Origin: Flavobacterium sp.
GTDB taxonomy: Bacteria > Bacteroidota > Bacteroidia > Flavobacteriales > Flavobacteriaceae
Direction: 5' to 3'
Length of the DNA stretch: 54,979 nucleotides
Assembly (NCBI RefSeq): GCF_024305175.1
Contig: NZ_JAMWYY010000019.1
Span: forward strand, 1 to 54,979
Both the position numbers and the translations under genes were made by a program. A model generated the notes under the pieces. The model was given only the letters and a program-made list of their open reading frames with translations. It did not search any database and was not told the origin of the DNA. This document shows, in pieces, positions 1-54,979 of this stretch. Each line of letters opens with the position of its first letter. Position 1 is the stretch's first letter.

Positions 1-2
1 TA

Positions 3-644
3 TGCCTAACAATGTTTGTATCCTGTAGCCAGGATGGAGATGCAAATGATGCCTCTCAAACTGAAATGACCGCAAAAAATGGCGGTTTATCGCAAAAGGA
101 TGTTGATGAATTGAAGGCATTGTGCGCTGGGTTCAGCACAAGTTCAGAATTTCTTACATATCGGTCTATGGCTGCTGAATTTGGCCATATGATGAATGGT
201 AACATTAACAAAAACTGGACGGCCAGAAAAGACTTAGAAACATGGCTTGCTGTTAATGTGGGGCAAACAAAATTTGCTACAGCACAGCAAGGCCTTGACA
301 TGTTTGATAATGTGACCGCTAGCGGCACAGTATTTTTAAATGCCAATACAAAGTTTTTTGATGCTTTGCCCGGAGCTTCACTTGGGCAGGTGCATATTAT
401 ATTAGAGCCTATTGCACCTGAACCTCCAGTTATGATAGCATATAATGAATGTATGGATGATTGTGTTGCTGCTGCCAGTTCAGCAATGGATTCTGCCCTT
501 ACAAGTTGGGAGTATTCCGTTTGGTTTGCCGGCAATTTACCTGCATCACAACAAGCAGCTTATTTAGCTTTTGCAGATGCTAATTTTGAATGGGCATTGG
601 ATAGTGCTGTATATTTTGGAAACCTTTGTTTAGATGGATGTTAA
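3..644 (+). CDS. Lipoprotein of unknown function, 5' end outside the window
   Basis: The reading frame is open to the left edge (codons for L and T precede the first visible Met), so the true start lies upstream of the window. The visible start reads LTMFVSCSQDGDAND, a lipobox-like stretch followed by an acidic run. This is what a signal peptidase II site with a surface-export signal looks like in Bacteroidota, so I infer that the cleaved Cys is the one in FVSC. The mature part (about 205 residues) is Ala-rich, probably helical, and has a Cys-containing C-terminus (NECMDDC, LCLDGC) that could form disulfides. I do not recognise the family. A hairpin terminator follows 32 bases after the stop. 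Confidence 0.7.
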   Translation, partial: CLTMFVSCSQDGDANDASQTEMTAKNGGLSQKDVDELKALCAGFSTSSEFLTYRSMAAEFGHMMNGNINKNWTARKDLETWLAVNVGQTKFATAQQGLDMFDNVTASGTVFLNANTKFFDALPGASLGQVHIILEPIAPEPPVMIAYNECMDDCVAAASSAMDSALTSWEYSVWFAGNLPASQQAAYLAFADANFEWALDSAVYFGNLCLDGC

Positions 645-675
645 TAATTTATCTAAATAACATAAAAGATAATTT

Positions 676-703
676 AAGCACGGTTTTTTGCCGTGCTTTT
701 TTA
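676..703 (+). terminator. Rho-independent terminator after the first lipoprotein gene
   Basis: An 8-bp stem AAGCACGG/CCGTGCTT (676-683 with 691-698), a T-rich loop, and a run of T to 702. Confidence 0.8.
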
Positions 704-942
704 TTCCTCCAGCGCCTTTAACTGTTCTTTTACTGCTTCGGTGTAGCCATAGCTTAGATGTGCACTTTTTTGTCATAGTACCTCTAAATAATCTAGTTGT
801 ATATCGGGTGCGCTTTCTTCTTCGGTTAGTATATCTCGATTTCTCTTGCTCCATATCTTTAAAGCCGTATTTCAGCCTCAGGACATATTCAAAGGCACTT
901 GTACTTATAATAAAGCAAGTGATGTTTAGGAGTTGAATTTCT
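701..942 (-). pseudogene. Decayed gene remnant with several frameshifts
   Basis: Read on the minus strand, three successive frames give protein-like peptides that join in order. The first runs from about 942 to 840 and contains FEYVLRLKYGFKDMEQEK. The second runs from about 845 to 783 and contains ILTEEESAPDIQLDYLEVL. The third runs from about 768 to the TAA at 701-703 and contains HLSYGYTEAVKEQLKALEE. No single frame spans the region. The pattern fits the 3' part of a gene of at least 80 codons that lost its frame by small indels. I do not recognise the family. Sequencing errors could also cause it, though at least two would be needed. The final stop abuts the terminator of the convergent lipoprotein gene, where a gene end would be expected. 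Confidence 0.45.
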
Positions 943-1006
943 TAAAGTTAGATTAACTTTGATTAAAGTTACACTAGAAAAACTATATATATTAATATTT
1001 ACAGAC

Positions 1007-1039
1007 AAAAAAGCCGCACCTGTACAGGTGCGGCTTTTT
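1007..1039. terminator. Bidirectional terminator hairpin
   Basis: A perfect palindrome, GCCGCACCTGT/ACAGGTGCGGC (1013-1034), flanked by six A on the left and five T on the right. It lies just after the stop of the minus-strand gene ending at 1058 and would work for that strand. Confidence 0.85.
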
Positions 1040-1057
1040 AAACCAATTAATTACAAT

Positions 1058-1297
1058 TTACGAAGCTACGGCAGGTAAAACCATAACCTGGTTTCGCCTT
1101 ACATCGCCGTGGGTATCTTCGGTTATTTTTGTGCCCAGCACTTCAACCGGCCTGAATATCATCAGCTCGTTTTCATTAAAAAACTCTGCTGCAATAACAT
1201 CATAGTCATCGGGGTGCAGTATAATGGTTTCATATTCAGATAGGTTGTGCTCCAGTATGTACTCCTGCAGCATATCGAGGCAAATGTGACGTCTCAT
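1058..1297 (-). CDS. Small conserved-type protein, paralog of the upstream gene
   Basis: 79 residues, soluble, no signal peptide or membrane segment. It aligns along its first half with the product of the gene just upstream: both open with a short basic/aromatic start, a helix (LDMLQEYILEHNLS here, LATIKKFILANALT there) and the shared core LHP(D/S)(D/N)(Y/F)D. The second half has RPVEVLGTKITEDTHGD and is probably beta-rich. The gene starts 8 bases after the stop of its paralog and ends just before a strong terminator, so the two form a two-gene operon. I recognise no family. The core 'ILHPDDYD' resembles a short motif in phage-capsid-like folds, but that is too little to assign anything. Confidence 0.75.
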   Translation of the reverse strand: MRRHICLDMLQEYILEHNLSEYETIILHPDDYDVIAAEFFNENELMIFRPVEVLGTKITEDTHGDVRRNQVMVLPAVAS

Positions 1298-1305
1298 ATA
1301 TCAGG

Positions 1306-1530
1306 TTAATTAAATTTAACTTCAAGTACGTCAATCTCATCCTCGCTAATCTCATCATTGTTATCGGCAATAATATTAATCCCTGAAATACAAAGCGACT
1401 TTGCTTTCTTAGCGCTGTTTGCCACCAGTTTGTCAAAGTTAGACGGGTGAAGCATCAGCATAACATTATCGGTAAGTGCGTTGGCAAGGATAAATTTTTT
1501 GATTGTGGCAAGATCTATGTTCTTTTTCAT
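1306..1530 (-). CDS. Small conserved-type protein, first gene of a paralogous pair
   Basis: 74 residues. It shares with the downstream 79-residue protein an N-terminal helix and the core MLHPSNFDKL, so the pair arose by duplication. The C-terminus is acidic (DNNDEISEDEIDVLEVKFN). It has no signal peptide, Cys pair or transmembrane segment, so it is expected in the cytoplasm. The arrangement (two adjacent genes of 70-80 codons, 8 bases apart) superficially resembles a toxin-antitoxin pair, but the products resemble each other and neither has a DNA-binding or toxin motif that I can see. Function unknown. Confidence 0.75.
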   Translation of the reverse strand: MKKNIDLATIKKFILANALTDNVMLMLHPSNFDKLVANSAKKAKSLCISGINIIADNNDEISEDEIDVLEVKFN

Positions 1531-1687
1531 GACAGTACTTTGTTAAAGGTTAGTGATACAAAGATGGTTGTTATACCTTTAAAATTTTTGTAACGTATTG
1601 CCAATAAAAGATTAAAATTCTTTAAGAAATTGCCTGTTAACCTGCACATGCTTTATAGACAGCCAAAATAGCTGAATTTCCGGCAGT

Positions 1688-2629
1688 TTAACCTTTGTGT
1701 TTTGAGAGCCAGTTATAAAGCCTTTCGGCATCTTCTTTTTTAAACAATCCTGTACCGGGGTTCATAGTAGCCGCCGAACCACACGCAACACCCATCCGTG
1801 CCATTTGCACCGGCGTACCGCCTTGCGCCAGCACCGAAACCATTCCTGCCACCATGCTGTCGCCTGCACCAACGGTACTCAGTTTTTTTACAGATGGTGC
1901 TGCTATATGTATGGTTTCATCCTGTGTTACAAGATAAGCGCCCTGCGGCCCCATAGATACCACCACTACTTCGGCATTGCCGGCGGTTACAAGTTCTTTG
2001 GCGGCATCATCAGCGGTTTCATTGTCCAGATGTTCTTTGTTGGCAATCCTGCTTAATTCGCCAATATTCGGCTTCAGGAGGTAAACACCTTCTTCCAGCG
2101 CGGCGGTTAGTGCCTCGCCCGATGTGTCTGCCACTACTTTGCTGCCTTTGCCTTTTGCCAGTTTAACCAGCTTTTTAATGTAACCGGGTTCCATTCCCGG
2201 GGGCAGGCTGCCGCTTATTACCACCACTTCAGGGAAAGGAGTAATATTATTTATAGTATCTAAGATTAGTTGTGCCTCATCTTCGGATAGCGCGTCTCCC
2301 GGCATACCAAAACGGTATTGCTCGTTGTTAGAGGTATCTACCACTATAAAATTTTCGCGGGTTTCAGCAGCGACACTAACCGGAAGTGAATTAACATTTT
2401 CTTCTTTAAGCAGTTTTTGCAGTAATTCGCCTGTACGCCCGCCCGATGTAAATAAAGCAGTTGTACCAACACCCAGCCTTACCAGCCCGCGCGATACATT
2501 AATGCCGCCCCCGCCGGGTTCATATTTTGGCTTTTCGCAACGCAGTTTCTTTTCGGGCTTAATATTTGCCACGCTGCTGCTTTTATCTACAGTAGGGTTA
2601 AGGGTTATGGTTAAAACGTTGGGGTTCAT
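1688..2629 (-). CDS. pfkB: 6-phosphofructokinase of the PfkB family
   Basis: 313 residues, the usual length for PfkB (ribokinase-fold) sugar kinases. The N-terminus TLNPTVDKS and the sugar-binding block KPKYEPGGGGINVSRGL closely follow E. coli Pfk-2, as do QYRFGMPG and the C-terminal STVGAGDSMVAGM (residues 251-263). The catalytic base of the family is the Asp of GAGD, here Asp257. The nucleotide-site region GSAATMNPGTGL is present. Expected reaction: ATP-dependent phosphorylation of fructose 6-phosphate in glycolysis. A role as 1-phosphofructokinase or tagatose kinase cannot be excluded within this family, but the similarity to Pfk-2 is much the strongest. It lies 21 bases downstream of the SDR gene and is probably cotranscribed with it. 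Confidence 0.88.
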   Translation of the reverse strand: MNPNVLTITLNPTVDKSSSVANIKPEKKLRCEKPKYEPGGGGINVSRGLVRLGVGTTALFTSGGRTGELLQKLLKEENVNSLPVSVAAETRENFIVVDTSNNEQYRFGMPGDALSEDEAQLILDTINNITPFPEVVVISGSLPPGMEPGYIKKLVKLAKGKGSKVVADTSGEALTAALEEGVYLLKPNIGELSRIANKEHLDNETADDAAKELVTAGNAEVVVVSMGPQGAYLVTQDETIHIAAPSVKKLSTVGAGDSMVAGMVSVLAQGGTPVQMARMGVACGSAATMNPGTGLFKKEDAERLYNWLSKHKG

Positions 2630-2650
2630 TAAAAGTATGTTGTTTCGTAA

Positions 2651-3535
2651 TTATTCTTTGTTCTTTTTTGCTTTAATCATGGCTTCCAGCATATCCCACA
2701 TATCTTCGGGTATTGCTTCCAGCAGGTTAAACTGCCCTGCACCTTTAAGCCACTCGCCGCCATCTATAGTAATAACCTCTCCGTTTATATAAGCCGAGAA
2801 ATCAGAAACCAGGTAAGCCGCAAGGTTTGCCAGTTCCTGGTGGTCGCCCACACGCTTAAGCGGAACTTTCTTGGCAAGGTCAAACTTTTCCTTAAGGTCG
2901 CCCGGCAGCAGCCTGTCCCACGCACCTTTGGTAGGGAAGGGGCCGGGTGCAATGGCGTTACTACGTATGCCATATTTTGCCCACTCAACTGCAAGGCTGC
3001 GCGTCATGGCAAGCACACCTGCTTTTGCCGTAGCGCTTGGCACTACATAGGCAGAGCCTGTCCATGCATACGTAGTCACTATATTCAATATCGCAGACGA
3101 TTCCTGTTGGGTATCTATCCAGTGTTTGCCAAAGGCAAGGGTACAGTTCTTAGAGCCTTTCAGCACTATGTCTATAATGGTATCAAATGCGTTGGCAGAA
3201 AGGCGCTCTGTGGGGCTTATAAAGTTTCCTGCGGCATTATTAAGCAGCACATCAGCTTTGCCGTAGTGGCTTAATACCGCCTGCAGCATTTTCTCTACTT
3301 CCTCATAATGGCGCACATCACACTGCACGGCAAGGCACTGCCCGCCTATTTCGGCTTCAAGCTCTTTGGCAGTAGCCTTTAGTTTTTCAAGGTCGCGCGA
3401 GGTAATGGCGGTTTTTGCGCCAAGTTCCATAAAATATTTTGTCATCGACTTGCCGAGGCCGCTGCCGCCACCAGTTATAACTATAACTTTATCTTTTAAA
3501 GCGTCTTCACGAAGCATTTTTGCAGTATAATTCAT
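2651..3535 (-). CDS. SDR oxidoreductase, 2,4-dienoyl-CoA reductase type
   Basis: 294 residues from the ATG at 3535; the frame extends 29 codons further upstream, but that part is not SDR-like. The Rossmann motif TGGGSGLG (21-28) and NNAAG (99-103) are present. The catalytic region is not the classical YxxxK. It reads TTYAWTGSAYVVPSATAKAG, with Tyr156, Ser167 and Lys171 spaced exactly as in mammalian peroxisomal/mitochondrial 2,4-dienoyl-CoA reductases, followed by PGP(F)PTKGAWDRL, which is also typical of that group. I infer NADPH-dependent reduction of dienoyl-CoA during beta-oxidation of unsaturated fatty acids. It is the first gene of a two-gene unit with pfkB, a pairing with no obvious metabolic logic. 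Confidence 0.82.
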   Translation of the reverse strand: MNYTAKMLREDALKDKVIVITGGGSGLGKSMTKYFMELGAKTAITSRDLEKLKATAKELEAEIGGQCLAVQCDVRHYEEVEKMLQAVLSHYGKADVLLNNAAGNFISPTERLSANAFDTIIDIVLKGSKNCTLAFGKHWIDTQQESSAILNIVTTYAWTGSAYVVPSATAKAGVLAMTRSLAVEWAKYGIRSNAIAPGPFPTKGAWDRLLPGDLKEKFDLAKKVPLKRVGDHQELANLAAYLVSDFSAYINGEVITIDGGEWLKGAGQFNLLEAIPEDMWDMLEAMIKAKKNKE

Positions 3536-3704
3536 AATGGTATGTAGTGATTGATTTACCGTAAATGTAAGGAATATTTTTACAGGCTTTTGGCAACAAG
3601 GGCTTAATATGGTGTTAATCATGCTAAAGTATTGCTAAGTATATAGCATGGCAATAACAGGAGGTTTAATTTTAAGTGTGTGAATTTTTTACCTTCGTAA
3701 TACC

Positions 3705-4268
3705 ATGACAAAAGAAGAAATACTCCATAGAATACGCGAATATGCCGATGATGCCCACGGTAGCCAGATGCGTAAGTATACTCCGGAGCGGTATATAGTG
3801 CACCCTGTCAGGGTTATGGAAACGCTGTGTGGTTAGACCGACAGGCTGCCTTTGTTTGCGACGGCGTTATTGCATGATGTTTTAGAGGACACTCCGGTAA
3901 AACCGCAGCAAATGCTGGAGTTTTTAAAAGGTATTATGAATGAAGATGAAGCTGAGGAAACCCTGATGTTGGTTGTAGCGATGACTGATGTTTTTGTGAA
4001 AGAGGATTATCCTGCCCTTAACAGGAAACAACGCAAACAACTGGAGATTGAGCGTATAGCTTTAACAAGTGCCGATGCTCAGACTATTAAGTATGCCGAT
4101 ATTATAGATAACACGATTGATATTACTGCCAACGACCGAAATTTTGCACCACGTTACCTTAAAGAAGTTTTTGCCATACTTAAAGTGGCAGATAAAGGCA
4201 ATGCTGAGCTTTATGCTAAAGCGCTGCAGGTTGTAAGAGACAGCCTTAATAATGTTAATTTACGCTAA
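3705..4268 (+). pseudogene. HD-domain (RelA/SpoT-type hydrolase-like) protein interrupted by an in-frame TAG
   Basis: The frame from ATG 3705 encodes a 187-codon protein. After 43 codons (ending MRKYTPERYIVHPVRVMETLCG) it meets TAG at 3834-3836, and continues in the same frame with TDRLPLFATALLHDVLEDTPV to the stop at 4268. HP..V..(about 15)..ALLHDVLEDT is the metal-binding HD signature of small SpoT-like phosphohydrolases, so the halves clearly belong together: His33 lies before the stop and the His-Asp pair after it. Downstream Met codons (3852 onward) would give a product lacking the first metal ligand. It is therefore probably a recent pseudogene; suppression of the amber codon or a sequencing error are the alternatives. 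No frameshift is needed. Confidence 0.75.
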
Positions 4269-4342
4269 TTTATTGGCTTTAATTTAGGACTTGTTTGTGA
4301 AGGAAATTCCTTAATTTGGTTGTACTAAATCAATCATCAATT

Positions 4343-4714
4343 ATGGATACGAATCAACAAATTAAATTACTGGAGAACAGGCTTATAGAGGCAATGAAAG
4401 CAAGCGATGTTGCCACTCTTGATGCCCTTATTTCGGATGAGCTTATCTTTACAGGCCATTATGGCGACCTTTTTTCTAAAGAAGCAGATATAAATGCGCA
4501 TCGTGAAGGTAATATTACTATATATGATATTGTTATTTCCGAACAACATATTAAAGCATATGATGATGTTGTAATTGTATCGGTTAAAAAAGAGATAAGC
4601 GGCAGTTTTTTTGGTGATACCGAAGTAGGCTTGTACCGTTTTACCCGCGTGTGGAAACAACTGGGTGACGAATGGAAAATAATAGCTGCACACAGCACGC
4701 AGATTGTGCGTTAA
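4343..4714 (+). CDS. NTF2-like (DUF4440-type) small protein
   Basis: 123 residues from ATG 4343; the frame opens nine codons earlier, but the start at MDTNQQIKLLENRL gives the usual N-terminal helix. The pattern of an N-terminal amphipathic helix (ENRLIEAMKASDVATLDALIS), then DELIFTGHYGDLFSK, alternating beta strands and a terminal VWKQLGDEWKIIAAHST is characteristic of the SnoaL/NTF2 cone fold (DUF4440). Such proteins bind small molecules or act as isomerase-like enzymes, but nothing here shows a substrate. It lies 74 bases after the broken HD gene and is soluble and cytoplasmic. Confidence 0.75.
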   Translation: MDTNQQIKLLENRLIEAMKASDVATLDALISDELIFTGHYGDLFSKEADINAHREGNITIYDIVISEQHIKAYDDVVIVSVKKEISGSFFGDTEVGLYRFTRVWKQLGDEWKIIAAHSTQIVR

Positions 4715-4773
4715 AACAGCCTTATTGTAAATCTATTAACATTTACTGAGCAGAGAGACTGCTTTTTGTTTAG

Positions 4774-4781
4774 TAGATTTG
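4774..4781 (+). promoter_or_regulatory. Bacteroidota -7 promoter element before the HAD gene
   Basis: TAGATTTG matches the TAnnTTTG consensus and ends 19 bases before ATG 4801, which supports that start. No clear -33 TTG at the usual distance. Confidence 0.45.
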
Positions 4782-4800
4782 TAAATAAATTCGCTATTTA

Positions 4801-5499
4801 ATGAACATAAAAGTAATTGCGTTTGACGCTGACGATACACTTTTTATAAACGAACCTTATTTTGAAGAAACCGAGAAGAAGTTTTGCGGGATTATGGAAG
4901 CCTACCTTTCGCACCAAAGCCTCTCTCAGGAGCTGTTCAGGACACAGATAAACAACCTCCCGCTTTATGGCTACGGCATAAAAGGATATGTACTCAGCAT
5001 GATAGAAACTGCTATTAAGGTTTCTAACGGTACTGTAAGTGTTAAGTGTATCGAAATGATAACTGAGTTGGGCAAAGAGCTTATACAAAAGCCTATCGTG
5101 CTGCTGGAAGGGGTAGAGGAGACATTAAAAGCTTTACAGCCGCATTATAAACTGGTTGTGGCAACAAAAGGCGACCTTAAAGACCAGCAACGCAAGCTGC
5201 ACAACAGTGGCCTGGGGCATTACTTTCACCATATAGAAGTAATGTCGGATAAAAAAGAGATAGATTACCTAAAGCTAATCAAGCGCCTTGATATAGCACC
5301 CCACGAGTTTTACATGGTGGGCAATTCATTACGCTCTGATGTGTTGCCGGTGCTCGAAATTGGCGGCTATGCCTGCCATGTGCCTTTTCATACTACCTGG
5401 GCACACGAAATGGTAGAGCACAATGTAGAGCATCAAAACATGAGCGAGATAGCTAATATTACAGAGCTTGTGCCGCTGTTATTACCAAAGAGTGCATAA
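4801..5499 (+). CDS. HAD-superfamily hydrolase
   Basis: 232 residues. Motif I is FDADDTLF with nucleophile Asp9 and Asp11; motif II is the Thr in LVVATKG; a Lys-rich stretch (DKKEIDYLKLIKRL) supplies motif III; MVGNSLRSDVLPVLEIGG is motif IV with the acidic metal ligand. The helical insert between residues 15 and 95 is a type-1 cap. This is a phosphoglycolate-phosphatase/haloacid-dehalogenase-like enzyme acting on a small phosphorylated metabolite in the cytoplasm; the substrate cannot be read from the sequence. It is followed 25 bases later by the DUF6526 gene, probably in one transcript ending at the hairpin near 6000. Confidence 0.85.
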   Translation: MNIKVIAFDADDTLFINEPYFEETEKKFCGIMEAYLSHQSLSQELFRTQINNLPLYGYGIKGYVLSMIETAIKVSNGTVSVKCIEMITELGKELIQKPIVLLEGVEETLKALQPHYKLVVATKGDLKDQQRKLHNSGLGHYFHHIEVMSDKKEIDYLKLIKRLDIAPHEFYMVGNSLRSDVLPVLEIGGYACHVPFHTTWAHEMVEHNVEHQNMSEIANITELVPLLLPKSA

Positions 5500-5524
5500 C
5501 TTAATTTTATAAAACAGGTTAAAA

Positions 5525-5962
5525 ATGGCTAAACAAAACTATAAGAACCACATACGGTTCTATCCGCCCCATCATTTTGTGTTCTATCCGCTCATGCTGC
5601 TATTTGTAATTGCGGTTGCTTATTTTGCATCGAAGGCAGATGATGATAAACAAATATGGATATTTACAGGCATGCTGGGTATGGTGGTAATATGGCTTTC
5701 GTTCATGCTGCGCCAGCATTATGCGCTCACGTTGCAAAACAGGCTGGTGCTGCTGGAGCTGCGTTACCGCTATTTCGTTACAACGGGCAGGCGTTTAGAG
5801 CCTCTTGAAGAAAAACTTTCACAGGGGCAGTTATTTGCACTACGTTTTGCACCGGATGATGAACTGCCGGGGCTTGCAGAGCGTGCTGCAAAAGAGAACC
5901 TTTCGGCAGATGCCATTAAAAAAGCAATTAAAAACTGGAATCCTGACCACAGGAGGGTTTAA
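5525..5962 (+). CDS. DUF6526-like membrane protein
   Basis: 145 residues. A short N-terminal stretch rich in aromatic residues and His (NYKNHIRFYPPHHFVFYP) leads into two transmembrane helices (about residues 20-37 and 46-62) and a soluble C-terminal half (RYRYFVTTGRRLEPLEEKLSQGQLFALRFA). This architecture and the NH..(F/Y)YPPHH start match the DUF6526 proteins common in Bacteroidota; the family name is from memory. Function unknown. It sits in the inner membrane, with the soluble part probably cytoplasmic. Confidence 0.7.
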   Translation: MAKQNYKNHIRFYPPHHFVFYPLMLLFVIAVAYFASKADDDKQIWIFTGMLGMVVIWLSFMLRQHYALTLQNRLVLLELRYRYFVTTGRRLEPLEEKLSQGQLFALRFAPDDELPGLAERAAKENLSADAIKKAIKNWNPDHRRV

Positions 5963-5984
5963 ATCAGAAAAGAATAACCAAAGC

Positions 5985-6022
5985 AAAAGCGTGATAAAGA
6001 AATATCCTTATCACGCTTTTTA
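5985..6022. terminator. Terminator between convergent genes
   Basis: Stem AAAAGCGTGATAA/TTATCACGCTTTT around a 10-base loop, with A and T runs at the two ends, so it can serve both the DUF6526 gene and the converging minus-strand gene that ends at 6055. Confidence 0.8.
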
Positions 6023-6054
6023 TTTGAATTAGGTTCGGAACTTATATAAAATTC

Positions 6055-6465
6055 TTACTCTAACTCTTCTCTGTTTCTGCGGTCATTTTCCTGGCCGTAC
6101 TTGTTTTGCTCTTCGTCATTATAACGGCCCTGCAATACATCATCGTCCTGTTGCTCTTGCTGTATGGTGCGTTGCGTCATGTCTTTAGCATTCCAGTCAT
6201 TATCTTTAGTGCCGTCATTTGTTGTGTTAGCTTCTTTTTTGGCTTTCCAGGTGTCCTCATCTTCATTAAAAGTCTTTGAATCTGCATCGCTCGAATCTTC
6301 AGCTTTTCTTTCCTGTCCGCGGTAATTGTCTTTATCCATGGAAGGATCATTAAGGCCATTGCCTTTATTGCTCATTCCATATGGCTCATGGTTGCCAAGG
6401 TGGCCCGTGTTTTCGTTCGGTTCTGTACTGTTGCCATTGTTGTGGCGGTTATTATCAGTTTCCAT
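6055..6465 (-). CDS. Highly hydrophilic, probably disordered protein
   Basis: 136 residues with almost no hydrophobic residues; Asn, Asp, Glu, Lys, Gln and Gly dominate (METDNNRHNNGNSTEPNENT at the start). There is no signal peptide, membrane segment or Cys. Such composition predicts an intrinsically disordered, heat-soluble protein of the hydrophilin kind, which would fit a role in desiccation or osmotic stress, but that is inference from composition only. It lies 23 bases downstream of a 46-codon gene of similar character and ends at a shared terminator. A second hydrophilic protein of the same length is encoded at 7474-7884. I recognise no family. Confidence 0.65.
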   Translation of the reverse strand: METDNNRHNNGNSTEPNENTGHLGNHEPYGMSNKGNGLNDPSMDKDNYRGQERKAEDSSDADSKTFNEDEDTWKAKKEANTTNDGTKDNDWNAKDMTQRTIQQEQQDDDVLQGRYNDEEQNKYGQENDRRNREELE

Positions 6466-6488
6466 ACTATCTTATTTACGTGTTTATA

Positions 6489-6629
6489 TTAATCCTTTTG
6501 CGATGGTTTAGGATAGGCTTCTTTGCCTGACGAATCTTTTTTATCTGTTTCTTTTGCCAGCTTGGATGCCGCCGAATCCCTTTCGCTTGATACCTTTGGT
6601 GCCGGGGTTTGTTTTTTCTCTTCAGACAT
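6489..6629 (-). CDS. 46-residue charged small protein
   Basis: A short gene: ATG at 6629, TAA at 6489-6491, 46 residues beginning MSEEKKQTPAPKVSSERD and ending KEAYPKPSQKD. It is rich in Lys, Glu, Ser, Ala and Pro and lacks hydrophobic segments, so it is predicted to be disordered. Support for coding is its clean start, its amino-acid composition like that of the neighbouring hydrophilic protein, and its position 23 bases upstream of that gene on the same strand, as in a two-gene operon. It could be missed by gene callers with a length cut-off. The upstream region contains a TATAAT-like stretch but no TAnnTTTG element, hinting at a different sigma factor. Confidence 0.55.
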   Translation of the reverse strand: MSEEKKQTPAPKVSSERDSAASKLAKETDKKDSSGKEAYPKPSQKD

Positions 6630-6873
6630 AGTCATTTATATTTATATTTTGCATTATAAAGTTCGTTATTACTAACCCCGGAATGAACTTATTTAACGTT
6701 GCCTGTTAAATGAAATGTTATAAATGTGAAGTCATACTGCGCTCTTGCCTGTAAAATGGCTGATTATCTAAAAGCAATGATTTGTTGGCTATGTACTTTT
6801 AACAAATAATTGATACTGTCGGTTTTGCTGTAATGCTTTACTTGCTGTAAATTAGTAGGATAAATTTTATACT

Positions 6874-7413
6874 ATGGCTTCAAAACATTGGGAAATAGAT
6901 CCTGCACATTCCGAAATCCATTTTAAAATTCGCCACTTGCTTATTTCCAATATTTCAGGTGCGTTTAATATCTTTTCAGGCACTATGGTAACACCTGTGC
7001 ATGATAATTTTAAAGATGCCTATTTTACACTTAAGATAGATGTTTACAGTATAGATACCAATAATGAAGACAGGGATGAGCATTTAAAATCAGACGATTT
7101 TTTTAATGCGGATGCCTATCCCGAAATTACTTATCTCTCAACGGAGTTTACCCATATAGATGGTGATAACTATAAGCTTACGGGCGATTTAACTATAAAA
7201 GGCACTACCAGGCAGGTAACCTTTGATGTATTATTTGGAGGGCAGGCAAAGGATGGCTTTGGCATCAGCCGCGCCGGATTTGAAATTAATGGGGTAATAG
7301 ACCGTAATGATTTTGATATACATCCTGCAGAAGCGGCTGAGGCGAGTGGTATTATACTTGGCGAAGAAATTAAGCTTCATGCCAACATACAGTATATAAA
7401 CAAGCCTGAATAA
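6874..7413 (+). CDS. YceI-family lipocalin-like protein
   Basis: 179 residues spanning the whole YceI domain: WEIDPAHSEIHFKIRHLLISNISGAF at the start, DRDEHLKSDDFFNADAYPEITYLST in the middle (the family's most conserved block), LTGDLTIKGTTRQVTFDV and a final strand. Family members form an antiparallel beta-barrel that binds a polyisoprenoid chain or similar amphiphile. Many are secreted, but this one starts directly at MASKHWEIDPAH with no signal peptide, so it should be cytoplasmic. A near-match to the promoter element (TAAATTAG) ends 18 bases before the ATG. Confidence 0.9.
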   Translation: MASKHWEIDPAHSEIHFKIRHLLISNISGAFNIFSGTMVTPVHDNFKDAYFTLKIDVYSIDTNNEDRDEHLKSDDFFNADAYPEITYLSTEFTHIDGDNYKLTGDLTIKGTTRQVTFDVLFGGQAKDGFGISRAGFEINGVIDRNDFDIHPAEAAEASGIILGEEIKLHANIQYINKPE

Positions 7414-7449
7414 AAAACCATCCTGAATGGCTAAAGGCCCGCAGGATGG
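7411..7449 (-). terminator. Terminator of the minus-strand three-gene operon
   Basis: Stem CCATCCTG/CAGGATGG (7418-7425 with 7442-7449). On the minus strand it is followed by six T, so it serves the gene ending at 7474. Confidence 0.75.
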
Positions 7450-7473
7450 TAATTACAATTGGCGGTATTGGTT

Positions 7474-7884
7474 TTACTCTCCAAAGTGCGTGTTACCACG
7501 CACTTTTTTATTATCAGGGTGGTCGGCCGGGTAGCGCTCCTCATCAATATCTGAATTAAAGTCGCGGTTTTCTGCCGTTTCCATATCTTCTTCTTCATTG
7601 GCTGTGCCCCTGTTCTTATCTACAACTTTACCATTGCCGTTCTCAGCACGGTCAGACTCTGTTACCGGTACAGCCCTTTTTTCATCTACATCGCGCGCAC
7701 GTGCGGTTGTTTCTGTTTCGCCCTCCTCATTCTTTTCCAGTTCTTCTTTCATCCTGTCTTGGCTCGGGTCGTAATTTTTGGGCAGGTTCTCCCCGCTAAA
7801 GCCTTCATTTTTTGGGCTTTGTTTTTCTTCGTTATTTATTTTTTTAGAACCTAAATCTTTAGGGTCGTCCGTTCCGTTTGCCAT
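7474..7884 (-). CDS. Highly hydrophilic, probably disordered protein
   Basis: 136 residues, mostly Glu, Asp, Lys, Asn, Arg and Gly (MANGTDDPKDLGSKKINNEE at the start, ERYPADHPDNKKVRGNTHFG near the end). No signal peptide, no membrane segment, no Cys. Overall character matches the 136-residue protein encoded at 6055-6465, though I see no convincing alignment beyond composition. It is the last gene of a minus-strand set: 25 bases after the DUF4468-like gene, which itself is 1 base after an 85-codon gene. A stress-protectant or hydrophilin-type role is a guess from composition. No family recognised. Confidence 0.65.
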   Translation of the reverse strand: MANGTDDPKDLGSKKINNEEKQSPKNEGFSGENLPKNYDPSQDRMKEELEKNEEGETETTARARDVDEKRAVPVTESDRAENGNGKVVDKNRGTANEEEDMETAENRDFNSDIDEERYPADHPDNKKVRGNTHFGE

Positions 7885-7909
7885 ATCCTTGTGTTTTGTT
7901 TGTTACTGT

Positions 7910-8419
7910 TTAGCGGTAATTCATTATAAAATCATAATGAGAATTTACAATATCATTTACGGTGTCTTCAAGCGTCACATCCAGTGTGTTGTAGCCGTCT
8001 TTCAGCTTACCTTCAGATGTAAAATAATCAGGCAGCTTATATTCCAGCAACACATCATCAAGGTAAATTTCAGTTATATTAAAAGATACTGTATAGCTCG
8101 ACTGGTTAAACTCAAACCGAATGTCATATTTTATTTTGTGGTAAAAGTTTTCGCCGCGGTTACCGTAGTTAAAAGCATTTTTTTTATAAGCCGTTATTGT
8201 TATACTGTTTTGCGTTACGTTACTTATATCGCTGCCTTCCTGAGTGCGGTTATAATCTTGTGCCCAGTTTTTGGTTAATGAAATAAGTTTTTCATTAGAT
8301 GTTGCCGGTATATCAACCGTTACTGCATCAAACCCATTGGGTGTTAATGCAAATTCGGGTGGTTGTGCATGCAGCATGCCTAACACAAAAAAACAGGCCA
8401 TACCAAAAAAACTTTTCAT
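7910..8419 (-). CDS. Secreted DUF4468-like protein
   Basis: 169 residues with a signal peptide (MKSFFGMACFFVLGMLHA, cleaved before QPPEF). The mature part (FALTPNGFDAVTVDIPATSNEKLISLTKNWAQDY...ITAYKKNAF..YDIRFEFNQSSYTVSFNITEIYL) resembles the DUF4468 domain of Bacteroidota, a TBP-like alpha/beta fold with short duplicated halves. That is a judgement from pattern; other periplasmic domains of similar layout are possible. It should be periplasmic or outer-membrane associated. It starts 1 base after the stop of the 85-codon gene, so the two are translationally close. Confidence 0.6.
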   Translation of the reverse strand: MKSFFGMACFFVLGMLHAQPPEFALTPNGFDAVTVDIPATSNEKLISLTKNWAQDYNRTQEGSDISNVTQNSITITAYKKNAFNYGNRGENFYHKIKYDIRFEFNQSSYTVSFNITEIYLDDVLLEYKLPDYFTSEGKLKDGYNTLDVTLEDTVNDIVNSHYDFIMNYR

Positions 8420-8420
8420 A

Positions 8421-8678
8421 TTAGACCTTTTTTAGTGCCTTTTCAAACTCTTCTTTAATCCTGTTTGTCGATACAAGGAATGGTTTTTTGCTTATACTTA
8501 TAGTAATATCATCTCCTGCAATAGCATAAGAACCTTCAAACTTGCCCACAGGTGTGCTTCCTTCAAAGCTGCCCTGCTGCTCATCGCCGGCAAGTTTGCC
8601 TTTATCGCCAATTGTGCTTTTTATCTTGTTTAACAGCCCCGCTTTGTCGCCAGGATATTTAATAGTGAACTGGTCCAT
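8421..8678 (-). CDS. Small soluble protein, possibly polyhydroxyalkanoate-system-like
   Basis: 85 residues, no signal peptide. An N-terminal strand-helix (FTIKYPGDKAGLLNKIKSTI), a Gly-rich middle (GSFEGSTPVGKFEGSYAIAG) and a final strand-helix (ITISISKKPFLVSTNRIKEEFEKALKKV). The ordering of a helix, then 'G.F.G...G.F.G...' strands, then 'I.I..KP.......I...' is reminiscent of the PHA-granule-region small proteins (PF09650), but that match is weak. First gene of the minus-strand set that continues with the DUF4468-like and hydrophilic genes. Confidence 0.65.
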   Translation of the reverse strand: MDQFTIKYPGDKAGLLNKIKSTIGDKGKLAGDEQQGSFEGSTPVGKFEGSYAIAGDDITISISKKPFLVSTNRIKEEFEKALKKV

Positions 8679-8817
8679 GTAAAATGTTTTTGTTAGATGT
8701 AAATTTAACTAATGCCTGGTGCAAAAGCTGTTTAGTTTTTGTTAAAGCATTTTAATGTAGTTTATAAAAATGTTAAAATACACACAAATAGGTATTTTAC
8801 AGTGTTTTACAATTAAA

Positions 8818-8825
8818 TATATTTG
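8818..8825 (+). promoter_or_regulatory. Bacteroidota -7 promoter element before the lipoprotein gene
   Basis: TATATTTG, an exact TAnnTTTG match, ends 23 bases before the preferred ATG 8849. Confidence 0.5.
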
Positions 8826-8848
8826 GATTGAACTCTAAATGTATAACT

Positions 8849-9499
8849 ATGAAATCAATCAGTACTTATTTAAAAATGGCAGCACTGGTATTTTTTGCCA
8901 TGCTTGCTTTTGGTTGTGATGAGGAAGACCCCTCTGAAACCTTTAACCATGACGATACAAGCAATTATTACGGCGACTGGAAGCGCAGTAATATGGAATC
9001 GTATGTGCGTTTTGAATCTTCTACAGCAATTACCTGTGTGGGTGGGCAGGAAACCTTTGGGACTTTTAACGCATCAGAACCTTCTATGACATTTGTGGTG
9101 GGCGGAGAAACCATAAAATTTCCGCTTCAGTTTGATGGTGACAGTATGCTGGTAGGCGTTCCCGACCAGGCCATTGACACCCATAATGCACAGGTATATT
9201 ACCGCAGCGATAACTTTCCGTGTGATGGTGGAGGAAATGGCGGAGACGGTACAGGTAATGTTATGTTCTGGATATCATCTGATTTTGGGTGCGGCAATAT
9301 TTCGGTAACGGTTAACGGATACGGCGGCGCTATTACCGGATATTACAATTCGTCACCGGATTGCGGTGCATCGGGTGCAGCCAATTTTACCCTGCCTGCC
9401 GGCAGCTATAACTTTACCGCAAGCTGCTCCGGCTATAGTTGGGATGGTACAGTTACCGTATCGGAAGGTTCCTGTTATAAAATGCAGCTAACCCTTTAA
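8849..9499 (+). CDS. Lipoprotein of unknown function
   Basis: 216 residues from ATG 8849, giving MKSISTYLKMAALVFFAMLAFGC, a good lipoprotein signal with lipobox LAFGC; an in-frame TTG at 8828 lies almost on the promoter element and is less likely. The acidic start of the mature part (CDEEDPSE) suggests export to the cell surface. It has two parts: a strand-rich N-terminal domain with YYGDWKRSNM.. and, after a Gly-rich linker (GGGNGGDGTG), a C-terminal domain with four Cys resembling small all-beta carbohydrate- or ligand-binding modules. Family not recognised. It converges on the btuD-like gene with a 4-base overlap of the two ends. Confidence 0.75.
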   Translation: MKSISTYLKMAALVFFAMLAFGCDEEDPSETFNHDDTSNYYGDWKRSNMESYVRFESSTAITCVGGQETFGTFNASEPSMTFVVGGETIKFPLQFDGDSMLVGVPDQAIDTHNAQVYYRSDNFPCDGGGNGGDGTGNVMFWISSDFGCGNISVTVNGYGGAITGYYNSSPDCGASGAANFTLPAGSYNFTASCSGYSWDGTVTVSEGSCYKMQLTL

Positions 9500-10287
9500 C
9501 CGGGTTTAATGATAAAGCCGCCTTTTGCATTGTCAAAATAAATGTTTTTGTCATTAAAAAGGCGGTTAAAAATATCCATTTCCCTAAGCAGGGCAGGGGT
9601 GTTTTGTATTACACCCTCGCTTGTCATTACAATTACCTCATCGCTTAATTGCAATGCCAGGTCTAAATCGTGGGTAGAATATAAAATGCTCTTACCTGTT
9701 TCTTGGGTTAGCTGTTTTAAAAGCTTTAGCAGGCTTACTTTGTGGAGCAAATCAAGGTGTGTGGTAGGCTCATCCAGCACAATAATCGGGGTATCCTGCG
9801 CAAGGGCACGTGCTATAAGTACTTTTTGTAACTGCCCGTCGCTTATCTCATAATGCTTCTTATCTGCAAGGTGTTCCAGTTGCACCATTTGCAAAGCCTC
9901 GTTAGTTTTAGCGATATCCTCTTCTGCAAGCATACCAAGCCAGTTGGTATAAGGCTGCCTGCCCAGCGCAATAAGCTCATAAACTGGAAGATTGCTTGGC
10001 GGCAACGCTTCAGTTAAAACAATGCTGAGGTTTTGTGCAAGCGTTTTGGCAGAGTAGCTTCTTATATTTTTCCCGTTAAGCATTACCTCTCCCTGTAAAG
10101 GCTTTTGAATACCTGTAAGCGTGCGCAACAGGGTAGATTTACCAATACCATTAGCGCCAATAAGTGCGGTAAGGCAGCCTTTTTGAAGCTGTACCGATAC
10201 ATTGTTTGCTACAGCAGTAACTTCTTTACCGTTACGGTAGCCAATGCTTATTCTGTTAGCCGATAAAATTGTAACTTCCTCTTTCAT
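9496..10287 (-). CDS. btuD: ABC transporter ATPase, vitamin B12 importer type (BtuD-like)
   Basis: 263 residues. Walker A GANGIGKST (44-52), Walker B IIVLDEPTTHLD, H-loop STHD. The signature is ISDGQ rather than LSGGQ, and the Q-loop position reads SIVLTEA without Gln. The D-loop/VPVYELIALGRQP-type stretch (VYELIALGRQPYTNW) is characteristic of ATPases of the FecE/HmuV/BtuD group. As the last gene of btuF-btuC-btuD it should energise import of cobalamin across the inner membrane. On domain content alone a heme or siderophore system is equally possible; the divergent riboswitch-btuB-btuG operon makes B12 the best call. Confidence 0.8.
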   Translation of the reverse strand: MKEEVTILSANRISIGYRNGKEVTAVANNVSVQLQKGCLTALIGANGIGKSTLLRTLTGIQKPLQGEVMLNGKNIRSYSAKTLAQNLSIVLTEALPPSNLPVYELIALGRQPYTNWLGMLAEEDIAKTNEALQMVQLEHLADKKHYEISDGQLQKVLIARALAQDTPIIVLDEPTTHLDLLHKVSLLKLLKQLTQETGKSILYSTHDLDLALQLSDEVIVMTSEGVIQNTPALLREMDIFNRLFNDKNIYFDNAKGGFIIKPG

Positions 10288-10291
10288 AGCC

Positions 10292-11326
10292 CTATGAATA
10301 ACTTCTGTTACGTTTTCTCAGTAAAAGCCATATAACCACAGGCGCCCCTACTATAGATGTTACTGCGTTTATGGGCAGGGTAAGTTCACTTCCAGGTAAT
10401 TGGGTTACTATATCACAAACTAACAGCACTATAGCGCCGGATAACAACGTGCCCCAAAACAACACCAGATGATTGCTTGTCCGGAAGGCAAGTTTTGCCA
10501 TATGCGGCACAGCAAGCCCTATAAACGCTACAGGCCCGGCAAAAGCCGTAATAGAACCTGCCAGTATGCTCGTGGCAAGTATAATGATAAAACGTGCCCT
10601 GCCAAAGCTGATGCCCATGCTTTTGGCATAACGCTCGCCAAGCAACAGTGCATTAAGAGGTTTTATACAGGTTGCCGCAAGCACTATACCTGTTGCACAG
10701 GCGGCGGCAAGTATAGCAATGTTTTCCCACGACAGGCTGCCCAGGCTGCCCATTGCCCAAAAAGTGAATTTCTGTAATTGCTGTGCCGTGCTGAAATAAG
10801 TAAGCACACCAACTATTGCGCTGGTAAAGCTGCCAAACATTAGCCCTACTATAAGTATGGCCATAGTATCGCGCAGCCGTGCAGCTACTGAAAGCACTGC
10901 AAGCAGTACAAAAAAACTGCCCAGCATAGAGGCTGCCACGGTACCGTATGATGAGAGGAAAAGATCTTTTACCATTACGGGCAAAAAACCTGCACCTAAA
11001 ATTACAAAGGCAACCCCAAGGCTGGCGCCGGAGCTTAACCCCAGCACATAGGGCCCTGCAAGCGGATTACGGAAAAGGGTTTGCATCAGCAGGCCGCTTA
11101 AAGAAAGCCCCATACCTGCCAGAACGGCCGTTATAGCTTTTGGTAACCTGTAGTTTAATATAATAAACTCCCAAGTGGCTTTGCCGGCACCCTTGCCTGC
11201 AAGTGTGTTTACCACATCGTGAAAGGGAATGTTAACCGAGCCCAGGCTAAGGTTTAGCACAAACAGCAAGGCAAGGGCTGCAGTGAGCACACCAAACAAA
11301 ATGATATTTTTTTTTCCCGCCTGCAA
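10292..11326 (-). CDS. btuC: FecCD/BtuC-type ABC permease
   Basis: 344 residues and about ten transmembrane helices, the family norm. Characteristic blocks are present: YRLPKAITAVLAGMGLSLSGLLMQTLFRNPLAGPYVLG, the interface with the ATPase (GERYAKSMG) and FAGPVAFIGLAVPHMAKL near the end. It starts with TTG at 11324-11326 (TTG CAG GCG), because no in-frame ATG exists before residue 68, and it begins 6 bases after the btuF stop. Role: inner-membrane channel for cobalamin (or another TonB-imported metal chelate) delivered by the btuF product. It is separated from btuD by 4 bases, so the three genes form a tight operon. Confidence 0.85.
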   Translation of the reverse strand: MQAGKKNIILFGVLTAALALLFVLNLSLGSVNIPFHDVVNTLAGKGAGKATWEFIILNYRLPKAITAVLAGMGLSLSGLLMQTLFRNPLAGPYVLGLSSGASLGVAFVILGAGFLPVMVKDLFLSSYGTVAASMLGSFFVLLAVLSVAARLRDTMAILIVGLMFGSFTSAIVGVLTYFSTAQQLQKFTFWAMGSLGSLSWENIAILAAACATGIVLAATCIKPLNALLLGERYAKSMGISFGRARFIIILATSILAGSITAFAGPVAFIGLAVPHMAKLAFRTSNHLVLFWGTLLSGAIVLLVCDIVTQLPGSELTLPINAVTSIVGAPVVIWLLLRKRNRSYS

Positions 11327-11332
11327 ATGATA

Positions 11333-12472
11333 TTATTTTAGCTTTTCGAAGAATTGCAGTTCATAATCAGGTAACAGCCCGGAGTGCAGTATTTTCACAA
11401 GGTCTTTCAGTACCAGGTCGGGGCGGTTTGGGGCAAGTTCATAATAAATAACCCCGCCTGTTGCACCTTTCCTGCTGCTGAAAGAATATACCTCACCATT
11501 CTTATACGCCTTAAATTCGGTATAATGCGGGTTATCGTCCGCCATTTCCTGTAACGATGTAAACTGTCCCGGCCCAATCCAGTAGTCGGCATTATGTGCT
11601 TTTTCCAGTACGCTTTCAAAAGAAAGGGTGTGGCTGCCTGTGCCGCTGGTATCGCTCCACAGGTAGTTGGCATGGGCATCTTTTATAAAAAGGGCAGCCC
11701 AGCTACTACCCTGCGGCAGGTACCAATGGTCCTGATACATGGCACCGCTTAAAACAGTAGGTTTATTAGTGGCTTTCGCTGCAAGCGCAAGCGCGGCTTT
11801 ATAGTCGGTTTCTATCTTACTAAAAATGCTGTCGGCCTGTTTTTGCTTGCCGTAAAGCTCACCAAAAAACTTTATCCATTCGGCTTTGCCAAGCGGCGAT
11901 TGCTCTGTCCAGTCGCCATTATACAAAACAGTTATGCCGCTTTGCTGCAAAATATCCATTGTTTTGTTATCGCTGCTTATGCTGAAACCTACAACAACAT
12001 CAGGAGAAAGGTCTATCATTACCTCTGTGTTCATCCTTTCATTAGCGCCTGTTTCGCGTACTTTGCCTGCATTTATAAGCGCTCTTGTTTTTTCCGAAGA
12101 AATATAATCTGTCCCCGGAAAACCAATCAGTGAATTTTCCTCTCCAAGCATCTCTAAAGAGGGTATATGTGTGGTTGAGGTTACAACCACGCGCTTAACA
12201 GGTACCTGTACTGTAGTATAGCTTTTAAGGCTGTCGGGCACTATTGCGCCTTTTTGCTTCAGCACATAGGTAAAGCCTTCTTTGGCTTCGGGCCAGGGCT
12301 TGGTTACCTTAACAACAGAATAATCATCATACCGGTAAATAGCCAGCCCGCTTGCGTAACTAATGCTGTTACCTGCATTTTTGGGTGCATCTGTTGTACT
12401 TTGCTGTTCGTTTTTACAGCCATAAAGCAATGCAATAATAACAACGGAAAGTATGCTAATGTAGTTTTTCAT
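11333..12472 (-). CDS. btuF: ABC transporter substrate-binding lipoprotein, probable cobalamin binder (BtuF-like)
   Basis: 379 residues from ATG 12472, with signal MKNYISILSVVIIALLYGC (lipobox LLYGC). The two-lobed PF01497 fold is recognisable: VVVTSTTHIPSLEMLGEENSLIGF (first lobe start), SPDVVVGF, SGITVLYNGDWTEQSPLGKAEWIKFFG, a long connecting helix and DYWIGPG. It is a periplasmic-face, membrane-anchored receptor handing substrate to btuC. In Bacteroidota such proteins serve B12, heme or siderophores; here the context supports B12. A promoter element TACCTTTG ends 18 bases before the ATG, leaving no room for a second riboswitch on this side. Confidence 0.8.
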   Translation of the reverse strand: MKNYISILSVVIIALLYGCKNEQQSTTDAPKNAGNSISYASGLAIYRYDDYSVVKVTKPWPEAKEGFTYVLKQKGAIVPDSLKSYTTVQVPVKRVVVTSTTHIPSLEMLGEENSLIGFPGTDYISSEKTRALINAGKVRETGANERMNTEVMIDLSPDVVVGFSISSDNKTMDILQQSGITVLYNGDWTEQSPLGKAEWIKFFGELYGKQKQADSIFSKIETDYKAALALAAKATNKPTVLSGAMYQDHWYLPQGSSWAALFIKDAHANYLWSDTSGTGSHTLSFESVLEKAHNADYWIGPGQFTSLQEMADDNPHYTEFKAYKNGEVYSFSSRKGATGGVIYYELAPNRPDLVLKDLVKILHSGLLPDYELQFFEKLK

Positions 12473-12490
12473 AAAAAATATTGGCAGTTG

Positions 12491-12498
12491 CAAAGGTA
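12491..12498 (-). promoter_or_regulatory. -7 promoter element of the btuF-btuC-btuD operon
   Basis: On the minus strand TACCTTTG, an exact TAnnTTTG match, 18 bases before ATG 12472. A TTG lies 14 bases further upstream, closer than the usual 17-23. Confidence 0.45.
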
Positions 12499-12524
12499 TA
12501 AATTAAATATTTCAATAGTATTCT

Positions 12525-12532
12525 TATATTTG
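12525..12532 (+). promoter_or_regulatory. -7 promoter element of the riboswitch-btuB transcript
   Basis: TATATTTG, an exact TAnnTTTG match. Initiation about 7 bases later (near 12539) places the transcript start exactly at the 5' edge of the riboswitch. Confidence 0.5.
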
Positions 12533-12537
12533 CGGCG

Positions 12538-12723
12538 GTTTAAGGTTGCACAGGTTGTATTAGTCTGTGCATTAAAAGGGAACCGGGTTAAAATCCCGGG
12601 CTGTACCCGCAACTGTAAGCTTACCCGTTTTAACGGGGGCTGTTGTTAACTGCATGCCACTGTGGCCACGCGCCATGGGAAGGAAAACAACAGTACGCAA
12701 GCCAGGAGACCTGCCTTATGCTG
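12538..12723 (+). ncRNA. Cobalamin riboswitch
   Basis: The hallmark B12 box GCCAGGAGACCTGCC is at 12701-12715, and the upstream core (AAAGGGAACCGGGTTAAAATCCCGGGCTGTACCCGCAACTG, about 12575-12615) has the hairpin CCGGG..CCCGG and the invariant CCCGCAACTGT. This is a class-I adenosylcobalamin-type aptamer. It ends about 40 bases before the btuB start. The intervening bases contain a possible weak hairpin GCC..GGC (about 12738-12755) that could mask the start region, so translational control is more likely than termination, since there is no T run. Expected effect: btuB and btuG are switched off when cobalamin is plentiful. Confidence 0.92.
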
Positions 12724-12764
12724 TAACCAATACAGGGCCTTCGGGAAAAAAGGCTCAGGAAAAT

Positions 12765-14591
12765 ATGGCTTTACAAAAACCTTTTTATTTTATTATGTTA
12801 TTGCTGTGCCCGTACCTTTGGGCGCAACAGGATAGTATTACCCGGCTTAAGGAGGTAATAATATCTGACACCCAGTTGCAGGATTTTTCGGGTACGCAGT
12901 CGGTTTTACGTATAAACGATTCTGTAATTATGCGTAACGGCTCTTCGTTAACCGACCTGCTACGCTACAACAGTGTGGTGTATTTTAAAGAAAACGGGTT
13001 GGGCATGGTTTCTTCGCCATCATTCAGGGGGACTACCGCGCAGCAAACTGCTGTTGTTTGGAATGGCATTAACATTAATTCACAACTCAATGGCCTTACT
13101 GATTTCAATACCATAAATACCCGCGACTTTAGCAGTATCGCCGTAAGGGCAGGGGGCGGAAGTGTTATATATGGCAGCAGCGCTATTGGCGGCAGCATCC
13201 ACTTAAATAACAATCTTACTTTTGCAGATACCATTGCCAACAGCGTATATGCAAACTATGGGAGTTACAACACTTTTGGCATTAATTATAATGCGAAAGC
13301 ATCTACAAAAAAAACGAGTTTAGATTTTAGTATTACTCACAACAGTTCTGATAACGATTATGAGTACCCGGAAACTGATGTTAATAATGAAAACGGTCAG
13401 TTTTATAACCTGAGTGCCAACCTTGCTCTCGGTTTTAAGCTGAATGAAAACAACATACTCCGCCTGTATAATTATATATATGACAGCGAAAGGCACTTTT
13501 CAGGCACGGTAAGCGCGCCTTCATTAAGCAAATACCGCGACAGGAACTCGCGCAACATGGCTGAGTGGCTGGGTACATACGGGCGTTTTACATCTAAGCT
13601 TAAAGCTGCACTGCTTACAGAGCATTATAAGTATTATGCACGTGCATTAAACCCGGACTATACTTTTGGAAAAGTTAATACCCTGATTGGCAGGTATGAT
13701 ATTGCCTATCAGGCAGCTAAAAATATAAAGCTGAATGTTATAGCCGATATTACCCATAATGACGGTAACGGTTCTGATATTGAGGAGGCATCCCGCACGG
13801 TTACATCTTTTAGCTTTTTGATGCAACATAATGTTACAACAAGGTTGTATTATGAAGCCGGACTTCGCCGCGAGATAACCGATGCTTATGATAGCCCTAT
13901 GCTTTTTTCGGCTGGTGCCCGTTACAGTGTGTCCGATTTTTATGCGGTAAAGCTTAATGCATCACGAAACTTCAGGATTCCTACGTTTAACGACCTGTAC
14001 TGGGTGGGCAGCGGCAACCCCTATTTAAAGCCTGAAAGCTCTTACCAGGCAGAAATTGGTAATGAATTTACTTTTAACGCCCTAAAGCTATCGGTAACTG
14101 GCTATTACATTAAGCTGAAAGATATGTTGCGGTGGATTCCCGTAAATAACGTTTGGCGCCCGGAAAATGTTGGAAAGGTAAATACCTATGGCGCTGAAGC
14201 TATTGCAGGCTGGCAGAAAAGCTTTGGTAACAGCAATCTTACTGCCGATGCTACCTATGCCTATACTGTTTCGAGGGAAGACGGCAGCAGCAACCAGCTT
14301 ATATATGTGCCTTTGCATAAAGTTACTGCCTCAATAGCCTACGGCTACAAAAACGCATCTGTTTACTACCGCCACCTGTATAACGGCAGCGTATTTACCA
14401 CATCTGATAACAGCGATGAGGTAGAAGCCTATAATGTGGCAACACTTGGAGCAGAATATACCATCGGTATTTGCGGTGGGCTTACTGTGGGTGTACAGGC
14501 GCACAACCTTTTTGATGCAGCCTATGAAAATGTTACCAAGCGCCCTATGCCGGGCAGGAATTACAATATGTACCTTAACTTCAAATTTTAA
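12765..14591 (+). CDS. btuB: TonB-dependent outer-membrane receptor for cobalamin (BtuB-like)
   Basis: 608 residues from ATG 12765, which gives the signal peptide MALQKPFYFIMLLLCPYLWA; an in-frame ATG at 12654 falls inside the riboswitch and is rejected. The plug domain (SLTDLLRYNSVVYFKENG, SSPSFRGTTAQQTAVVWNGI, IAVRAGGGSVIYGSSAIGGSI) is followed by a beta-barrel of about 22 strands with conserved SRNFRIPTFNDLYWVGSGNPYLKPE and the aromatic C-terminus YLNFKF. It lacks the carboxypeptidase-like extension common to SusC proteins, so it resembles the compact BtuB receptors. The riboswitch in its leader is the main reason to assign vitamin B12. Confidence 0.88.
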   Translation: MALQKPFYFIMLLLCPYLWAQQDSITRLKEVIISDTQLQDFSGTQSVLRINDSVIMRNGSSLTDLLRYNSVVYFKENGLGMVSSPSFRGTTAQQTAVVWNGININSQLNGLTDFNTINTRDFSSIAVRAGGGSVIYGSSAIGGSIHLNNNLTFADTIANSVYANYGSYNTFGINYNAKASTKKTSLDFSITHNSSDNDYEYPETDVNNENGQFYNLSANLALGFKLNENNILRLYNYIYDSERHFSGTVSAPSLSKYRDRNSRNMAEWLGTYGRFTSKLKAALLTEHYKYYARALNPDYTFGKVNTLIGRYDIAYQAAKNIKLNVIADITHNDGNGSDIEEASRTVTSFSFLMQHNVTTRLYYEAGLRREITDAYDSPMLFSAGARYSVSDFYAVKLNASRNFRIPTFNDLYWVGSGNPYLKPESSYQAEIGNEFTFNALKLSVTGYYIKLKDMLRWIPVNNVWRPENVGKVNTYGAEAIAGWQKSFGNSNLTADATYAYTVSREDGSSNQLIYVPLHKVTASIAYGYKNASVYYRHLYNGSVFTTSDNSDEVEAYNVATLGAEYTIGICGGLTVGVQAHNLFDAAYENVTKRPMPGRNYNMYLNFKF

Positions 14592-14597
14592 TATAAC

Positions 14598-15668
14598 ATG
14601 AAAATCAACAAACTTTTATTAATGGCTTTTGCAGGTTCGTTATTCTTCGTATCCTGTAGCAGTGATGATGATTCTTCGTCAGATGGGCCTAAGGGCAATT
14701 ATGACAATGGTGTGCTTATACTCAATGAGGGTGGATTCCAGCAAGGCAATTCTACTATTTCATTTCTGTCAAAAGATAATATACTTCAGAATAATATCTT
14801 CAGCACTGTAAATGGTACCGATTTAGGCGATACAGGGCAGGATATAGGCCTTAATGGTGAATATGCTTACATAGTAGTGAACAACTCTCACAAAATAGAG
14901 GTGGCTAACCGTTACACTATGGAAAAAGTAACCGCTATAACTAATGGTTTAGACAATCCGCGTTATATAGCTTTTGAAGACAACAGGGGCTATGTTACCA
15001 ACTGGGGCGACCCTAATGATACACAGGATGATTTTGTTGCTGTTATAGATCTTTCTACTAACACGGTTACTGCAACTATACCTGTAGCAGAAGGGCCTGA
15101 GCGTATTATTGAAGAAAACGGCAAACTGTATGTGGCACACAAAGGCGGATATAGTTATGGTAATACTATCAGCGTTATTAATGCAGCTACCAATACCGTA
15201 ACAGCAACAATAGCAGTAGGGGATGTGCCGGATGCCATTGAAGAACAAGATGGCAGGCTGTATGTTATGAGCGAAGGAAAGGCTGCATGGTCTGGTACTG
15301 AAACAGGCGGCAGGCTCACGGTAGTTAACCTTTCTGATAATAGTGTTGTAACAACATACAACTTAGCACAGACTGCCCACCCTTCCAATATGGTAATAGA
15401 AGATGAAAAGCTGTATTATACTGTAGATTCTGATATATATGTAATGAACCTTACGGATAATGCTTTGCCATCTACTCCGCTGTTCAGCATAGCTGATCAG
15501 GGTGTTTATGGTATTTATGCATTAGAGGTTGAAGACAACAGGATTTATATAGGCGATGCGGTTGATTATAACTCAAACGGTAAAGTATATATTTACTCTT
15601 TAACCGGTATGTTACAAAACTCTTACACTGTAGGGGTTATACCCACAGGTTTTTATTTTAATGATTAA
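14598..15668 (+). CDS. btuG: Surface lipoprotein with YncE/DUF5074-type beta-propeller (BtuG-like)
   Basis: 356 residues. Signal MKINKLLLMAFAGSLFFVSC, then SSDDDSSSD right after the Cys, which is a good Bacteroidota signal for export to the cell surface. The mature part consists of repeats of the YncE propeller kind (DNPRYIAFEDNRGYVTNW, FVAVIDLSTNTVTATIPV, PERIIEENGKLYVAHKG, ISVINAATNTVTATIAV, PDAIEEQDGRLYVMSEG), about seven blades. BtuG of Bacteroides is a surface propeller of this class that captures cobalamin for BtuB and is encoded beside it. This gene starts 6 bases after btuB, under the same riboswitch, so I infer the same job. The exact ligand is not proven. Confidence 0.8.
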   Translation: MKINKLLLMAFAGSLFFVSCSSDDDSSSDGPKGNYDNGVLILNEGGFQQGNSTISFLSKDNILQNNIFSTVNGTDLGDTGQDIGLNGEYAYIVVNNSHKIEVANRYTMEKVTAITNGLDNPRYIAFEDNRGYVTNWGDPNDTQDDFVAVIDLSTNTVTATIPVAEGPERIIEENGKLYVAHKGGYSYGNTISVINAATNTVTATIAVGDVPDAIEEQDGRLYVMSEGKAAWSGTETGGRLTVVNLSDNSVVTTYNLAQTAHPSNMVIEDEKLYYTVDSDIYVMNLTDNALPSTPLFSIADQGVYGIYALEVEDNRIYIGDAVDYNSNGKVYIYSLTGMLQNSYTVGVIPTGFYFND

Positions 15669-15713
15669 GTGTTGGGTTTAAGATACCTGTTGCTGTAGCG
15701 GCAGGAAACAGGA

Positions 15714-15741
15714 ACGGCTGCCATTGGCAGCCGTACTTTTT
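15714..15741 (+). terminator. Terminator of the btuB-btuG operon
   Basis: Stem ACGGCTGCC/GGCAGCCGT (15714-15722 with 15726-15734), then ACTTTTT. Confidence 0.8.
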
Positions 15742-15755
15742 AAAAGCTTTTTTAT

Positions 15756-17204
15756 TTATTGTAAATCTTTAAGCAGGTTAAGCCCTCCGTCCGGAGTATC
15801 TTCTATATACATTTCGGTACCAAAGCGCCTCATGTTCTTAGAGTCTTTAAACAGTTTTGTATTTTGGTTTTGCGGAAAGAAACCAAATCTTCCGTTGCCG
15901 TTTATCATGTTTATGGCTGCTGCAAATAATGGTTCCTCAGGGCTGCCTAACACGCCAAGGTTATCAAAATCTTCTTTAAGCAGTAAATCAGGCTCCAGCC
16001 CCGAGCTATATTCGCCAAAGCCTTCGGCATTAATAATTTTTAATACTATAGGCTGCATGGCATAAGTATGAGAACCGCTAACGTTATTCCTTGAAAAGTT
16101 AGGGGAGTCATACAACGTAACCGAACCTACATTTTTACCGGTGGTTACATCGCCTATAACCACAACATCTATATAGGGCCTCAGGCAGTTGATTATAAGT
16201 TCACTTGCCGAAGCGGTAGAGCGTGTGGTAAGTATATATACCGTGGTAAGGTTAAGATTATTAATGGCAGTGCCGTTTGATAGCTGATTTGTGAAACGGT
16301 CCTGTAAAGCCGCAGGATTTTCATCTTCAAAATAAGCCTGCAATTTAGGGTTCCATTGCTCCTGTGCAAAAATGTCGTCATTAAACTGCCCGGTAATCAT
16401 ACTGGCAAGATAAGTAGCAGTCCTTACAGAACCACCGGAGTTATACCTCAGGTCAAGCACAAGCTCATTAATGCCCTGCGCCTTTAGCTGGCCTATGGCA
16501 GCATTAAGCTCATCATCATAATTACTGAAAAAGCCGTTATACATCAGGTAGCCAATAACTTTTTCATCTTCTGTAACCACATTGGTGGTATATACAGGGT
16601 TTTCGGCATACTCCGCTTTGGTAAGCGTTACCGATTCATCTGTAGGTGTAATGTTACCGCCATTATAGGTAGCAAGGTTAAGCGTATAGGTATCGCGGCT
16701 GAGTAACGACTGGTAATTATCTACATTAAGCGCAGTACCATCTACAGCATAAAAAATATCGCCCCGCTGAATGTCTTTGCCTGCCGCGTCTGAATCAGGC
16801 AATATATACCTTACATAACCAAAAATCTGCGTTTCGCTGTTAGGGTAATATACAAGGCCAAACTCTACACCATTGCTTTTAACCACACCCTGCAAAGCAC
16901 TTTCAAGTACCCTGTAATCTGAAAATATTACGCTGAAGCGGTCTATTTCACCACGCTGATACAGCAGGTTATTAAATAAAGATTCAGGAGAAGAAAATCC
17001 TTCAAGATAGTCATTAAGCTGTGCCTGGTTGGCAAATCGGTCATCTGCCAGTTCAGGCACTTCGGGCTGCCACAGGTAGTAAAGGTTAAGCCCTTTCCAA
17101 ATAAAATCATTAACAGGTACCGCATTGTCATCCATGTCTTCGCACCCCTGAAATGCCAGTGCCGAAACTACCAGTGCAGCCAGTAATATCTTTATCTTTT
17201 TCAT
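15756..17204 (-). CDS. S41-family (C-terminal processing type) peptidase, lipoprotein
   Basis: 482 residues from ATG 17204, with signal MKKIKILLAALVVSALAFQGC (lipobox AFQGC). A PDZ domain follows (residues about 105-200, with FGYVRYILPDSDAAGKDIQRGDIFYAVDG), then the S41 core: LVLDLRYNSGGSVRTA, TRSTASASE with catalytic Ser332, and GDVTTGKNVGS with Lys357. The 25-residue Ser-Lys spacing is that of the tail-specific proteases. It should act at the membrane surface of the periplasm, or be surface-exposed, trimming protein C-termini. It is a stand-alone gene convergent with btuG. Confidence 0.88.
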   Translation of the reverse strand: MKKIKILLAALVVSALAFQGCEDMDDNAVPVNDFIWKGLNLYYLWQPEVPELADDRFANQAQLNDYLEGFSSPESLFNNLLYQRGEIDRFSVIFSDYRVLESALQGVVKSNGVEFGLVYYPNSETQIFGYVRYILPDSDAAGKDIQRGDIFYAVDGTALNVDNYQSLLSRDTYTLNLATYNGGNITPTDESVTLTKAEYAENPVYTTNVVTEDEKVIGYLMYNGFFSNYDDELNAAIGQLKAQGINELVLDLRYNSGGSVRTATYLASMITGQFNDDIFAQEQWNPKLQAYFEDENPAALQDRFTNQLSNGTAINNLNLTTVYILTTRSTASASELIINCLRPYIDVVVIGDVTTGKNVGSVTLYDSPNFSRNNVSGSHTYAMQPIVLKIINAEGFGEYSSGLEPDLLLKEDFDNLGVLGSPEEPLFAAAINMINGNGRFGFFPQNQNTKLFKDSKNMRRFGTEMYIEDTPDGGLNLLKDLQ

Positions 17205-17322
17205 TAATCGCAATTATTAGTTTCTTAATAAGAACGTAAATTTAATATTTTTAATGTAACGTGTAACAAAAAAATACATGCCTCGTCTTGCTATTATAAA
17301 CCGGTAACAAACTAACCCGTAA

Positions 17323-17838
17323 ATGAATCAGTCAGAATTCATAAAAACCATAAACCCTTTTAAAGACAGGTTATTTCGCCTGGCGAAAAGGCTTTTGGTT
17401 AGCACCGAAGAGGCTGAAGATGCCACGCAGGAGGTTTTGGTACGGTTGTGGAACAACAGGGGTAAGCTAAAAAGCTACAACAGTGTAGAGGCACTGGCGG
17501 TAACCATAACAAAGAATTACTGCCTGGACCAGCTAAAAAGCAAGCGTGCTACAGAAATGCGGATTGTGCATTCTAACTATACAGACAGGGATGCAGGTTT
17601 GCAGCAGCAGGCAGAAGACCGCGACAGCTGGAGCTGGGTAGAAAAGATTATGGATGAACTGCCGGAGCAACAAAAGATAATTGTGCAGCTAAGGGATATA
17701 GAGCAGTATGAATTTGAAGAAATTGCAAAAATGATGGATATGAACGAAACGGCGGTGAGAGTCGCCCTGTCGAGAGCAAGGAAAGCAATAAGAGAAGAAC
17801 TCACCAAAAAACACAGCTATGGAATTAAAAACAATTGA
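17323..17838 (+). CDS. RNA polymerase sigma factor, ECF-type
   Basis: 171 residues with just the two sigma-70 regions. Region 2 is DRLFRLAKRLLVSTEEAEDATQEVLVRLWNNRGKL (about residues 14-48) plus VEALAVTITKNYCLDQLKSKR. Region 4 is LPEQQKIIVQLRDIEQYEFEEIAKMMDMNETAVRVALSRARKAI (helix-turn-helix, about residues 114-160). Downstream, overlapping by 20 bases, is a gene for a one-pass membrane protein that is probably its anti-sigma partner. The operon then continues with three DUF4252-type genes, which are likely targets. Confidence 0.9.
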   Translation: MNQSEFIKTINPFKDRLFRLAKRLLVSTEEAEDATQEVLVRLWNNRGKLKSYNSVEALAVTITKNYCLDQLKSKRATEMRIVHSNYTDRDAGLQQQAEDRDSWSWVEKIMDELPEQQKIIVQLRDIEQYEFEEIAKMMDMNETAVRVALSRARKAIREELTKKHSYGIKNN

Positions 17839-18292
17839 AATACTACTGGATAAATATTTTGAAGCAGAAACCAGTACTGCCGAAGAAAATGTGCTTAAGG
17901 CCTATTTTTCTTCTGCCGGGGTGGCGCCGCATCTGGAGCAGTACAGGCCAATGTTTGGATATTTTGCCGGAGAGGCAACACAAAAATTTGAAAAAACCGT
18001 ACCATTAAAAACTAAAAGACGTAAAGTAGCGTGGTTATCGGCAGCAGCAGGTTTTGTATTGCTATCGGGGCTTATTGCCCTTCTTAACAGGCAGCCGGAG
18101 CCATCGGGCGCGCTTGGCACTTATGACGATCCTGAAGTAGCCTTCAGGGAAACGCAAAAGGCGCTTAACATGCTTTCCAGCAATGTAAATGTTGGTGTTG
18201 CAGGCATGGGGTACCTTCACGAATATGAAAAAACTAAAGACAAAGTTTTTAAAGACCATCACAATCAAAAATCAAAAAGCAAGAAAAAATGA
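17819..18292 (+). CDS. Putative anti-sigma factor, single-pass membrane protein
   Basis: 157 residues. A helical cytoplasmic N-terminal domain (MELKTIEILLDKYFEAETSTAEENVLKAYFSSAGVAPHLEQYRPMF) with the LDKYFEAETS..EE..L..YF pattern common at the start of Bacteroidota anti-sigma proteins, one transmembrane helix (about residues 70-90) and a short extracytoplasmic tail ending in a Lys-rich stretch. The gene overlaps the sigma factor by 20 bases, which implies translational coupling and stoichiometric synthesis. Its role is inferred from this position and architecture; it lacks the Cys/His zinc motif of ZAS-type anti-sigma factors. Confidence 0.7.
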   Translation: MELKTIEILLDKYFEAETSTAEENVLKAYFSSAGVAPHLEQYRPMFGYFAGEATQKFEKTVPLKTKRRKVAWLSAAAGFVLLSGLIALLNRQPEPSGALGTYDDPEVAFRETQKALNMLSSNVNVGVAGMGYLHEYEKTKDKVFKDHHNQKSKSKKK

Positions 18293-18756
18293 AAAAATTT
18301 ATAATTACCGCCGCATTAGTTGCCATGCCTTTACTGGGTTTCGCACAAAAAGAATTTGACAAGTTTGAAGATAAAGACGGGATAGACTCTGTAATTATCC
18401 GTGAAAAACTGATGGATATGCTGGGCGATATAGAGATTTCCGGTACGGAAGAGGCCAAGGGTTATCTTGACAATGTAAAGTCTATGGAAAGCCTTAGGGT
18501 ATTTACCACCAAAGACAGGCAATATGCATTGGATATGGAAACTACGGTTGCTTCCTATCTTAAAAAGAAGCGCATGGAAGAGCTGATAAGCATAAACAGC
18601 GATGGCAAAAATTTGAAAATATACACTGCGTCGGGAACTGAGCCATCTGATATTAAAGAACTACTTTTGCTCTCTAAAGATGCTAAAGAAAATGAAGTTG
18701 TTCTTGTAACATTTGTGGGCGACATAAGCCTGAAAGATAAAAAGAATATTAATTAA
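18289..18756 (+). CDS. DUF4252 protein, secreted (first of three)
   Basis: 155 residues. Signal peptide MKKFIITAALVAMPLLGFAQ, then the DUF4252 pattern: FDKFEDKDGIDSVIIREKLMDMLGDI, a long middle with SLRVFTTKDRQYALDM, and KNLKIYTASGTEPSDIKELLLLSKDAKENEVVLVTFVGDISL. The start overlaps the stop of the putative anti-sigma gene by 4 bases. It is a periplasmic or outer-membrane associated protein of unknown function, strongly similar in layout to the product of the next gene, so the two are tandem duplicates. Confidence 0.8.
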   Translation: MKKFIITAALVAMPLLGFAQKEFDKFEDKDGIDSVIIREKLMDMLGDIEISGTEEAKGYLDNVKSMESLRVFTTKDRQYALDMETTVASYLKKKRMEELISINSDGKNLKIYTASGTEPSDIKELLLLSKDAKENEVVLVTFVGDISLKDKKNIN

Positions 18757-18787
18757 TACCTGGCAACAGGTTTGTATACACATAAAA

Positions 18788-19312
18788 ATGAAGAAGATAT
18801 TTTTTGTACTGACAATTATGATGATGCCTGTATTGCTGGCTGCGCAATCAGCTTTTGATAAGTTTGACGGCAAAGACGGGGTAACTGCTGTTATTGTAAA
18901 TAAAAAGATGTTTGAGCTTATGGGCAATGTAAAGCTGGATGCCAAAGATAAAGAGGCCCAACAGTACCTTAGCCTTGTTAAAAAGCTGGACAACCTTAAA
19001 GTATTTACCACTACTGATGCTAAAGCAGTAGCAGACATGAGGGCAACTGTTAGCTCTTACCTTAAAAAGTATCCGCTGGAAGAGCTTATGCGCGTTAATG
19101 ACAGCGGCAGGACGATAAAAATATATGTAAAGTCGGGGGCCAGATCATCTCAGGTTTTAGAGCTGCTTATGTTTATTGACGGCGGTAAAGATGATACGGT
19201 ACTGATGTCGCTTACCGGTAATTTTGACCTTAGCGAACTTTCTGTACTAACCGATAAAATGAACCTGCCGGGCGGTACAGAGCTGCGCAAGGCATCTAAA
19301 AAATCTAAATAA
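18788..19312 (+). CDS. DUF4252 protein, secreted (second of three)
   Basis: 174 residues. Signal peptide MKKIFFVLTIMMMPVLLAAQ; then SAFDKFDGKDGVTAVIVNKKMFELMGNVKL, LKVFTTTDAKAVADMRATV, IKIYVKSGARSSQVLELLMFIDGGKDDTVLMSLTGNFDLSELS. It aligns along its whole length with the preceding gene product, so this is a duplication. It starts 31 bases after its neighbour and its stop codon overlaps the start of the third gene (TAATG), so all are cotranscribed. Function unknown; part of the sigma factor operon. Confidence 0.8.
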   Translation: MKKIFFVLTIMMMPVLLAAQSAFDKFDGKDGVTAVIVNKKMFELMGNVKLDAKDKEAQQYLSLVKKLDNLKVFTTTDAKAVADMRATVSSYLKKYPLEELMRVNDSGRTIKIYVKSGARSSQVLELLMFIDGGKDDTVLMSLTGNFDLSELSVLTDKMNLPGGTELRKASKKSK

Positions 19313-19860
19313 TGAGAATAGCTGTTTTTATTGCAGGTTTACTGGCAACACTTTTAACATCGTGCAGTAACGAGCCATCGCTGCAAAAGTATTTTGTAGA
19401 GCATACCGAAGAAAAGAATTTCATGACGCTTGATATTGCGCCTAACCTCCTTAAGTCTGACAGTATAAAGCTGTCTGCTGATGAAAAGGCCGCATTAGAG
19501 TCGGTTAAAAAACTTAATGTGTTGTTCTTTCAAAAAGATTCATTAGGCACCAATGCACCACAATATGAAAAGGAAAAGAAAAATGTAAAAGAGCTTCTTA
19601 AGGATGAGCAGTATGATGAGCTGATGCACTTTGGCTCTAACAAAGCAGGGGTATCTGTACATACTGTTGGTGAGAATGACGATATAGACGAATTTGTGCT
19701 TTTTATGCATCAGGAAGAAAATGGCTTTGGTGTAATACGGGTGTTAGGAGATAACATGAACCCAAACCATGCTTTACAGATGATGGAACTTTTGCAGAAA
19801 GGAAACCTCAATATAGAACAGTTTAAGCCCATACAGGAAATGATGGTACCTAAACAGTAA
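19312..19860 (+). CDS. DUF4252-like lipoprotein (third of three)
   Basis: 182 residues, lipoprotein signal MRIAVFIAGLLATLLTSC. The mature part has the same order of elements as the two preceding proteins (a start helix, VKKLNVLFFQKDS, then GVSVHTVGENDDIDEFVLFMHQEENGFGVIRVLGDNMNPNHALQMMEL) but is more divergent. It is translationally coupled to the preceding gene by a one-base stop-start overlap. Unlike the other two it is lipid-anchored. The C-terminus reads LQMMELLQKGNLNIEQ, a helix. A strong hairpin terminator 15 bases on ends the sigma operon. Confidence 0.75.
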   Translation: MRIAVFIAGLLATLLTSCSNEPSLQKYFVEHTEEKNFMTLDIAPNLLKSDSIKLSADEKAALESVKKLNVLFFQKDSLGTNAPQYEKEKKNVKELLKDEQYDELMHFGSNKAGVSVHTVGENDDIDEFVLFMHQEENGFGVIRVLGDNMNPNHALQMMELLQKGNLNIEQFKPIQEMMVPKQ

Positions 19861-19875
19861 TCATTCTGTAATAAA

Positions 19876-19915
19876 AAAGTGGCTGTATCAACTTGTGTTG
19901 GTACAGCCACTTTAG
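19876..19915. terminator. Terminator between the sigma operon and the carotenoid operon
   Basis: A nearly perfect stem of about 18-20 bp (AAAGTGGCTGTATCAAC/GTTGGTACAGCCACTTT) with a four-base loop, A run on the left and T on the right, serving the two convergent operons. Confidence 0.85.
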
Positions 19916-19928
19916 TTTTATATATGTT

Positions 19929-20402
19929 TCAGCGTTTGTAAAGGCTGTGGGTGCCGTTTAATATGCTTATTGCAGTTTGCACCTGCTTGTCAATATCTTT
20001 AATGCGGGCAATGCTGTAAATCAGCGTTCTCTTTTTGCCGGGAGTAAAGGCATCAAATCTTTTTTTGGCTTCATCATCCTGTGCCAGGAGTGCTTCAAGC
20101 ACTTCAGGAATTTCAACACCAAGAGGGTCAGGATCAGTTTCAATGGTATATTGCACTATATTACCAGGCTCCCTGTTAAGCGTCTTCATGTGCTTACCGC
20201 TAATGATTATAAAGTAATTGCCGTTACCCATGTGGTTAAGCCCGCATCTTAAAACCAGTTTATCATCAAGTGTGCAGATAAGCCTCGTTTTCTTTTTTTC
20301 AGGCAGTTTTTCAACAATGGCGGCATCAACGGTTAGGTAAAAGTAGCCGCCCTTGTTTTTAGGGAGTTTCTCAACCTGCTGCTTACCCTTATCCACTATC
20401 AT
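19929..20402 (-). CDS. YdeI/OmpD-associated family protein with DUF1905 domain
   Basis: 157 residues. The N-terminal half (VEKLPKNKGGYFYLTVDAAIVEKL...TRLICTLDDKLVLRCGLNHMGNGNYFIIISGKHMKTL) is a DUF1905-type beta domain; the C-terminal half (ALLAQDDEAKKRFDAFTPGKKRTLIYSIARIKDIDKQVQTAISIL) matches the YdeI/OmpD-associated helical module. No signal peptide, so cytoplasmic. The ATG overlaps the last base of the crtZ stop codon, so it is translated as the last gene of the carotenoid operon. A link to carotenoid synthesis is not known and may be coincidental. Confidence 0.8.
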   Translation of the reverse strand: MIVDKGKQQVEKLPKNKGGYFYLTVDAAIVEKLPEKKKTRLICTLDDKLVLRCGLNHMGNGNYFIIISGKHMKTLNREPGNIVQYTIETDPDPLGVEIPEVLEALLAQDDEAKKRFDAFTPGKKRTLIYSIARIKDIDKQVQTAISILNGTHSLYKR

Positions 20403-20851
20403 TATTTAGCTTCTCTGTAATACTTCCACGGCACTATAAGCATACCAAAGCATTCGCCGTCTCCTTTGCCCAGATGCTTGTGGTGCATTTTATGGGCCCT
20501 TCTCAGTGCTTTTGCATAACGGTTATTAGCATTCCTGAATATTTTAAAGCGCTGGTGTATAAAAATATCATGCACTAAAAAATAAGTAAGCCCGTAAGCA
20601 AAAATACCGAGGCCTATTGCAAGGCCTATATCCAGTATATTATTCTTCCACAACAGGAAGAAACCAATACTTACCAATGCATAAAAGATAAAAAAGGTAT
20701 CGTTGCGTTCAAACCACGATTCGTGGTCTTTGCGGTGATGGTCTTTGTGCAGGCTCCATAAGAAACCATGCATAACATACTTATGCGTAAACCAAGCCAT
20801 AAACTCCATCATAAAGAAGGTAAGTACAAAAACCAGTATATAAATCCACAT
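20402..20851 (-). CDS. crtZ: Beta-carotene hydroxylase, CrtZ type
   Basis: 149 residues, integral membrane, fatty-acid-hydroxylase superfamily. The di-iron histidines lie in HKYVMHG (His23, His28), HKDHH (35-39), HDIFIHQR (His94, His99) and HKMHHKH (120-126), as in CrtZ from carotenoid producers. It hydroxylates beta-ionone rings (beta-carotene to zeaxanthin through cryptoxanthin), using O2, in the membrane. It starts 10 bases after the crtB stop. The operon contains no lycopene cyclase gene, so its substrate must come from an enzyme encoded elsewhere. Confidence 0.9.
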   Translation of the reverse strand: MWIYILVFVLTFFMMEFMAWFTHKYVMHGFLWSLHKDHHRKDHESWFERNDTFFIFYALVSIGFFLLWKNNILDIGLAIGLGIFAYGLTYFLVHDIFIHQRFKIFRNANNRYAKALRRAHKMHHKHLGKGDGECFGMLIVPWKYYREAK

Positions 20852-20861
20852 AGTTATTTTT

Positions 20862-21701
20862 TTAAACGAAATTAAAGCGGCAGTCTAAATAGCATTTAGC
20901 AAGTAAGCCCACCTTTTGGTAATCCGGTACACGTATTCGTGTAGACCTTATTTTTAACGGCGGGGTGTTCTTTAGCTTTTTAAGGAGCTTTTTGTAATAT
21001 ACATAAGCTGTATATACCCCGAACTTCGCCTCTGCAGGCAGCATTATTATACCTTTAAAACCTTCATTAAGGTCGGCTTCAATTTCTTCAATTATCTGCC
21101 TTTTTATATTATCATCCATTTCCTGAAGGTTAAGTGCCGGGAAATAATTCCTGTCAAGCCCTTCTGTATCGTCTTTAAGGTCACGCAAAAAGTTAATCTT
21201 CTGGAATGCAGACCCTAATCGCATTGCAGGCTCCTTCAGTTGCTCGTATTTTACTTCATCATTGCCCGTAAACACTTTAAGGCACATAAGACCAACTACA
21301 TCTGCCGAGCCGTAAATGTACTCATTATATTCTGCAACATTTTTATAATCTTTCTTGTAAAGATCAGCCCTCATGCTTTTCATAAAGCTGTCTATAAGAT
21401 GCCTAGGTATCTTATACTTTGCCACCGTATGCTGAAAAGCATTAAGCACAGGGTTTAGGCTTATCCCGTCACGAAGGGCATTATCCATATCATTTTCAAA
21501 CAGCGCAAAAAGCTGCTCTTTATCATAATCATGAAAAGTATCCACTATTTCGTCGGCAAGCCTTACAAAACCATAAATGTTATATATGTCCTGCCTTATG
21601 CGCGGGCTAAGCATGCGCACAGCAGCCGAAAACGAAGTGCTGTAGGCCCGCGTTATGCTCCGGCTGCATTGGTTAGAGATGGTGTCAAAAATTGCTTTCA
21701 T
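20862..21701 (-). CDS. crtB: Phytoene synthase
   Basis: 279 residues, the normal length. Two Asp-rich motifs: DEIVD (50-54) in YGFVRLADEIVDTFHDYD and DLKDD (174-178) in GSAFQKINFLRDLKDDTEG. A squalene/phytoene synthase fold throughout. It condenses two geranylgeranyl diphosphates to phytoene at the membrane surface. The ATG overlaps the crtI stop by four bases (ATGA), so it is translationally coupled to crtI. Standard order in Flavobacteriaceae clusters: crtI, crtB, crtZ, all on the minus strand. Confidence 0.93.
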   Translation of the reverse strand: MKAIFDTISNQCSRSITRAYSTSFSAAVRMLSPRIRQDIYNIYGFVRLADEIVDTFHDYDKEQLFALFENDMDNALRDGISLNPVLNAFQHTVAKYKIPRHLIDSFMKSMRADLYKKDYKNVAEYNEYIYGSADVVGLMCLKVFTGNDEVKYEQLKEPAMRLGSAFQKINFLRDLKDDTEGLDRNYFPALNLQEMDDNIKRQIIEEIEADLNEGFKGIIMLPAEAKFGVYTAYVYYKKLLKKLKNTPPLKIRSTRIRVPDYQKVGLLAKCYLDCRFNFV

Positions 21702-23194
21702 AGTGTTTCTTTTACAGTTACCTGTGGTTCTTTTGTCAGTTGTTTGGCTATCAATCCTGCAGCCAGTTTACCCGAAATAAGGGCAGGCGGTACACCAGGC
21801 CCCGGCACGGTTAGCTGCCCGGTAAAAAACAGGCCTTTTACTTTAGGGCTTTTAAGTTTTGGCCTTAAAAAGGCAGTTTGCAATAATGTGTTGGCAAGCC
21901 CGTATGCGTTGCCTTTATATGAGTTATAATCTTCAATAAAATCATTTACGCAAAAAGATTCTTTAAAGATGATATGCTGTTTTACAGCTTGTCCTGTTAA
22001 TGATTCCAGGCGTGTCATTATTTTTTCAAAATATTTCTCTCTTAATTCTGCCGTGTCTTCTATGCCAGGAGCCAGCGGTATTAAGAATATAGCAGCCTCT
22101 TTGCCTTCAGGAGCCGCATTAGCATCGGTCTTAGACGGAAAACTGGCGTAGAACAACGGTTCATCGGGCCACCTTGGGTTGTCATAAATATCTTTTGCAT
22201 GTATATCAAAATCGGTGTCAAAGAATAAGGTATGGTGCTCTGCGTTTTCAATCTTCTTGTCAATGCCTACGTAAAACAGCAGCGATGATGGCGCAAATGT
22301 GCGTTTTTCCCAATAGTTTTCGCTGTAGTTCCTGTATTGTTCATCAAGCAGTGTTTCGGTATGGTGATAATCAGCTCCGCTTACAATAAGGTCGGCTTCA
22401 ATTTTCTCTCCGTTAGCAATAAGCCAGGAAGCATTACCGTTTTCTACACCAATTTTTTCTATTGCTGCATTGGTAACCATTTTTACGCCAAGCGATGTTG
22501 CCAGTGTTACCATGCCTTTAATAACACTATACATACCGCCTTCGGGGTGCCACGTGCCCAGACCGAAGTCAGCATAGTTCATAAAGTTATAAAAAGATGG
22601 TGTATCTGATGGCTTTGCACCTAAAAAAAGTACAGGAAATTCTAATATCTGTACCAGTTTTTTATTTTTAAAGCGTTTGCGTACATCTTTTGATATATTC
22701 CCAAAGAACTGCCCCAGCTTCATCATTGTTTTTGGGGTAACTAATTCCAGCGGAGATTCGCCCGGCCTGTACACCAGGTCTTTTATAGCGATGTCATAAT
22801 TGCTTTTAGCCTCATCAAGAAACTGTTGCAGTGCTTCACCGCTATCAGGTTCTATGCTTTCAAATGTTCTTACTATTTCATCGGGGTTAGCAGCAATATC
22901 TATATAATCATGTTCTGCAAAATACACCCTGTATGCAGGAGACAGCTTTATAAGATTATAATAATCTGAAGGTTTTTTATCAAAATCAGCAAAAAAACGT
23001 TCAAAAACATCCGGCATCCAGTACCACGTGGGGCCCATATCAAATGTAAATCCGTCTCGCTTTAGTTGCCTTGCCCTTCCGCCAATGGTAGCATTCTTCT
23101 CATATATTGTAATATCATGGCCACTTTGCGCCAGATAACATGCAACAGCAAGCGACGAAAATCCGGAACCTATTATTTTTATATTTTTACTCAT
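21698..23194 (-). CDS. crtI: Phytoene desaturase
   Basis: 498 residues from ATG 23194; the open frame reaches 23242, but that stretch is AT-rich leader. FAD motif IIGSGFSSLAVACYLAQSGHDITIYEK near the N-terminus, then NATIGGRARQLKRDGFTFDMGPTWYWMPDVFERFF, and the C-terminal GLFFTGQLTVPGPGVPPALISGKLAAGLIA typical of CrtI. It catalyses desaturation of phytoene, probably to lycopene, at the membrane with FAD. It lies 55 bases downstream of the MerR regulator gene, and the leader repeats TTTGTT-like words that could be an operator. Confidence 0.93.
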   Translation of the reverse strand: MSKNIKIIGSGFSSLAVACYLAQSGHDITIYEKNATIGGRARQLKRDGFTFDMGPTWYWMPDVFERFFADFDKKPSDYYNLIKLSPAYRVYFAEHDYIDIAANPDEIVRTFESIEPDSGEALQQFLDEAKSNYDIAIKDLVYRPGESPLELVTPKTMMKLGQFFGNISKDVRKRFKNKKLVQILEFPVLFLGAKPSDTPSFYNFMNYADFGLGTWHPEGGMYSVIKGMVTLATSLGVKMVTNAAIEKIGVENGNASWLIANGEKIEADLIVSGADYHHTETLLDEQYRNYSENYWEKRTFAPSSLLFYVGIDKKIENAEHHTLFFDTDFDIHAKDIYDNPRWPDEPLFYASFPSKTDANAAPEGKEAAIFLIPLAPGIEDTAELREKYFEKIMTRLESLTGQAVKQHIIFKESFCVNDFIEDYNSYKGNAYGLANTLLQTAFLRPKLKSPKVKGLFFTGQLTVPGPGVPPALISGKLAAGLIAKQLTKEPQVTVKETL

Positions 23195-23249
23195 TTTGTT
23201 TATCAAAAATAAAAATTTGTTCAACAAATAAATTATAAACAAATGTTAA

Positions 23250-24149
23250 TTAAAGTTGCAGGCTGAAGTTTTCTATAGTGTCGAAAATTCTTATCCTTTC
23301 GTTTAACTTGTCTTCCTGAATGAATTGCCCTATACGCCCAAATATATATAGTTGGGTTTCGTTATCATTCATTACTTCTTGTTTTAATTCATCAATATAG
23401 TCATTTACCTGATCCATAGCCGGCTCTACAGTCATGTAAGTTACAAAAGTTATGTTGTCAAAATACTTTTTTACATCTTTAAGGCTTTCCAACGGAACGC
23501 TTTCTCCTAAAAAGATGGACTTATAACCATTAAGCGCCAATTCATAATTAATAAACATAAGCCCAAGCTCATGTATCTCATTCATAGGGAGGTAGAGTAT
23601 AAATATACGGTCGTGCCTGCGTGGTGGCTCTAACAAAAGTTTCTCTATATTAGAGGCCAGTTTTTGTTTTATCAGGAAGCTGATAAAGTGTTCATGTGCA
23701 GGTGATATGGTGTTTGTTTGCCATAAAAATCCTATTTCTCCTAATAACGGTATAAAAAATTCATAAAATATCTCCCGGAACGATTTTTCCTGCAAAACAG
23801 TATTGTAGGTGTTAAGGAAAAGCGACTGGTCGAAATTCATCATGGCGAGCTTAAAATTATTAAGCACATGGTTGGCCATGCTTTTGTTGCTTAATATCTC
23901 TTTTACCAGCACCGGTAGTTTTTCTTCGGGCATTTTGGATATTGCTGAAATTTTATAACCAAAGTTGTGAAGCGTGGTTATATTAAGCAGCTTTTGTAGG
24001 TTGCCAATGTCATAATACCGTATATTGGTTTCGGTACGCATAGGCTCCAGTATATTATATCGCTTCTCCCAGATGCGTATAGTATGCGCTTTGATTCCTG
24101 AAAGGTTTTCCAGGTCGCGTATATTGAATTTGGTTTTTACGTTGTTCAT
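23250..24149 (-). CDS. MerR-family regulator with B12-binding domain, CarH/LitR-like photoreceptor
   Basis: 299 residues from ATG 24149. An N-terminal MerR winged helix (FNIRDLENLSGIKAHTIRIWEKRYNILEPMRTETNIRYYDI), a four-helix middle and a Rossmann-like cobalamin domain. The middle holds W143-x9-E153-H154, exactly the W-x9-EH signature of CarH photoreceptors, and the B12 loop carries EIHELG (ExHxxG, His193 as lower cobalt ligand), followed by NGYKSIFLGESVP. In characterised CarH proteins, adenosylcobalamin makes the dark tetramer bind operators and light breaks it, releasing carotenoid genes. Since the gene precedes crtI on the same strand, the same logic is likely here; not tested. Confidence 0.85.
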   Translation of the reverse strand: MNNVKTKFNIRDLENLSGIKAHTIRIWEKRYNILEPMRTETNIRYYDIGNLQKLLNITTLHNFGYKISAISKMPEEKLPVLVKEILSNKSMANHVLNNFKLAMMNFDQSLFLNTYNTVLQEKSFREIFYEFFIPLLGEIGFLWQTNTISPAHEHFISFLIKQKLASNIEKLLLEPPRRHDRIFILYLPMNEIHELGLMFINYELALNGYKSIFLGESVPLESLKDVKKYFDNITFVTYMTVEPAMDQVNDYIDELKQEVMNDNETQLYIFGRIGQFIQEDKLNERIRIFDTIENFSLQL

Positions 24150-24170
24150 TGTTTTTGTAAAATGATTAAA

Positions 24171-24178
24171 CAAATATA
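24171..24178 (-). promoter_or_regulatory. -7 promoter element before the CarH-like regulator gene
   Basis: Minus-strand TATATTTG, an exact TAnnTTTG match, 21 bases before ATG 24149. A TTG lies 14 bases further up. AAACAAAT-type words occur both here and before crtI and are candidate operator half-sites for the regulator. Confidence 0.45.
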
Positions 24179-24354
24179 TTGATTAATTTTAACAATTGCA
24201 TTTTTTTTACAAAAGTTTTTGATAGAGTGCATGTTAGGGCAATTATGCTTTAAAAATACAGTATTGGCAAGGGTAAATATTAAATCTTGTAGTTGAGGGT
24301 GTTAAGAAATGCTAAACCCTTAGTAGTTAATATTTTTTTTACGGAAATAAAGTG

Positions 24355-24362
24355 TATTTTTG
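24355..24362 (+). promoter_or_regulatory. -7 promoter element of typA
   Basis: TATTTTTG, an exact TAnnTTTG match, 19 bases before ATG 24382. Confidence 0.5.
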
Positions 24363-24381
24363 CGGCTTCAAAAAAAGATAG

Positions 24382-26181
24382 ATGACGTCCATTAGAAACA
24401 TTGCAATTATTGCACACGTTGACCACGGTAAAACTACACTGGTTGACAAAATTATGTACCACTGCCAGCTTTTCCGTGAAAATGAAAATACAGGCGACCT
24501 TATTCTGGATAACAATGACTTAGAACGTGAAAGAGGTATAACCATTACTTCTAAAAACGTTTCTGTTACCTATAAAGGAACAAAGATTAATATTATAGAT
24601 ACTCCGGGCCACGCCGACTTTGGCGGCGAGGTAGAGCGTGTGCTTAACATGGCTGATGGCGTACTGCTTTTAGTTGATGCTTTTGAAGGGCCAATGCCGC
24701 AAACCCGTTTTGTACTGCAAAAAGCAATTGACCTTGGCCTTAAGCCATGTGTTGTAATTAATAAGGTAGATAAAGAAAACTGTACTCCGGAAGAAGTGCA
24801 TGAAAAAGTTTTTGACCTTATGTTTGAGCTTGGCGCTGAAGAGTGGCAGTTAGATTTTCCTACTGTTTATGGTTCTGCGAAGCAAAACTGGATGAGTACC
24901 GATTATAAGCAAAGGACAGAAAATATAGAGCCGCTTCTTGATATGGTGCTGGAGCATATACCTGCGCCTAAAGTATCTGAAGGTACACCACAAATGCTTA
25001 TTACGTCACTTGACTTTAGCAGCTTTACCGGGCGTATAGCCATAGGCCGCCTGCAAAGGGGTGTACTTAAAGAGGGTATGAACATATCGCTGGTTAAGCG
25101 TGACGGTAAAATAATAAAGAGTAAAATAAAAGAACTTCACACTTTTGAAGGGCTTGGCCGTAAAAAAGTAGCAGAAGTTACTGCCGGAGATATTTGTGCG
25201 CTTGTGGGCCTTGAAGGTTTTGAGATTGGTGATACTGTTGCCGATTTTGAAAACCCTGAAGCATTAGCAACAATTGCTATTGATGAGCCTACAATGAGTA
25301 TGCTTTTCACTATTAACGACTCACCATTTTTTGGTAAAGAAGGTAAGTTTGTAACATCAAGGCATATTAAAGACAGGCTTAATAAAGAGCTTGAAAAGAA
25401 CCTTGCGCTTCGTGTTAACGAAACAGACAGTGCAGATAAATTTATGGTGTTTGGCCGTGGCGTACTTCACTTATCAGTACTTATAGAAACTATGAGAAGG
25501 GAAGGATACGAACTGCAGATAGGCCAGCCGCAGGTTATTATTAAAGAGATAGACGGCGTTAAGTGCGAGCCGATAGAAGAACTCACTATAGACCTTCCTG
25601 AAAACCTTTCGGGCCGTGCGGTTGAATTTGTAACTGTGCGTAAGGGTGAAATGCTGAGCATGGAGCCTAAAGGTGAGCGTATGATAGTTAAATTCCTTAT
25701 CCCATCAAGAGGTATTATCGGTTTAAGGAACCAGTTGCTTACCGCTACTGCGGGTGAGGCTATCATGTCGCACCGCTTCCTGGAGTACCAGCCATTTAAA
25801 GGCGAGATACCGGGACGTTTAAGCGGTTCGCTTATCTCTATGGAGAATGGTAAGGCTATACCATATTCTATAGATAAGTTACAGGATCGTGGTAAATTCT
25901 TTGTAGACCCTAACGAGGATATCTATGAAGGACAGGTTATCGGTGAAAACTCGCGTGGCGATGATATGGTGGTTAACGTAACCAAGACTAAGAAACTAAC
26001 CAACGTGCGTTCATCAGGAGCTGATGACAAAGCAAGGATTATCCCTGCCATTAAATTCTCTCTTGAAGAAGCGTTGGAATATATCCAGAAAGATGAGTAT
26101 GTAGAGGTAACGCCTAAGAGCCTTCGACTTCGCAAGATATACCTTAATGAAAATGACAGGAAGCGTTATAAAATAGCGTAA
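24382..26181 (+). CDS. typA: Translational GTPase TypA/BipA
   Basis: 599 residues, the family norm. GTPase motifs: AHVDHGKTT (11-19), the RERGITI switch, [16 protein letters not shown], and NKVDKE. The C-terminal half carries the EF-G-like domains and the TypA-specific tail ([35 protein letters not shown]). It acts on the ribosome, mainly in assembly of the large subunit and in adaptation to cold and stress. Single-gene transcription unit with its own promoter element and terminator. Confidence 0.97.
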
Positions 26182-26198
26182 AGTCTTGAGTTGAGAGA

Positions 26199-26234
26199 TA
26201 AAAAAATCCCCACGTATTGCGTGGGGATTTTTTA
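26199..26234 (+). terminator. Terminator of typA
   Basis: Stem AAAATCCCCACG/GCGTGGGGATTTT with loop TATT, followed by T to 26233. The core ATCCCCACG...GTGGGGAT recurs in the hairpin at 27631-27667. Confidence 0.85.
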
Positions 26235-26257
26235 TTACACGATATTATTAAAAAAAT

Positions 26258-26265
26258 TATATTTG
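26258..26265 (+). promoter_or_regulatory. -7 promoter element before the LolA-like gene
   Basis: TATATTTG, an exact TAnnTTTG match, 19 bases before ATG 26285. Confidence 0.5.
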
Positions 26266-26284
26266 GCTATCCAATACTATAATT

Positions 26285-27088
26285 ATGAAACATAAATATT
26301 TTCTTGTACTCAATTTAGTAATAGTATTTCTTACAGCAACTTCTTATTGCAACGCTCAGATAAAGGAAACTGAGGCTATAGAAATACTACAAAAAATTGA
26401 TAATGCTATCAGTAATATCAGTACGGTAGTGTACAAAATGGATCGTAAGGATAAATATTTTTCGAAAAGAGATACAATACAGCAAACTGTAATATGCTCT
26501 TTACTAATAGCCCCGAAAGACAAATTTAAAGCTTATAATATTTTAGATTTTGAATATAAAGGTGTTGAAGGGCATACTTACGGTCATCGCAAGTATGATG
26601 GAAAAAAGGCGCTATGGGTTACATATTTTAATCTTGACTCTCTTAATACAGGGATACCACCAGATATATATACCAAAAAACGGGAAGTAAGAGCCATAGT
26701 ACAGAATTATTCGAATATGCTGCTACAGGAATATTTTTCTGAGAAAAAACCTTTTATGAGGTATAAAGTATCTGCCGGTATGATTAAAATTGATGAAGAA
26801 GTTTTAAATGATGAACCTGTTTATATGCTGGAAATTCACTATCAGGATACTGAAGATTACAGAGATGCGGTTGTAAAACATTATATACGGAAATCTGATT
26901 ACTTACCAGTTGCTTATTATTCTACAATTAAATTTGAGAATATGGAACAATATATGTACTACGAGGTAGAATATTTAGCTATTAATCCTGACATACCCAA
27001 AGATGCGTTTGCTGTTCAGAATAATGAAACATTTAATGCAGAAGAAAGGTACAGAGATTTTAGACAGAAGGCTTTTGCCCGGCAATAA
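26285..27088 (+). CDS. Secreted LolA/DUF2092-like protein
   Basis: 267 residues with a signal peptide (MKHKYFLVLNLVIVFLTATSYCNA, then QIKET). The mature part begins with a helix (ILQKIDNAISNISTVVYKMDRKD) and continues with alternating strands (VICSLLIAPKDKFKAYNILD, HRKYDGKKALWVTYF, PVYMLEIHY, KHYIRKSDYLPVAYYS). This is the half-barrel layout of LolA-type lipid or lipoprotein carriers and of proteins once called DUF2092. The match is by pattern, not by signature residue. It precedes a thioredoxin-like gene by 18 bases, so the two form a unit; together they may handle an envelope substrate that needs reduction and carriage. Confidence 0.65.
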   Translation: MKHKYFLVLNLVIVFLTATSYCNAQIKETEAIEILQKIDNAISNISTVVYKMDRKDKYFSKRDTIQQTVICSLLIAPKDKFKAYNILDFEYKGVEGHTYGHRKYDGKKALWVTYFNLDSLNTGIPPDIYTKKREVRAIVQNYSNMLLQEYFSEKKPFMRYKVSAGMIKIDEEVLNDEPVYMLEIHYQDTEDYRDAVVKHYIRKSDYLPVAYYSTIKFENMEQYMYYEVEYLAINPDIPKDAFAVQNNETFNAEERYRDFRQKAFARQ

Positions 27089-27106
27089 TATATATAAATT
27101 ATAAAG

Positions 27107-27610
27107 ATGAAAAATAAGTTACAGACAATAACTGTGTTATTTATACTCATGGCTATGGTTATTCCCTTTGCTGTATATGCACAAACTAAGAATGCACCTA
27201 AATCATTACCCGATATAGAAGTTAAACTGCAAGACGGAGATTCTTTGAATCTAAAAGACCTGAAGGGTAAAGTAGTTTTATTGGATTTTTGGTACAGGGG
27301 GTGCTACCCATGCCTAAAGGCAGTGCCGCATCTTATTGAATTGCAGGAGGAGTTTAAAGATGACCTTGTTATAATTGGTATGAATGATTTTGACATTCAG
27401 GAAGATACAGCCGATTATTTTACTTATAAAAAAGCTAATTACCGCTCTACCTTTAAAACAAAAGTGTTGCTTTATAAATTATTTAATGTGGAAGGTTTTC
27501 CTACTACGCTTTTGTATGATAAAGAGGGAAACCTGATTAAAGCTGATACGGGCTTTAGTGAAGGAATGATGCGCTCTTTACGCCGGGCAGTAAAGAAAAC
27601 TGTTCAATAG
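27107..27610 (+). CDS. TlpA-like thioredoxin-fold protein, secreted
   Basis: 167 residues. Signal peptide of about 25 residues (MKNKLQTITVLFILMAMVIPFAVYAQ), then the redoxin/TlpA domain: VKLQDGDSLNLKDLKGKVVLLDFWYRGCYPCLKAVPHL with the active pair Cys66 and Cys69 (GCYPC), then IIGMNDFDIQEDTADYF, YKLFNVEGFPTTLLYDKEG with the conserved cis-Pro. It should reduce disulfides in the periplasm. Second gene of a two-gene unit. Confidence 0.85.
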   Translation: MKNKLQTITVLFILMAMVIPFAVYAQTKNAPKSLPDIEVKLQDGDSLNLKDLKGKVVLLDFWYRGCYPCLKAVPHLIELQEEFKDDLVIIGMNDFDIQEDTADYFTYKKANYRSTFKTKVLLYKLFNVEGFPTTLLYDKEGNLIKADTGFSEGMMRSLRRAVKKTVQ

Positions 27611-27630
27611 GGTAATGTTACCATGCTAAA

Positions 27631-27667
27631 TACAACAATCCCCACGCAATGCGTGGGGATTGTTGTA
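27631..27667 (+). terminator. Long hairpin after the TlpA-like gene, probable terminator
   Basis: Stem ACAACAATCCCCACGC/GCGTGGGGATTGTTGT of 16-17 bp with a two-base loop. There is no long T run after it, so termination may be weak or the hairpin may serve mRNA stability. The inner part repeats the typA terminator core. Confidence 0.6.
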
Positions 27668-27676
27668 TACTTGTGT

Positions 27677-28474
27677 TTATTTATATGAATAAGTCCATTC
27701 CCGAGTTAATATTCCATTAAGGTACTCCTTTCGCGTCTTAGGAAGGTCTGCACCATTAAAAGTGTATTCATAATCGGTAACATCCTGACCAATTACAGAA
27801 CGTTTTAAAAGCTTTGTTGCAATAGCACTTTCTGCACCTGCCAACGCATTTGCACGAAGAACTTCATTCATCAATGGCTCGTTTTTCATACTTTCACTTT
27901 GCATAGCTTCATATCCGTCAAAATACTCATGTGTGTTAATTACAAGTCCATCCTTTTTACAGGATAATGCATTTTGTCCGTCATAAGTTACGTCATAGGT
28001 GTTAGCTCCGGCAACTTCGCTGTAAACGGCGCCATCCGTATTAAAGTAAAACGTTTTATTTTCAGGTGAATCTCCCAAACGCTCCGCAAGTACCGTATTA
28101 TTTTGGTCATCATAAGTAAGATTTACATAATATGGCCCCATTGACATATGCATTAGCCTGCGGTAATTGTCATAGTTGTATATATATGTTGAAATAGTTT
28201 GTCCGTTTACCGATTTCTTATGTACCCTCATCAGCAAGCCATTGCTGTAATAAGTATACTCATGCTGATGTGTAATGAAATTCGCAGTATTATATACTCT
28301 CGTTTTTGAAAGATTTCCTCCTCTATAGTAATAATATGTTTTACTGAAAGTTCCGTCAGGATTATAGCGTTTTTCTTCAATTTCACTAATTTGTGTAGGT
28401 GTAGATTCGTTTTTTGAACAAGCTCCACAAGCAAGGACAAAAATTGCTGCAATCAGCAGTTGCATTCTCTTCAT
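27677..28474 (-). CDS. Lipoprotein with YD/RHS-like repeats
   Basis: 265 residues. Signal MKRMQLLIAAIFVLACGAC (lipobox). The mature chain is built of short beta-hairpin units resembling RHS/YD repeats (EKRYNPDGTFSKTYYYYRGGNLSKTRVY, EYTYYSNGLLMRVHKKSVNGQTISTYIYNYDNYRRL), which are usual in small Bacteroidota lipoproteins. The middle contains a less regular, helical segment (EAMQSESMKNEPLMNEVLRANALAGAESAIATKLLKR) that interrupts the repeats. Function unknown; probably surface- or periplasm-anchored. Confidence 0.75.
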   Translation of the reverse strand: MKRMQLLIAAIFVLACGACSKNESTPTQISEIEEKRYNPDGTFSKTYYYYRGGNLSKTRVYNTANFITHQHEYTYYSNGLLMRVHKKSVNGQTISTYIYNYDNYRRLMHMSMGPYYVNLTYDDQNNTVLAERLGDSPENKTFYFNTDGAVYSEVAGANTYDVTYDGQNALSCKKDGLVINTHEYFDGYEAMQSESMKNEPLMNEVLRANALAGAESAIATKLLKRSVIGQDVTDYEYTFNGADLPKTRKEYLNGILTREWTYSYK

Positions 28475-28525
28475 AAATTTGATAAAAAATTCTTTAAATA
28501 AAAGTTTAGGTGTTTAGTAAATCAT

Positions 28526-30064
28526 TTATTTTTTCATGAACTTGTAGTTGAGTACCTGGTTTTCTACTTTAACCTGTACTAAGTACAGCCCGCTTTGAAG
28601 GTCGTTCACATTAACACTGTTACCTTCTGTAATTTGTTTCACTTTTACACCAGTAACAGAATAAACTGTAATTTCTGAAATTGCCTTTCCGGAGGTATTA
28701 CTAATGTTTAATATATCTGTTGCCGGGTTAGGGTAGAGGCTTATATTCTTCGAAAGGGCCGGTACTGCATCAACGCCCAGTGCAACCGCTGCCTCCAGGT
28801 AATCCGGGATTGAATTGCCATTAGTATCATCGTCAGAGGCATCACCGTTGTGGTTATAATCTTCATCAACAGTAAGTACACCATCATTATCATCATCATT
28901 ATCGAGATAATCAGGAATGCCGTCATTATCAGTATCCAGGTAACTGTCTGTTGTATTCCTGCCGAATACATATTCTAAACTGGTAAGCACTAAATCGCCG
29001 TCATCATCATTATCAGCAAAGTCAGGAATGCCGTCACCATCGGTGTCGTCGTTGGCAAGGTTACCATCATTATTCAGGTCTTCATCAAGAGCAGCTACAT
29101 TATCGTTATCAAATAGCAGGCTGCAATCTACCATGCTAAGTGTTACCGGTAATACAATGCCATTTACATTTGCATACAATATAGTATCTTCAAACGCAAC
29201 AGTATTTGTATAGGATGTACCAGAAAGAGGGTTTACCTGTTGCTCAGCATCGGCTTCTGTGAGATAAAACATTGCCGAGGTAGAAAGGTCAGCTTCGATT
29301 ACCGAAAAATCAAAAGTTTCTATACCGTCAGTATCTTCATCACACTTAATGTAACGGTACTGCGGCTCTGCAAATGGCTTAAAACGCCATCCTTCACCTT
29401 CGCCAAGGGCAACTTCCCATGCGCCTGTATTTCTTCCCGGTGCTGCAATAGCTTCAAGCCCCGTACTGTTAATAAGCCCTACAAGCGCATTACCTTCCTG
29501 CCATGAAGTGCAAAGTCCCTTTTTAGTTATTTGTACATCTATATAATTAATGGTTTCATATATGATGATCTGGAATGTACTTGTTGTTGTGTTACAAGTT
29601 GCACCATAATGCGGTTGGTCGGTATAAAGAAATACAGCTTTACGGTAAGGTGCATCACCTGTAACAGACCACGTTATAGTGCCGTTTCCACCAACATTAC
29701 TGTTATCCATATCGTGGTAACAACCCAATATCGAATTTTTTACAGGAAAATCTTCTGCCGGAATAGGCATAGTCAGTGCATAAGGTGACCATTCATCTAC
29801 GAGGTCAGTCCGGAAATCGATATAACCGTTAGTACTTACAAGAAACTGGTTATAGGTGTTACCGTAAAACGTAAAATTAAAGGGTAAATCCATCACATCC
29901 GTATATACATCATCTGTAGTATGCTGGATAGGCAGGTTTCCTTCATAAACCTGATACGGGATAGATTCTACAGTGTATGGGTCTTGTGCATTTGCGCAAA
30001 AAGGCACTATAAGTGCAAACAGAGCAGATTTCAGTAATAATTTTTTGAGGTAGTTGTTTGTCAT
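28526..30064 (-). CDS. T9SS type A cargo protein with thrombospondin type 3 repeats
   Basis: 512 residues. Signal peptide (MTNNYLKKLLLKSALFALIVPFCANAQ), an N-terminal beta-domain (PFNFTFYGNTYNQFLVSTNGYIDFRTD, a pattern found in nidogen-like surface proteins), then a Ca-binding segment of thrombospondin type 3 repeats (DTDGDGIPDFADNDDDGD, DTDNDGIPDYLDNDDDNDG) at about residues 335-425, and a C-terminal T9SS type A signal (SLYPNPATDILNIS...GLYLVQVKVENQVLNYKFMKK). It is secreted by the T9SS and anchored or released at the cell surface. It follows the T9SS type B gene by 113 bases and may share its regulation. Confidence 0.88.
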   Translation of the reverse strand: MTNNYLKKLLLKSALFALIVPFCANAQDPYTVESIPYQVYEGNLPIQHTTDDVYTDVMDLPFNFTFYGNTYNQFLVSTNGYIDFRTDLVDEWSPYALTMPIPAEDFPVKNSILGCYHDMDNSNVGGNGTITWSVTGDAPYRKAVFLYTDQPHYGATCNTTTSTFQIIIYETINYIDVQITKKGLCTSWQEGNALVGLINSTGLEAIAAPGRNTGAWEVALGEGEGWRFKPFAEPQYRYIKCDEDTDGIETFDFSVIEADLSTSAMFYLTEADAEQQVNPLSGTSYTNTVAFEDTILYANVNGIVLPVTLSMVDCSLLFDNDNVAALDEDLNNDGNLANDDTDGDGIPDFADNDDDGDLVLTSLEYVFGRNTTDSYLDTDNDGIPDYLDNDDDNDGVLTVDEDYNHNGDASDDDTNGNSIPDYLEAAVALGVDAVPALSKNISLYPNPATDILNISNTSGKAISEITVYSVTGVKVKQITEGNSVNVNDLQSGLYLVQVKVENQVLNYKFMKK

Positions 30065-30177
30065 ATTTTTCAGTTCTGGTTTTTTACTATCTCTGTTTAA
30101 CAGTTTAAAACAGCAATACCCTACTAAAATAAATGATTTATTCTACACACGATAAAATTATGCGGAAATATTTTGCA

Positions 30178-33100
30178 CTACCTTACCATACTAAAATGGC
30201 CTTTTACAGTTCGTCCGTCCTGCAGGTTTAATACATACCAGTAATCAGTAGAGGGCAGCTTGTTGCCGTTATAGGTGCCATCCCATCCGAGGCTTAAAGG
30301 GTTAACCCCCGCTATAAACTTACCATACCTGTCAAAAATATAAATACGGCTGTTTTCATAAAGTTCTGACTTTATCCCGATAACATTCCAGAAATCGTTA
30401 GTGCCATCTCCGTTAGGGGTAAAGAACTTAGGTATAGCCAGTACAGCTACTTCCTGTTGCACAATACCACACCCATTTGTGTCATACACATAAACCGTAT
30501 GTATGCCCGGAGCTACATTTTCAAAAACATTAGATTCGGTAAATGGCCCTTCCGGTAGGTCGAGGCTGTAAAAGTAGGTAGTGTTTACACCTCCTGTTGG
30601 TGAAACCTCCACAGTTATAGTGTTGTTATCTCTCAGGTCTTCTACAATTATATCATCTATAACAGCAACATCAGATGGCGCTACAGTAATAGTACGCAAC
30701 TTCTCGCAACCATTAATGTTAGTAACCATAACAGTATAAACGCCCGGCTGGTTTATCATTATGTTGTTTGTTGTTGCCCCGTTAGACCATAAATAGCTGT
30801 ATTGGGACGGATTTGCATTTATACCACTGGTTAATATTATAAAATCCTGTGTGTTGTTACAAACAATAGCTTCATCTTCTATATCAATGTCAGGCAGTTC
30901 GAACACAATCAGTTTTATTTCCTGTAATAACGTACATTCATTATTGTTCTCAATACGTGCATAAACACTCTGCTGATATGGTATAACGTTGGTATAATCA
31001 GTATCAATCGCGTTTTGCTCTAAAAGCGCATCTGTAGCATTGGCATAATACACAACAGTTTGTACACCGTCTTCAATACCGGCCTCGGTAAGGTCAAAAA
31101 AGTGTAAGCCGTCTTCTGTACCATCATCATCGCACGTTTCAAGCACTATTGCAGGCGAAGTGTTTACCGTAGCCTGTAGCAGCAACGGAAGCGCCCTGTG
31201 GCATCCTGTCTGGTTGTTGGTTACCCTTACCCAAACTGTTTGCGGGTTCGATGTATTAGTATAGCTACCTGTAATTTCATTTATATCATTTTCGGCATCT
31301 GCTTCTGTAGCGTAATAAGCCGTTTCCAGGTCAGGATCCCCGTTAATAAACTGGCTGTCAGCCTCGGTAAGGTTAAATTGTGTAATGCCATCTGGGGCTA
31401 CACCCAAATCACATTGTACCAGGAAGGCGTTGTTTACAACCGGAGGCAATGCAATTACATTCAGCGTAATCGGCGTAATAGAAAAACAGTCAGCATTGGT
31501 GTTATTTACCACACGCGCAAAAATAACCTGCTGGTTAGGAACCGTGTTATAAAAATTCTGACCCAGCGCATTGGTTTGTGCCTGTGCGTTTGCCTGTGTT
31601 GTATAATAAGCTGTACTGAAGTTAACTGTGTCCTGAACCAGTGCGGCGGTTACATCATTAAGGGTAAACTCTGCCTGACCATTAGTATTATCTCCGTCGG
31701 CATCATCATCACAAATATCAAAGCTGTTGCCGTTAAGTACAGGTGTGTTAGAAACTGCTACAGAAAATGAAGTGGTTGAAAAGCAGCTCCTGTTAGCACG
31801 GTTTTGTACCCTTGCAAAAAGCGTTTGCGGATTGCTGGTGTTTACAAATGCAGTTGCATTTACTGCCGAAGTATCGGCATCAGCATTTTCCTGAGAGATA
31901 TAATATTTAACTTCAAATTCGGTTGCATTTTGCAGGCCGAGAATATTTGTGCTGTTAGCAGTAAGGTTAAAAGTGGCAACACCATTATTATCAGGGTCAC
32001 ATTCGGTTAGTGTTACCGCATTATTGGCAACAGGTACCACATGTATAGTTACCTCATTAGTGGCCGTAAATACCTCTTCATCTTTTGTTATGGTAGCTAT
32101 AACAGTATAAATTCCGGGTGCCGCATATTGGTGCTGTGGTGCATTTTCAGTGGAAGAAGCACCATCGCCGAAATCCCATACAACAGAGTCAAAATCGCCA
32201 AGCGCATCAAGGCTGAACTCTGTAACATCACCAAAGCAGGTATTGGTAAACTCTATATCTGCCGAGAATATAGAGGTTATAAAAGGGGGCAGCCCAAAGG
32301 TACATGTCATTGAAAAGGGTAATGAAACACCTCCTGAAACAAAATCACAAGCGAATCCGTCTTCATCAGGTTCATTAATTACATCAAGCTGGTTTGTACC
32401 TATGGCCGACCTGTAAATTTTTCCGTTTGGCCCCAATTGTAATCCGGTTGAAGTACCTACCGAAGCAATAAATACTTCTGAGGCAGGGATGTTAGCAGCC
32501 TCCAGGTTAAACTGAACCAAAGAAAGGTCATAAGTAACATATAGTTTTTTTGATTCCTTTGAGAACTCCAGCCCGTAAGGGTTTATATTATTTGCTAACT
32601 GTAAAGGGTTGCTTACAGTACCGGTTGCGTTATCAAAATTATAAAGGTAAACAGTACCATTAGTAGTAGCACCACCGGAAAATGTACCAATCTGGTTGTG
32701 GGCAATGGCGAGCATTTCGCCATTAGGTGAAGCTTTTAAATAGCCTATGGCATTACGCCTGTAACCTGATGTTGGTACATTGGGTGCTATTTGGGTAACA
32801 ACAGGTGTTGTGTTTACTCCATTAGCTGTAACTTCAAAAGCATAAAAAGAATCAACAAATTGTGTGATAACCCAAAAGCCGGTATTGGTTGAGTTTTTTA
32901 CAGCCGTGATTTTTTCCGAGCACTTGTACTTCAGGTGTTCTATATTGGCAGGGTTATAGGTAACCAAAGGCTCATTGCGGGTTACAACATCACCAATGCT
33001 ACCGTTGGCCCCTGTTACAGATAAATCTACTACAGAGTAATTAAAACCATTATTAAAGCCATCATCCTGTGCAGGTACTCCTTCACCTGTGTCACTATAT

Positions 33101-33513
33101 ATACCATTAAACTGTGCCGGGTAAACTGCTGCATTTTCATGGTGGGGCTCATCTACAGTAAAAATATAATAAATATTAGGATCTCCTTTTTTAGGAACTA
33201 TAATACCTGACTGCGTACTAGATGGGTCGCCCAAAAGCCCGGTCCCGGCACCATAGTTGCCGTTGGGCATCAGTATATGGTTCCTGTCCCAAACATTTCG
33301 CCCGTCTGTATAAAATAGTAAATTACCATCAGCATCAGATATCGTACTACACCCCTCATTGGTTTGTACCTGTCCGCCAAAAAGCGGTGTAACAGTGCCA
33401 TCTGCAGAAAACTGAATGCCTCCGCCAAGGCCAAAAAACCAGTTGTTTGCCTCGCCCTGGGCAAAGGTGGAGGTAGCAAACAAAAGCAATAGTAAGGGGG
33501 TAATTTTTTTCAT
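30178..33513 (-). CDS. T9SS type B adhesin-like protein with PKD domain and four repeats
   Basis: 1111 residues. Signal peptide (MKKITPLLLLLFATSTFA). An N-terminal module (NNWFFGLGGGIQFSADG, FYTDGRNVWDRNHILMPNG) of the kind that opens many gliding-bacterium surface proteins, a PKD domain (VVWDFGDGASSTENAPQHQY), then four repeats starting CDPDNNGVATFNL, CDDDADGDNTNGQAEFTL, CDLGVAPDGITQFNL and CDDDGTEDGLHFFDL. The last is followed by a type B (CHU_C) tail of 82 residues (1030-1111) with FFTPNGDGTNDFWNV and GWDGTYNGNKLPSTDYWY. Such proteins are exported by the T9SS and stay on the surface. It is the third of three related genes. Confidence 0.92.
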   Translation of the reverse strand: MKKITPLLLLLFATSTFAQGEANNWFFGLGGGIQFSADGTVTPLFGGQVQTNEGCSTISDADGNLLFYTDGRNVWDRNHILMPNGNYGAGTGLLGDPSSTQSGIIVPKKGDPNIYYIFTVDEPHHENAAVYPAQFNGIYSDTGEGVPAQDDGFNNGFNYSVVDLSVTGANGSIGDVVTRNEPLVTYNPANIEHLKYKCSEKITAVKNSTNTGFWVITQFVDSFYAFEVTANGVNTTPVVTQIAPNVPTSGYRRNAIGYLKASPNGEMLAIAHNQIGTFSGGATTNGTVYLYNFDNATGTVSNPLQLANNINPYGLEFSKESKKLYVTYDLSLVQFNLEAANIPASEVFIASVGTSTGLQLGPNGKIYRSAIGTNQLDVINEPDEDGFACDFVSGGVSLPFSMTCTFGLPPFITSIFSADIEFTNTCFGDVTEFSLDALGDFDSVVWDFGDGASSTENAPQHQYAAPGIYTVIATITKDEEVFTATNEVTIHVVPVANNAVTLTECDPDNNGVATFNLTANSTNILGLQNATEFEVKYYISQENADADTSAVNATAFVNTSNPQTLFARVQNRANRSCFSTTSFSVAVSNTPVLNGNSFDICDDDADGDNTNGQAEFTLNDVTAALVQDTVNFSTAYYTTQANAQAQTNALGQNFYNTVPNQQVIFARVVNNTNADCFSITPITLNVIALPPVVNNAFLVQCDLGVAPDGITQFNLTEADSQFINGDPDLETAYYATEADAENDINEITGSYTNTSNPQTVWVRVTNNQTGCHRALPLLLQATVNTSPAIVLETCDDDGTEDGLHFFDLTEAGIEDGVQTVVYYANATDALLEQNAIDTDYTNVIPYQQSVYARIENNNECTLLQEIKLIVFELPDIDIEDEAIVCNNTQDFIILTSGINANPSQYSYLWSNGATTNNIMINQPGVYTVMVTNINGCEKLRTITVAPSDVAVIDDIIVEDLRDNNTITVEVSPTGGVNTTYFYSLDLPEGPFTESNVFENVAPGIHTVYVYDTNGCGIVQQEVAVLAIPKFFTPNGDGTNDFWNVIGIKSELYENSRIYIFDRYGKFIAGVNPLSLGWDGTYNGNKLPSTDYWYVLNLQDGRTVKGHFSMVR

Positions 33514-33531
33514 GATGATTGGTTAAGCTTT

Positions 33532-33539
33532 CAAAATTA
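33532..33539 (-). promoter_or_regulatory. -7 promoter element of the 30178-33513 adhesin gene
   Basis: Minus-strand TAATTTTG, an exact TAnnTTTG match, 18 bases before ATG 33513. A TTG lies 14 bases upstream. It suggests the third adhesin gene can be transcribed on its own. Confidence 0.45.
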
Positions 33540-33619
33540 ATAAAATCTTAACGCAAAAAATCTGGCTATAGTGTTAATTGTATGATTTCGATGAGTATTT
33601 ACCTGATATTGATTAGAAT

Positions 33620-36600
33620 TTAACGAACCAAAGCAAAATGCCCTTTTATTTTACGCCCTGTAGCAAATTCAAGCAAAAACCAATAATCGGTAGAAGGAAG
33701 ATTTTCACCATTATAGGTGCCTTCCCACCCCATTTCTTTACCCATATAGCTTTTTATAAGCTTGCCATACCTGTCGAATATCGTAATACGGGCATCGGGA
33801 AAGAAACGGATATAGTCAACATTCCACACTTCGTTAGAACCATCACCGTTTGGTGTAAAAAAGCGGGGGTAATTCAGCACTGGCGCTTCTATGGTAAATG
33901 ACGTGCAGTTGTCTTTAGAGCGTACATATATCGTGTATAATCCGGGTTCTAAGTTTTCAAATATGTTGCTGTCAGAATAGGTAATATTGTCCAGTGAAAA
34001 TTCGAAACCTTCAGGATTGTTTTCCATAGCAATAGTGACAGAATTTTCATTCTCCGTAAAATCAACTATACTCAGGTTATATTCGGTATCAGGTATTGGC
34101 AGTATACCAATAATAAATGGCACTATGCCATAGCCAAAACATCCTTCAGTATTCTCCAGCCGTGCCCATATCTCTTCATTAAAATAAGGTTCTGAGTTTA
34201 TATAAAAACGGGGCAGGGGGTTAATTCCGTTCTCAGCATCCTGCTCACTTGCATGATAAGTAATTGCTGCACTTGTATTGCCATCCCTAACAAGCTCGTT
34301 GTTTTGCCAAAGGTCAAATATCTGCAAACCGTTTCCTTCAAAATCACATAACAGTAAATCCTGTGGTGTTCCGGTGGGAATGGTATATTCTATATTTAAA
34401 GGGAATGATGTTGTAATATAACATCCTGCAAGTGTATTCTCCATCCGTACATATACAGTTTGCGGATTTGCAGTGTTAGCGTAAGCCATTGGGTTCTCAA
34501 TTTCATTACCTCCGGTTTCCGCATCCTGGCTTGTGGTATGGTAGGTAATGGCAATATCCTGCTGGCTGCCGGTAAACATTTCTTCATAAATTGTAATGTC
34601 AAACAAAGTAGAAACATCGTTTACTCCGTCATCATCACATTTAGTGATGCCAAGTGTAATATTATCAGGGTTATGCAAAACAGGTGCAGTAAAAACATTT
34701 ATAGTAAAATATGTAATTTCATAACAGCTGCCATTCAATACTTCATAACGTGCCCATATATATTCGGGTGTAAATGCAGCCGAATTCTGGTATTGACTGC
34801 CTAAAGCATTGGTGCCGTTTTGTGCATCCTGTTCAGAGGCATAATAACTGATAACAGCTTGGCTATTGCCATTGGCTACAGCACTGTTATTTTGGGAAAG
34901 GTCGAAAACCGCAAAGCCTGTTTCGCTGCAACCGTAAAGATTTTGAGGTGTGCCTGCGCCCGGTATAACCTCCAGGATAAAAGAACTTGTAACAGAACAT
35001 CCGGTTGCACCGTTAGTTGCCATTATATGTATAAGTTGCAGATTTTGAGTATTGGTATAACTTTCAGGATTTGCAATCGGGTTTGGTGAAGGGCTTCCAT
35101 TTACATCCTCATAGTAGGTAAAAGTAATCCCCTGCTGGTTTCCTGAAAGCAGGGCTTCATTAGCGGTAATATCAAACACAGCTATACCATCCTCATCACC
35201 CACATTATCGCAGGTTGTTATTGTAGGCAGCGTTTGCCCCGGTACATTAAACTGCGGGGGCTGTACCGGAGTAATGGTAAAACTCGTAAAATCGGTGCAG
35301 CCTTCGGCAGCCTTATCCAGTCTTGCCCATATTGTTTGTGTCGCAAATGCTGTTGTATTTTCATAAAGGGAGCTTATACTGTTCTCCTGCTCCTGTGCAT
35401 CCTGTAACGATGAGTAATAACTTACCTGTGCATTGGTACTGCCATTGGCAACAGCTGCATCGTTAACAGAGAGGTCAAATACAGCTATACCATCGTCATC
35501 GCAAAGGCTCAGGTTTTGCGGTGTTCCCGCCCCGGGGCTGACAGTAATCGTAAAAGTACTTGTAGTATAACAGCCAGTAAAGCTGTTTTCTATTTTTATA
35601 TGTATGGTTTGCGGATTAAAAACATTGGTGTATTGTTCAGGAAAAGCTATCGGGTTGGGTGCGGGCAGGCCTGCCATATCTTCATAATATTTAAAGAGGA
35701 TATTTTCCTGATTCCCCACCATGGCATTCTCATTAATTGTCAGGTCAAATATTCTAAACCCATCCGCAGAGCCGTCATTGTCACAAAGCAACAGGTTAGG
35801 GGGCAGGTTGCCTTCAGTAGCAAACACAGGTATATATTGCGGATTGATGGTAAAAGTTGCAAAATCAACACAACCCTCATCAGCCTTATCCAGCCTTGCC
35901 CATATAGTTTGCTGCTGGTAAGGCACTAAGTTTTGATATAAAGGGCCTATACTGTTAGTGGCTGATTCGGCTTCATCCTGAGAGGCATAATAGCTCACAA
36001 CAGCATTAAGGCTTCCGTTTGCAGCAGCAATATCATTTTCTGCAAGGTTAAAGGTGGTAATGCCATCATCATCACAAGCATATAAATCCTGCAGGTTGCC
36101 TATGCCTGGTGTAACTGCAACAGTATACGTCAGGTTCGAGAAACAGCCCGTAACCACATCTGCCATTCGCATGTAAATGGTTTGTACAGGTTCTGTGTTG
36201 ATGAATGCCTGCGGATTTTGCAGCGCGTTATCGCCCGTTAACATGTCATTTTCAGAAAGGTGGTAGGTAAGGGCCACACCCGTTTGTGAACCGATAAACA
36301 TTTCCTGGTAAGCCGTTAGGTCGAATACAGATTTGCCGTCTGCAATGCCGTCATTATCGCATTGCACCATATCCAGCGGAATATTATCAGGATTATTAAA
36401 AACAGGTATATCATGAAATGTGGCACTGCCTGTCCATTCAATAGAAAAGTTAGACGCCCCGTGCGGCCTGTCGATAATCAGGTAGTAAATATCCCCATCA
36501 TTTACATCCATCCACTGCACGAAAGAGTTTCCGTTTGGCCCCAGCCCTTCCGAAACATCAGTTTCAGTGTCGTTCATCCCGGTGGTGTTGTAGCTTAGCC

Positions 36601-36955
36601 CTGCGGCAAGGGGGTTGGTTGTAGAGCAGCGTATGGCAGTACCCAGGCTGCTACAGGCGGCATCGGGACCGAATATCCAGAAATCGAAATCTACAACAAG
36701 GTCGTCAATTTCTTCGGGGGTAAGGGTAAAGCCAAGTGTGCCGCCCTCCTTAATCATGATCTTCAGCCACAGGCTGTTATTTTCGGCACTGAAACAGGCA
36801 TTTGGCCCGAGTTCCTGTACGCCTATGCCTGTTGCATTAAGGCCGTAGTAGTCGTCATTTCCGCACACAATAATTGCGTCCGGGCAATCGCTTTGAGCGT
36901 AGAGGCTGCCGGACGTTAAAATGCACAACCATAAAAGGCGGAAAATACATTTCAC
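33620..36955 (-). CDS. T9SS type B adhesin-like protein with eight repeats in A-B pairs
   Basis: 1111 residues. It starts with GTG at 36953-36955 (no in-frame ATG nearby) and has a signal peptide MKCIFRLLWLCILTSGSLYA. After an N-terminal beta-domain of about 180 residues, eight repeats of about 80-90 residues run from Cys199 to about residue 945. They alternate in two subtypes: a longer one (CDNDGIADG..FDL, then VALTYH or ITFTYYEDVNGSPSPNP, ending in TGCY) and a shorter one (CDDDGI.FDL, AVANGSTNAQVSYYSS, EQEN.I..LYEN, TQTIWARLDKA). A type B (CHU_C) tail of 80 residues (1032-1111) ends the protein. The spacing to its upstream neighbour is 37 bases, so it is cotranscribed with it. Confidence 0.92.
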   Translation of the reverse strand: MKCIFRLLWLCILTSGSLYAQSDCPDAIIVCGNDDYYGLNATGIGVQELGPNACFSAENNSLWLKIMIKEGGTLGFTLTPEEIDDLVVDFDFWIFGPDAACSSLGTAIRCSTTNPLAAGLSYNTTGMNDTETDVSEGLGPNGNSFVQWMDVNDGDIYYLIIDRPHGASNFSIEWTGSATFHDIPVFNNPDNIPLDMVQCDNDGIADGKSVFDLTAYQEMFIGSQTGVALTYHLSENDMLTGDNALQNPQAFINTEPVQTIYMRMADVVTGCFSNLTYTVAVTPGIGNLQDLYACDDDGITTFNLAENDIAAANGSLNAVVSYYASQDEAESATNSIGPLYQNLVPYQQQTIWARLDKADEGCVDFATFTINPQYIPVFATEGNLPPNLLLCDNDGSADGFRIFDLTINENAMVGNQENILFKYYEDMAGLPAPNPIAFPEQYTNVFNPQTIHIKIENSFTGCYTTSTFTITVSPGAGTPQNLSLCDDDGIAVFDLSVNDAAVANGSTNAQVSYYSSLQDAQEQENSISSLYENTTAFATQTIWARLDKAAEGCTDFTSFTITPVQPPQFNVPGQTLPTITTCDNVGDEDGIAVFDITANEALLSGNQQGITFTYYEDVNGSPSPNPIANPESYTNTQNLQLIHIMATNGATGCSVTSSFILEVIPGAGTPQNLYGCSETGFAVFDLSQNNSAVANGNSQAVISYYASEQDAQNGTNALGSQYQNSAAFTPEYIWARYEVLNGSCYEITYFTINVFTAPVLHNPDNITLGITKCDDDGVNDVSTLFDITIYEEMFTGSQQDIAITYHTTSQDAETGGNEIENPMAYANTANPQTVYVRMENTLAGCYITTSFPLNIEYTIPTGTPQDLLLCDFEGNGLQIFDLWQNNELVRDGNTSAAITYHASEQDAENGINPLPRFYINSEPYFNEEIWARLENTEGCFGYGIVPFIIGILPIPDTEYNLSIVDFTENENSVTIAMENNPEGFEFSLDNITYSDSNIFENLEPGLYTIYVRSKDNCTSFTIEAPVLNYPRFFTPNGDGSNEVWNVDYIRFFPDARITIFDRYGKLIKSYMGKEMGWEGTYNGENLPSTDYWFLLEFATGRKIKGHFALVR

Positions 36956-36992
36956 GAAAGGATGGCGTTAAATTTTTATAAATATATAAAAA

Positions 36993-39299
36993 TTAACGTA
37001 TTAGCGCAAAATGTCCTTTTACTAATTTTCCGTTTTCGAGTTCAATAACAAACCAGTAGTCGGTAGAGGGTAGTTTATTGCCCTTAAGTGTGCCGTCCCA
37101 TCCGCTGCTGTTACCACGGAAGCCTGCCACAATTTTACCAAAACGGTCAAAAACGGTAACAGTGATACCCGGCCTGTTAAACATGTAGGGTATGCGCCAT
37201 GTTTCGTTAACGCCATCACCGTTTGGTGTAAAGTATTTTGGGTAATCTAAAACGTAAACCGTATCGGTATAAACTCCGCAGCCGTTTTTATCGCGGATAA
37301 AAACAGTATACTCTCCTGCTGCCAGGCCTTCAAAAACGGGAGAGTCCTGATACGTAATACCATTCATGGAATACTCATAATCGCCCGGGCCTTGTGGCAG
37401 TACCGTAACGGTATTGGTGTCGCTTCCGTTAAAATCGTTAATGTCAAATAAAGCGCCAGTGGCTTTCCCTGTTAATATTACACGGTAGGCTTTTGTGCCT
37501 GTACAACCAAAATTATTAGTAACGGTAACGGTATAAGTACCGGGTTCTGTTACAATTATGCGTGGTGTGTTCTGTTCAGGCGTGGTATCCCAACTATAAG
37601 ACGCAAAGCCATTGCCTGCATCAAGTATTATAAAGCCATCCTCACACAGGTAAATCTCTTCCGCTACAGACGGGTCTCCAAAATAGTAAACAATAACGTC
37701 TACCTCTGCAATGCCATAACATTCGCTGCCGTTAAAAATACGGGCATATACCGTTTGCCCTCCGGCTACGGTATTTTCAAAATTCTCAGGGTCAGGTATG
37801 GGGTTAACGGCTTCAAGGGCATCCTGCACGCTAAGGAAATATTGCAGTTGCAGGTTGGCCGGAAGGTTCTGTAGTATTTCAGCATCCCTCTGGGTCAGGT
37901 CGGTTACATAAAAACCGTCGCTGTTATCATCATCGTCGCAGGTTTCTATGGGCTGCGGACTCGTAACGCCATTTGCAGATGTTGCCAGTGTAACCGTGCT
38001 TATTGAGTAGCAGCCATAGCGGTTTTGTACCCTTGCAAAAATTTGCTGGTTAGGTACAGTATTCTCAAAAGAGGTAAGGTTGCCTAAAACATCTATGCCA
38101 TTTTCGGCATTTTCACGGCTGGTGTAGTAATTAACAATCAGGTCCTGGTTGCCATTTGTTACCAGTGTTGTAGCAAGATCAAGATTAAATGTGGTTAGCC
38201 CGTTATTATCGTCATCACACTGAATAAGGGTAGTGTTTACTACCGGTGGCAGTGTTGCGTATTCTATAGTTATTTCGCCTTCTGTAGTGCAGCCTGAGCC
38301 TAAATCTATTGCCACACTATACACACCTTCATCAATTACAGTGTACGTTGCATTAGTTTCCCCGTTTATTGTGCTGCCATTTTTAAACCACTGGTAGCCC
38401 TGTGCATTGGGGTAGCCGGCATCAAGCACAAGGGTTTCATCTGCACACAGCGGATTATCATTTGCGAGAAGCCTGTCCCTGCCCAAATCGGTAACCACAT
38501 CAAAGCTGCCACCGCCTAAAAATATAGCAGAGTCATACCTGTAATTGCCTTCATCAGCAATTACAAGCTTTATGTGATAAAGCACACCAGGAGTAACATT
38601 TGCCTGGGCTGTAAGCACTGTAGTTTGCCCGTTAAAATTCGTTGGGTGTTCGCTGCCGTTAAAAGCGCCGAAATACTCTTCGTTAACCGCAGGGCAGCCA
38701 CCCGGTATTTCGGGGTGTACTGATGTTACCTTTACAGGTGTTTGTGTACCGGGAATTACCGCAAGGTTTTGGTAAGGCCCTGTACTTCCTGCTTCGCGCA
38801 GCAGGAAAGCAAAGCCATCTGAATAGGTACAGGGTGCCGTATCATGATACTCTTCTGAAGAGAGCATGTAATCAAAGCTTATTTTATTACCTAACGGTAT
38901 AAAATCAAATTCAAGTACTGTAGCGTTTACCGAGTTGTTAATGTTAAGTGCCGCCTGAAGGTCTATATCGCCAGGCCAGTTCATACCGCCACCATCATCA
39001 AGCAAAGAGGTATTCGGGCCTTCTGCCCCGATAGCCCTGCCCGTACTGATGATAATACCATTCTGGAACGGGAAAGAAGAGCCGGCTGCCGTAAAGTAGC
39101 CAAAGCTTTGTTCGCCGGTATCATAATTAGCTCCGGATACCGAAAAGTTAGAAACTGATGCACACGGACTGTTTACAAGCACGTCCTGCACCAGTTGCTG
39201 TGCGGTATATGTATCGTTAACCTGAATGTATTGTGCTGATGCTGTTATGTATAGCAGCGAAAAAAATAACGTGTAGTAGTATGACAGCCTTGTTTCCAT
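36993..39299 (-). CDS. T9SS type B adhesin-like protein, choice-of-anchor L domain and two repeats
   Basis: 768 residues. Signal peptide (METRLSYYYTLFFSLLYITASA), then a choice-of-anchor-L type domain at about residues 24-270 (YTAQQLVQDVLVNSPCASVSN, FQNGIIISTGRAIGAEGPN, LEFDFIPLGNKISFDYMLSSEEY). Next come an Ig-like stretch, two repeats of the family described for the neighbours (CDDDNNGLTTFNL, CDDDDNSDGFYVTDL) and a type B (CHU_C) tail with YFTPNGDGVNETWRIPYM and GWDGTLKGNKLPSTDYWF. First gene of the tandem adhesin set. It has a promoter element with consensus spacing, but only 8 bases before the ATG. Confidence 0.92.
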   Translation of the reverse strand: METRLSYYYTLFFSLLYITASAQYIQVNDTYTAQQLVQDVLVNSPCASVSNFSVSGANYDTGEQSFGYFTAAGSSFPFQNGIIISTGRAIGAEGPNTSLLDDGGGMNWPGDIDLQAALNINNSVNATVLEFDFIPLGNKISFDYMLSSEEYHDTAPCTYSDGFAFLLREAGSTGPYQNLAVIPGTQTPVKVTSVHPEIPGGCPAVNEEYFGAFNGSEHPTNFNGQTTVLTAQANVTPGVLYHIKLVIADEGNYRYDSAIFLGGGSFDVVTDLGRDRLLANDNPLCADETLVLDAGYPNAQGYQWFKNGSTINGETNATYTVIDEGVYSVAIDLGSGCTTEGEITIEYATLPPVVNTTLIQCDDDNNGLTTFNLDLATTLVTNGNQDLIVNYYTSRENAENGIDVLGNLTSFENTVPNQQIFARVQNRYGCYSISTVTLATSANGVTSPQPIETCDDDDNSDGFYVTDLTQRDAEILQNLPANLQLQYFLSVQDALEAVNPIPDPENFENTVAGGQTVYARIFNGSECYGIAEVDVIVYYFGDPSVAEEIYLCEDGFIILDAGNGFASYSWDTTPEQNTPRIIVTEPGTYTVTVTNNFGCTGTKAYRVILTGKATGALFDINDFNGSDTNTVTVLPQGPGDYEYSMNGITYQDSPVFEGLAAGEYTVFIRDKNGCGVYTDTVYVLDYPKYFTPNGDGVNETWRIPYMFNRPGITVTVFDRFGKIVAGFRGNSSGWDGTLKGNKLPSTDYWFVIELENGKLVKGHFALIR

Positions 39300-39307
39300 A
39301 GCGGCTG

Positions 39308-39336
39308 CAAAGATACTACAAATCTCTCTTTTTCAA
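39308..39336 (-). promoter_or_regulatory. Promoter of the adhesin-like gene cluster
   Basis: On the minus strand TTG, 18 bases, TATCTTTG: both parts of the Bacteroidota consensus with correct spacing. The element ends 8 bases before ATG 39299, so the transcript would be nearly leaderless. Confidence 0.5.
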
Positions 39337-40155
39337 TATTCTGTAAGACATAAAAATAAAGAATGCCGTCCAGAATATCACAATTAACACTTCATACCAA
39401 TGTGTGCCGTAGTACTTTTCGTTCACTGTGCCCGAGTTGAGGTTCTCTAATGCTTTGTAGGCCTGAAAACGGGTAAAAGGTTCTTTTATTAAATTATACA
39501 TCGCTTCCAGCGGGAAGAAGCCCATAATGCTGTCGGTTATCTCACCGTCTTTAATTATTTTCCAGCGCAGCAGGCCATAAATAATCCATTCTGCAACTTT
39601 CCACAGCAATATAAAACCTATTGCAAATGCCGAGCGTTTTATTAATATACCTGCAAACAGGCAGAAAGAGAAAAAGGCAACCAGCTTTATAAAATACCAA
39701 AGTATATAACTTACATCTGTAAAAACTATAGATATTTCTGTATAAGAAGAAAAGCTGTAGCCAAGCAGTAACGACATAATAAAAATGAAGATAGTAGAAG
39801 CTGTAGCAAATAAAACTACTGTAAGGAATTTTGAGAGCACAAATTCTTTTTTGCTCATCCCATCTATCAGGTTTTGTTTTAAGGTGCCGTAAGTATATTC
39901 GTTAGACATCATCGAAACGATAACCAATGCTAAGAACAGTTTAAGTACAGCGGCAATAAAGGTGTTAAAATGCCAGATATAAGGAAAATTAAAGATACCC
40001 TGGTCGGCAAGGCGGAAATCTATCCCTATTATTTTAAAGTTGACTGAAGCAAGCAGCGCTATAAAGGAGAGCAGTACAAAATAACCGATTATGAGTACTT
40101 TGCTTGCCCTGTTTTTCCAGAGTTTTTGCAGTTCTATAGTTAAAAGGCGTTTCAT
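39316..40155 (-). CDS. ABC-2 type transporter permease
   Basis: 279 residues, six or seven hydrophobic segments in the ABC-2 layout: a first helix (KVLIIGYFVLLSFIALLA), a large loop with IWHFNTFIAAVLKLFLALVIVSMMSNEYTYGTLKQNLIDGMSKKEF (the amphipathic coupling region of ABC-2 permeases), then four more helices. It is the membrane half of the exporter whose ATPase is encoded 11 bases upstream. Substrate unknown. The promoter of the downstream adhesin cluster overlaps its 3' end. Confidence 0.85.
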   Translation of the reverse strand: MKRLLTIELQKLWKNRASKVLIIGYFVLLSFIALLASVNFKIIGIDFRLADQGIFNFPYIWHFNTFIAAVLKLFLALVIVSMMSNEYTYGTLKQNLIDGMSKKEFVLSKFLTVVLFATASTIFIFIMSLLLGYSFSSYTEISIVFTDVSYILWYFIKLVAFFSFCLFAGILIKRSAFAIGFILLWKVAEWIIYGLLRWKIIKDGEITDSIMGFFPLEAMYNLIKEPFTRFQAYKALENLNSGTVNEKYYGTHWYEVLIVIFWTAFFIFMSYRILKKRDL

Positions 40156-40166
40156 TTATTTTAGTG

Positions 40167-41078
40167 TTATTGGTTAGTGGTGGCGGTGTTAGATGTAAGC
40201 TGGATAAACTGCTCTTCTAGGCTGTACCTGCGCAGTATAAGGTGTTCTGCGCAAATGCCCTTTTCAAAAAGGTAGCGGTTCAGTTCGCTGCCACTTAGCG
40301 GCGCGTTAAGGTATGCAAGCAGCTTGTCTTCGTTCTGCTCTGTAGCTGTAATGGCAGGGTGCCCTTCCAATGCGCTTTTAAGCGTAAGCATATCGGCAGC
40401 TTTGAGTTCATAAAAGCCTTCATTAGCTGTCATTCCGCTAACGGTGCCGGTATAAAGCACTTCACCACGGCGCATTACCACAACGTGGCTGCACACTTTT
40501 TCTACCTCGTCCAGCAGGTGAGAGGCAAGCAATATAGTAGTGCCGGTGGCGGCAATGTGTTTTATAATGTCTCTTATCTGGCGAATGCCCTGCGGATCGA
40601 GTCCATTGGTAGGCTCATCCAGTATCAGTATCTCAGGGTCGTTTAAAAGGGCAGAGGCTATTGCCAGCCTTTGCTTCATACCCAAAGAATAGGTGCGGAA
40701 CTTACTGTCTTTTCTTTCCAGCAGCCCGACAATGTCCAGCTTTTCATCTACTTTGCTGTAGGGTATGCCTTTAATGTCGCATACCAGTTTAAGGTTTTGG
40801 TAAGCGGTCATATACGGGTAAAAGTTGGGGCGCTCTATAATGGCACCAACCTTTTTTAATGCGCTATGGGTATCTAGCCTGCCGCCAAACCAACTGTAAT
40901 TGCCGGATGTTTTGTTTACAACATTAAGTATAATGCCAAGTGTGGTCGATTTTCCGCTGCCGTTCGGGCCGAGTATGCCGTAAACATTACCTTTTTTGAT
41001 TTCGAAAGAGGCATTTTTTACAGCGTGTACTGCGCCATACCTTTTATCGAGGTTATTGATGGTTAAAATAGTATCCAA
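40167..41078 (-). CDS. ABC transporter ATP-binding protein (exporter type)
   Basis: 303 residues. Walker A GPNGSGKST (37-45), signature YSLGMKQRLAIASAL, Walker B EILILDEPTNGLDPQG, H-loop LLASHLLDEVE. The LGMKQ signature and the C-terminal 80-residue regulatory extension (VSGMTANEGFYELKAADML...) are typical of ABC-2/NatA-type exporters. It is cotranscribed with the ABC-2 permease. Confidence 0.92.
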   Translation of the reverse strand: MDTILTINNLDKRYGAVHAVKNASFEIKKGNVYGILGPNGSGKSTTLGIILNVVNKTSGNYSWFGGRLDTHSALKKVGAIIERPNFYPYMTAYQNLKLVCDIKGIPYSKVDEKLDIVGLLERKDSKFRTYSLGMKQRLAIASALLNDPEILILDEPTNGLDPQGIRQIRDIIKHIAATGTTILLASHLLDEVEKVCSHVVVMRRGEVLYTGTVSGMTANEGFYELKAADMLTLKSALEGHPAITATEQNEDKLLAYLNAPLSGSELNRYLFEKGICAEHLILRRYSLEEQFIQLTSNTATTNQ

Positions 41079-41162
41079 AATAAGATTGTTATAGTTTGTT
41101 ACTTATTTTGACGACCAATACCCGATAATGTTACGCAATTTTATTTTTTAAAGAAAAGAATG

Positions 41163-43025
41163 TTATTCATAAGGTACTGTCACCGGTTTGCCAATCTGGT
41201 AATTCGGCAATAGTATATCATCATTTTTAAGGGTGTTGGTTTGCAGGATATTAGTGCCCTGGCCGGGTATAGAGGGGAAATAGGCTAATGACAACTGAAA
41301 GCTGTTAAAAACGAGATAGTCATTGTAAATTAGCAAACCCACACCAATTTTAGAGTAGATCCGGCTTTTGTAAAGGTCATGATGATTGTCGCCGATAACA
41401 CCCATTGTAAAGCTGGCAAAGGGGTTAAGCCTGAAGCCGGATAAATTCCACGGGGAATACGACTGTGTCTGGAAAGTGAGCATCAGTTTTTTTGTGCCGA
41501 GGGTAGTGCGGCTGTCAAAGCCGGTTATGCCTGTATTACCGTTAAGGTTAAGCTGGTCTTTTATAATAGGCATACGGTTATAACCCAATACCAGCACCGG
41601 TTTTATAAAGTGCCTGAAACGCCAGTTACCCCAGTCGCGCACGTTACTGAAGTATAACATATCCAGCCTGAAAACCGTTTGCTGAAGTTCTTCATCATAC
41701 AGGAAGGAACCAACCTCTGCATTGGCACTCAGGTACCCCCATTTATACAGGTTACCAAAGGCATAACGTGCGCCGAGATAGAGCCGGTGCTCAAAGTTTT
41801 TATCCTGCCGACCGAAAGTAACCGAATATAGTTTACCTATCGGTATATCTTCTACAATGTCATAATTAAAGAGGTATTTGTCCTGCACAAACTTACGTGA
41901 GGTAACACCCACGCTTGCCAGGTAAAGCTTTTCATCCGAATAAAAATTGATAGAGTCATAAACTGCCGAAGGCCTTTCTTTAAAGCTCTGGTTAAAGTAG
42001 CGACCGGTGGTAATGAGGTTCGTGGTGCGGTCTTCTTCGGTAAAGCCTTTAAATATTTTAAACGAATAACCTGCCCAGTAGTCCTGCGCTTCCGATTTAC
42101 GGTTATGCATTGCCCAGACACCCTGCACATCAGGCAGCGAATCGCGAACCAGCCTTTCTTCCATATAAACACCTCCGGCCCAGCGTGTAAAAGGTGAGAA
42201 GAACTGCCGCTGCACCCCAACGCTTTTAAGTGAATTGTCGCTGCGCCATATCTGGTAAATAATTTCGGCGTCTATGTAAGTATTTACAATATTGGGTACC
42301 CTGTAGCGTGCCAGGTATGAGGTTTCTCCGGTATTGAAACGCTTGTCGAAATCGTTTTCAAATTCATGCCCGAGCCCGAAAAAATTACGCTCTGTAACTT
42401 CTAAGCGTGTGCCAGTACCGGAGGCAGAACCATTTGGTATAAGGCTCCATGAGTCGAGCACCCTAACATAAATATCTATCGAATCTTTGCTGTTGGCTAT
42501 GGGTACTGGCTTTATATCTACCCTGCGGGTGTAACGCTGTGTACGGATAAGGCGTTCTGATTCTTCCACGAGCAGGGAGTCGAGCCTTTCGTTCTGTTTA
42601 AACAGCAGCAGGTTACGTATGGTAAACTCTTTTGTTTTGAGGTGGATGCTGTTACCAACATTTTCAAGCCATGTATCGGGCAGGCGGGTAGTATCGGATA
42701 TAGAATAGCCGAAAGGGTCAAGCGTTTGTATCTTTATATTACGTATTATGCGGCCTTCATAATTTTGGTAATTGCTTTGCATTTCGGGCGTGCGCTGTTT
42801 TTCTTTTTTCCTGTTGTTAGAGGGAGATTTCTCTTTTACCGGCTTAAAAATAAGCTTATGCACAAATTTGGTAAACTTGCTGCGCTTAGAATAGTCCTGT
42901 ATACTTTTATACATGGCATCGCGCTTTTCTTTTACCGAATCTTTTTGTGCAGGGTTATTTTGTGCAGCCACAGGGACCGTGCACCACAACAGCAGCAGTA
43001 ACAGCAGCTTTATCCTCAAATACAT
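41163..43025 (-). CDS. Outer-membrane beta-barrel protein with POTRA-like domain
   Basis: 620 residues. Signal peptide (MYLRIKLLLLLLLWCTVPVAA), a charged linker (KREKSPSNNRKKEKQRTP), a POTRA-like segment (GRIIRNIKIQTLDPFGYS...RLPDTWLENVGNSIHLKTKEFTIRNLLLFKQNERLD, about 90-165) and a C-terminal half of alternating aromatic strands ending QIGKPVTVPYE. The layout is that of a BamA/TamA-related barrel, with a single recognisable POTRA, not of TonB receptors. Exact job unknown. It lies 84 bases upstream of the ABC exporter on the same strand; a joint function in envelope transport is possible but not shown. Confidence 0.75.
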   Translation of the reverse strand: MYLRIKLLLLLLLWCTVPVAAQNNPAQKDSVKEKRDAMYKSIQDYSKRSKFTKFVHKLIFKPVKEKSPSNNRKKEKQRTPEMQSNYQNYEGRIIRNIKIQTLDPFGYSISDTTRLPDTWLENVGNSIHLKTKEFTIRNLLLFKQNERLDSLLVEESERLIRTQRYTRRVDIKPVPIANSKDSIDIYVRVLDSWSLIPNGSASGTGTRLEVTERNFFGLGHEFENDFDKRFNTGETSYLARYRVPNIVNTYIDAEIIYQIWRSDNSLKSVGVQRQFFSPFTRWAGGVYMEERLVRDSLPDVQGVWAMHNRKSEAQDYWAGYSFKIFKGFTEEDRTTNLITTGRYFNQSFKERPSAVYDSINFYSDEKLYLASVGVTSRKFVQDKYLFNYDIVEDIPIGKLYSVTFGRQDKNFEHRLYLGARYAFGNLYKWGYLSANAEVGSFLYDEELQQTVFRLDMLYFSNVRDWGNWRFRHFIKPVLVLGYNRMPIIKDQLNLNGNTGITGFDSRTTLGTKKLMLTFQTQSYSPWNLSGFRLNPFASFTMGVIGDNHHDLYKSRIYSKIGVGLLIYNDYLVFNSFQLSLAYFPSIPGQGTNILQTNTLKNDDILLPNYQIGKPVTVPYE

Positions 43026-43111
43026 TTTACGCCTCCTCTTCTTAGCTATAGTTTTCTGACGAAGTAACGTAAAAAATCAGTATTTAATGTAAGATTTATC
43101 ATGCGTTTAAC

Positions 43112-43139
43112 AAAAAAGGAGCCAAATGGCTCCTTTTTA
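43112..43139 (-). terminator. Terminator after the nucleoid-associated protein gene
   Basis: Stem AAAAAGGAGCC/GGCTCCTTTTT around AAAT; a T run follows on the minus strand. Confidence 0.8.
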
Positions 43140-43156
43140 ACTGGCAGTATTGCATA

Positions 43157-44215
43157 TTAGCTTTTTTGCTCCTTATTAAAATATACTAAGTAATAGTACA
43201 TTTGTTTTTCTTCGTCCCATCCTTTCTCAACAAATTTCTCTGCGCTTTCGGGGTTAACAAAGTCAAGCTTTATCTGTATGTTGGTGTCAAGATTAATAAT
43301 GTTCTTGATCTTTTTGCGTGCATCGGTTACTGCCGCGTTTGCAATAGGGAAGGTAGTAACATCTTCTATGCTGTACTTTGGCGCACGCTCTGTTTTGTAG
43401 TGTTTAAACTCCGGTATAAGGTCGGGGTTATCCAGTACTTCATTTAAAAAGTTGGTTTCTTCAAATTCATCGTTCTTGGCAAAGTAGTTTACAGAACGAT
43501 TCATGAACATAACCTCTTCTTTTTTGTCTTCTGCCGGTAAAACCACATCTTTGGCAAAATCCTGAACAAACTTCATGTATTTTTTGGTCATGAAATTTTC
43601 GTCCTGAAAAGCGTCAACCGAAAGGAAATGCTCCAGCCAGTAGCGGGCATCATAACGGTTACTGTCTATTGTCAGTATTTTATAGCCTTCTTCTTTTTTG
43701 TAATTAAATATAAGGCAGCCTTTGTCAAGCTTATTCAGGTTAATGCCCTGCTGAAGCAACAGCTCAAGGTTAGTGCCCCTTTCTTCAAACTGAAGGAAGT
43801 CGGTTTTAATTTCACTTTTAAACACACCAATGGCATCGGTAACATTGTTATCTATGCTTACGTTAGTAAGATAAGCTATATAAACCTCGCCGTTTTTTAT
43901 GTGCGGGTGGTTAGACTGCTCAAAAAGGTGCTTTGTAATTTTTTTAGACACTTCGTGCACTGCCCCGGGATTGTTGAAAATTTCGGTAGCAAGGGTATAC
44001 ATATCATGGTAGTCCAAATGTACATCGTGCGCAAACTGAAAGTAGTTTTCTTCCTTATCCCGAAAGGGCTTAAAGAAATATTCCTTTAAAAGCGGCACAA
44101 TTTCATCATTAAGCCCGTAAGGCTGCTCTGAAAGAAAGATGGCTTCGTTACGGCTTTTATTACCTACACGGTGTACCGATAAGTTCTCTATGTGTGTGTT
44201 AAACAGGTTAATCAT
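43157..44215 (-). CDS. Nucleoid-associated protein, NdpA/YejK family
   Basis: 352 residues. It matches the 37-kDa nucleoid-associated family: IENLSVHRVGNKSRNEAIFLSEQPYGLND near the start, LKEYFFKPFRDKEENYFQFAHD, IYIAYLTNV-like middle (VYIAYLTNVSIDNNVTDAIGVFK), and GCLIFNYKKEEGYKILTID. It binds DNA or the nucleoid by analogy with YejK; its precise role is not known. Cytoplasmic. It starts 28 bases after the stop of the pRiA4b ORF-3-like gene and is likely cotranscribed with it. Confidence 0.85.
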   Translation of the reverse strand: MINLFNTHIENLSVHRVGNKSRNEAIFLSEQPYGLNDEIVPLLKEYFFKPFRDKEENYFQFAHDVHLDYHDMYTLATEIFNNPGAVHEVSKKITKHLFEQSNHPHIKNGEVYIAYLTNVSIDNNVTDAIGVFKSEIKTDFLQFEERGTNLELLLQQGINLNKLDKGCLIFNYKKEEGYKILTIDSNRYDARYWLEHFLSVDAFQDENFMTKKYMKFVQDFAKDVVLPAEDKKEEVMFMNRSVNYFAKNDEFEETNFLNEVLDNPDLIPEFKHYKTERAPKYSIEDVTTFPIANAAVTDARKKIKNIINLDTNIQIKLDFVNPESAEKFVEKGWDEEKQMYYYLVYFNKEQKS

Positions 44216-44242
44216 TTTATATACTGATATGTAGTGGCATTG

Positions 44243-44782
44243 TTAATTCCAGTTGCTTTCGTCAAACCCTAAATCTTCAAAGTTATCATCGTTAAACATG
44301 TCAAGGTCTTCATCATCATAATCATCATCAAAGTCGCTGTAGATATTTTCTCCGTCGGCAGCTTCAAAATTCTTATCGGGAGCGCTTAACGGCATAATTC
44401 CGTGCGAGAACAACAGGTCAGGATAACTTACACCGGTTTCCGGTTCTTCAATAGCGCCTAGCTCTACAAAAAACGTCCACATGTTCAGGAAGTCATACAC
44501 ATATATAATTTTAGTGCTTTCTTCGGTCAGGATACTGTTAAGCGAATAGTCGGCCATTGTTTTTTGTTCACCCGGCTCATCTCCGGTATCAAAAAGCGGT
44601 ATTTCATCTTCCTGTGTCCAGTTCTCATCGCAGGTATAGAAAGAGGCTATCTCCATTCCGTCAAACCCAAAGGCATTTACTATAGCATTGTGCAAATCTT
44701 CCAGCGTATCTTCTTCCTGTATGGCAATATCCCTGAAAATATCTTCTTCCGCATCAAGAATTACTCTGAATTTATATATCAT
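44243..44782 (-). CDS. pRiA4b ORF-3-like family protein
   Basis: 179 residues. YKFRVILDAEEDIFRDIAIQEEDTLEDLHNAIVNAFGFDGMEIASFYTCDE is the ubiquitin-like N-terminal half typical of PF07929 (plasmid pRiA4b ORF-3), followed by IIYVYDFLNMWTFFVELGAI. The C-terminal third is strongly acidic (EDLDMFNDDNFEDLGFDESNW). Members occur both on plasmids and chromosomes and none has a clear biochemical role. I see no mobile element around it, so it looks chromosomal here. Promoter element TACCTTTG ends 22 bases before the ATG. Confidence 0.85.
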   Translation of the reverse strand: MIYKFRVILDAEEDIFRDIAIQEEDTLEDLHNAIVNAFGFDGMEIASFYTCDENWTQEDEIPLFDTGDEPGEQKTMADYSLNSILTEESTKIIYVYDFLNMWTFFVELGAIEEPETGVSYPDLLFSHGIMPLSAPDKNFEAADGENIYSDFDDDYDDEDLDMFNDDNFEDLGFDESNWN

Positions 44783-44804
44783 GGCATGTGTTTTAAATGA
44801 GCTC

Positions 44805-44812
44805 CAAAGGTA
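44805..44812 (-). promoter_or_regulatory. -7 promoter element before the pRiA4b ORF-3-like gene
   Basis: Minus-strand TACCTTTG, an exact TAnnTTTG match, 22 bases before ATG 44782. Confidence 0.5.
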
Positions 44813-44898
44813 AAATTTTAATTCTTAAATATCATTTTTGCATTTCCCGAATTTTTAAATAAGGCCGGGTCAATGCTGTTACAACTATAATTTTTAAG

Positions 44899-45468
44899 CT
44901 AAACGGAATGAGGCTTTTTGCCTATTTTGGTATAGCCTATATGCAGTTCATCTGCCTGTTTAGCAGGAGCGGGAGTGAGAATAATTGAGTATTGCTGCTT
45001 TACATTTTCAGGCAGCACATCCTGAACATTGTGCAGGTCGTCGGCATCAAGCGCAAATTTATCATCTATGTGCGATTCGCCCCCGCCTTTAAGGTTATAG
45101 TGCTTATAAAAGGCAGACTGCTTTGCAGCCTTAACCGCTTCGCCCATAGTGTTTGCAGCTATCAGGGTTTTATAGTGGTACTCTTCAAAATCTCCGGCTT
45201 TATAGCCGCCAAGATTAATAAAAAAAAGCTTTTGCTCCTGTTGTATTGCCTGTGCCTGCGCTATGGTAATACTGTAACCGTTAACCTTTGTTACCTCGCG
45301 CCACGCATCTATGTGCAATTGCCCGCCGTCGGGCCAAAAGTTATACATTTGCGGTATCAGTTCCTGTACCGAAGTGCCGATGCCAAAAAAAATATCGTGC
45401 TGCTCGGTTAAACGGCCTTTGGGTGTGCAGCCCAGTAAAACCATGTATAATTTGAGATTTTGCTCCAT
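44899..45468 (-). CDS. DUF1543 protein
   Basis: 189 residues from ATG 45468, which gives MEQNLKLYMVLLGCTPKGRLTEQHDIFFGIG; three extra codons upstream overlap the promoter element. The DUF1543 pattern is clear: an N-terminal strand (LYMVLLGCTPKGR), EQHDIFFGIG, W..(G/D)..HIDAWREV, then a second related domain (FFINLGGYKAGDFEEYHYKTLIAA). The halves resemble each other, as in the family, which suggests an internal duplication. Cytoplasmic, function unknown. The promoter element ends only 6 bases before the ATG. Confidence 0.8.
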   Translation of the reverse strand: MEQNLKLYMVLLGCTPKGRLTEQHDIFFGIGTSVQELIPQMYNFWPDGGQLHIDAWREVTKVNGYSITIAQAQAIQQEQKLFFINLGGYKAGDFEEYHYKTLIAANTMGEAVKAAKQSAFYKHYNLKGGGESHIDDKFALDADDLHNVQDVLPENVKQQYSIILTPAPAKQADELHIGYTKIGKKPHSV

Positions 45469-45474
45469 AATAAA

Positions 45475-45482
45475 CAAAGGTA
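45475..45482 (-). promoter_or_regulatory. -7 promoter element of the DUF1543 gene
   Basis: Minus-strand TACCTTTG, an exact TAnnTTTG match, 6 bases before ATG 45468; the transcript would be nearly leaderless. Confidence 0.4.
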
Positions 45483-45569
45483 AATTAAATAAAATTTTAA
45501 AAAAATTAGCACCCAGTGATTTTTTGGTTCAGTTTTTGGAAACGTAATACTAACAATAAACTTTATAAC

Positions 45570-46085
45570 ATGAAAAAGATATTTTTACTTTTATCAGTGG
45601 TAAGCACACTAACTTTCACCTCTTGTAACAACGACGACGATGTTTATGTAGATAATGACACCATTGGTGAAAACATACAGCTAAGTAATGTTAACCTGAC
45701 ATTTGATAATAATACAGGACGTTACCAGCTACTTTATCCGTTAAACCCTGCTATTTTTGAATCGGACGTTATACTTGTTTACAGAAATGTAATTGATGAT
45801 GGCTTTTCTGCATGGCAGCAAATACCCAGGACACTATATTTAAGTGGTGGCGATGAAGTTGATTATGACTTTAACTTTACAGCCAATGATGTTTTAATTT
45901 ATGCTGATGCAAATTTTGACCTGTCTTTTGCTCCTGAGTTTATCAATAACCAGTCTTTCAGGATTGTAATTGTTCCTGCTGCATTTGTAAATGACATTGA
46001 TACATCCGATTATGATGCCGTGATGAGTGCACTTAATGATGCGGGCGCAGAGGTAAGGACAATTGATGGTATAGAAAAGAGATAA
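45570..46085 (+). CDS. Small lipoprotein, probably surface-exposed
   Basis: 171 residues from ATG 45570 (the frame opens 18 codons earlier, but only from here is there a signal peptide): MKKIFLLLSVVSTLTFTSC, then NNDDDVYVDND, a surface-export type acidic run. The remainder is beta-rich with many Asn/Asp (IYADANFDLSFAPEFINNQSFRIVIVPAAFVNDI). No family recognised. It ends 22 bases before a strong terminator. Confidence 0.75.
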   Translation: MKKIFLLLSVVSTLTFTSCNNDDDVYVDNDTIGENIQLSNVNLTFDNNTGRYQLLYPLNPAIFESDVILVYRNVIDDGFSAWQQIPRTLYLSGGDEVDYDFNFTANDVLIYADANFDLSFAPEFINNQSFRIVIVPAAFVNDIDTSDYDAVMSALNDAGAEVRTIDGIEKR

Positions 46086-46107
46086 TATATAATAGTGTTA
46101 CTATAAT

Positions 46108-46144
46108 AAAGGGGGCTGTCTCTAAGTGAGGCAGCCCCTTTTAC
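46108..46144. terminator. Terminator after the small lipoprotein gene
   Basis: Stem AAAGGGGGCTGTCTC/GAGGCAGCCCCTTT with a 5-base loop, followed by T. It can also serve the minus-strand gene ending at 46161. Confidence 0.8.
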
Positions 46145-46160
46145 TTTATTTTTTTTAAAT

Positions 46161-46526
46161 TCAGGAAGTTGATTTGCGAAGCCTTTTAAATTTTTTGGAA
46201 GAAATAAAGCCCATTGCCGGATACATAACCGCAGCAAGAAAGAACAGGTAAGGCATAAATTCCTTTTTTTCGAGATACAGCATATAAGAGCTTAACAGCA
46301 GGGCAGGAGCCTCAAGGTACCAGCAGATAACCCGTGCCTGTTTCGGCTTTATTTTGAGTTTCCTCCAGAAAAGTATTATTGTAAAAACGGTTACCGAAAG
46401 CCCTGCTATTATTATTCCCGGATAATAAAGCCCTTTGCTTATTTCGTGTATACCTTTTATCAGTAACAGTAACGCCGTTAAAAAGTGAAGAAAGTATTCC
46501 AGTCTGCGTACAGTTCTTTTCCTCAT
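46161..46526 (-). CDS. Small membrane protein, about four helices
   Basis: 121 residues, mostly hydrophobic: helices at about 8-25, 35-53, 67-83 and 88-107, with Lys/Arg-rich ends (MRKRTVRRLEY at the start, KKFKRLRKSTS at the end). By the positive-inside rule both ends should be cytoplasmic. No conserved motif that I recognise. Promoter element TAATTTTG ends 22 bases before the ATG, which supports the start. Function unknown. Confidence 0.7.
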   Translation of the reverse strand: MRKRTVRRLEYFLHFLTALLLLIKGIHEISKGLYYPGIIIAGLSVTVFTIILFWRKLKIKPKQARVICWYLEAPALLLSSYMLYLEKKEFMPYLFFLAAVMYPAMGFISSKKFKRLRKSTS

Positions 46527-46548
46527 TATAAATGATGTGCTTTTGCGC

Positions 46549-46556
46549 CAAAATTA
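46549..46556 (-). promoter_or_regulatory. -7 promoter element before the four-helix protein gene
   Basis: Minus-strand TAATTTTG, an exact TAnnTTTG match, 22 bases before ATG 46526. Confidence 0.45.
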
Positions 46557-46611
46557 CCAAACCATGCTGTGCAGGTGTTTACGCAAACGTTATTATTATG
46601 TTGTGTAAAAC

Positions 46612-46640
46612 AAAAGCCCCCTGCAATTGCAGGGGGCTTA
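46612..46640 (-). terminator. Terminator of the HtrA-type protease gene
   Basis: Stem AAGCCCCCTGCAA/TTGCAGGGGGCTT, a perfect palindrome; on the minus strand followed by T-rich sequence. Confidence 0.8.
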
Positions 46641-46664
46641 TAATATCTACTACATTATATGTTG

Positions 46665-48056
46665 TTATATGTAAAAGCGTACAAGCTGGCCGTTTTTTGT
46701 TACCATCTCTACACGGGTTTTTTCATTTGGCCCTTTAGATGACAGCACATCCGAAACAGTCTCTATATCTTTAGCTTTAATATTATCAATGCTGAGTATA
46801 ATACCACCTTTAAGGTCTTCATAATAAGGCATAAAGCGCTCATCGGTTATTTCTTTAATCCTTACGCCATAATTTAGCTTAAGGCTTTTTTTCTCGGCAG
46901 CGGTAAGGTCTTCAAGGTCTAAGCCGCTATAGGAATATATCTCATTTTTAGACAGCTTTACCGGTAGGGTAATCATGCTGCCATCGCGGTTAATACCAAC
47001 CCTTACCACATCATCAGGCCTTTTGGTAACAATAGCTGCGTTAAGGTCAGAGAATCCGTTTACGGCCCTGTTATCAATCTCTACAATGATATCACCTTTT
47101 TTAATACCTGCTTTTTCTGCCCCCGATCCTTTAACCACGCTGTTTACATAAAACCCGTTGGTTTCATTAATACCAAGCTCTTTAGATACCGAAGCGTTAA
47201 GCTCGCCACCCTGCACACCAAGCACACCTCGCTGCACATTACCATATTCCATTATGTCTTCAATAATCTTGCGTGCCACGTTAGAGGGTACAGCAAACGA
47301 ATATCCCACATAAGATCCCGTCATAGAAGTTATCAGCGTGTTAATACCAATAAGCTCACCGCGGGTATTAACCAGTGCGCCACCGCTGTTACCCGGGTTA
47401 ACGGCAGCATCTGTCTGTATAAAAGACTGCAATCCGTCTTTTGTTAAATTACGTGCCTTTGCCGACACAATACCTGCTGTAACGGTAGAGGTAAGGTTAT
47501 AGGGGTTACCAACCGCAAGCACCCATTCGCCAACTTTAATATTGTCAGAATTACCAAAAGTGGCATAAGGCAGTTTTTCATTGGTATCTACCTTAAGCAG
47601 CGCAATATCCATTTTAGAGTCGGTACCTACTAATCGCGCTTTATACGACTTATTGTTGTTAAGGGTAACTTCAAGTTCAGATGCATTTTGTATTACGTGG
47701 TTGTTGGTTACAATATAACCATCTTCAGTAATTATAACCCCCGAGCCGGTGCCTACCTGCGCCTGCTGCTCACCGCCGCGGTAGCCATAAAAGAATTCCA
47801 TAAAGGGGTTGGTGGGTGCAGTAGAGTAAGACACGTTCTTAACGTGAACTACTGTATGCACAGCCTGGTCGGCAGCGGCGGTAAAATCGATATTCTCTGC
47901 GCCATAACCAACAGTTCTGGTATAGTTGTTTTGTGCCGGGGCAACTGATAAGGCAGAAGTATTGTTTACATCTTCGTCAAATATCAATTTATAACCCCCA
48001 AGCGTGGTGGCTCCGCTAAGCAGTGCCACAAGAAGTAAGCCTGAAAATTTTTTCAT
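46665..48056 (-). CDS. HtrA/DegP-type periplasmic serine protease
   Basis: 463 residues. N-terminal signal or anchor (MKKFSGLLLVALLSGATTLGGYKLI), then the trypsin-like domain with the catalytic triad His120 (TNNHVI), Asp150 (DIALLKVD) and Ser224 (PGNSGGA). Two PDZ domains follow: the first with GVLGVQGGELNASVSKELGINETNGFYVNSVVKGSGAEKAGIKKGDIIVEIDNRAV, the second shorter at the C-terminus (YGVRIKEITDERFMPYYEDLKGGIILSIDN). It degrades or refolds misfolded envelope proteins. Single gene, divergent from dapF. It could be DegP- or DegQ-like, which the sequence cannot separate. Confidence 0.94.
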   Translation of the reverse strand: MKKFSGLLLVALLSGATTLGGYKLIFDEDVNNTSALSVAPAQNNYTRTVGYGAENIDFTAAADQAVHTVVHVKNVSYSTAPTNPFMEFFYGYRGGEQQAQVGTGSGVIITEDGYIVTNNHVIQNASELEVTLNNNKSYKARLVGTDSKMDIALLKVDTNEKLPYATFGNSDNIKVGEWVLAVGNPYNLTSTVTAGIVSAKARNLTKDGLQSFIQTDAAVNPGNSGGALVNTRGELIGINTLITSMTGSYVGYSFAVPSNVARKIIEDIMEYGNVQRGVLGVQGGELNASVSKELGINETNGFYVNSVVKGSGAEKAGIKKGDIIVEIDNRAVNGFSDLNAAIVTKRPDDVVRVGINRDGSMITLPVKLSKNEIYSYSGLDLEDLTAAEKKSLKLNYGVRIKEITDERFMPYYEDLKGGIILSIDNIKAKDIETVSDVLSSKGPNEKTRVEMVTKNGQLVRFYI

Positions 48057-48145
48057 TTTTGTAAACAGTATTTAATTAAAACGGTTAATAGTTAAAGTTC
48101 TATTTTACTATAGTAAGTTGCTGTGGTTACCAGCCGATTATTTGT

Positions 48146-48153
48146 TATTTTTG
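48146..48153 (+). promoter_or_regulatory. -7 promoter element of the dapF operon
   Basis: TATTTTTG, an exact TAnnTTTG match, 21 bases before ATG 48175. A TTG lies 25 bases further upstream. Confidence 0.5.
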
Positions 48154-48174
48154 TACCTGATACATTTTAATTAA

Positions 48175-48957
48175 ATGCCACATACATTTTACAAATACCA
48201 GGGTACAGGAAACGATTTTATAATGGTTGATAACCGCGATAATACATTTCCCAAAAATGATACCAAACTTGTAAACCAACTGTGCGACCGCAGGTTTGGC
48301 ATTGGTGCCGATGGGCTTATACTACTGGAAAACGCAAGTGATGCCGATTTTCGTATGGTATATTATAACGCTGATGGAAATGAAAGCAGTATGTGCGGAA
48401 ACGGCGGGCGGTGCATTGTTGCCTTTGCAAACCTTTTAGGTGTAATTGATGATGAGGCCGATTTTATTGCGGTAGATGGCAAGCATCATGCCCTTATACA
48501 GGAAGACGGAATGGTATCACTGCACATGAAAGATGTAAATACCGTTACGGTTTATGAAGATTATGTTTTTTTGGATACAGGCTCTCCCCACCATGTAGAA
48601 ATGACAGACGATTTAGGCAGGATGAATGTTAAGGCAATCGGGGCCAGCATACGTTACAGCGGCATGTATGGCGATAAAGGCTCTAACGTGAACTTTGTTA
48701 ACCAGAATGAAGATGACAAATTTTCAGTGCGTACTTATGAGCGTGGGGTAGAAGATGAAACCCTATCATGCGGTACCGGCGTTACTGCCGTAGCCATTGC
48801 CATGAAGGTACTGAATAAAACAACCGCTACTACTATAAGGCTGCAAACACCGGGCGGACTGCTGAAAGTTTCTTTTAAGCAGGAAGGGAAATATTTTACC
48901 GATATCTACCTTACAGGCCCTGCCACTTATGTTTTTAAAGGAGAGGCAGAATGGTAA
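48175..48957 (+). CDS. dapF: Diaminopimelate epimerase
   Basis: 260 residues, family length. HTFYKYQGTGNDFIMVDNRD at the start; the two catalytic cysteines are in MCGNGGRC (Cys74) and ETLSCGTGVTAVAI (Cys199). It interconverts L,L- and meso-diaminopimelate, the last-but-one step of lysine synthesis and a source of the peptidoglycan cross-link residue. Cytoplasmic. It is the first gene of a unit with the GNAT acetyltransferase (7-base overlap) and mltG. Confidence 0.97.
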   Translation: MPHTFYKYQGTGNDFIMVDNRDNTFPKNDTKLVNQLCDRRFGIGADGLILLENASDADFRMVYYNADGNESSMCGNGGRCIVAFANLLGVIDDEADFIAVDGKHHALIQEDGMVSLHMKDVNTVTVYEDYVFLDTGSPHHVEMTDDLGRMNVKAIGASIRYSGMYGDKGSNVNFVNQNEDDKFSVRTYERGVEDETLSCGTGVTAVAIAMKVLNKTTATTIRLQTPGGLLKVSFKQEGKYFTDIYLTGPATYVFKGEAEW

Positions 48958-49481
48958 CCTTAACCGGAAATACCATCTACCTGCGGGCATTAGAGCCTGA
49001 AGACCTTGAGTTTATATACCGCCTTGAAAATAATGAAAAGGTATGGCAGGTAAGTAATACCATAGCTCCGTACAGTCGTTTTTTGATAAGGCAGTACCTC
49101 GAAAACGCCCATCAGGATATATTTGAAGCCAAGCAGCTGCGGCTCGCTATTTGCTTAAATGGCGAAACAGAAGCTATTGGCCTTATAGATCTTTTTGAAT
49201 TTGACCCTTTAAACCAAAGGGCAGGTGTGGGCATAATAATTCAGGATGAGGCACAGCGCGGCAAAGGTTACGGTGCCGAAGCGTTGGGGTTGGTTATACA
49301 ATATGCGTTTAACAGGCTGCAAGTGCACCAGCTTTATGCAAATATAGATATAGCGAATGCTGCAAGTGTTTCGCTTTTTACTAATTTTGGCTTCGAATGT
49401 ACAGGCGTAAAAAAAGGCTGGAATAAAAGGGACGGTGTTTTTTATGACGAGGCATTTTATCAGTTAATCAAAAAAAATTAA
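48951..49481 (+). CDS. GNAT-family N-acetyltransferase
   Basis: 176 residues. The fold is that of RimJ/RimL-like GNAT enzymes: YLRALEPEDLEFIYRLENNEKVW near the start, IGLIDLFEFDPLNQRAGVGIIIQDEAQRGKGYGAEAL with the acetyl-CoA binding QRGKGYG motif, then ANIDIANAASVSLFTNFGFECTGVKK. It transfers an acetyl group to an amine of an unknown acceptor. It overlaps dapF by 7 bases and precedes mltG by 11, so it belongs to a cell-wall gene unit. Spermidine or ribosomal-protein acetylation are the usual alternatives. Confidence 0.9.
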   Translation: MVTLTGNTIYLRALEPEDLEFIYRLENNEKVWQVSNTIAPYSRFLIRQYLENAHQDIFEAKQLRLAICLNGETEAIGLIDLFEFDPLNQRAGVGIIIQDEAQRGKGYGAEALGLVIQYAFNRLQVHQLYANIDIANAASVSLFTNFGFECTGVKKGWNKRDGVFYDEAFYQLIKKN

Positions 49482-49492
49482 TACATCATCAA

Positions 49493-50533
49493 TTGAAACT
49501 AAGAAAGATTATTGCGCTGGTATCGCTGGTTGTGGTTATTGGCGGCAGCATTTACGGGTATCTTGTTTATAAAGATATCTTTTCTGAAAACACAGCTTTT
49601 TCTGAAGACAGGGTAGCTGTTTACATTCCTAAAGGTGCCACATTCAGCCAGGTGCAGGATAGCGTGAAGCCCTATATTGCCGACATGGAGCGTTTTAATA
49701 TGGTTGCCGATAAAAAGTCCTATCCGCAATACGTTAAGTCGGGTAAGTTTATACTTAAAAGGGGCATGAACAGCAATGATATCATTAACGCTTTGCGCCA
49801 GCCCGTTCCGGTAAATATATCATTCAACAACCAGGAAACATTAGATCGTGCCATAGGCCGTATAGCACAGCAGATAGAGCCGGACAGCCTTACGCTGCTT
49901 AAGGTTTTTACCCATAAAAATTTTCTTGACGAAAATGGCTTTACTGAAGATAACCTGTTAAGCATGTTTATCCCTAATACGTATGAGTTTTTCTGGGACA
50001 CTTCCGCACTTAAGGTAAGAGAAAAGCTGGCTAAGGAATACCGTAAATTCTGGAATGAAGAAAGGCTTGCCAAAGCCGAGAGGCTTAACATGACACCGCT
50101 GGAGGTATCGAGCCTTGCCGCTATTGTTCATAAAGAAACTGTAAAGGAAGATGAGCGTCCGCGTGTAGCAGGGGTTTACCTAAACCGCCTTCAGAAGGGC
50201 ATGAAGCTGGAAGCCGACCCTACCGTAATTTATGCCATTAAAAGACAATCAGGCGATTTTGACCAGGTTATAAAAAGGGTACTTAATAAAGACCTTGTGA
50301 TAGATTCGCCATATAACACCTATAAAAACCAAGGGGTACCGCCAGGGCCTATTGCCATGCCGGATATCTCTGCTATAGATGCGGTGCTAAATGCAGAAAA
50401 GCACAATTACATTTATTTCTGCGCCAGTACAACAAAGCCCGGTTATCATGAGTTTGCCGTTACAGCGGCACAGCACCAGGAAAACGCAAGAAAATACCAT
50501 GCCTGGGTTCAGAAACTCGGAATTGTAAGGTAA
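49493..50533 (+). CDS. mltG: Endolytic murein transglycosylase
   Basis: 346 residues. It starts with TTG at 49493-49495 (no ATG fits), giving MKLRKIIALVSLVVVIGGSIYGYLVYKD, one membrane anchor, then a LysM-like region and the YceG/MltG domain. The catalytic Glu is in HKETVKEDERPRVAGVYLNRLQKGMKLEADPTVIYA (Glu215). It cuts nascent peptidoglycan strands in the inner membrane and so sets glycan length. Convincing alignment with E. coli MltG around the catalytic site. Terminated by a hairpin at 50554-50582. Confidence 0.93.
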   Translation: MKLRKIIALVSLVVVIGGSIYGYLVYKDIFSENTAFSEDRVAVYIPKGATFSQVQDSVKPYIADMERFNMVADKKSYPQYVKSGKFILKRGMNSNDIINALRQPVPVNISFNNQETLDRAIGRIAQQIEPDSLTLLKVFTHKNFLDENGFTEDNLLSMFIPNTYEFFWDTSALKVREKLAKEYRKFWNEERLAKAERLNMTPLEVSSLAAIVHKETVKEDERPRVAGVYLNRLQKGMKLEADPTVIYAIKRQSGDFDQVIKRVLNKDLVIDSPYNTYKNQGVPPGPIAMPDISAIDAVLNAEKHNYIYFCASTTKPGYHEFAVTAAQHQENARKYHAWVQKLGIVR

Positions 50534-50553
50534 ATAAATTGTAAAGTCAAAAG

Positions 50554-50583
50554 AAAAACCGATGTTCATCATCGGTTTTTTTG
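50554..50583 (+). terminator. Terminator of the dapF-GNAT-mltG unit
   Basis: Stem AAAAACCGATG/CATCGGTTTTT with loop TTCAT, followed by further T. Confidence 0.85.
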
Positions 50584-50743
50584 TGTTAAAATTTGTCACA
50601 AAACTGCTGCAGTTGTCAAAACCCGTTAGCCTAACATTTGTAAGGGTTTAGCAGAAATATTGTAGCCATGATTTTGATGAGTTGTTATGTTAAAGTTAAC
50701 TGCTTGCTGTAAAGTGTTGTTTTTCAATTAAATAATTTTATTG

Positions 50744-50751
50744 TATATTTG
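50744..50751 (+). promoter_or_regulatory. -7 promoter element before the lysozyme-like gene
   Basis: TATATTTG, an exact TAnnTTTG match; a TTG lies 24 bases upstream. The predicted leader to ATG 50800 is about 42 bases and contains GTGAAATTCAC, CACC..GGTG and GGTGAGAAAACACC, mutually exclusive small hairpins. Confidence 0.5.
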
Positions 50752-50799
50752 CCGGCTGTGAAATTCACCAGTGTGACAGGCGGTGAGAAAACACCATAT

Positions 50800-51453
50800 A
50801 TGATAAAGAAGTGGATGTATTTTGTAGGGCTTGCCATTTTTATAGGGGCCGTTAGTTCTTCGTTTACTTTAACAAAGGCAAAACAGTTTGGTAAAATAGA
50901 AGGCTTTCATTTAGCCGAAGATGAAGTTTATAATTATACCGTTCCTGATGTTCCTGAAATAGACGAAACAGCAAAGGTAACAGTTCCTTTTACGGGAAAA
51001 TCATATATAGGCTTTAAGCAGGCTATAGCGATAAAAGAATCGCAGGGCTTATACAAACTGGTTAATCCGTACGGATATATGGGCAAGTACCAGTTTGGCA
51101 AAACTACACTACGTGCCATAGGCATAACAAACACCAAAGAATTTTTAAACAGCCCCATGCTGCAGGAAAAAGCGTTTAAGGCGCTTTTAGCCAAAAACAA
51201 GTGGGAACTTCGCCATGAAATATCCCGCTATGAAGGCAGGGTTATACAGGGCATTAAAATAACCGAATCAGGGCTTTTGGCTGCTGCGCACCTTGCCGGG
51301 GCAGGCTCTGTAAAAAACTTCCTTAAAAGCAACGGTAAAAACGGTTTCAGGGATGGCTTTGGCACCTCGCTTAAAAGCTATATCAAGAAGTTTGGAGGTT
51401 ATGATACTTCAAATATCATAGCTAACCCCAACCCGAAGGTAAAGACTGACTAA
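50800..51453 (+). CDS. Secreted lysozyme-like (transglycosylase-type) protein
   Basis: 217 residues from ATG 50800; an in-frame TTG at 50749 overlaps the promoter and is rejected. Signal or anchor MIKKWMYFVGLAIFIGAVSSSFTL. The mature part contains FKQAIAIKESQGLYKLVNPYGYMGKYQFGKTTLRAIG, where the Glu in KESQG and the GYMGKYQFG stretch resemble the catalytic region of SLT-type lysozyme-fold enzymes, and EGRVIQGIKITESGLLAAAHLAGAGSVKNFLKSNG. It probably cleaves peptidoglycan; a phage-like muramidase origin is an alternative. It converges with the next gene with a 4-base overlap. Confidence 0.75.
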   Translation: MIKKWMYFVGLAIFIGAVSSSFTLTKAKQFGKIEGFHLAEDEVYNYTVPDVPEIDETAKVTVPFTGKSYIGFKQAIAIKESQGLYKLVNPYGYMGKYQFGKTTLRAIGITNTKEFLNSPMLQEKAFKALLAKNKWELRHEISRYEGRVIQGIKITESGLLAAAHLAGAGSVKNFLKSNGKNGFRDGFGTSLKSYIKKFGGYDTSNIIANPNPKVKTD

Positions 51454-51848
51454 GCTGTTTCTTTTTCGCGTAACATAGAAAGGTGCTTACCGGCTTCTTT
51501 AAGCCATGCTTCCTCCCGTTCCAGTTTTTTCAGGTTTTGCTTTATAAGCACAGGCGAACGCCTTAATCTTTGATATCCTTTTTCAGACAGGTTTTTAATG
51601 TGGTGCTTTTGCAGTTGCTTTAAGTATTCACCATAAGTGGCACCTTGTACAAAAGCCTCATGCTGTGCATTGTGCTTAAGTATATAAGCGCTAAGGGTGT
51701 CCTGGTATTGTATAGATTTAGTTCTTGCCTGCCTGTACTTTGCCAGCAGCTTAACCTTTCTTTTCCTGTAGGCTTTAGCGGTAATTGTGTAAATAATAAT
51801 ACCGGCCAGCACTACAAAGGCAATAATGGTTTCCGGTAGGAAATTCAT
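51450..51848 (-). CDS. Small membrane-anchored protein with basic helical region
   Basis: 132 residues. One N-terminal transmembrane helix (MNFLPETIIAFVVLAGIIIYTITA), then a long Lys/Arg-rich helical cytoplasmic part (YRKRKVKLLAKYRQARTKSIQYQDTL...LIKQNLKKLEREEAWLKEAGKHLSMLREKE). The tail is likely coiled or single-helical. No family recognised. Its stop overlaps that of the lysozyme-like gene on the other strand; there is no terminator hairpin between them. Confidence 0.65.
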   Translation of the reverse strand: MNFLPETIIAFVVLAGIIIYTITAKAYRKRKVKLLAKYRQARTKSIQYQDTLSAYILKHNAQHEAFVQGATYGEYLKQLQKHHIKNLSEKGYQRLRRSPVLIKQNLKKLEREEAWLKEAGKHLSMLREKETA

Positions 51849-52151
51849 GGTAGGTGTAGTTTTAGTTGTGTTATAGGTGTAAGTCGTAAAGTTACATCTT
51901 TATTTGCTGATTTTCAAGTATTCCTGTTAATCTCTATGTTAAATTAACAATCTGTTAATAGGAAATGATGTTTTTTAATATAGAGCTATAACCGAATTTG
52001 ATTAATCACAATTAACTACAATCGCATTATTCTAACATAAAAAATATAAATTATTAACACGAAAACGTTGTAGAAAATTGGTATGTGCAGTTGTGTTAAT
52101 TTTGTATCATTAAAATAGTTACTTTTATTTAATATTTAACTTAGCCATATT
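51849..52151 (+). other. AT-rich intergenic region of 303 bases
   Basis: I see no gene here. It contains a short inverted repeat TTAACA-ATC-TGTTAA (about 51943-51957) and a promoter element TAATTTTG at 52097-52104 with a TTG 16 bases upstream (52078-52080), 47 bases before ATG 52152. Confidence 0.6.
52097..52104 (+). promoter_or_regulatory. -7 promoter element of the last T9SS gene
   Basis: TAATTTTG, an exact TAnnTTTG match, with TTG 16 bases upstream. Unlike most other genes here it implies a leader of about 40 bases. Confidence 0.5.
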
Positions 52152-54884
52152 ATGATACAAAGAATACTGTTGTTATTGATGCTGATAGCCGCAGGAGGGG
52201 AGGCTATAGCACAAAGTGCAGGTTTTAATACAACTTATATTGTTTTAAGTATAAACAATAGCAGTAACCTGTATTATGATCTTAATGCCAACACTGGCAA
52301 TTATGATTTTAATGATGCACAACTCGGTGCTTTTTGTGCAGGTAATACCAATGCCTTAATCTTTAAAGGAGCTGAGCATAATGTTTTTAAATGCAACGGC
52401 TGCGACCTTACCAGTACGAGGCTTTATTATCGCATTTACCAAACCGGAACTTCCGGCGGGTCTTTTGTTTCCAATGCTCTAAATTATTTCAGTGAGAATT
52501 CTTCGGGTGGATGCGTAAACCAAAGGTGGCAAAAGCTTGATTTTAATACCAACCTTTTAGCAGGATTATCTGCCGGTAACTATACTTTCGAGGTATATTC
52601 AGATGCCAGCATAACCTGCCAGGGGGGTACTGCTTTTGCCAGTAATAATGGTGCAAATTACAAAGCCTACTTTACGGTAGATGCGCAAACTGTTGGTGGC
52701 ACAGTATCTTCTGCACAAACAATTTGTACAGGAACTGCACCTGCAAACCTTACACTGGCCGGACATACCGGAAGTGTTGTAAAGTGGCAGCGCTCAACTT
52801 CAGCTGATTTTACATCAGGTGTTACCGATATTGCCAATACTTCAACTACATTAACTTCGGCACAAATTGGCTCATTAACCCAGACAACTTACTTCAGGGC
52901 TGTAGTTAAAAGCGGTGTATGTTCAGAGCAAAATTCCTCGTCTGTTGCCATAACTGTAAATCCGCAAACTGTCGGGGGCACATTAAGCAGCGGCTTTACG
53001 TTCTGTACAACCTCAAACAGCGGTACTTTTACCCTTACAGGGCATACAGGCAGTATTATCAGGTGGGAGTCTTCTCCGGTAGCTGATTTCAGTTCCGCTG
53101 TAACACAGATAACCAACACAACGGCATCTTATAATTTCAGCAATGTTACCCAGACTACCTATTACAGGGCTGTAGTGCAAAGCGGTGTATGTAGTGTGCA
53201 GTACTCTACGGTAAGGTCGGTAATCATAAATCCGAATACCTGGACGGGCGCTGTTGACAACGACTGGAGCAACCCCGGCAACTGGTGCGGAGGTGTGCCT
53301 TCGGATGATGATGATGTGGTTGTTGACGAAAACACTGTACTGCCAATGATTGCCGACGGTGTTACTGCAGAAGCAGGAAGTATTACTGTTTTAAGTAATG
53401 CAGGCATTACTATAGAAAGCGGCGGAAACCTTATTGTAACAAATGCCGTTGACATTGAAGAAGGTGGTGAATTTATAATACATGATAATGCAAACCTTAT
53501 ACAGGTTAATGATGTAGCTAATACCGGTACTGCACAGGTTACTAAAAATAGTTCGCCGCTTTACAGGCTTGATTATACCATTTGGTCGGCTCCGGTAGAA
53601 GGACAAAACCTGCTTGATTTTTCGCCAATGACTGTGCCGACACGTTTTTACAGTTACAGCGAAAACCTAGATATATATACAGGCTTAAATCCTGCTGTTA
53701 CCGATTTTGAACCCGGGTATGGCTATCTTATCCGTATGCCCAATAATCACCCTCCTTTTGTGAGCAGTGAAACGCCGGGTGTACAATGGGCAGGTAACTT
53801 TACGGGTACACTCAACAATGGTGAGATAACGGTTCCTGTGGCTAATACTGCCAACGGATTTAATATGGTGGGTAACCCATATCCTTCACCTATTAATATA
53901 CACGACTTTTATACCGAAAATACAGGTATTATAGAACCGGGATCGGCGCTTTACTTTTTCAGGAAACGTAATGATACCTCTGCAACCACCTCTACCTATG
54001 CCACAGTAACCATGGCTGCTTATGTTGCTAACACGGCTCCGGGTGGCGACACAGGTTCAGATACCTTTACGGGTAATCCGGCAAACTGGGTAATTAACCC
54101 GGGGCAGGGCTTTTTTGTAAAAGTTGACAGCAGCCCTTTGGTGTTTAATAACAGTATGCGTGCAATAGCCAATAACGGGCAGTTTTTCCGTGTGGCGCAA
54201 AATAATGAAAGTGAAACTATATCACGCCTTTGGCTCAACTTTACAGGCGTTAACGGCGAGTTTAGCCAGGCAGCAATAGCCTATAATGCACAAACAACAA
54301 CAGGTATAGATTATGGCTGGGACGGGCGCTCGGCAAACGATGGCCCTATAGCCCTTTACACAACTGCCATGGGAGAAAACCTATCTGTACAGGCAAGGGG
54401 CGAATTTAATGCTGATGATGTTGTTCCTGTCGGATTTAGTGTGCTACAGCCGGGTGAATATACTATTGAACTTAACAGTTTAGATGGCGCTTTTACGAAT
54501 ATAGATGAAATATATCTTAAAGATTTAGAGCAGCAACAGGTTGTAAACCTTAAAGAAAGCAGCTACACATTTACAGCAGGGGCAGGGCAGGTAAACGACA
54601 GGTTTGAGATATTATTCTCTTTATCGGCACTTGATAATACCTTATTTGCATCAAGCGAAAATAAGGTTGTGCTTTACCAAAACGGCGGTGCTATAACCAT
54701 AGATGCCTTTAATACACAGCTTTCTGCGGTTAAAATATTTGATATTCACGGAAGGGAAATTTTTCAGCGGAATAATATTGATTCCGGTAAAACAACTATT
54801 ACAGGCTTAAGGCAGCAAAACCAAATGCTTATAGTTACTATAACAACAGATAAGGGAAGTGTTGTAAAGAAAATTATACACTAA
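52152..54884 (+). CDS. T9SS type A cargo protein with two Ig-like repeats
   Basis: 910 residues. Signal peptide (MIQRILLLLMLIAAGGEAIA), an N-terminal beta-domain (about 21-178), two tandem Ig-like repeats each starting TVGGT(V/L)SS (about 179-270 and 272-361), then a hinge WTGAVDNDWSNPGNW (363-380) of the type W.G..D.DW.N..NW found before passenger domains in T9SS proteins, and a long beta-rich region with NMVGNPYPSPINI and PGQGFFVKV, motifs common in Bacteroidota surface proteins. The C-terminal 75 residues end VKKIIH and fit a type A T9SS signal (VVLYQNGGAITIDAF..AVKIFDIHGREIF). Surface or secreted; ligand unknown. Confidence 0.88.
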   Translation: MIQRILLLLMLIAAGGEAIAQSAGFNTTYIVLSINNSSNLYYDLNANTGNYDFNDAQLGAFCAGNTNALIFKGAEHNVFKCNGCDLTSTRLYYRIYQTGTSGGSFVSNALNYFSENSSGGCVNQRWQKLDFNTNLLAGLSAGNYTFEVYSDASITCQGGTAFASNNGANYKAYFTVDAQTVGGTVSSAQTICTGTAPANLTLAGHTGSVVKWQRSTSADFTSGVTDIANTSTTLTSAQIGSLTQTTYFRAVVKSGVCSEQNSSSVAITVNPQTVGGTLSSGFTFCTTSNSGTFTLTGHTGSIIRWESSPVADFSSAVTQITNTTASYNFSNVTQTTYYRAVVQSGVCSVQYSTVRSVIINPNTWTGAVDNDWSNPGNWCGGVPSDDDDVVVDENTVLPMIADGVTAEAGSITVLSNAGITIESGGNLIVTNAVDIEEGGEFIIHDNANLIQVNDVANTGTAQVTKNSSPLYRLDYTIWSAPVEGQNLLDFSPMTVPTRFYSYSENLDIYTGLNPAVTDFEPGYGYLIRMPNNHPPFVSSETPGVQWAGNFTGTLNNGEITVPVANTANGFNMVGNPYPSPINIHDFYTENTGIIEPGSALYFFRKRNDTSATTSTYATVTMAAYVANTAPGGDTGSDTFTGNPANWVINPGQGFFVKVDSSPLVFNNSMRAIANNGQFFRVAQNNESETISRLWLNFTGVNGEFSQAAIAYNAQTTTGIDYGWDGRSANDGPIALYTTAMGENLSVQARGEFNADDVVPVGFSVLQPGEYTIELNSLDGAFTNIDEIYLKDLEQQQVVNLKESSYTFTAGAGQVNDRFEILFSLSALDNTLFASSENKVVLYQNGGAITIDAFNTQLSAVKIFDIHGREIFQRNNIDSGKTTITGLRQQNQMLIVTITTDKGSVVKKIIH

Positions 54885-54903
54885 GTAAACCTTTTATAAA
54901 AAT

Positions 54904-54937
54904 AAAAAAGCCCTTCTCACGAAAGGGCTTTTTTTAT
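54904..54937 (+). terminator. Terminator of the last T9SS gene
   Basis: Stem AAAAAAGCCCTT/AAGGGCTTTTTT with a 7-base loop and T run to 54935. Confidence 0.85.
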
Positions 54938-54979
54938 TCGTAAAATGAATACTATTAATTGCGTTAAAAATGATAATAC

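Follow-up and report, generated by a model that had tools for sequence, protein, structure and literature searches.

In a window of 54,979 nucleotides, the whole stretch of Flavobacterium sp. DNA that was analysed, a gene for a MerR-family regulator stands directly before a carotenoid (crt) operon, and we consider it probable that this regulator is a light- and adenosylcobalamin (AdoCbl)-dependent repressor of the crt genes, of a diverged CarH type. The match of its fold and key residues to CarH makes it likely that the protein works like CarH, and that light and B12 together set the timing of pigmentation. The features of the locus are collected in table 1.

Table 1. Features of the regulator locus, the crt operon and the B12 import locus (positions in the window).
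Feature	Position	Strand	Basis or remark
Periplasmic binding protein, FecCD permease and ABC ATPase	9496-12493	-	divergent from the BtuB-like receptor gene
Cobalamin riboswitch	12526-12732	+	Rfam RF00174, 104.7 bits; leads the btuB/btuG-like genes
BtuB-like receptor	12765-14591	+	best solved match is a chain of BtuBG complex 8p97
BtuG-like beta-propeller lipoprotein	14598-15668	+	best solved match is the other chain of BtuBG complex 8p97
DUF1905/OmdA protein	19929..20402	-	Pfam; overlaps the crtZ-type gene
crtZ-type hydroxylase	20402..20851	-	Pfam FA_hydroxylase, 49.4 bits; named by position and domain
crtB, phytoene synthase	20862..21701	-	Pfam SQS_PSY, 161.3 bits; overlaps crtI
crtI, phytoene desaturase type	21698..23194	-	NCBIfam CrtID, 741.5 bits, cut-off 640; ATG at 23194 from the sequence
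Likely operator before crtI	23196..23227	-	TTGTTGAACAA and TTGATAAACAA, 21 bases apart, in the 55-base gap
CarH-like MerR regulator, 299 aa	23250..24149	-	Pfam, NCBIfam, phmmer, AF2 model and fold match
Domains of the regulator	residues ~1-75, ~92-172, ~178-299		DNA-binding; helical bundle (W143, E153, H154); Rossmann-like (H193)
Likely promoter/operator of the regulator gene	24166..24195	-	TTGTTAAA, then TATATTTGTTTAA, 22-base spacing

The open reading frame of the regulator runs from 24149 to 23250, and the plus strand of the same interval is broken by many stops. The ATG at 24149 fits the relatives; a TTG upstream, at 24173, is open too. From the stop codon to the crtI ATG there are 55 bases, and the regulator gene, crtI, crtB, the crtZ-type gene (for which NCBIfam gave no match) and the DUF1905/OmdA gene, possibly the last of the operon, all lie on one strand. 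The sequence-only reading had placed the regulator just upstream of crtI-crtB-crtZ, correctly, but had left out that the strand is the minus one. On the other side of the regulator, a typA/bipA-like GTPase gene begins at 24382 and runs in the opposite direction. Between 17323 and 19860, on the plus strand, translations point to an RNA polymerase sigma-factor-like gene, then a gene for a membrane-anchored protein, with three small secreted or lipoprotein-like genes closing the set. PADLOC matched nothing.

The proposed MerR N-terminus is borne out by Pfam (MerR_1, 54.3 bits against a cut-off of 21.6), and the helical domain matches B12-binding_2 (PF02607, 37 bits, cut-off 23). The Pfam B12-binding domain PF02310 does not match the regulator at E 0.1, and its match is weak in five of the six other homologues that have one. 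With the NCBIfam CarH model NF052513 the regulator scores 66.3 bits, below the curated cut-off of 400, and eight other homologues score 65-124 bits. Its nearest named relatives, in Flavobacterium zepuense, F. salilacus and F. suaedae, are 78-81% identical. Against Thermus CarH (5c8d) phmmer gave an E-value of 1.2e-12, and the profile of the regulator family 3.7e-21. The structure comparison that the sequence-only reading had called for is favourable: the AF2 model matches the CarH fold, including that of the Rossmann-like cobalamin domain, and the motif residues line up position for position with those of Thermus CarH. Both motifs are real and stand where they had been read, namely W143-x9-E153-H154 and, beginning 37 residues past H154, E191-I-H193-E-L-G196. 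The strong divergence from known CarH proteins is real as well, since identity in the structural alignment amounts to 18%.

Homologues of the regulator occur in 120 of the 149 genomes sampled across the family of the source bacterium, and the gene keeps its place before crt genes in most of these relatives. Dividing the 122 homologues from these 149 genomes along score order (110/12) left a main clade of 110, in which the gene directly downstream is crtI in 101 cases, crtB in six and neither in three; crtI is also directly downstream in 76 of 80 loci from named genomes. At six loci (L075, L088, L090, L092, L103 and L106) crtB lies immediately 3' of the regulator gene, and a crtI match is absent from the fetched stretch. 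In the phylum sample, 63 of 296 genomes have a match at E <= 1e-20, whereas a second family of the order (f2) has distant matches in 4 of 80 genomes, all four of one genus. For residue counts we used 264 distinct homologues, leaving out L196 (a longer copy of the L050 locus) and nine further identical proteins. Among them, 235 are crt-linked, that is, they have crtI or crtB within the fetched stretch (about 1.5 to 5 kb per side), though not directly downstream in 26.

The sequence-only reading took Wx9EH and ExHxxG as sufficient to define CarH, a claim that did not survive. Indeed, as given in the available text of PMC9304148, the classic hallmarks are Wx9EH and D/ExHx2G/P-x41-SxT/V-x22-27-GG, which also call for SxT/V and GG. 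The regulator has Wx9EH and D/ExHx2G with the lower axial His, but the second half reads x40, T237-Y-M239, x31 and G271-R272, and GG itself occurs in 5 of the 235 crt-linked homologues. The SignatureFinder mining signature comprises GxxW, EH, GxxH and GxxxP (PMC11796333, in the part available); the regulator has the first, second and fourth of these, while GxxH reads N190-E-I-H193 (G190 in 27/235). Since the mining started from a B12-binding InterPro entry and GxxH, going by the same part of that paper, the family of the regulator would presumably have been missed. The domains, motifs, fold, synteny and repeats speak for the CarH-type reading. Against it stand the changed SxT/V and GG, the lack of a PF02310 match, Gln at the position of Thermus His132, the replacement of H154 in some homologues and four genomes in which no adenosyltransferase was found. 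Because the regulator departs from the published definition in tested features, we do not file it under CarH or class I LitR and regard it, rather, as a Bacteroidota variant homologous to them.

The departures extend to residues involved in the light response. The position of Thermus His132 is Q144 in the regulator, and among the 235 crt-linked homologues it holds Gln in 212 and His in three. Arg176 and Asp201, which we take to form the dimer-interface salt bridge of Thermus CarH, correspond to I192 and S217 (Arg in 0/235, Asp in 2/235). The guess that photochemistry or oligomer state might differ was therefore well founded. One could then suppose a light-blind B12 sensor, in which AdoCbl keeps the repressor DNA-bound and a shortage of B12 raises pigment: the pocket is kept, yet the light-linked position is Gln, and Thermus H132A comes apart poorly, staying mostly tetrameric after light (PMC10442372, available portion). 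We regard this as quite unlikely, as the adenosyl-contacting Trp and Glu are invariant and as CtMerR, SasPcob and AbDPcob, which carry Arg, Gln and Tyr respectively in place of His132, still respond to light (PMC11796333, in the part available). The His that follows Trp is the upper ligand after light in many, not all, light-responsive members. These three proteins indicate that a response can do without bis-His ligation, so that the regulator, if it does respond to light, would follow a distinct photocycle.

The predicted cofactor pocket is strongly conserved. W143, E153, E191 and H193 are invariant in the 122 homologues from the 149 genomes, where H154 is kept in 109; in the 235 crt-linked homologues, six of the C-terminal 210 positions are invariant (G140, W143, E153, L187, E191, H193), and H154 is kept in 221 and replaced by Arg in 11, Ser in two and Gln in one. 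The 13 homologues with Arg or Ser (L073, L076, L077, L080, L082, L084, L093-L096, L104, L105 and L107) fall inside one group of 15 in the FastTree tree; they carry Asn at residue 217 and present a natural change, within a crt-linked group, at the position of Thermus H142. Among the 29 homologues without crt in reach, W143 or H193 is lost in six (L176, L177, L183, L185, L186 and L188), which by their residues are candidate cobalamin-free relatives. This contrast (6/29 versus 0/235) suggests that the fold tolerates the loss, but not at the head of a crt operon; the comparison does not control for relatedness, and the 29 hold deeper branches.

These counts bear on another alternative, a B12-independent crt repressor like CarA or class II LitR, with the fold kept and the signal taken from a partner protein. 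CarA of Myxococcus and class II LitR of Pseudomonas share the overall architecture of the regulator and have a carotenoid or light regulon; as described in the available parts of PMC9304148 and PMC9758184, CarA retains a B12 motif without needing B12, and class II LitR receives the light signal from a LOV protein. The loss of GG and the lack of a PF02310 match would suit such a protein. However, CarA is without the Trp of Wx9EH and its neighbours, as far as the available text of PMC9304148 goes, whereas W143, E153 and H193 are kept in 235/235 crt-linked homologues; where W143 or H193 does get lost, it is in homologues without crt in reach. Class II LitR, moreover, reportedly retains the helical B12 domain only, unlike the regulator. 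We judge this alternative unlikely.

In Bacteroidota, the -7 box has the consensus TAnnTTTG. It is fitted by the TATATTTG part of the region upstream of the regulator gene and, before crtI, by TATTTTTG, which lies between TTGTTGAACAA and TTGATAAACAA, the latter adjoining the crtI start. The repeats are conserved: TTTGTT stands exactly at -25 from the regulator ATG, in a TAnnTTTGTTTAAC-like context, in 133 of 208 upstream regions (it is absent from 25), and TTGTTNAACAA occurs in 86 of 150 regulator-crtI gaps against 0.3 expected from order-1 Markov shuffles, and in 81 of the 150 two TTGTTNA elements are spaced by exactly 21 bases. The overlap of the repeats with the -7 box suggests that both promoters are repressed, and autoregulation is predicted. 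Members of the MerR family are often activators, so that the regulator might instead activate the crt promoter in the classic MerR manner. We hold this to be very improbable, as the repeats do not sit in a long spacer but cover part of the presumed -7 box, and characterised CarH/LitR proteins of the same architecture are repressors (PMC6739363, PMC9304148, both in available part). Known CarH repeats carry a TnnACA core, according to the available text of PMC9304148, and TTTAACA here contains it. A wider regulon was rejected: the genome holds eight paired sites, five of them elsewhere, and a reversed-pattern control gives an equal number (for the single-site pattern, 42 matches versus 27 in the control). 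One paired site elsewhere (L278) lies between amylase-like and acyl-CoA dehydrogenase-like genes.

For light- and AdoCbl-dependent repression, the reading that we prefer, the following course can be proposed. AdoCbl would likely be bound between the helical bundle and the Rossmann-like domain, and in the dark the regulator would sit on the operator repeats at the crtI promoter and at its own. Light would break the cobalt-carbon bond, upon which the regulator is predicted to leave DNA, and the carotenoid genes would be made in the light or under B12 shortage. With Gln in place of the cobalt-capturing His and the dimer salt bridge missing, release would proceed via water- or hydroxo-cobalamin or another rearrangement, not via bis-His ligation. 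More tentatively, and with somewhat less than even confidence, we envisage B12 photoreceptors that form a branch across the Bacteroidota, overlooked by the published signatures, with a different photocycle, another oligomer interface and dimer-like binding at TTGTTNAACAA. In such a branch Gln would replace the bis-His switch, the TTGTTNAACAA sites would lie two helical turns apart, and carotenoid supply, so perhaps that of retinal, would be under its control in Flavobacteriaceae-type bacteria.

The source genome encodes a cobalamin adenosyltransferase (C26) and methylmalonyl-CoA mutase genes, and together with the riboswitch-led import locus they make it plausible that AdoCbl is at hand. The listed start of the BtuB-like open reading frame, 12654, sits within the riboswitch, which makes 12765 the more probable one, and the divergent 9496-12493 set likely represents the btuFCD partners of the receptor. 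The presence of this import locus in the same window would suit a light-blind sensor, but among 20 relatives just one (L290) has btuB and btuG in the fetched stretch, and in L203 only btuG falls in the 5-kb flank; the nearness to crt is local, not general, and we discarded it as functional evidence. In favour of B12-independence, neither a PF01923 nor a PF02572 adenosyltransferase, nor the mutase, was found in G064 (the genome of L050, 99% complete), where the motif is intact; an adenosyltransferase was not found in G008, G048 or G062 either. Among the mutase-less genomes of the 149-genome sample, PF01923 occurs in six of seven with the regulator and in none of five without it (Fisher p 0.015), several of the six being close relatives. 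In the second family, however, PF01923 occurs in 11 of 19 mutase-less genomes, none of which has even a distant homologue of the regulator, and pooling both families gives a Fisher p of 0.09. In the light of this control we rate the co-occurrence as weak, and the 11/19 rule out the adenosyltransferase as proof of AdoCbl use. Class II ribonucleotide reductase was rejected as another AdoCbl user, the NrdJ cut-off being passed by one of 19 genomes (G147); the remaining matches score under it and resemble class I enzymes. Further AdoCbl enzymes were searched by PF02310.

Compared with CarH and class I LitR (Thermus thermophilus, 5C8D-5C8F; Myxococcus xanthus; Bacillus megaterium), the regulator shares the MerR domain, helical bundle and Rossmann-like domain, Wx9EH, ExHxxG with the lower-ligand His, the adjacent carotenoid genes and operator-like repeats over promoters. 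Unlike them it has Gln at 132, no Arg at 176, G-R for GG and N-x-x-H for GxxH, and its repeats are spaced 21-22 bp where theirs are tandem repeats of 11 bp. The photocobilins (8J2W) bind a bilin in addition and do not belong to the MerR regulators; neither they nor CtMerR of Chloracidobacterium thermophilum (8JBS/8JBT) are reported as Bacteroidota crt-operon regulators in the available portions of their descriptions. A flavobacterial MerR-family gene is listed first, as here, in the myxol cluster of Nonlabens spongiae; the likeness is one of description, and the available part of PMC11855829 does not describe B12 or light control. In Chryseobacterium lacus, which may belong to the second family, carotenoids are light-induced and the authors found no car or lit gene (PMC7064467, available text); this case neither supports nor refutes the CarH reading, and a light-induced crt cluster can do without the regulator. 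MliR of Bizionia is MerR-like with no B12 domain described in the accessible part of PMC9478572, and was set aside as not relevant. The papers found in an open-licence library name no light or B12 regulator of a Flavobacteriaceae-type crt operon.

Seas, lakes and soils hold abundant Flavobacteriaceae-type bacteria, most of them yellow. If the proposed reading is true, their pigmentation would depend, through one widespread photoreceptor, on sunlight and on a vitamin that many of them must import, and a natural set of CarH proteins without the bis-His step would make it testable what drives DNA release.
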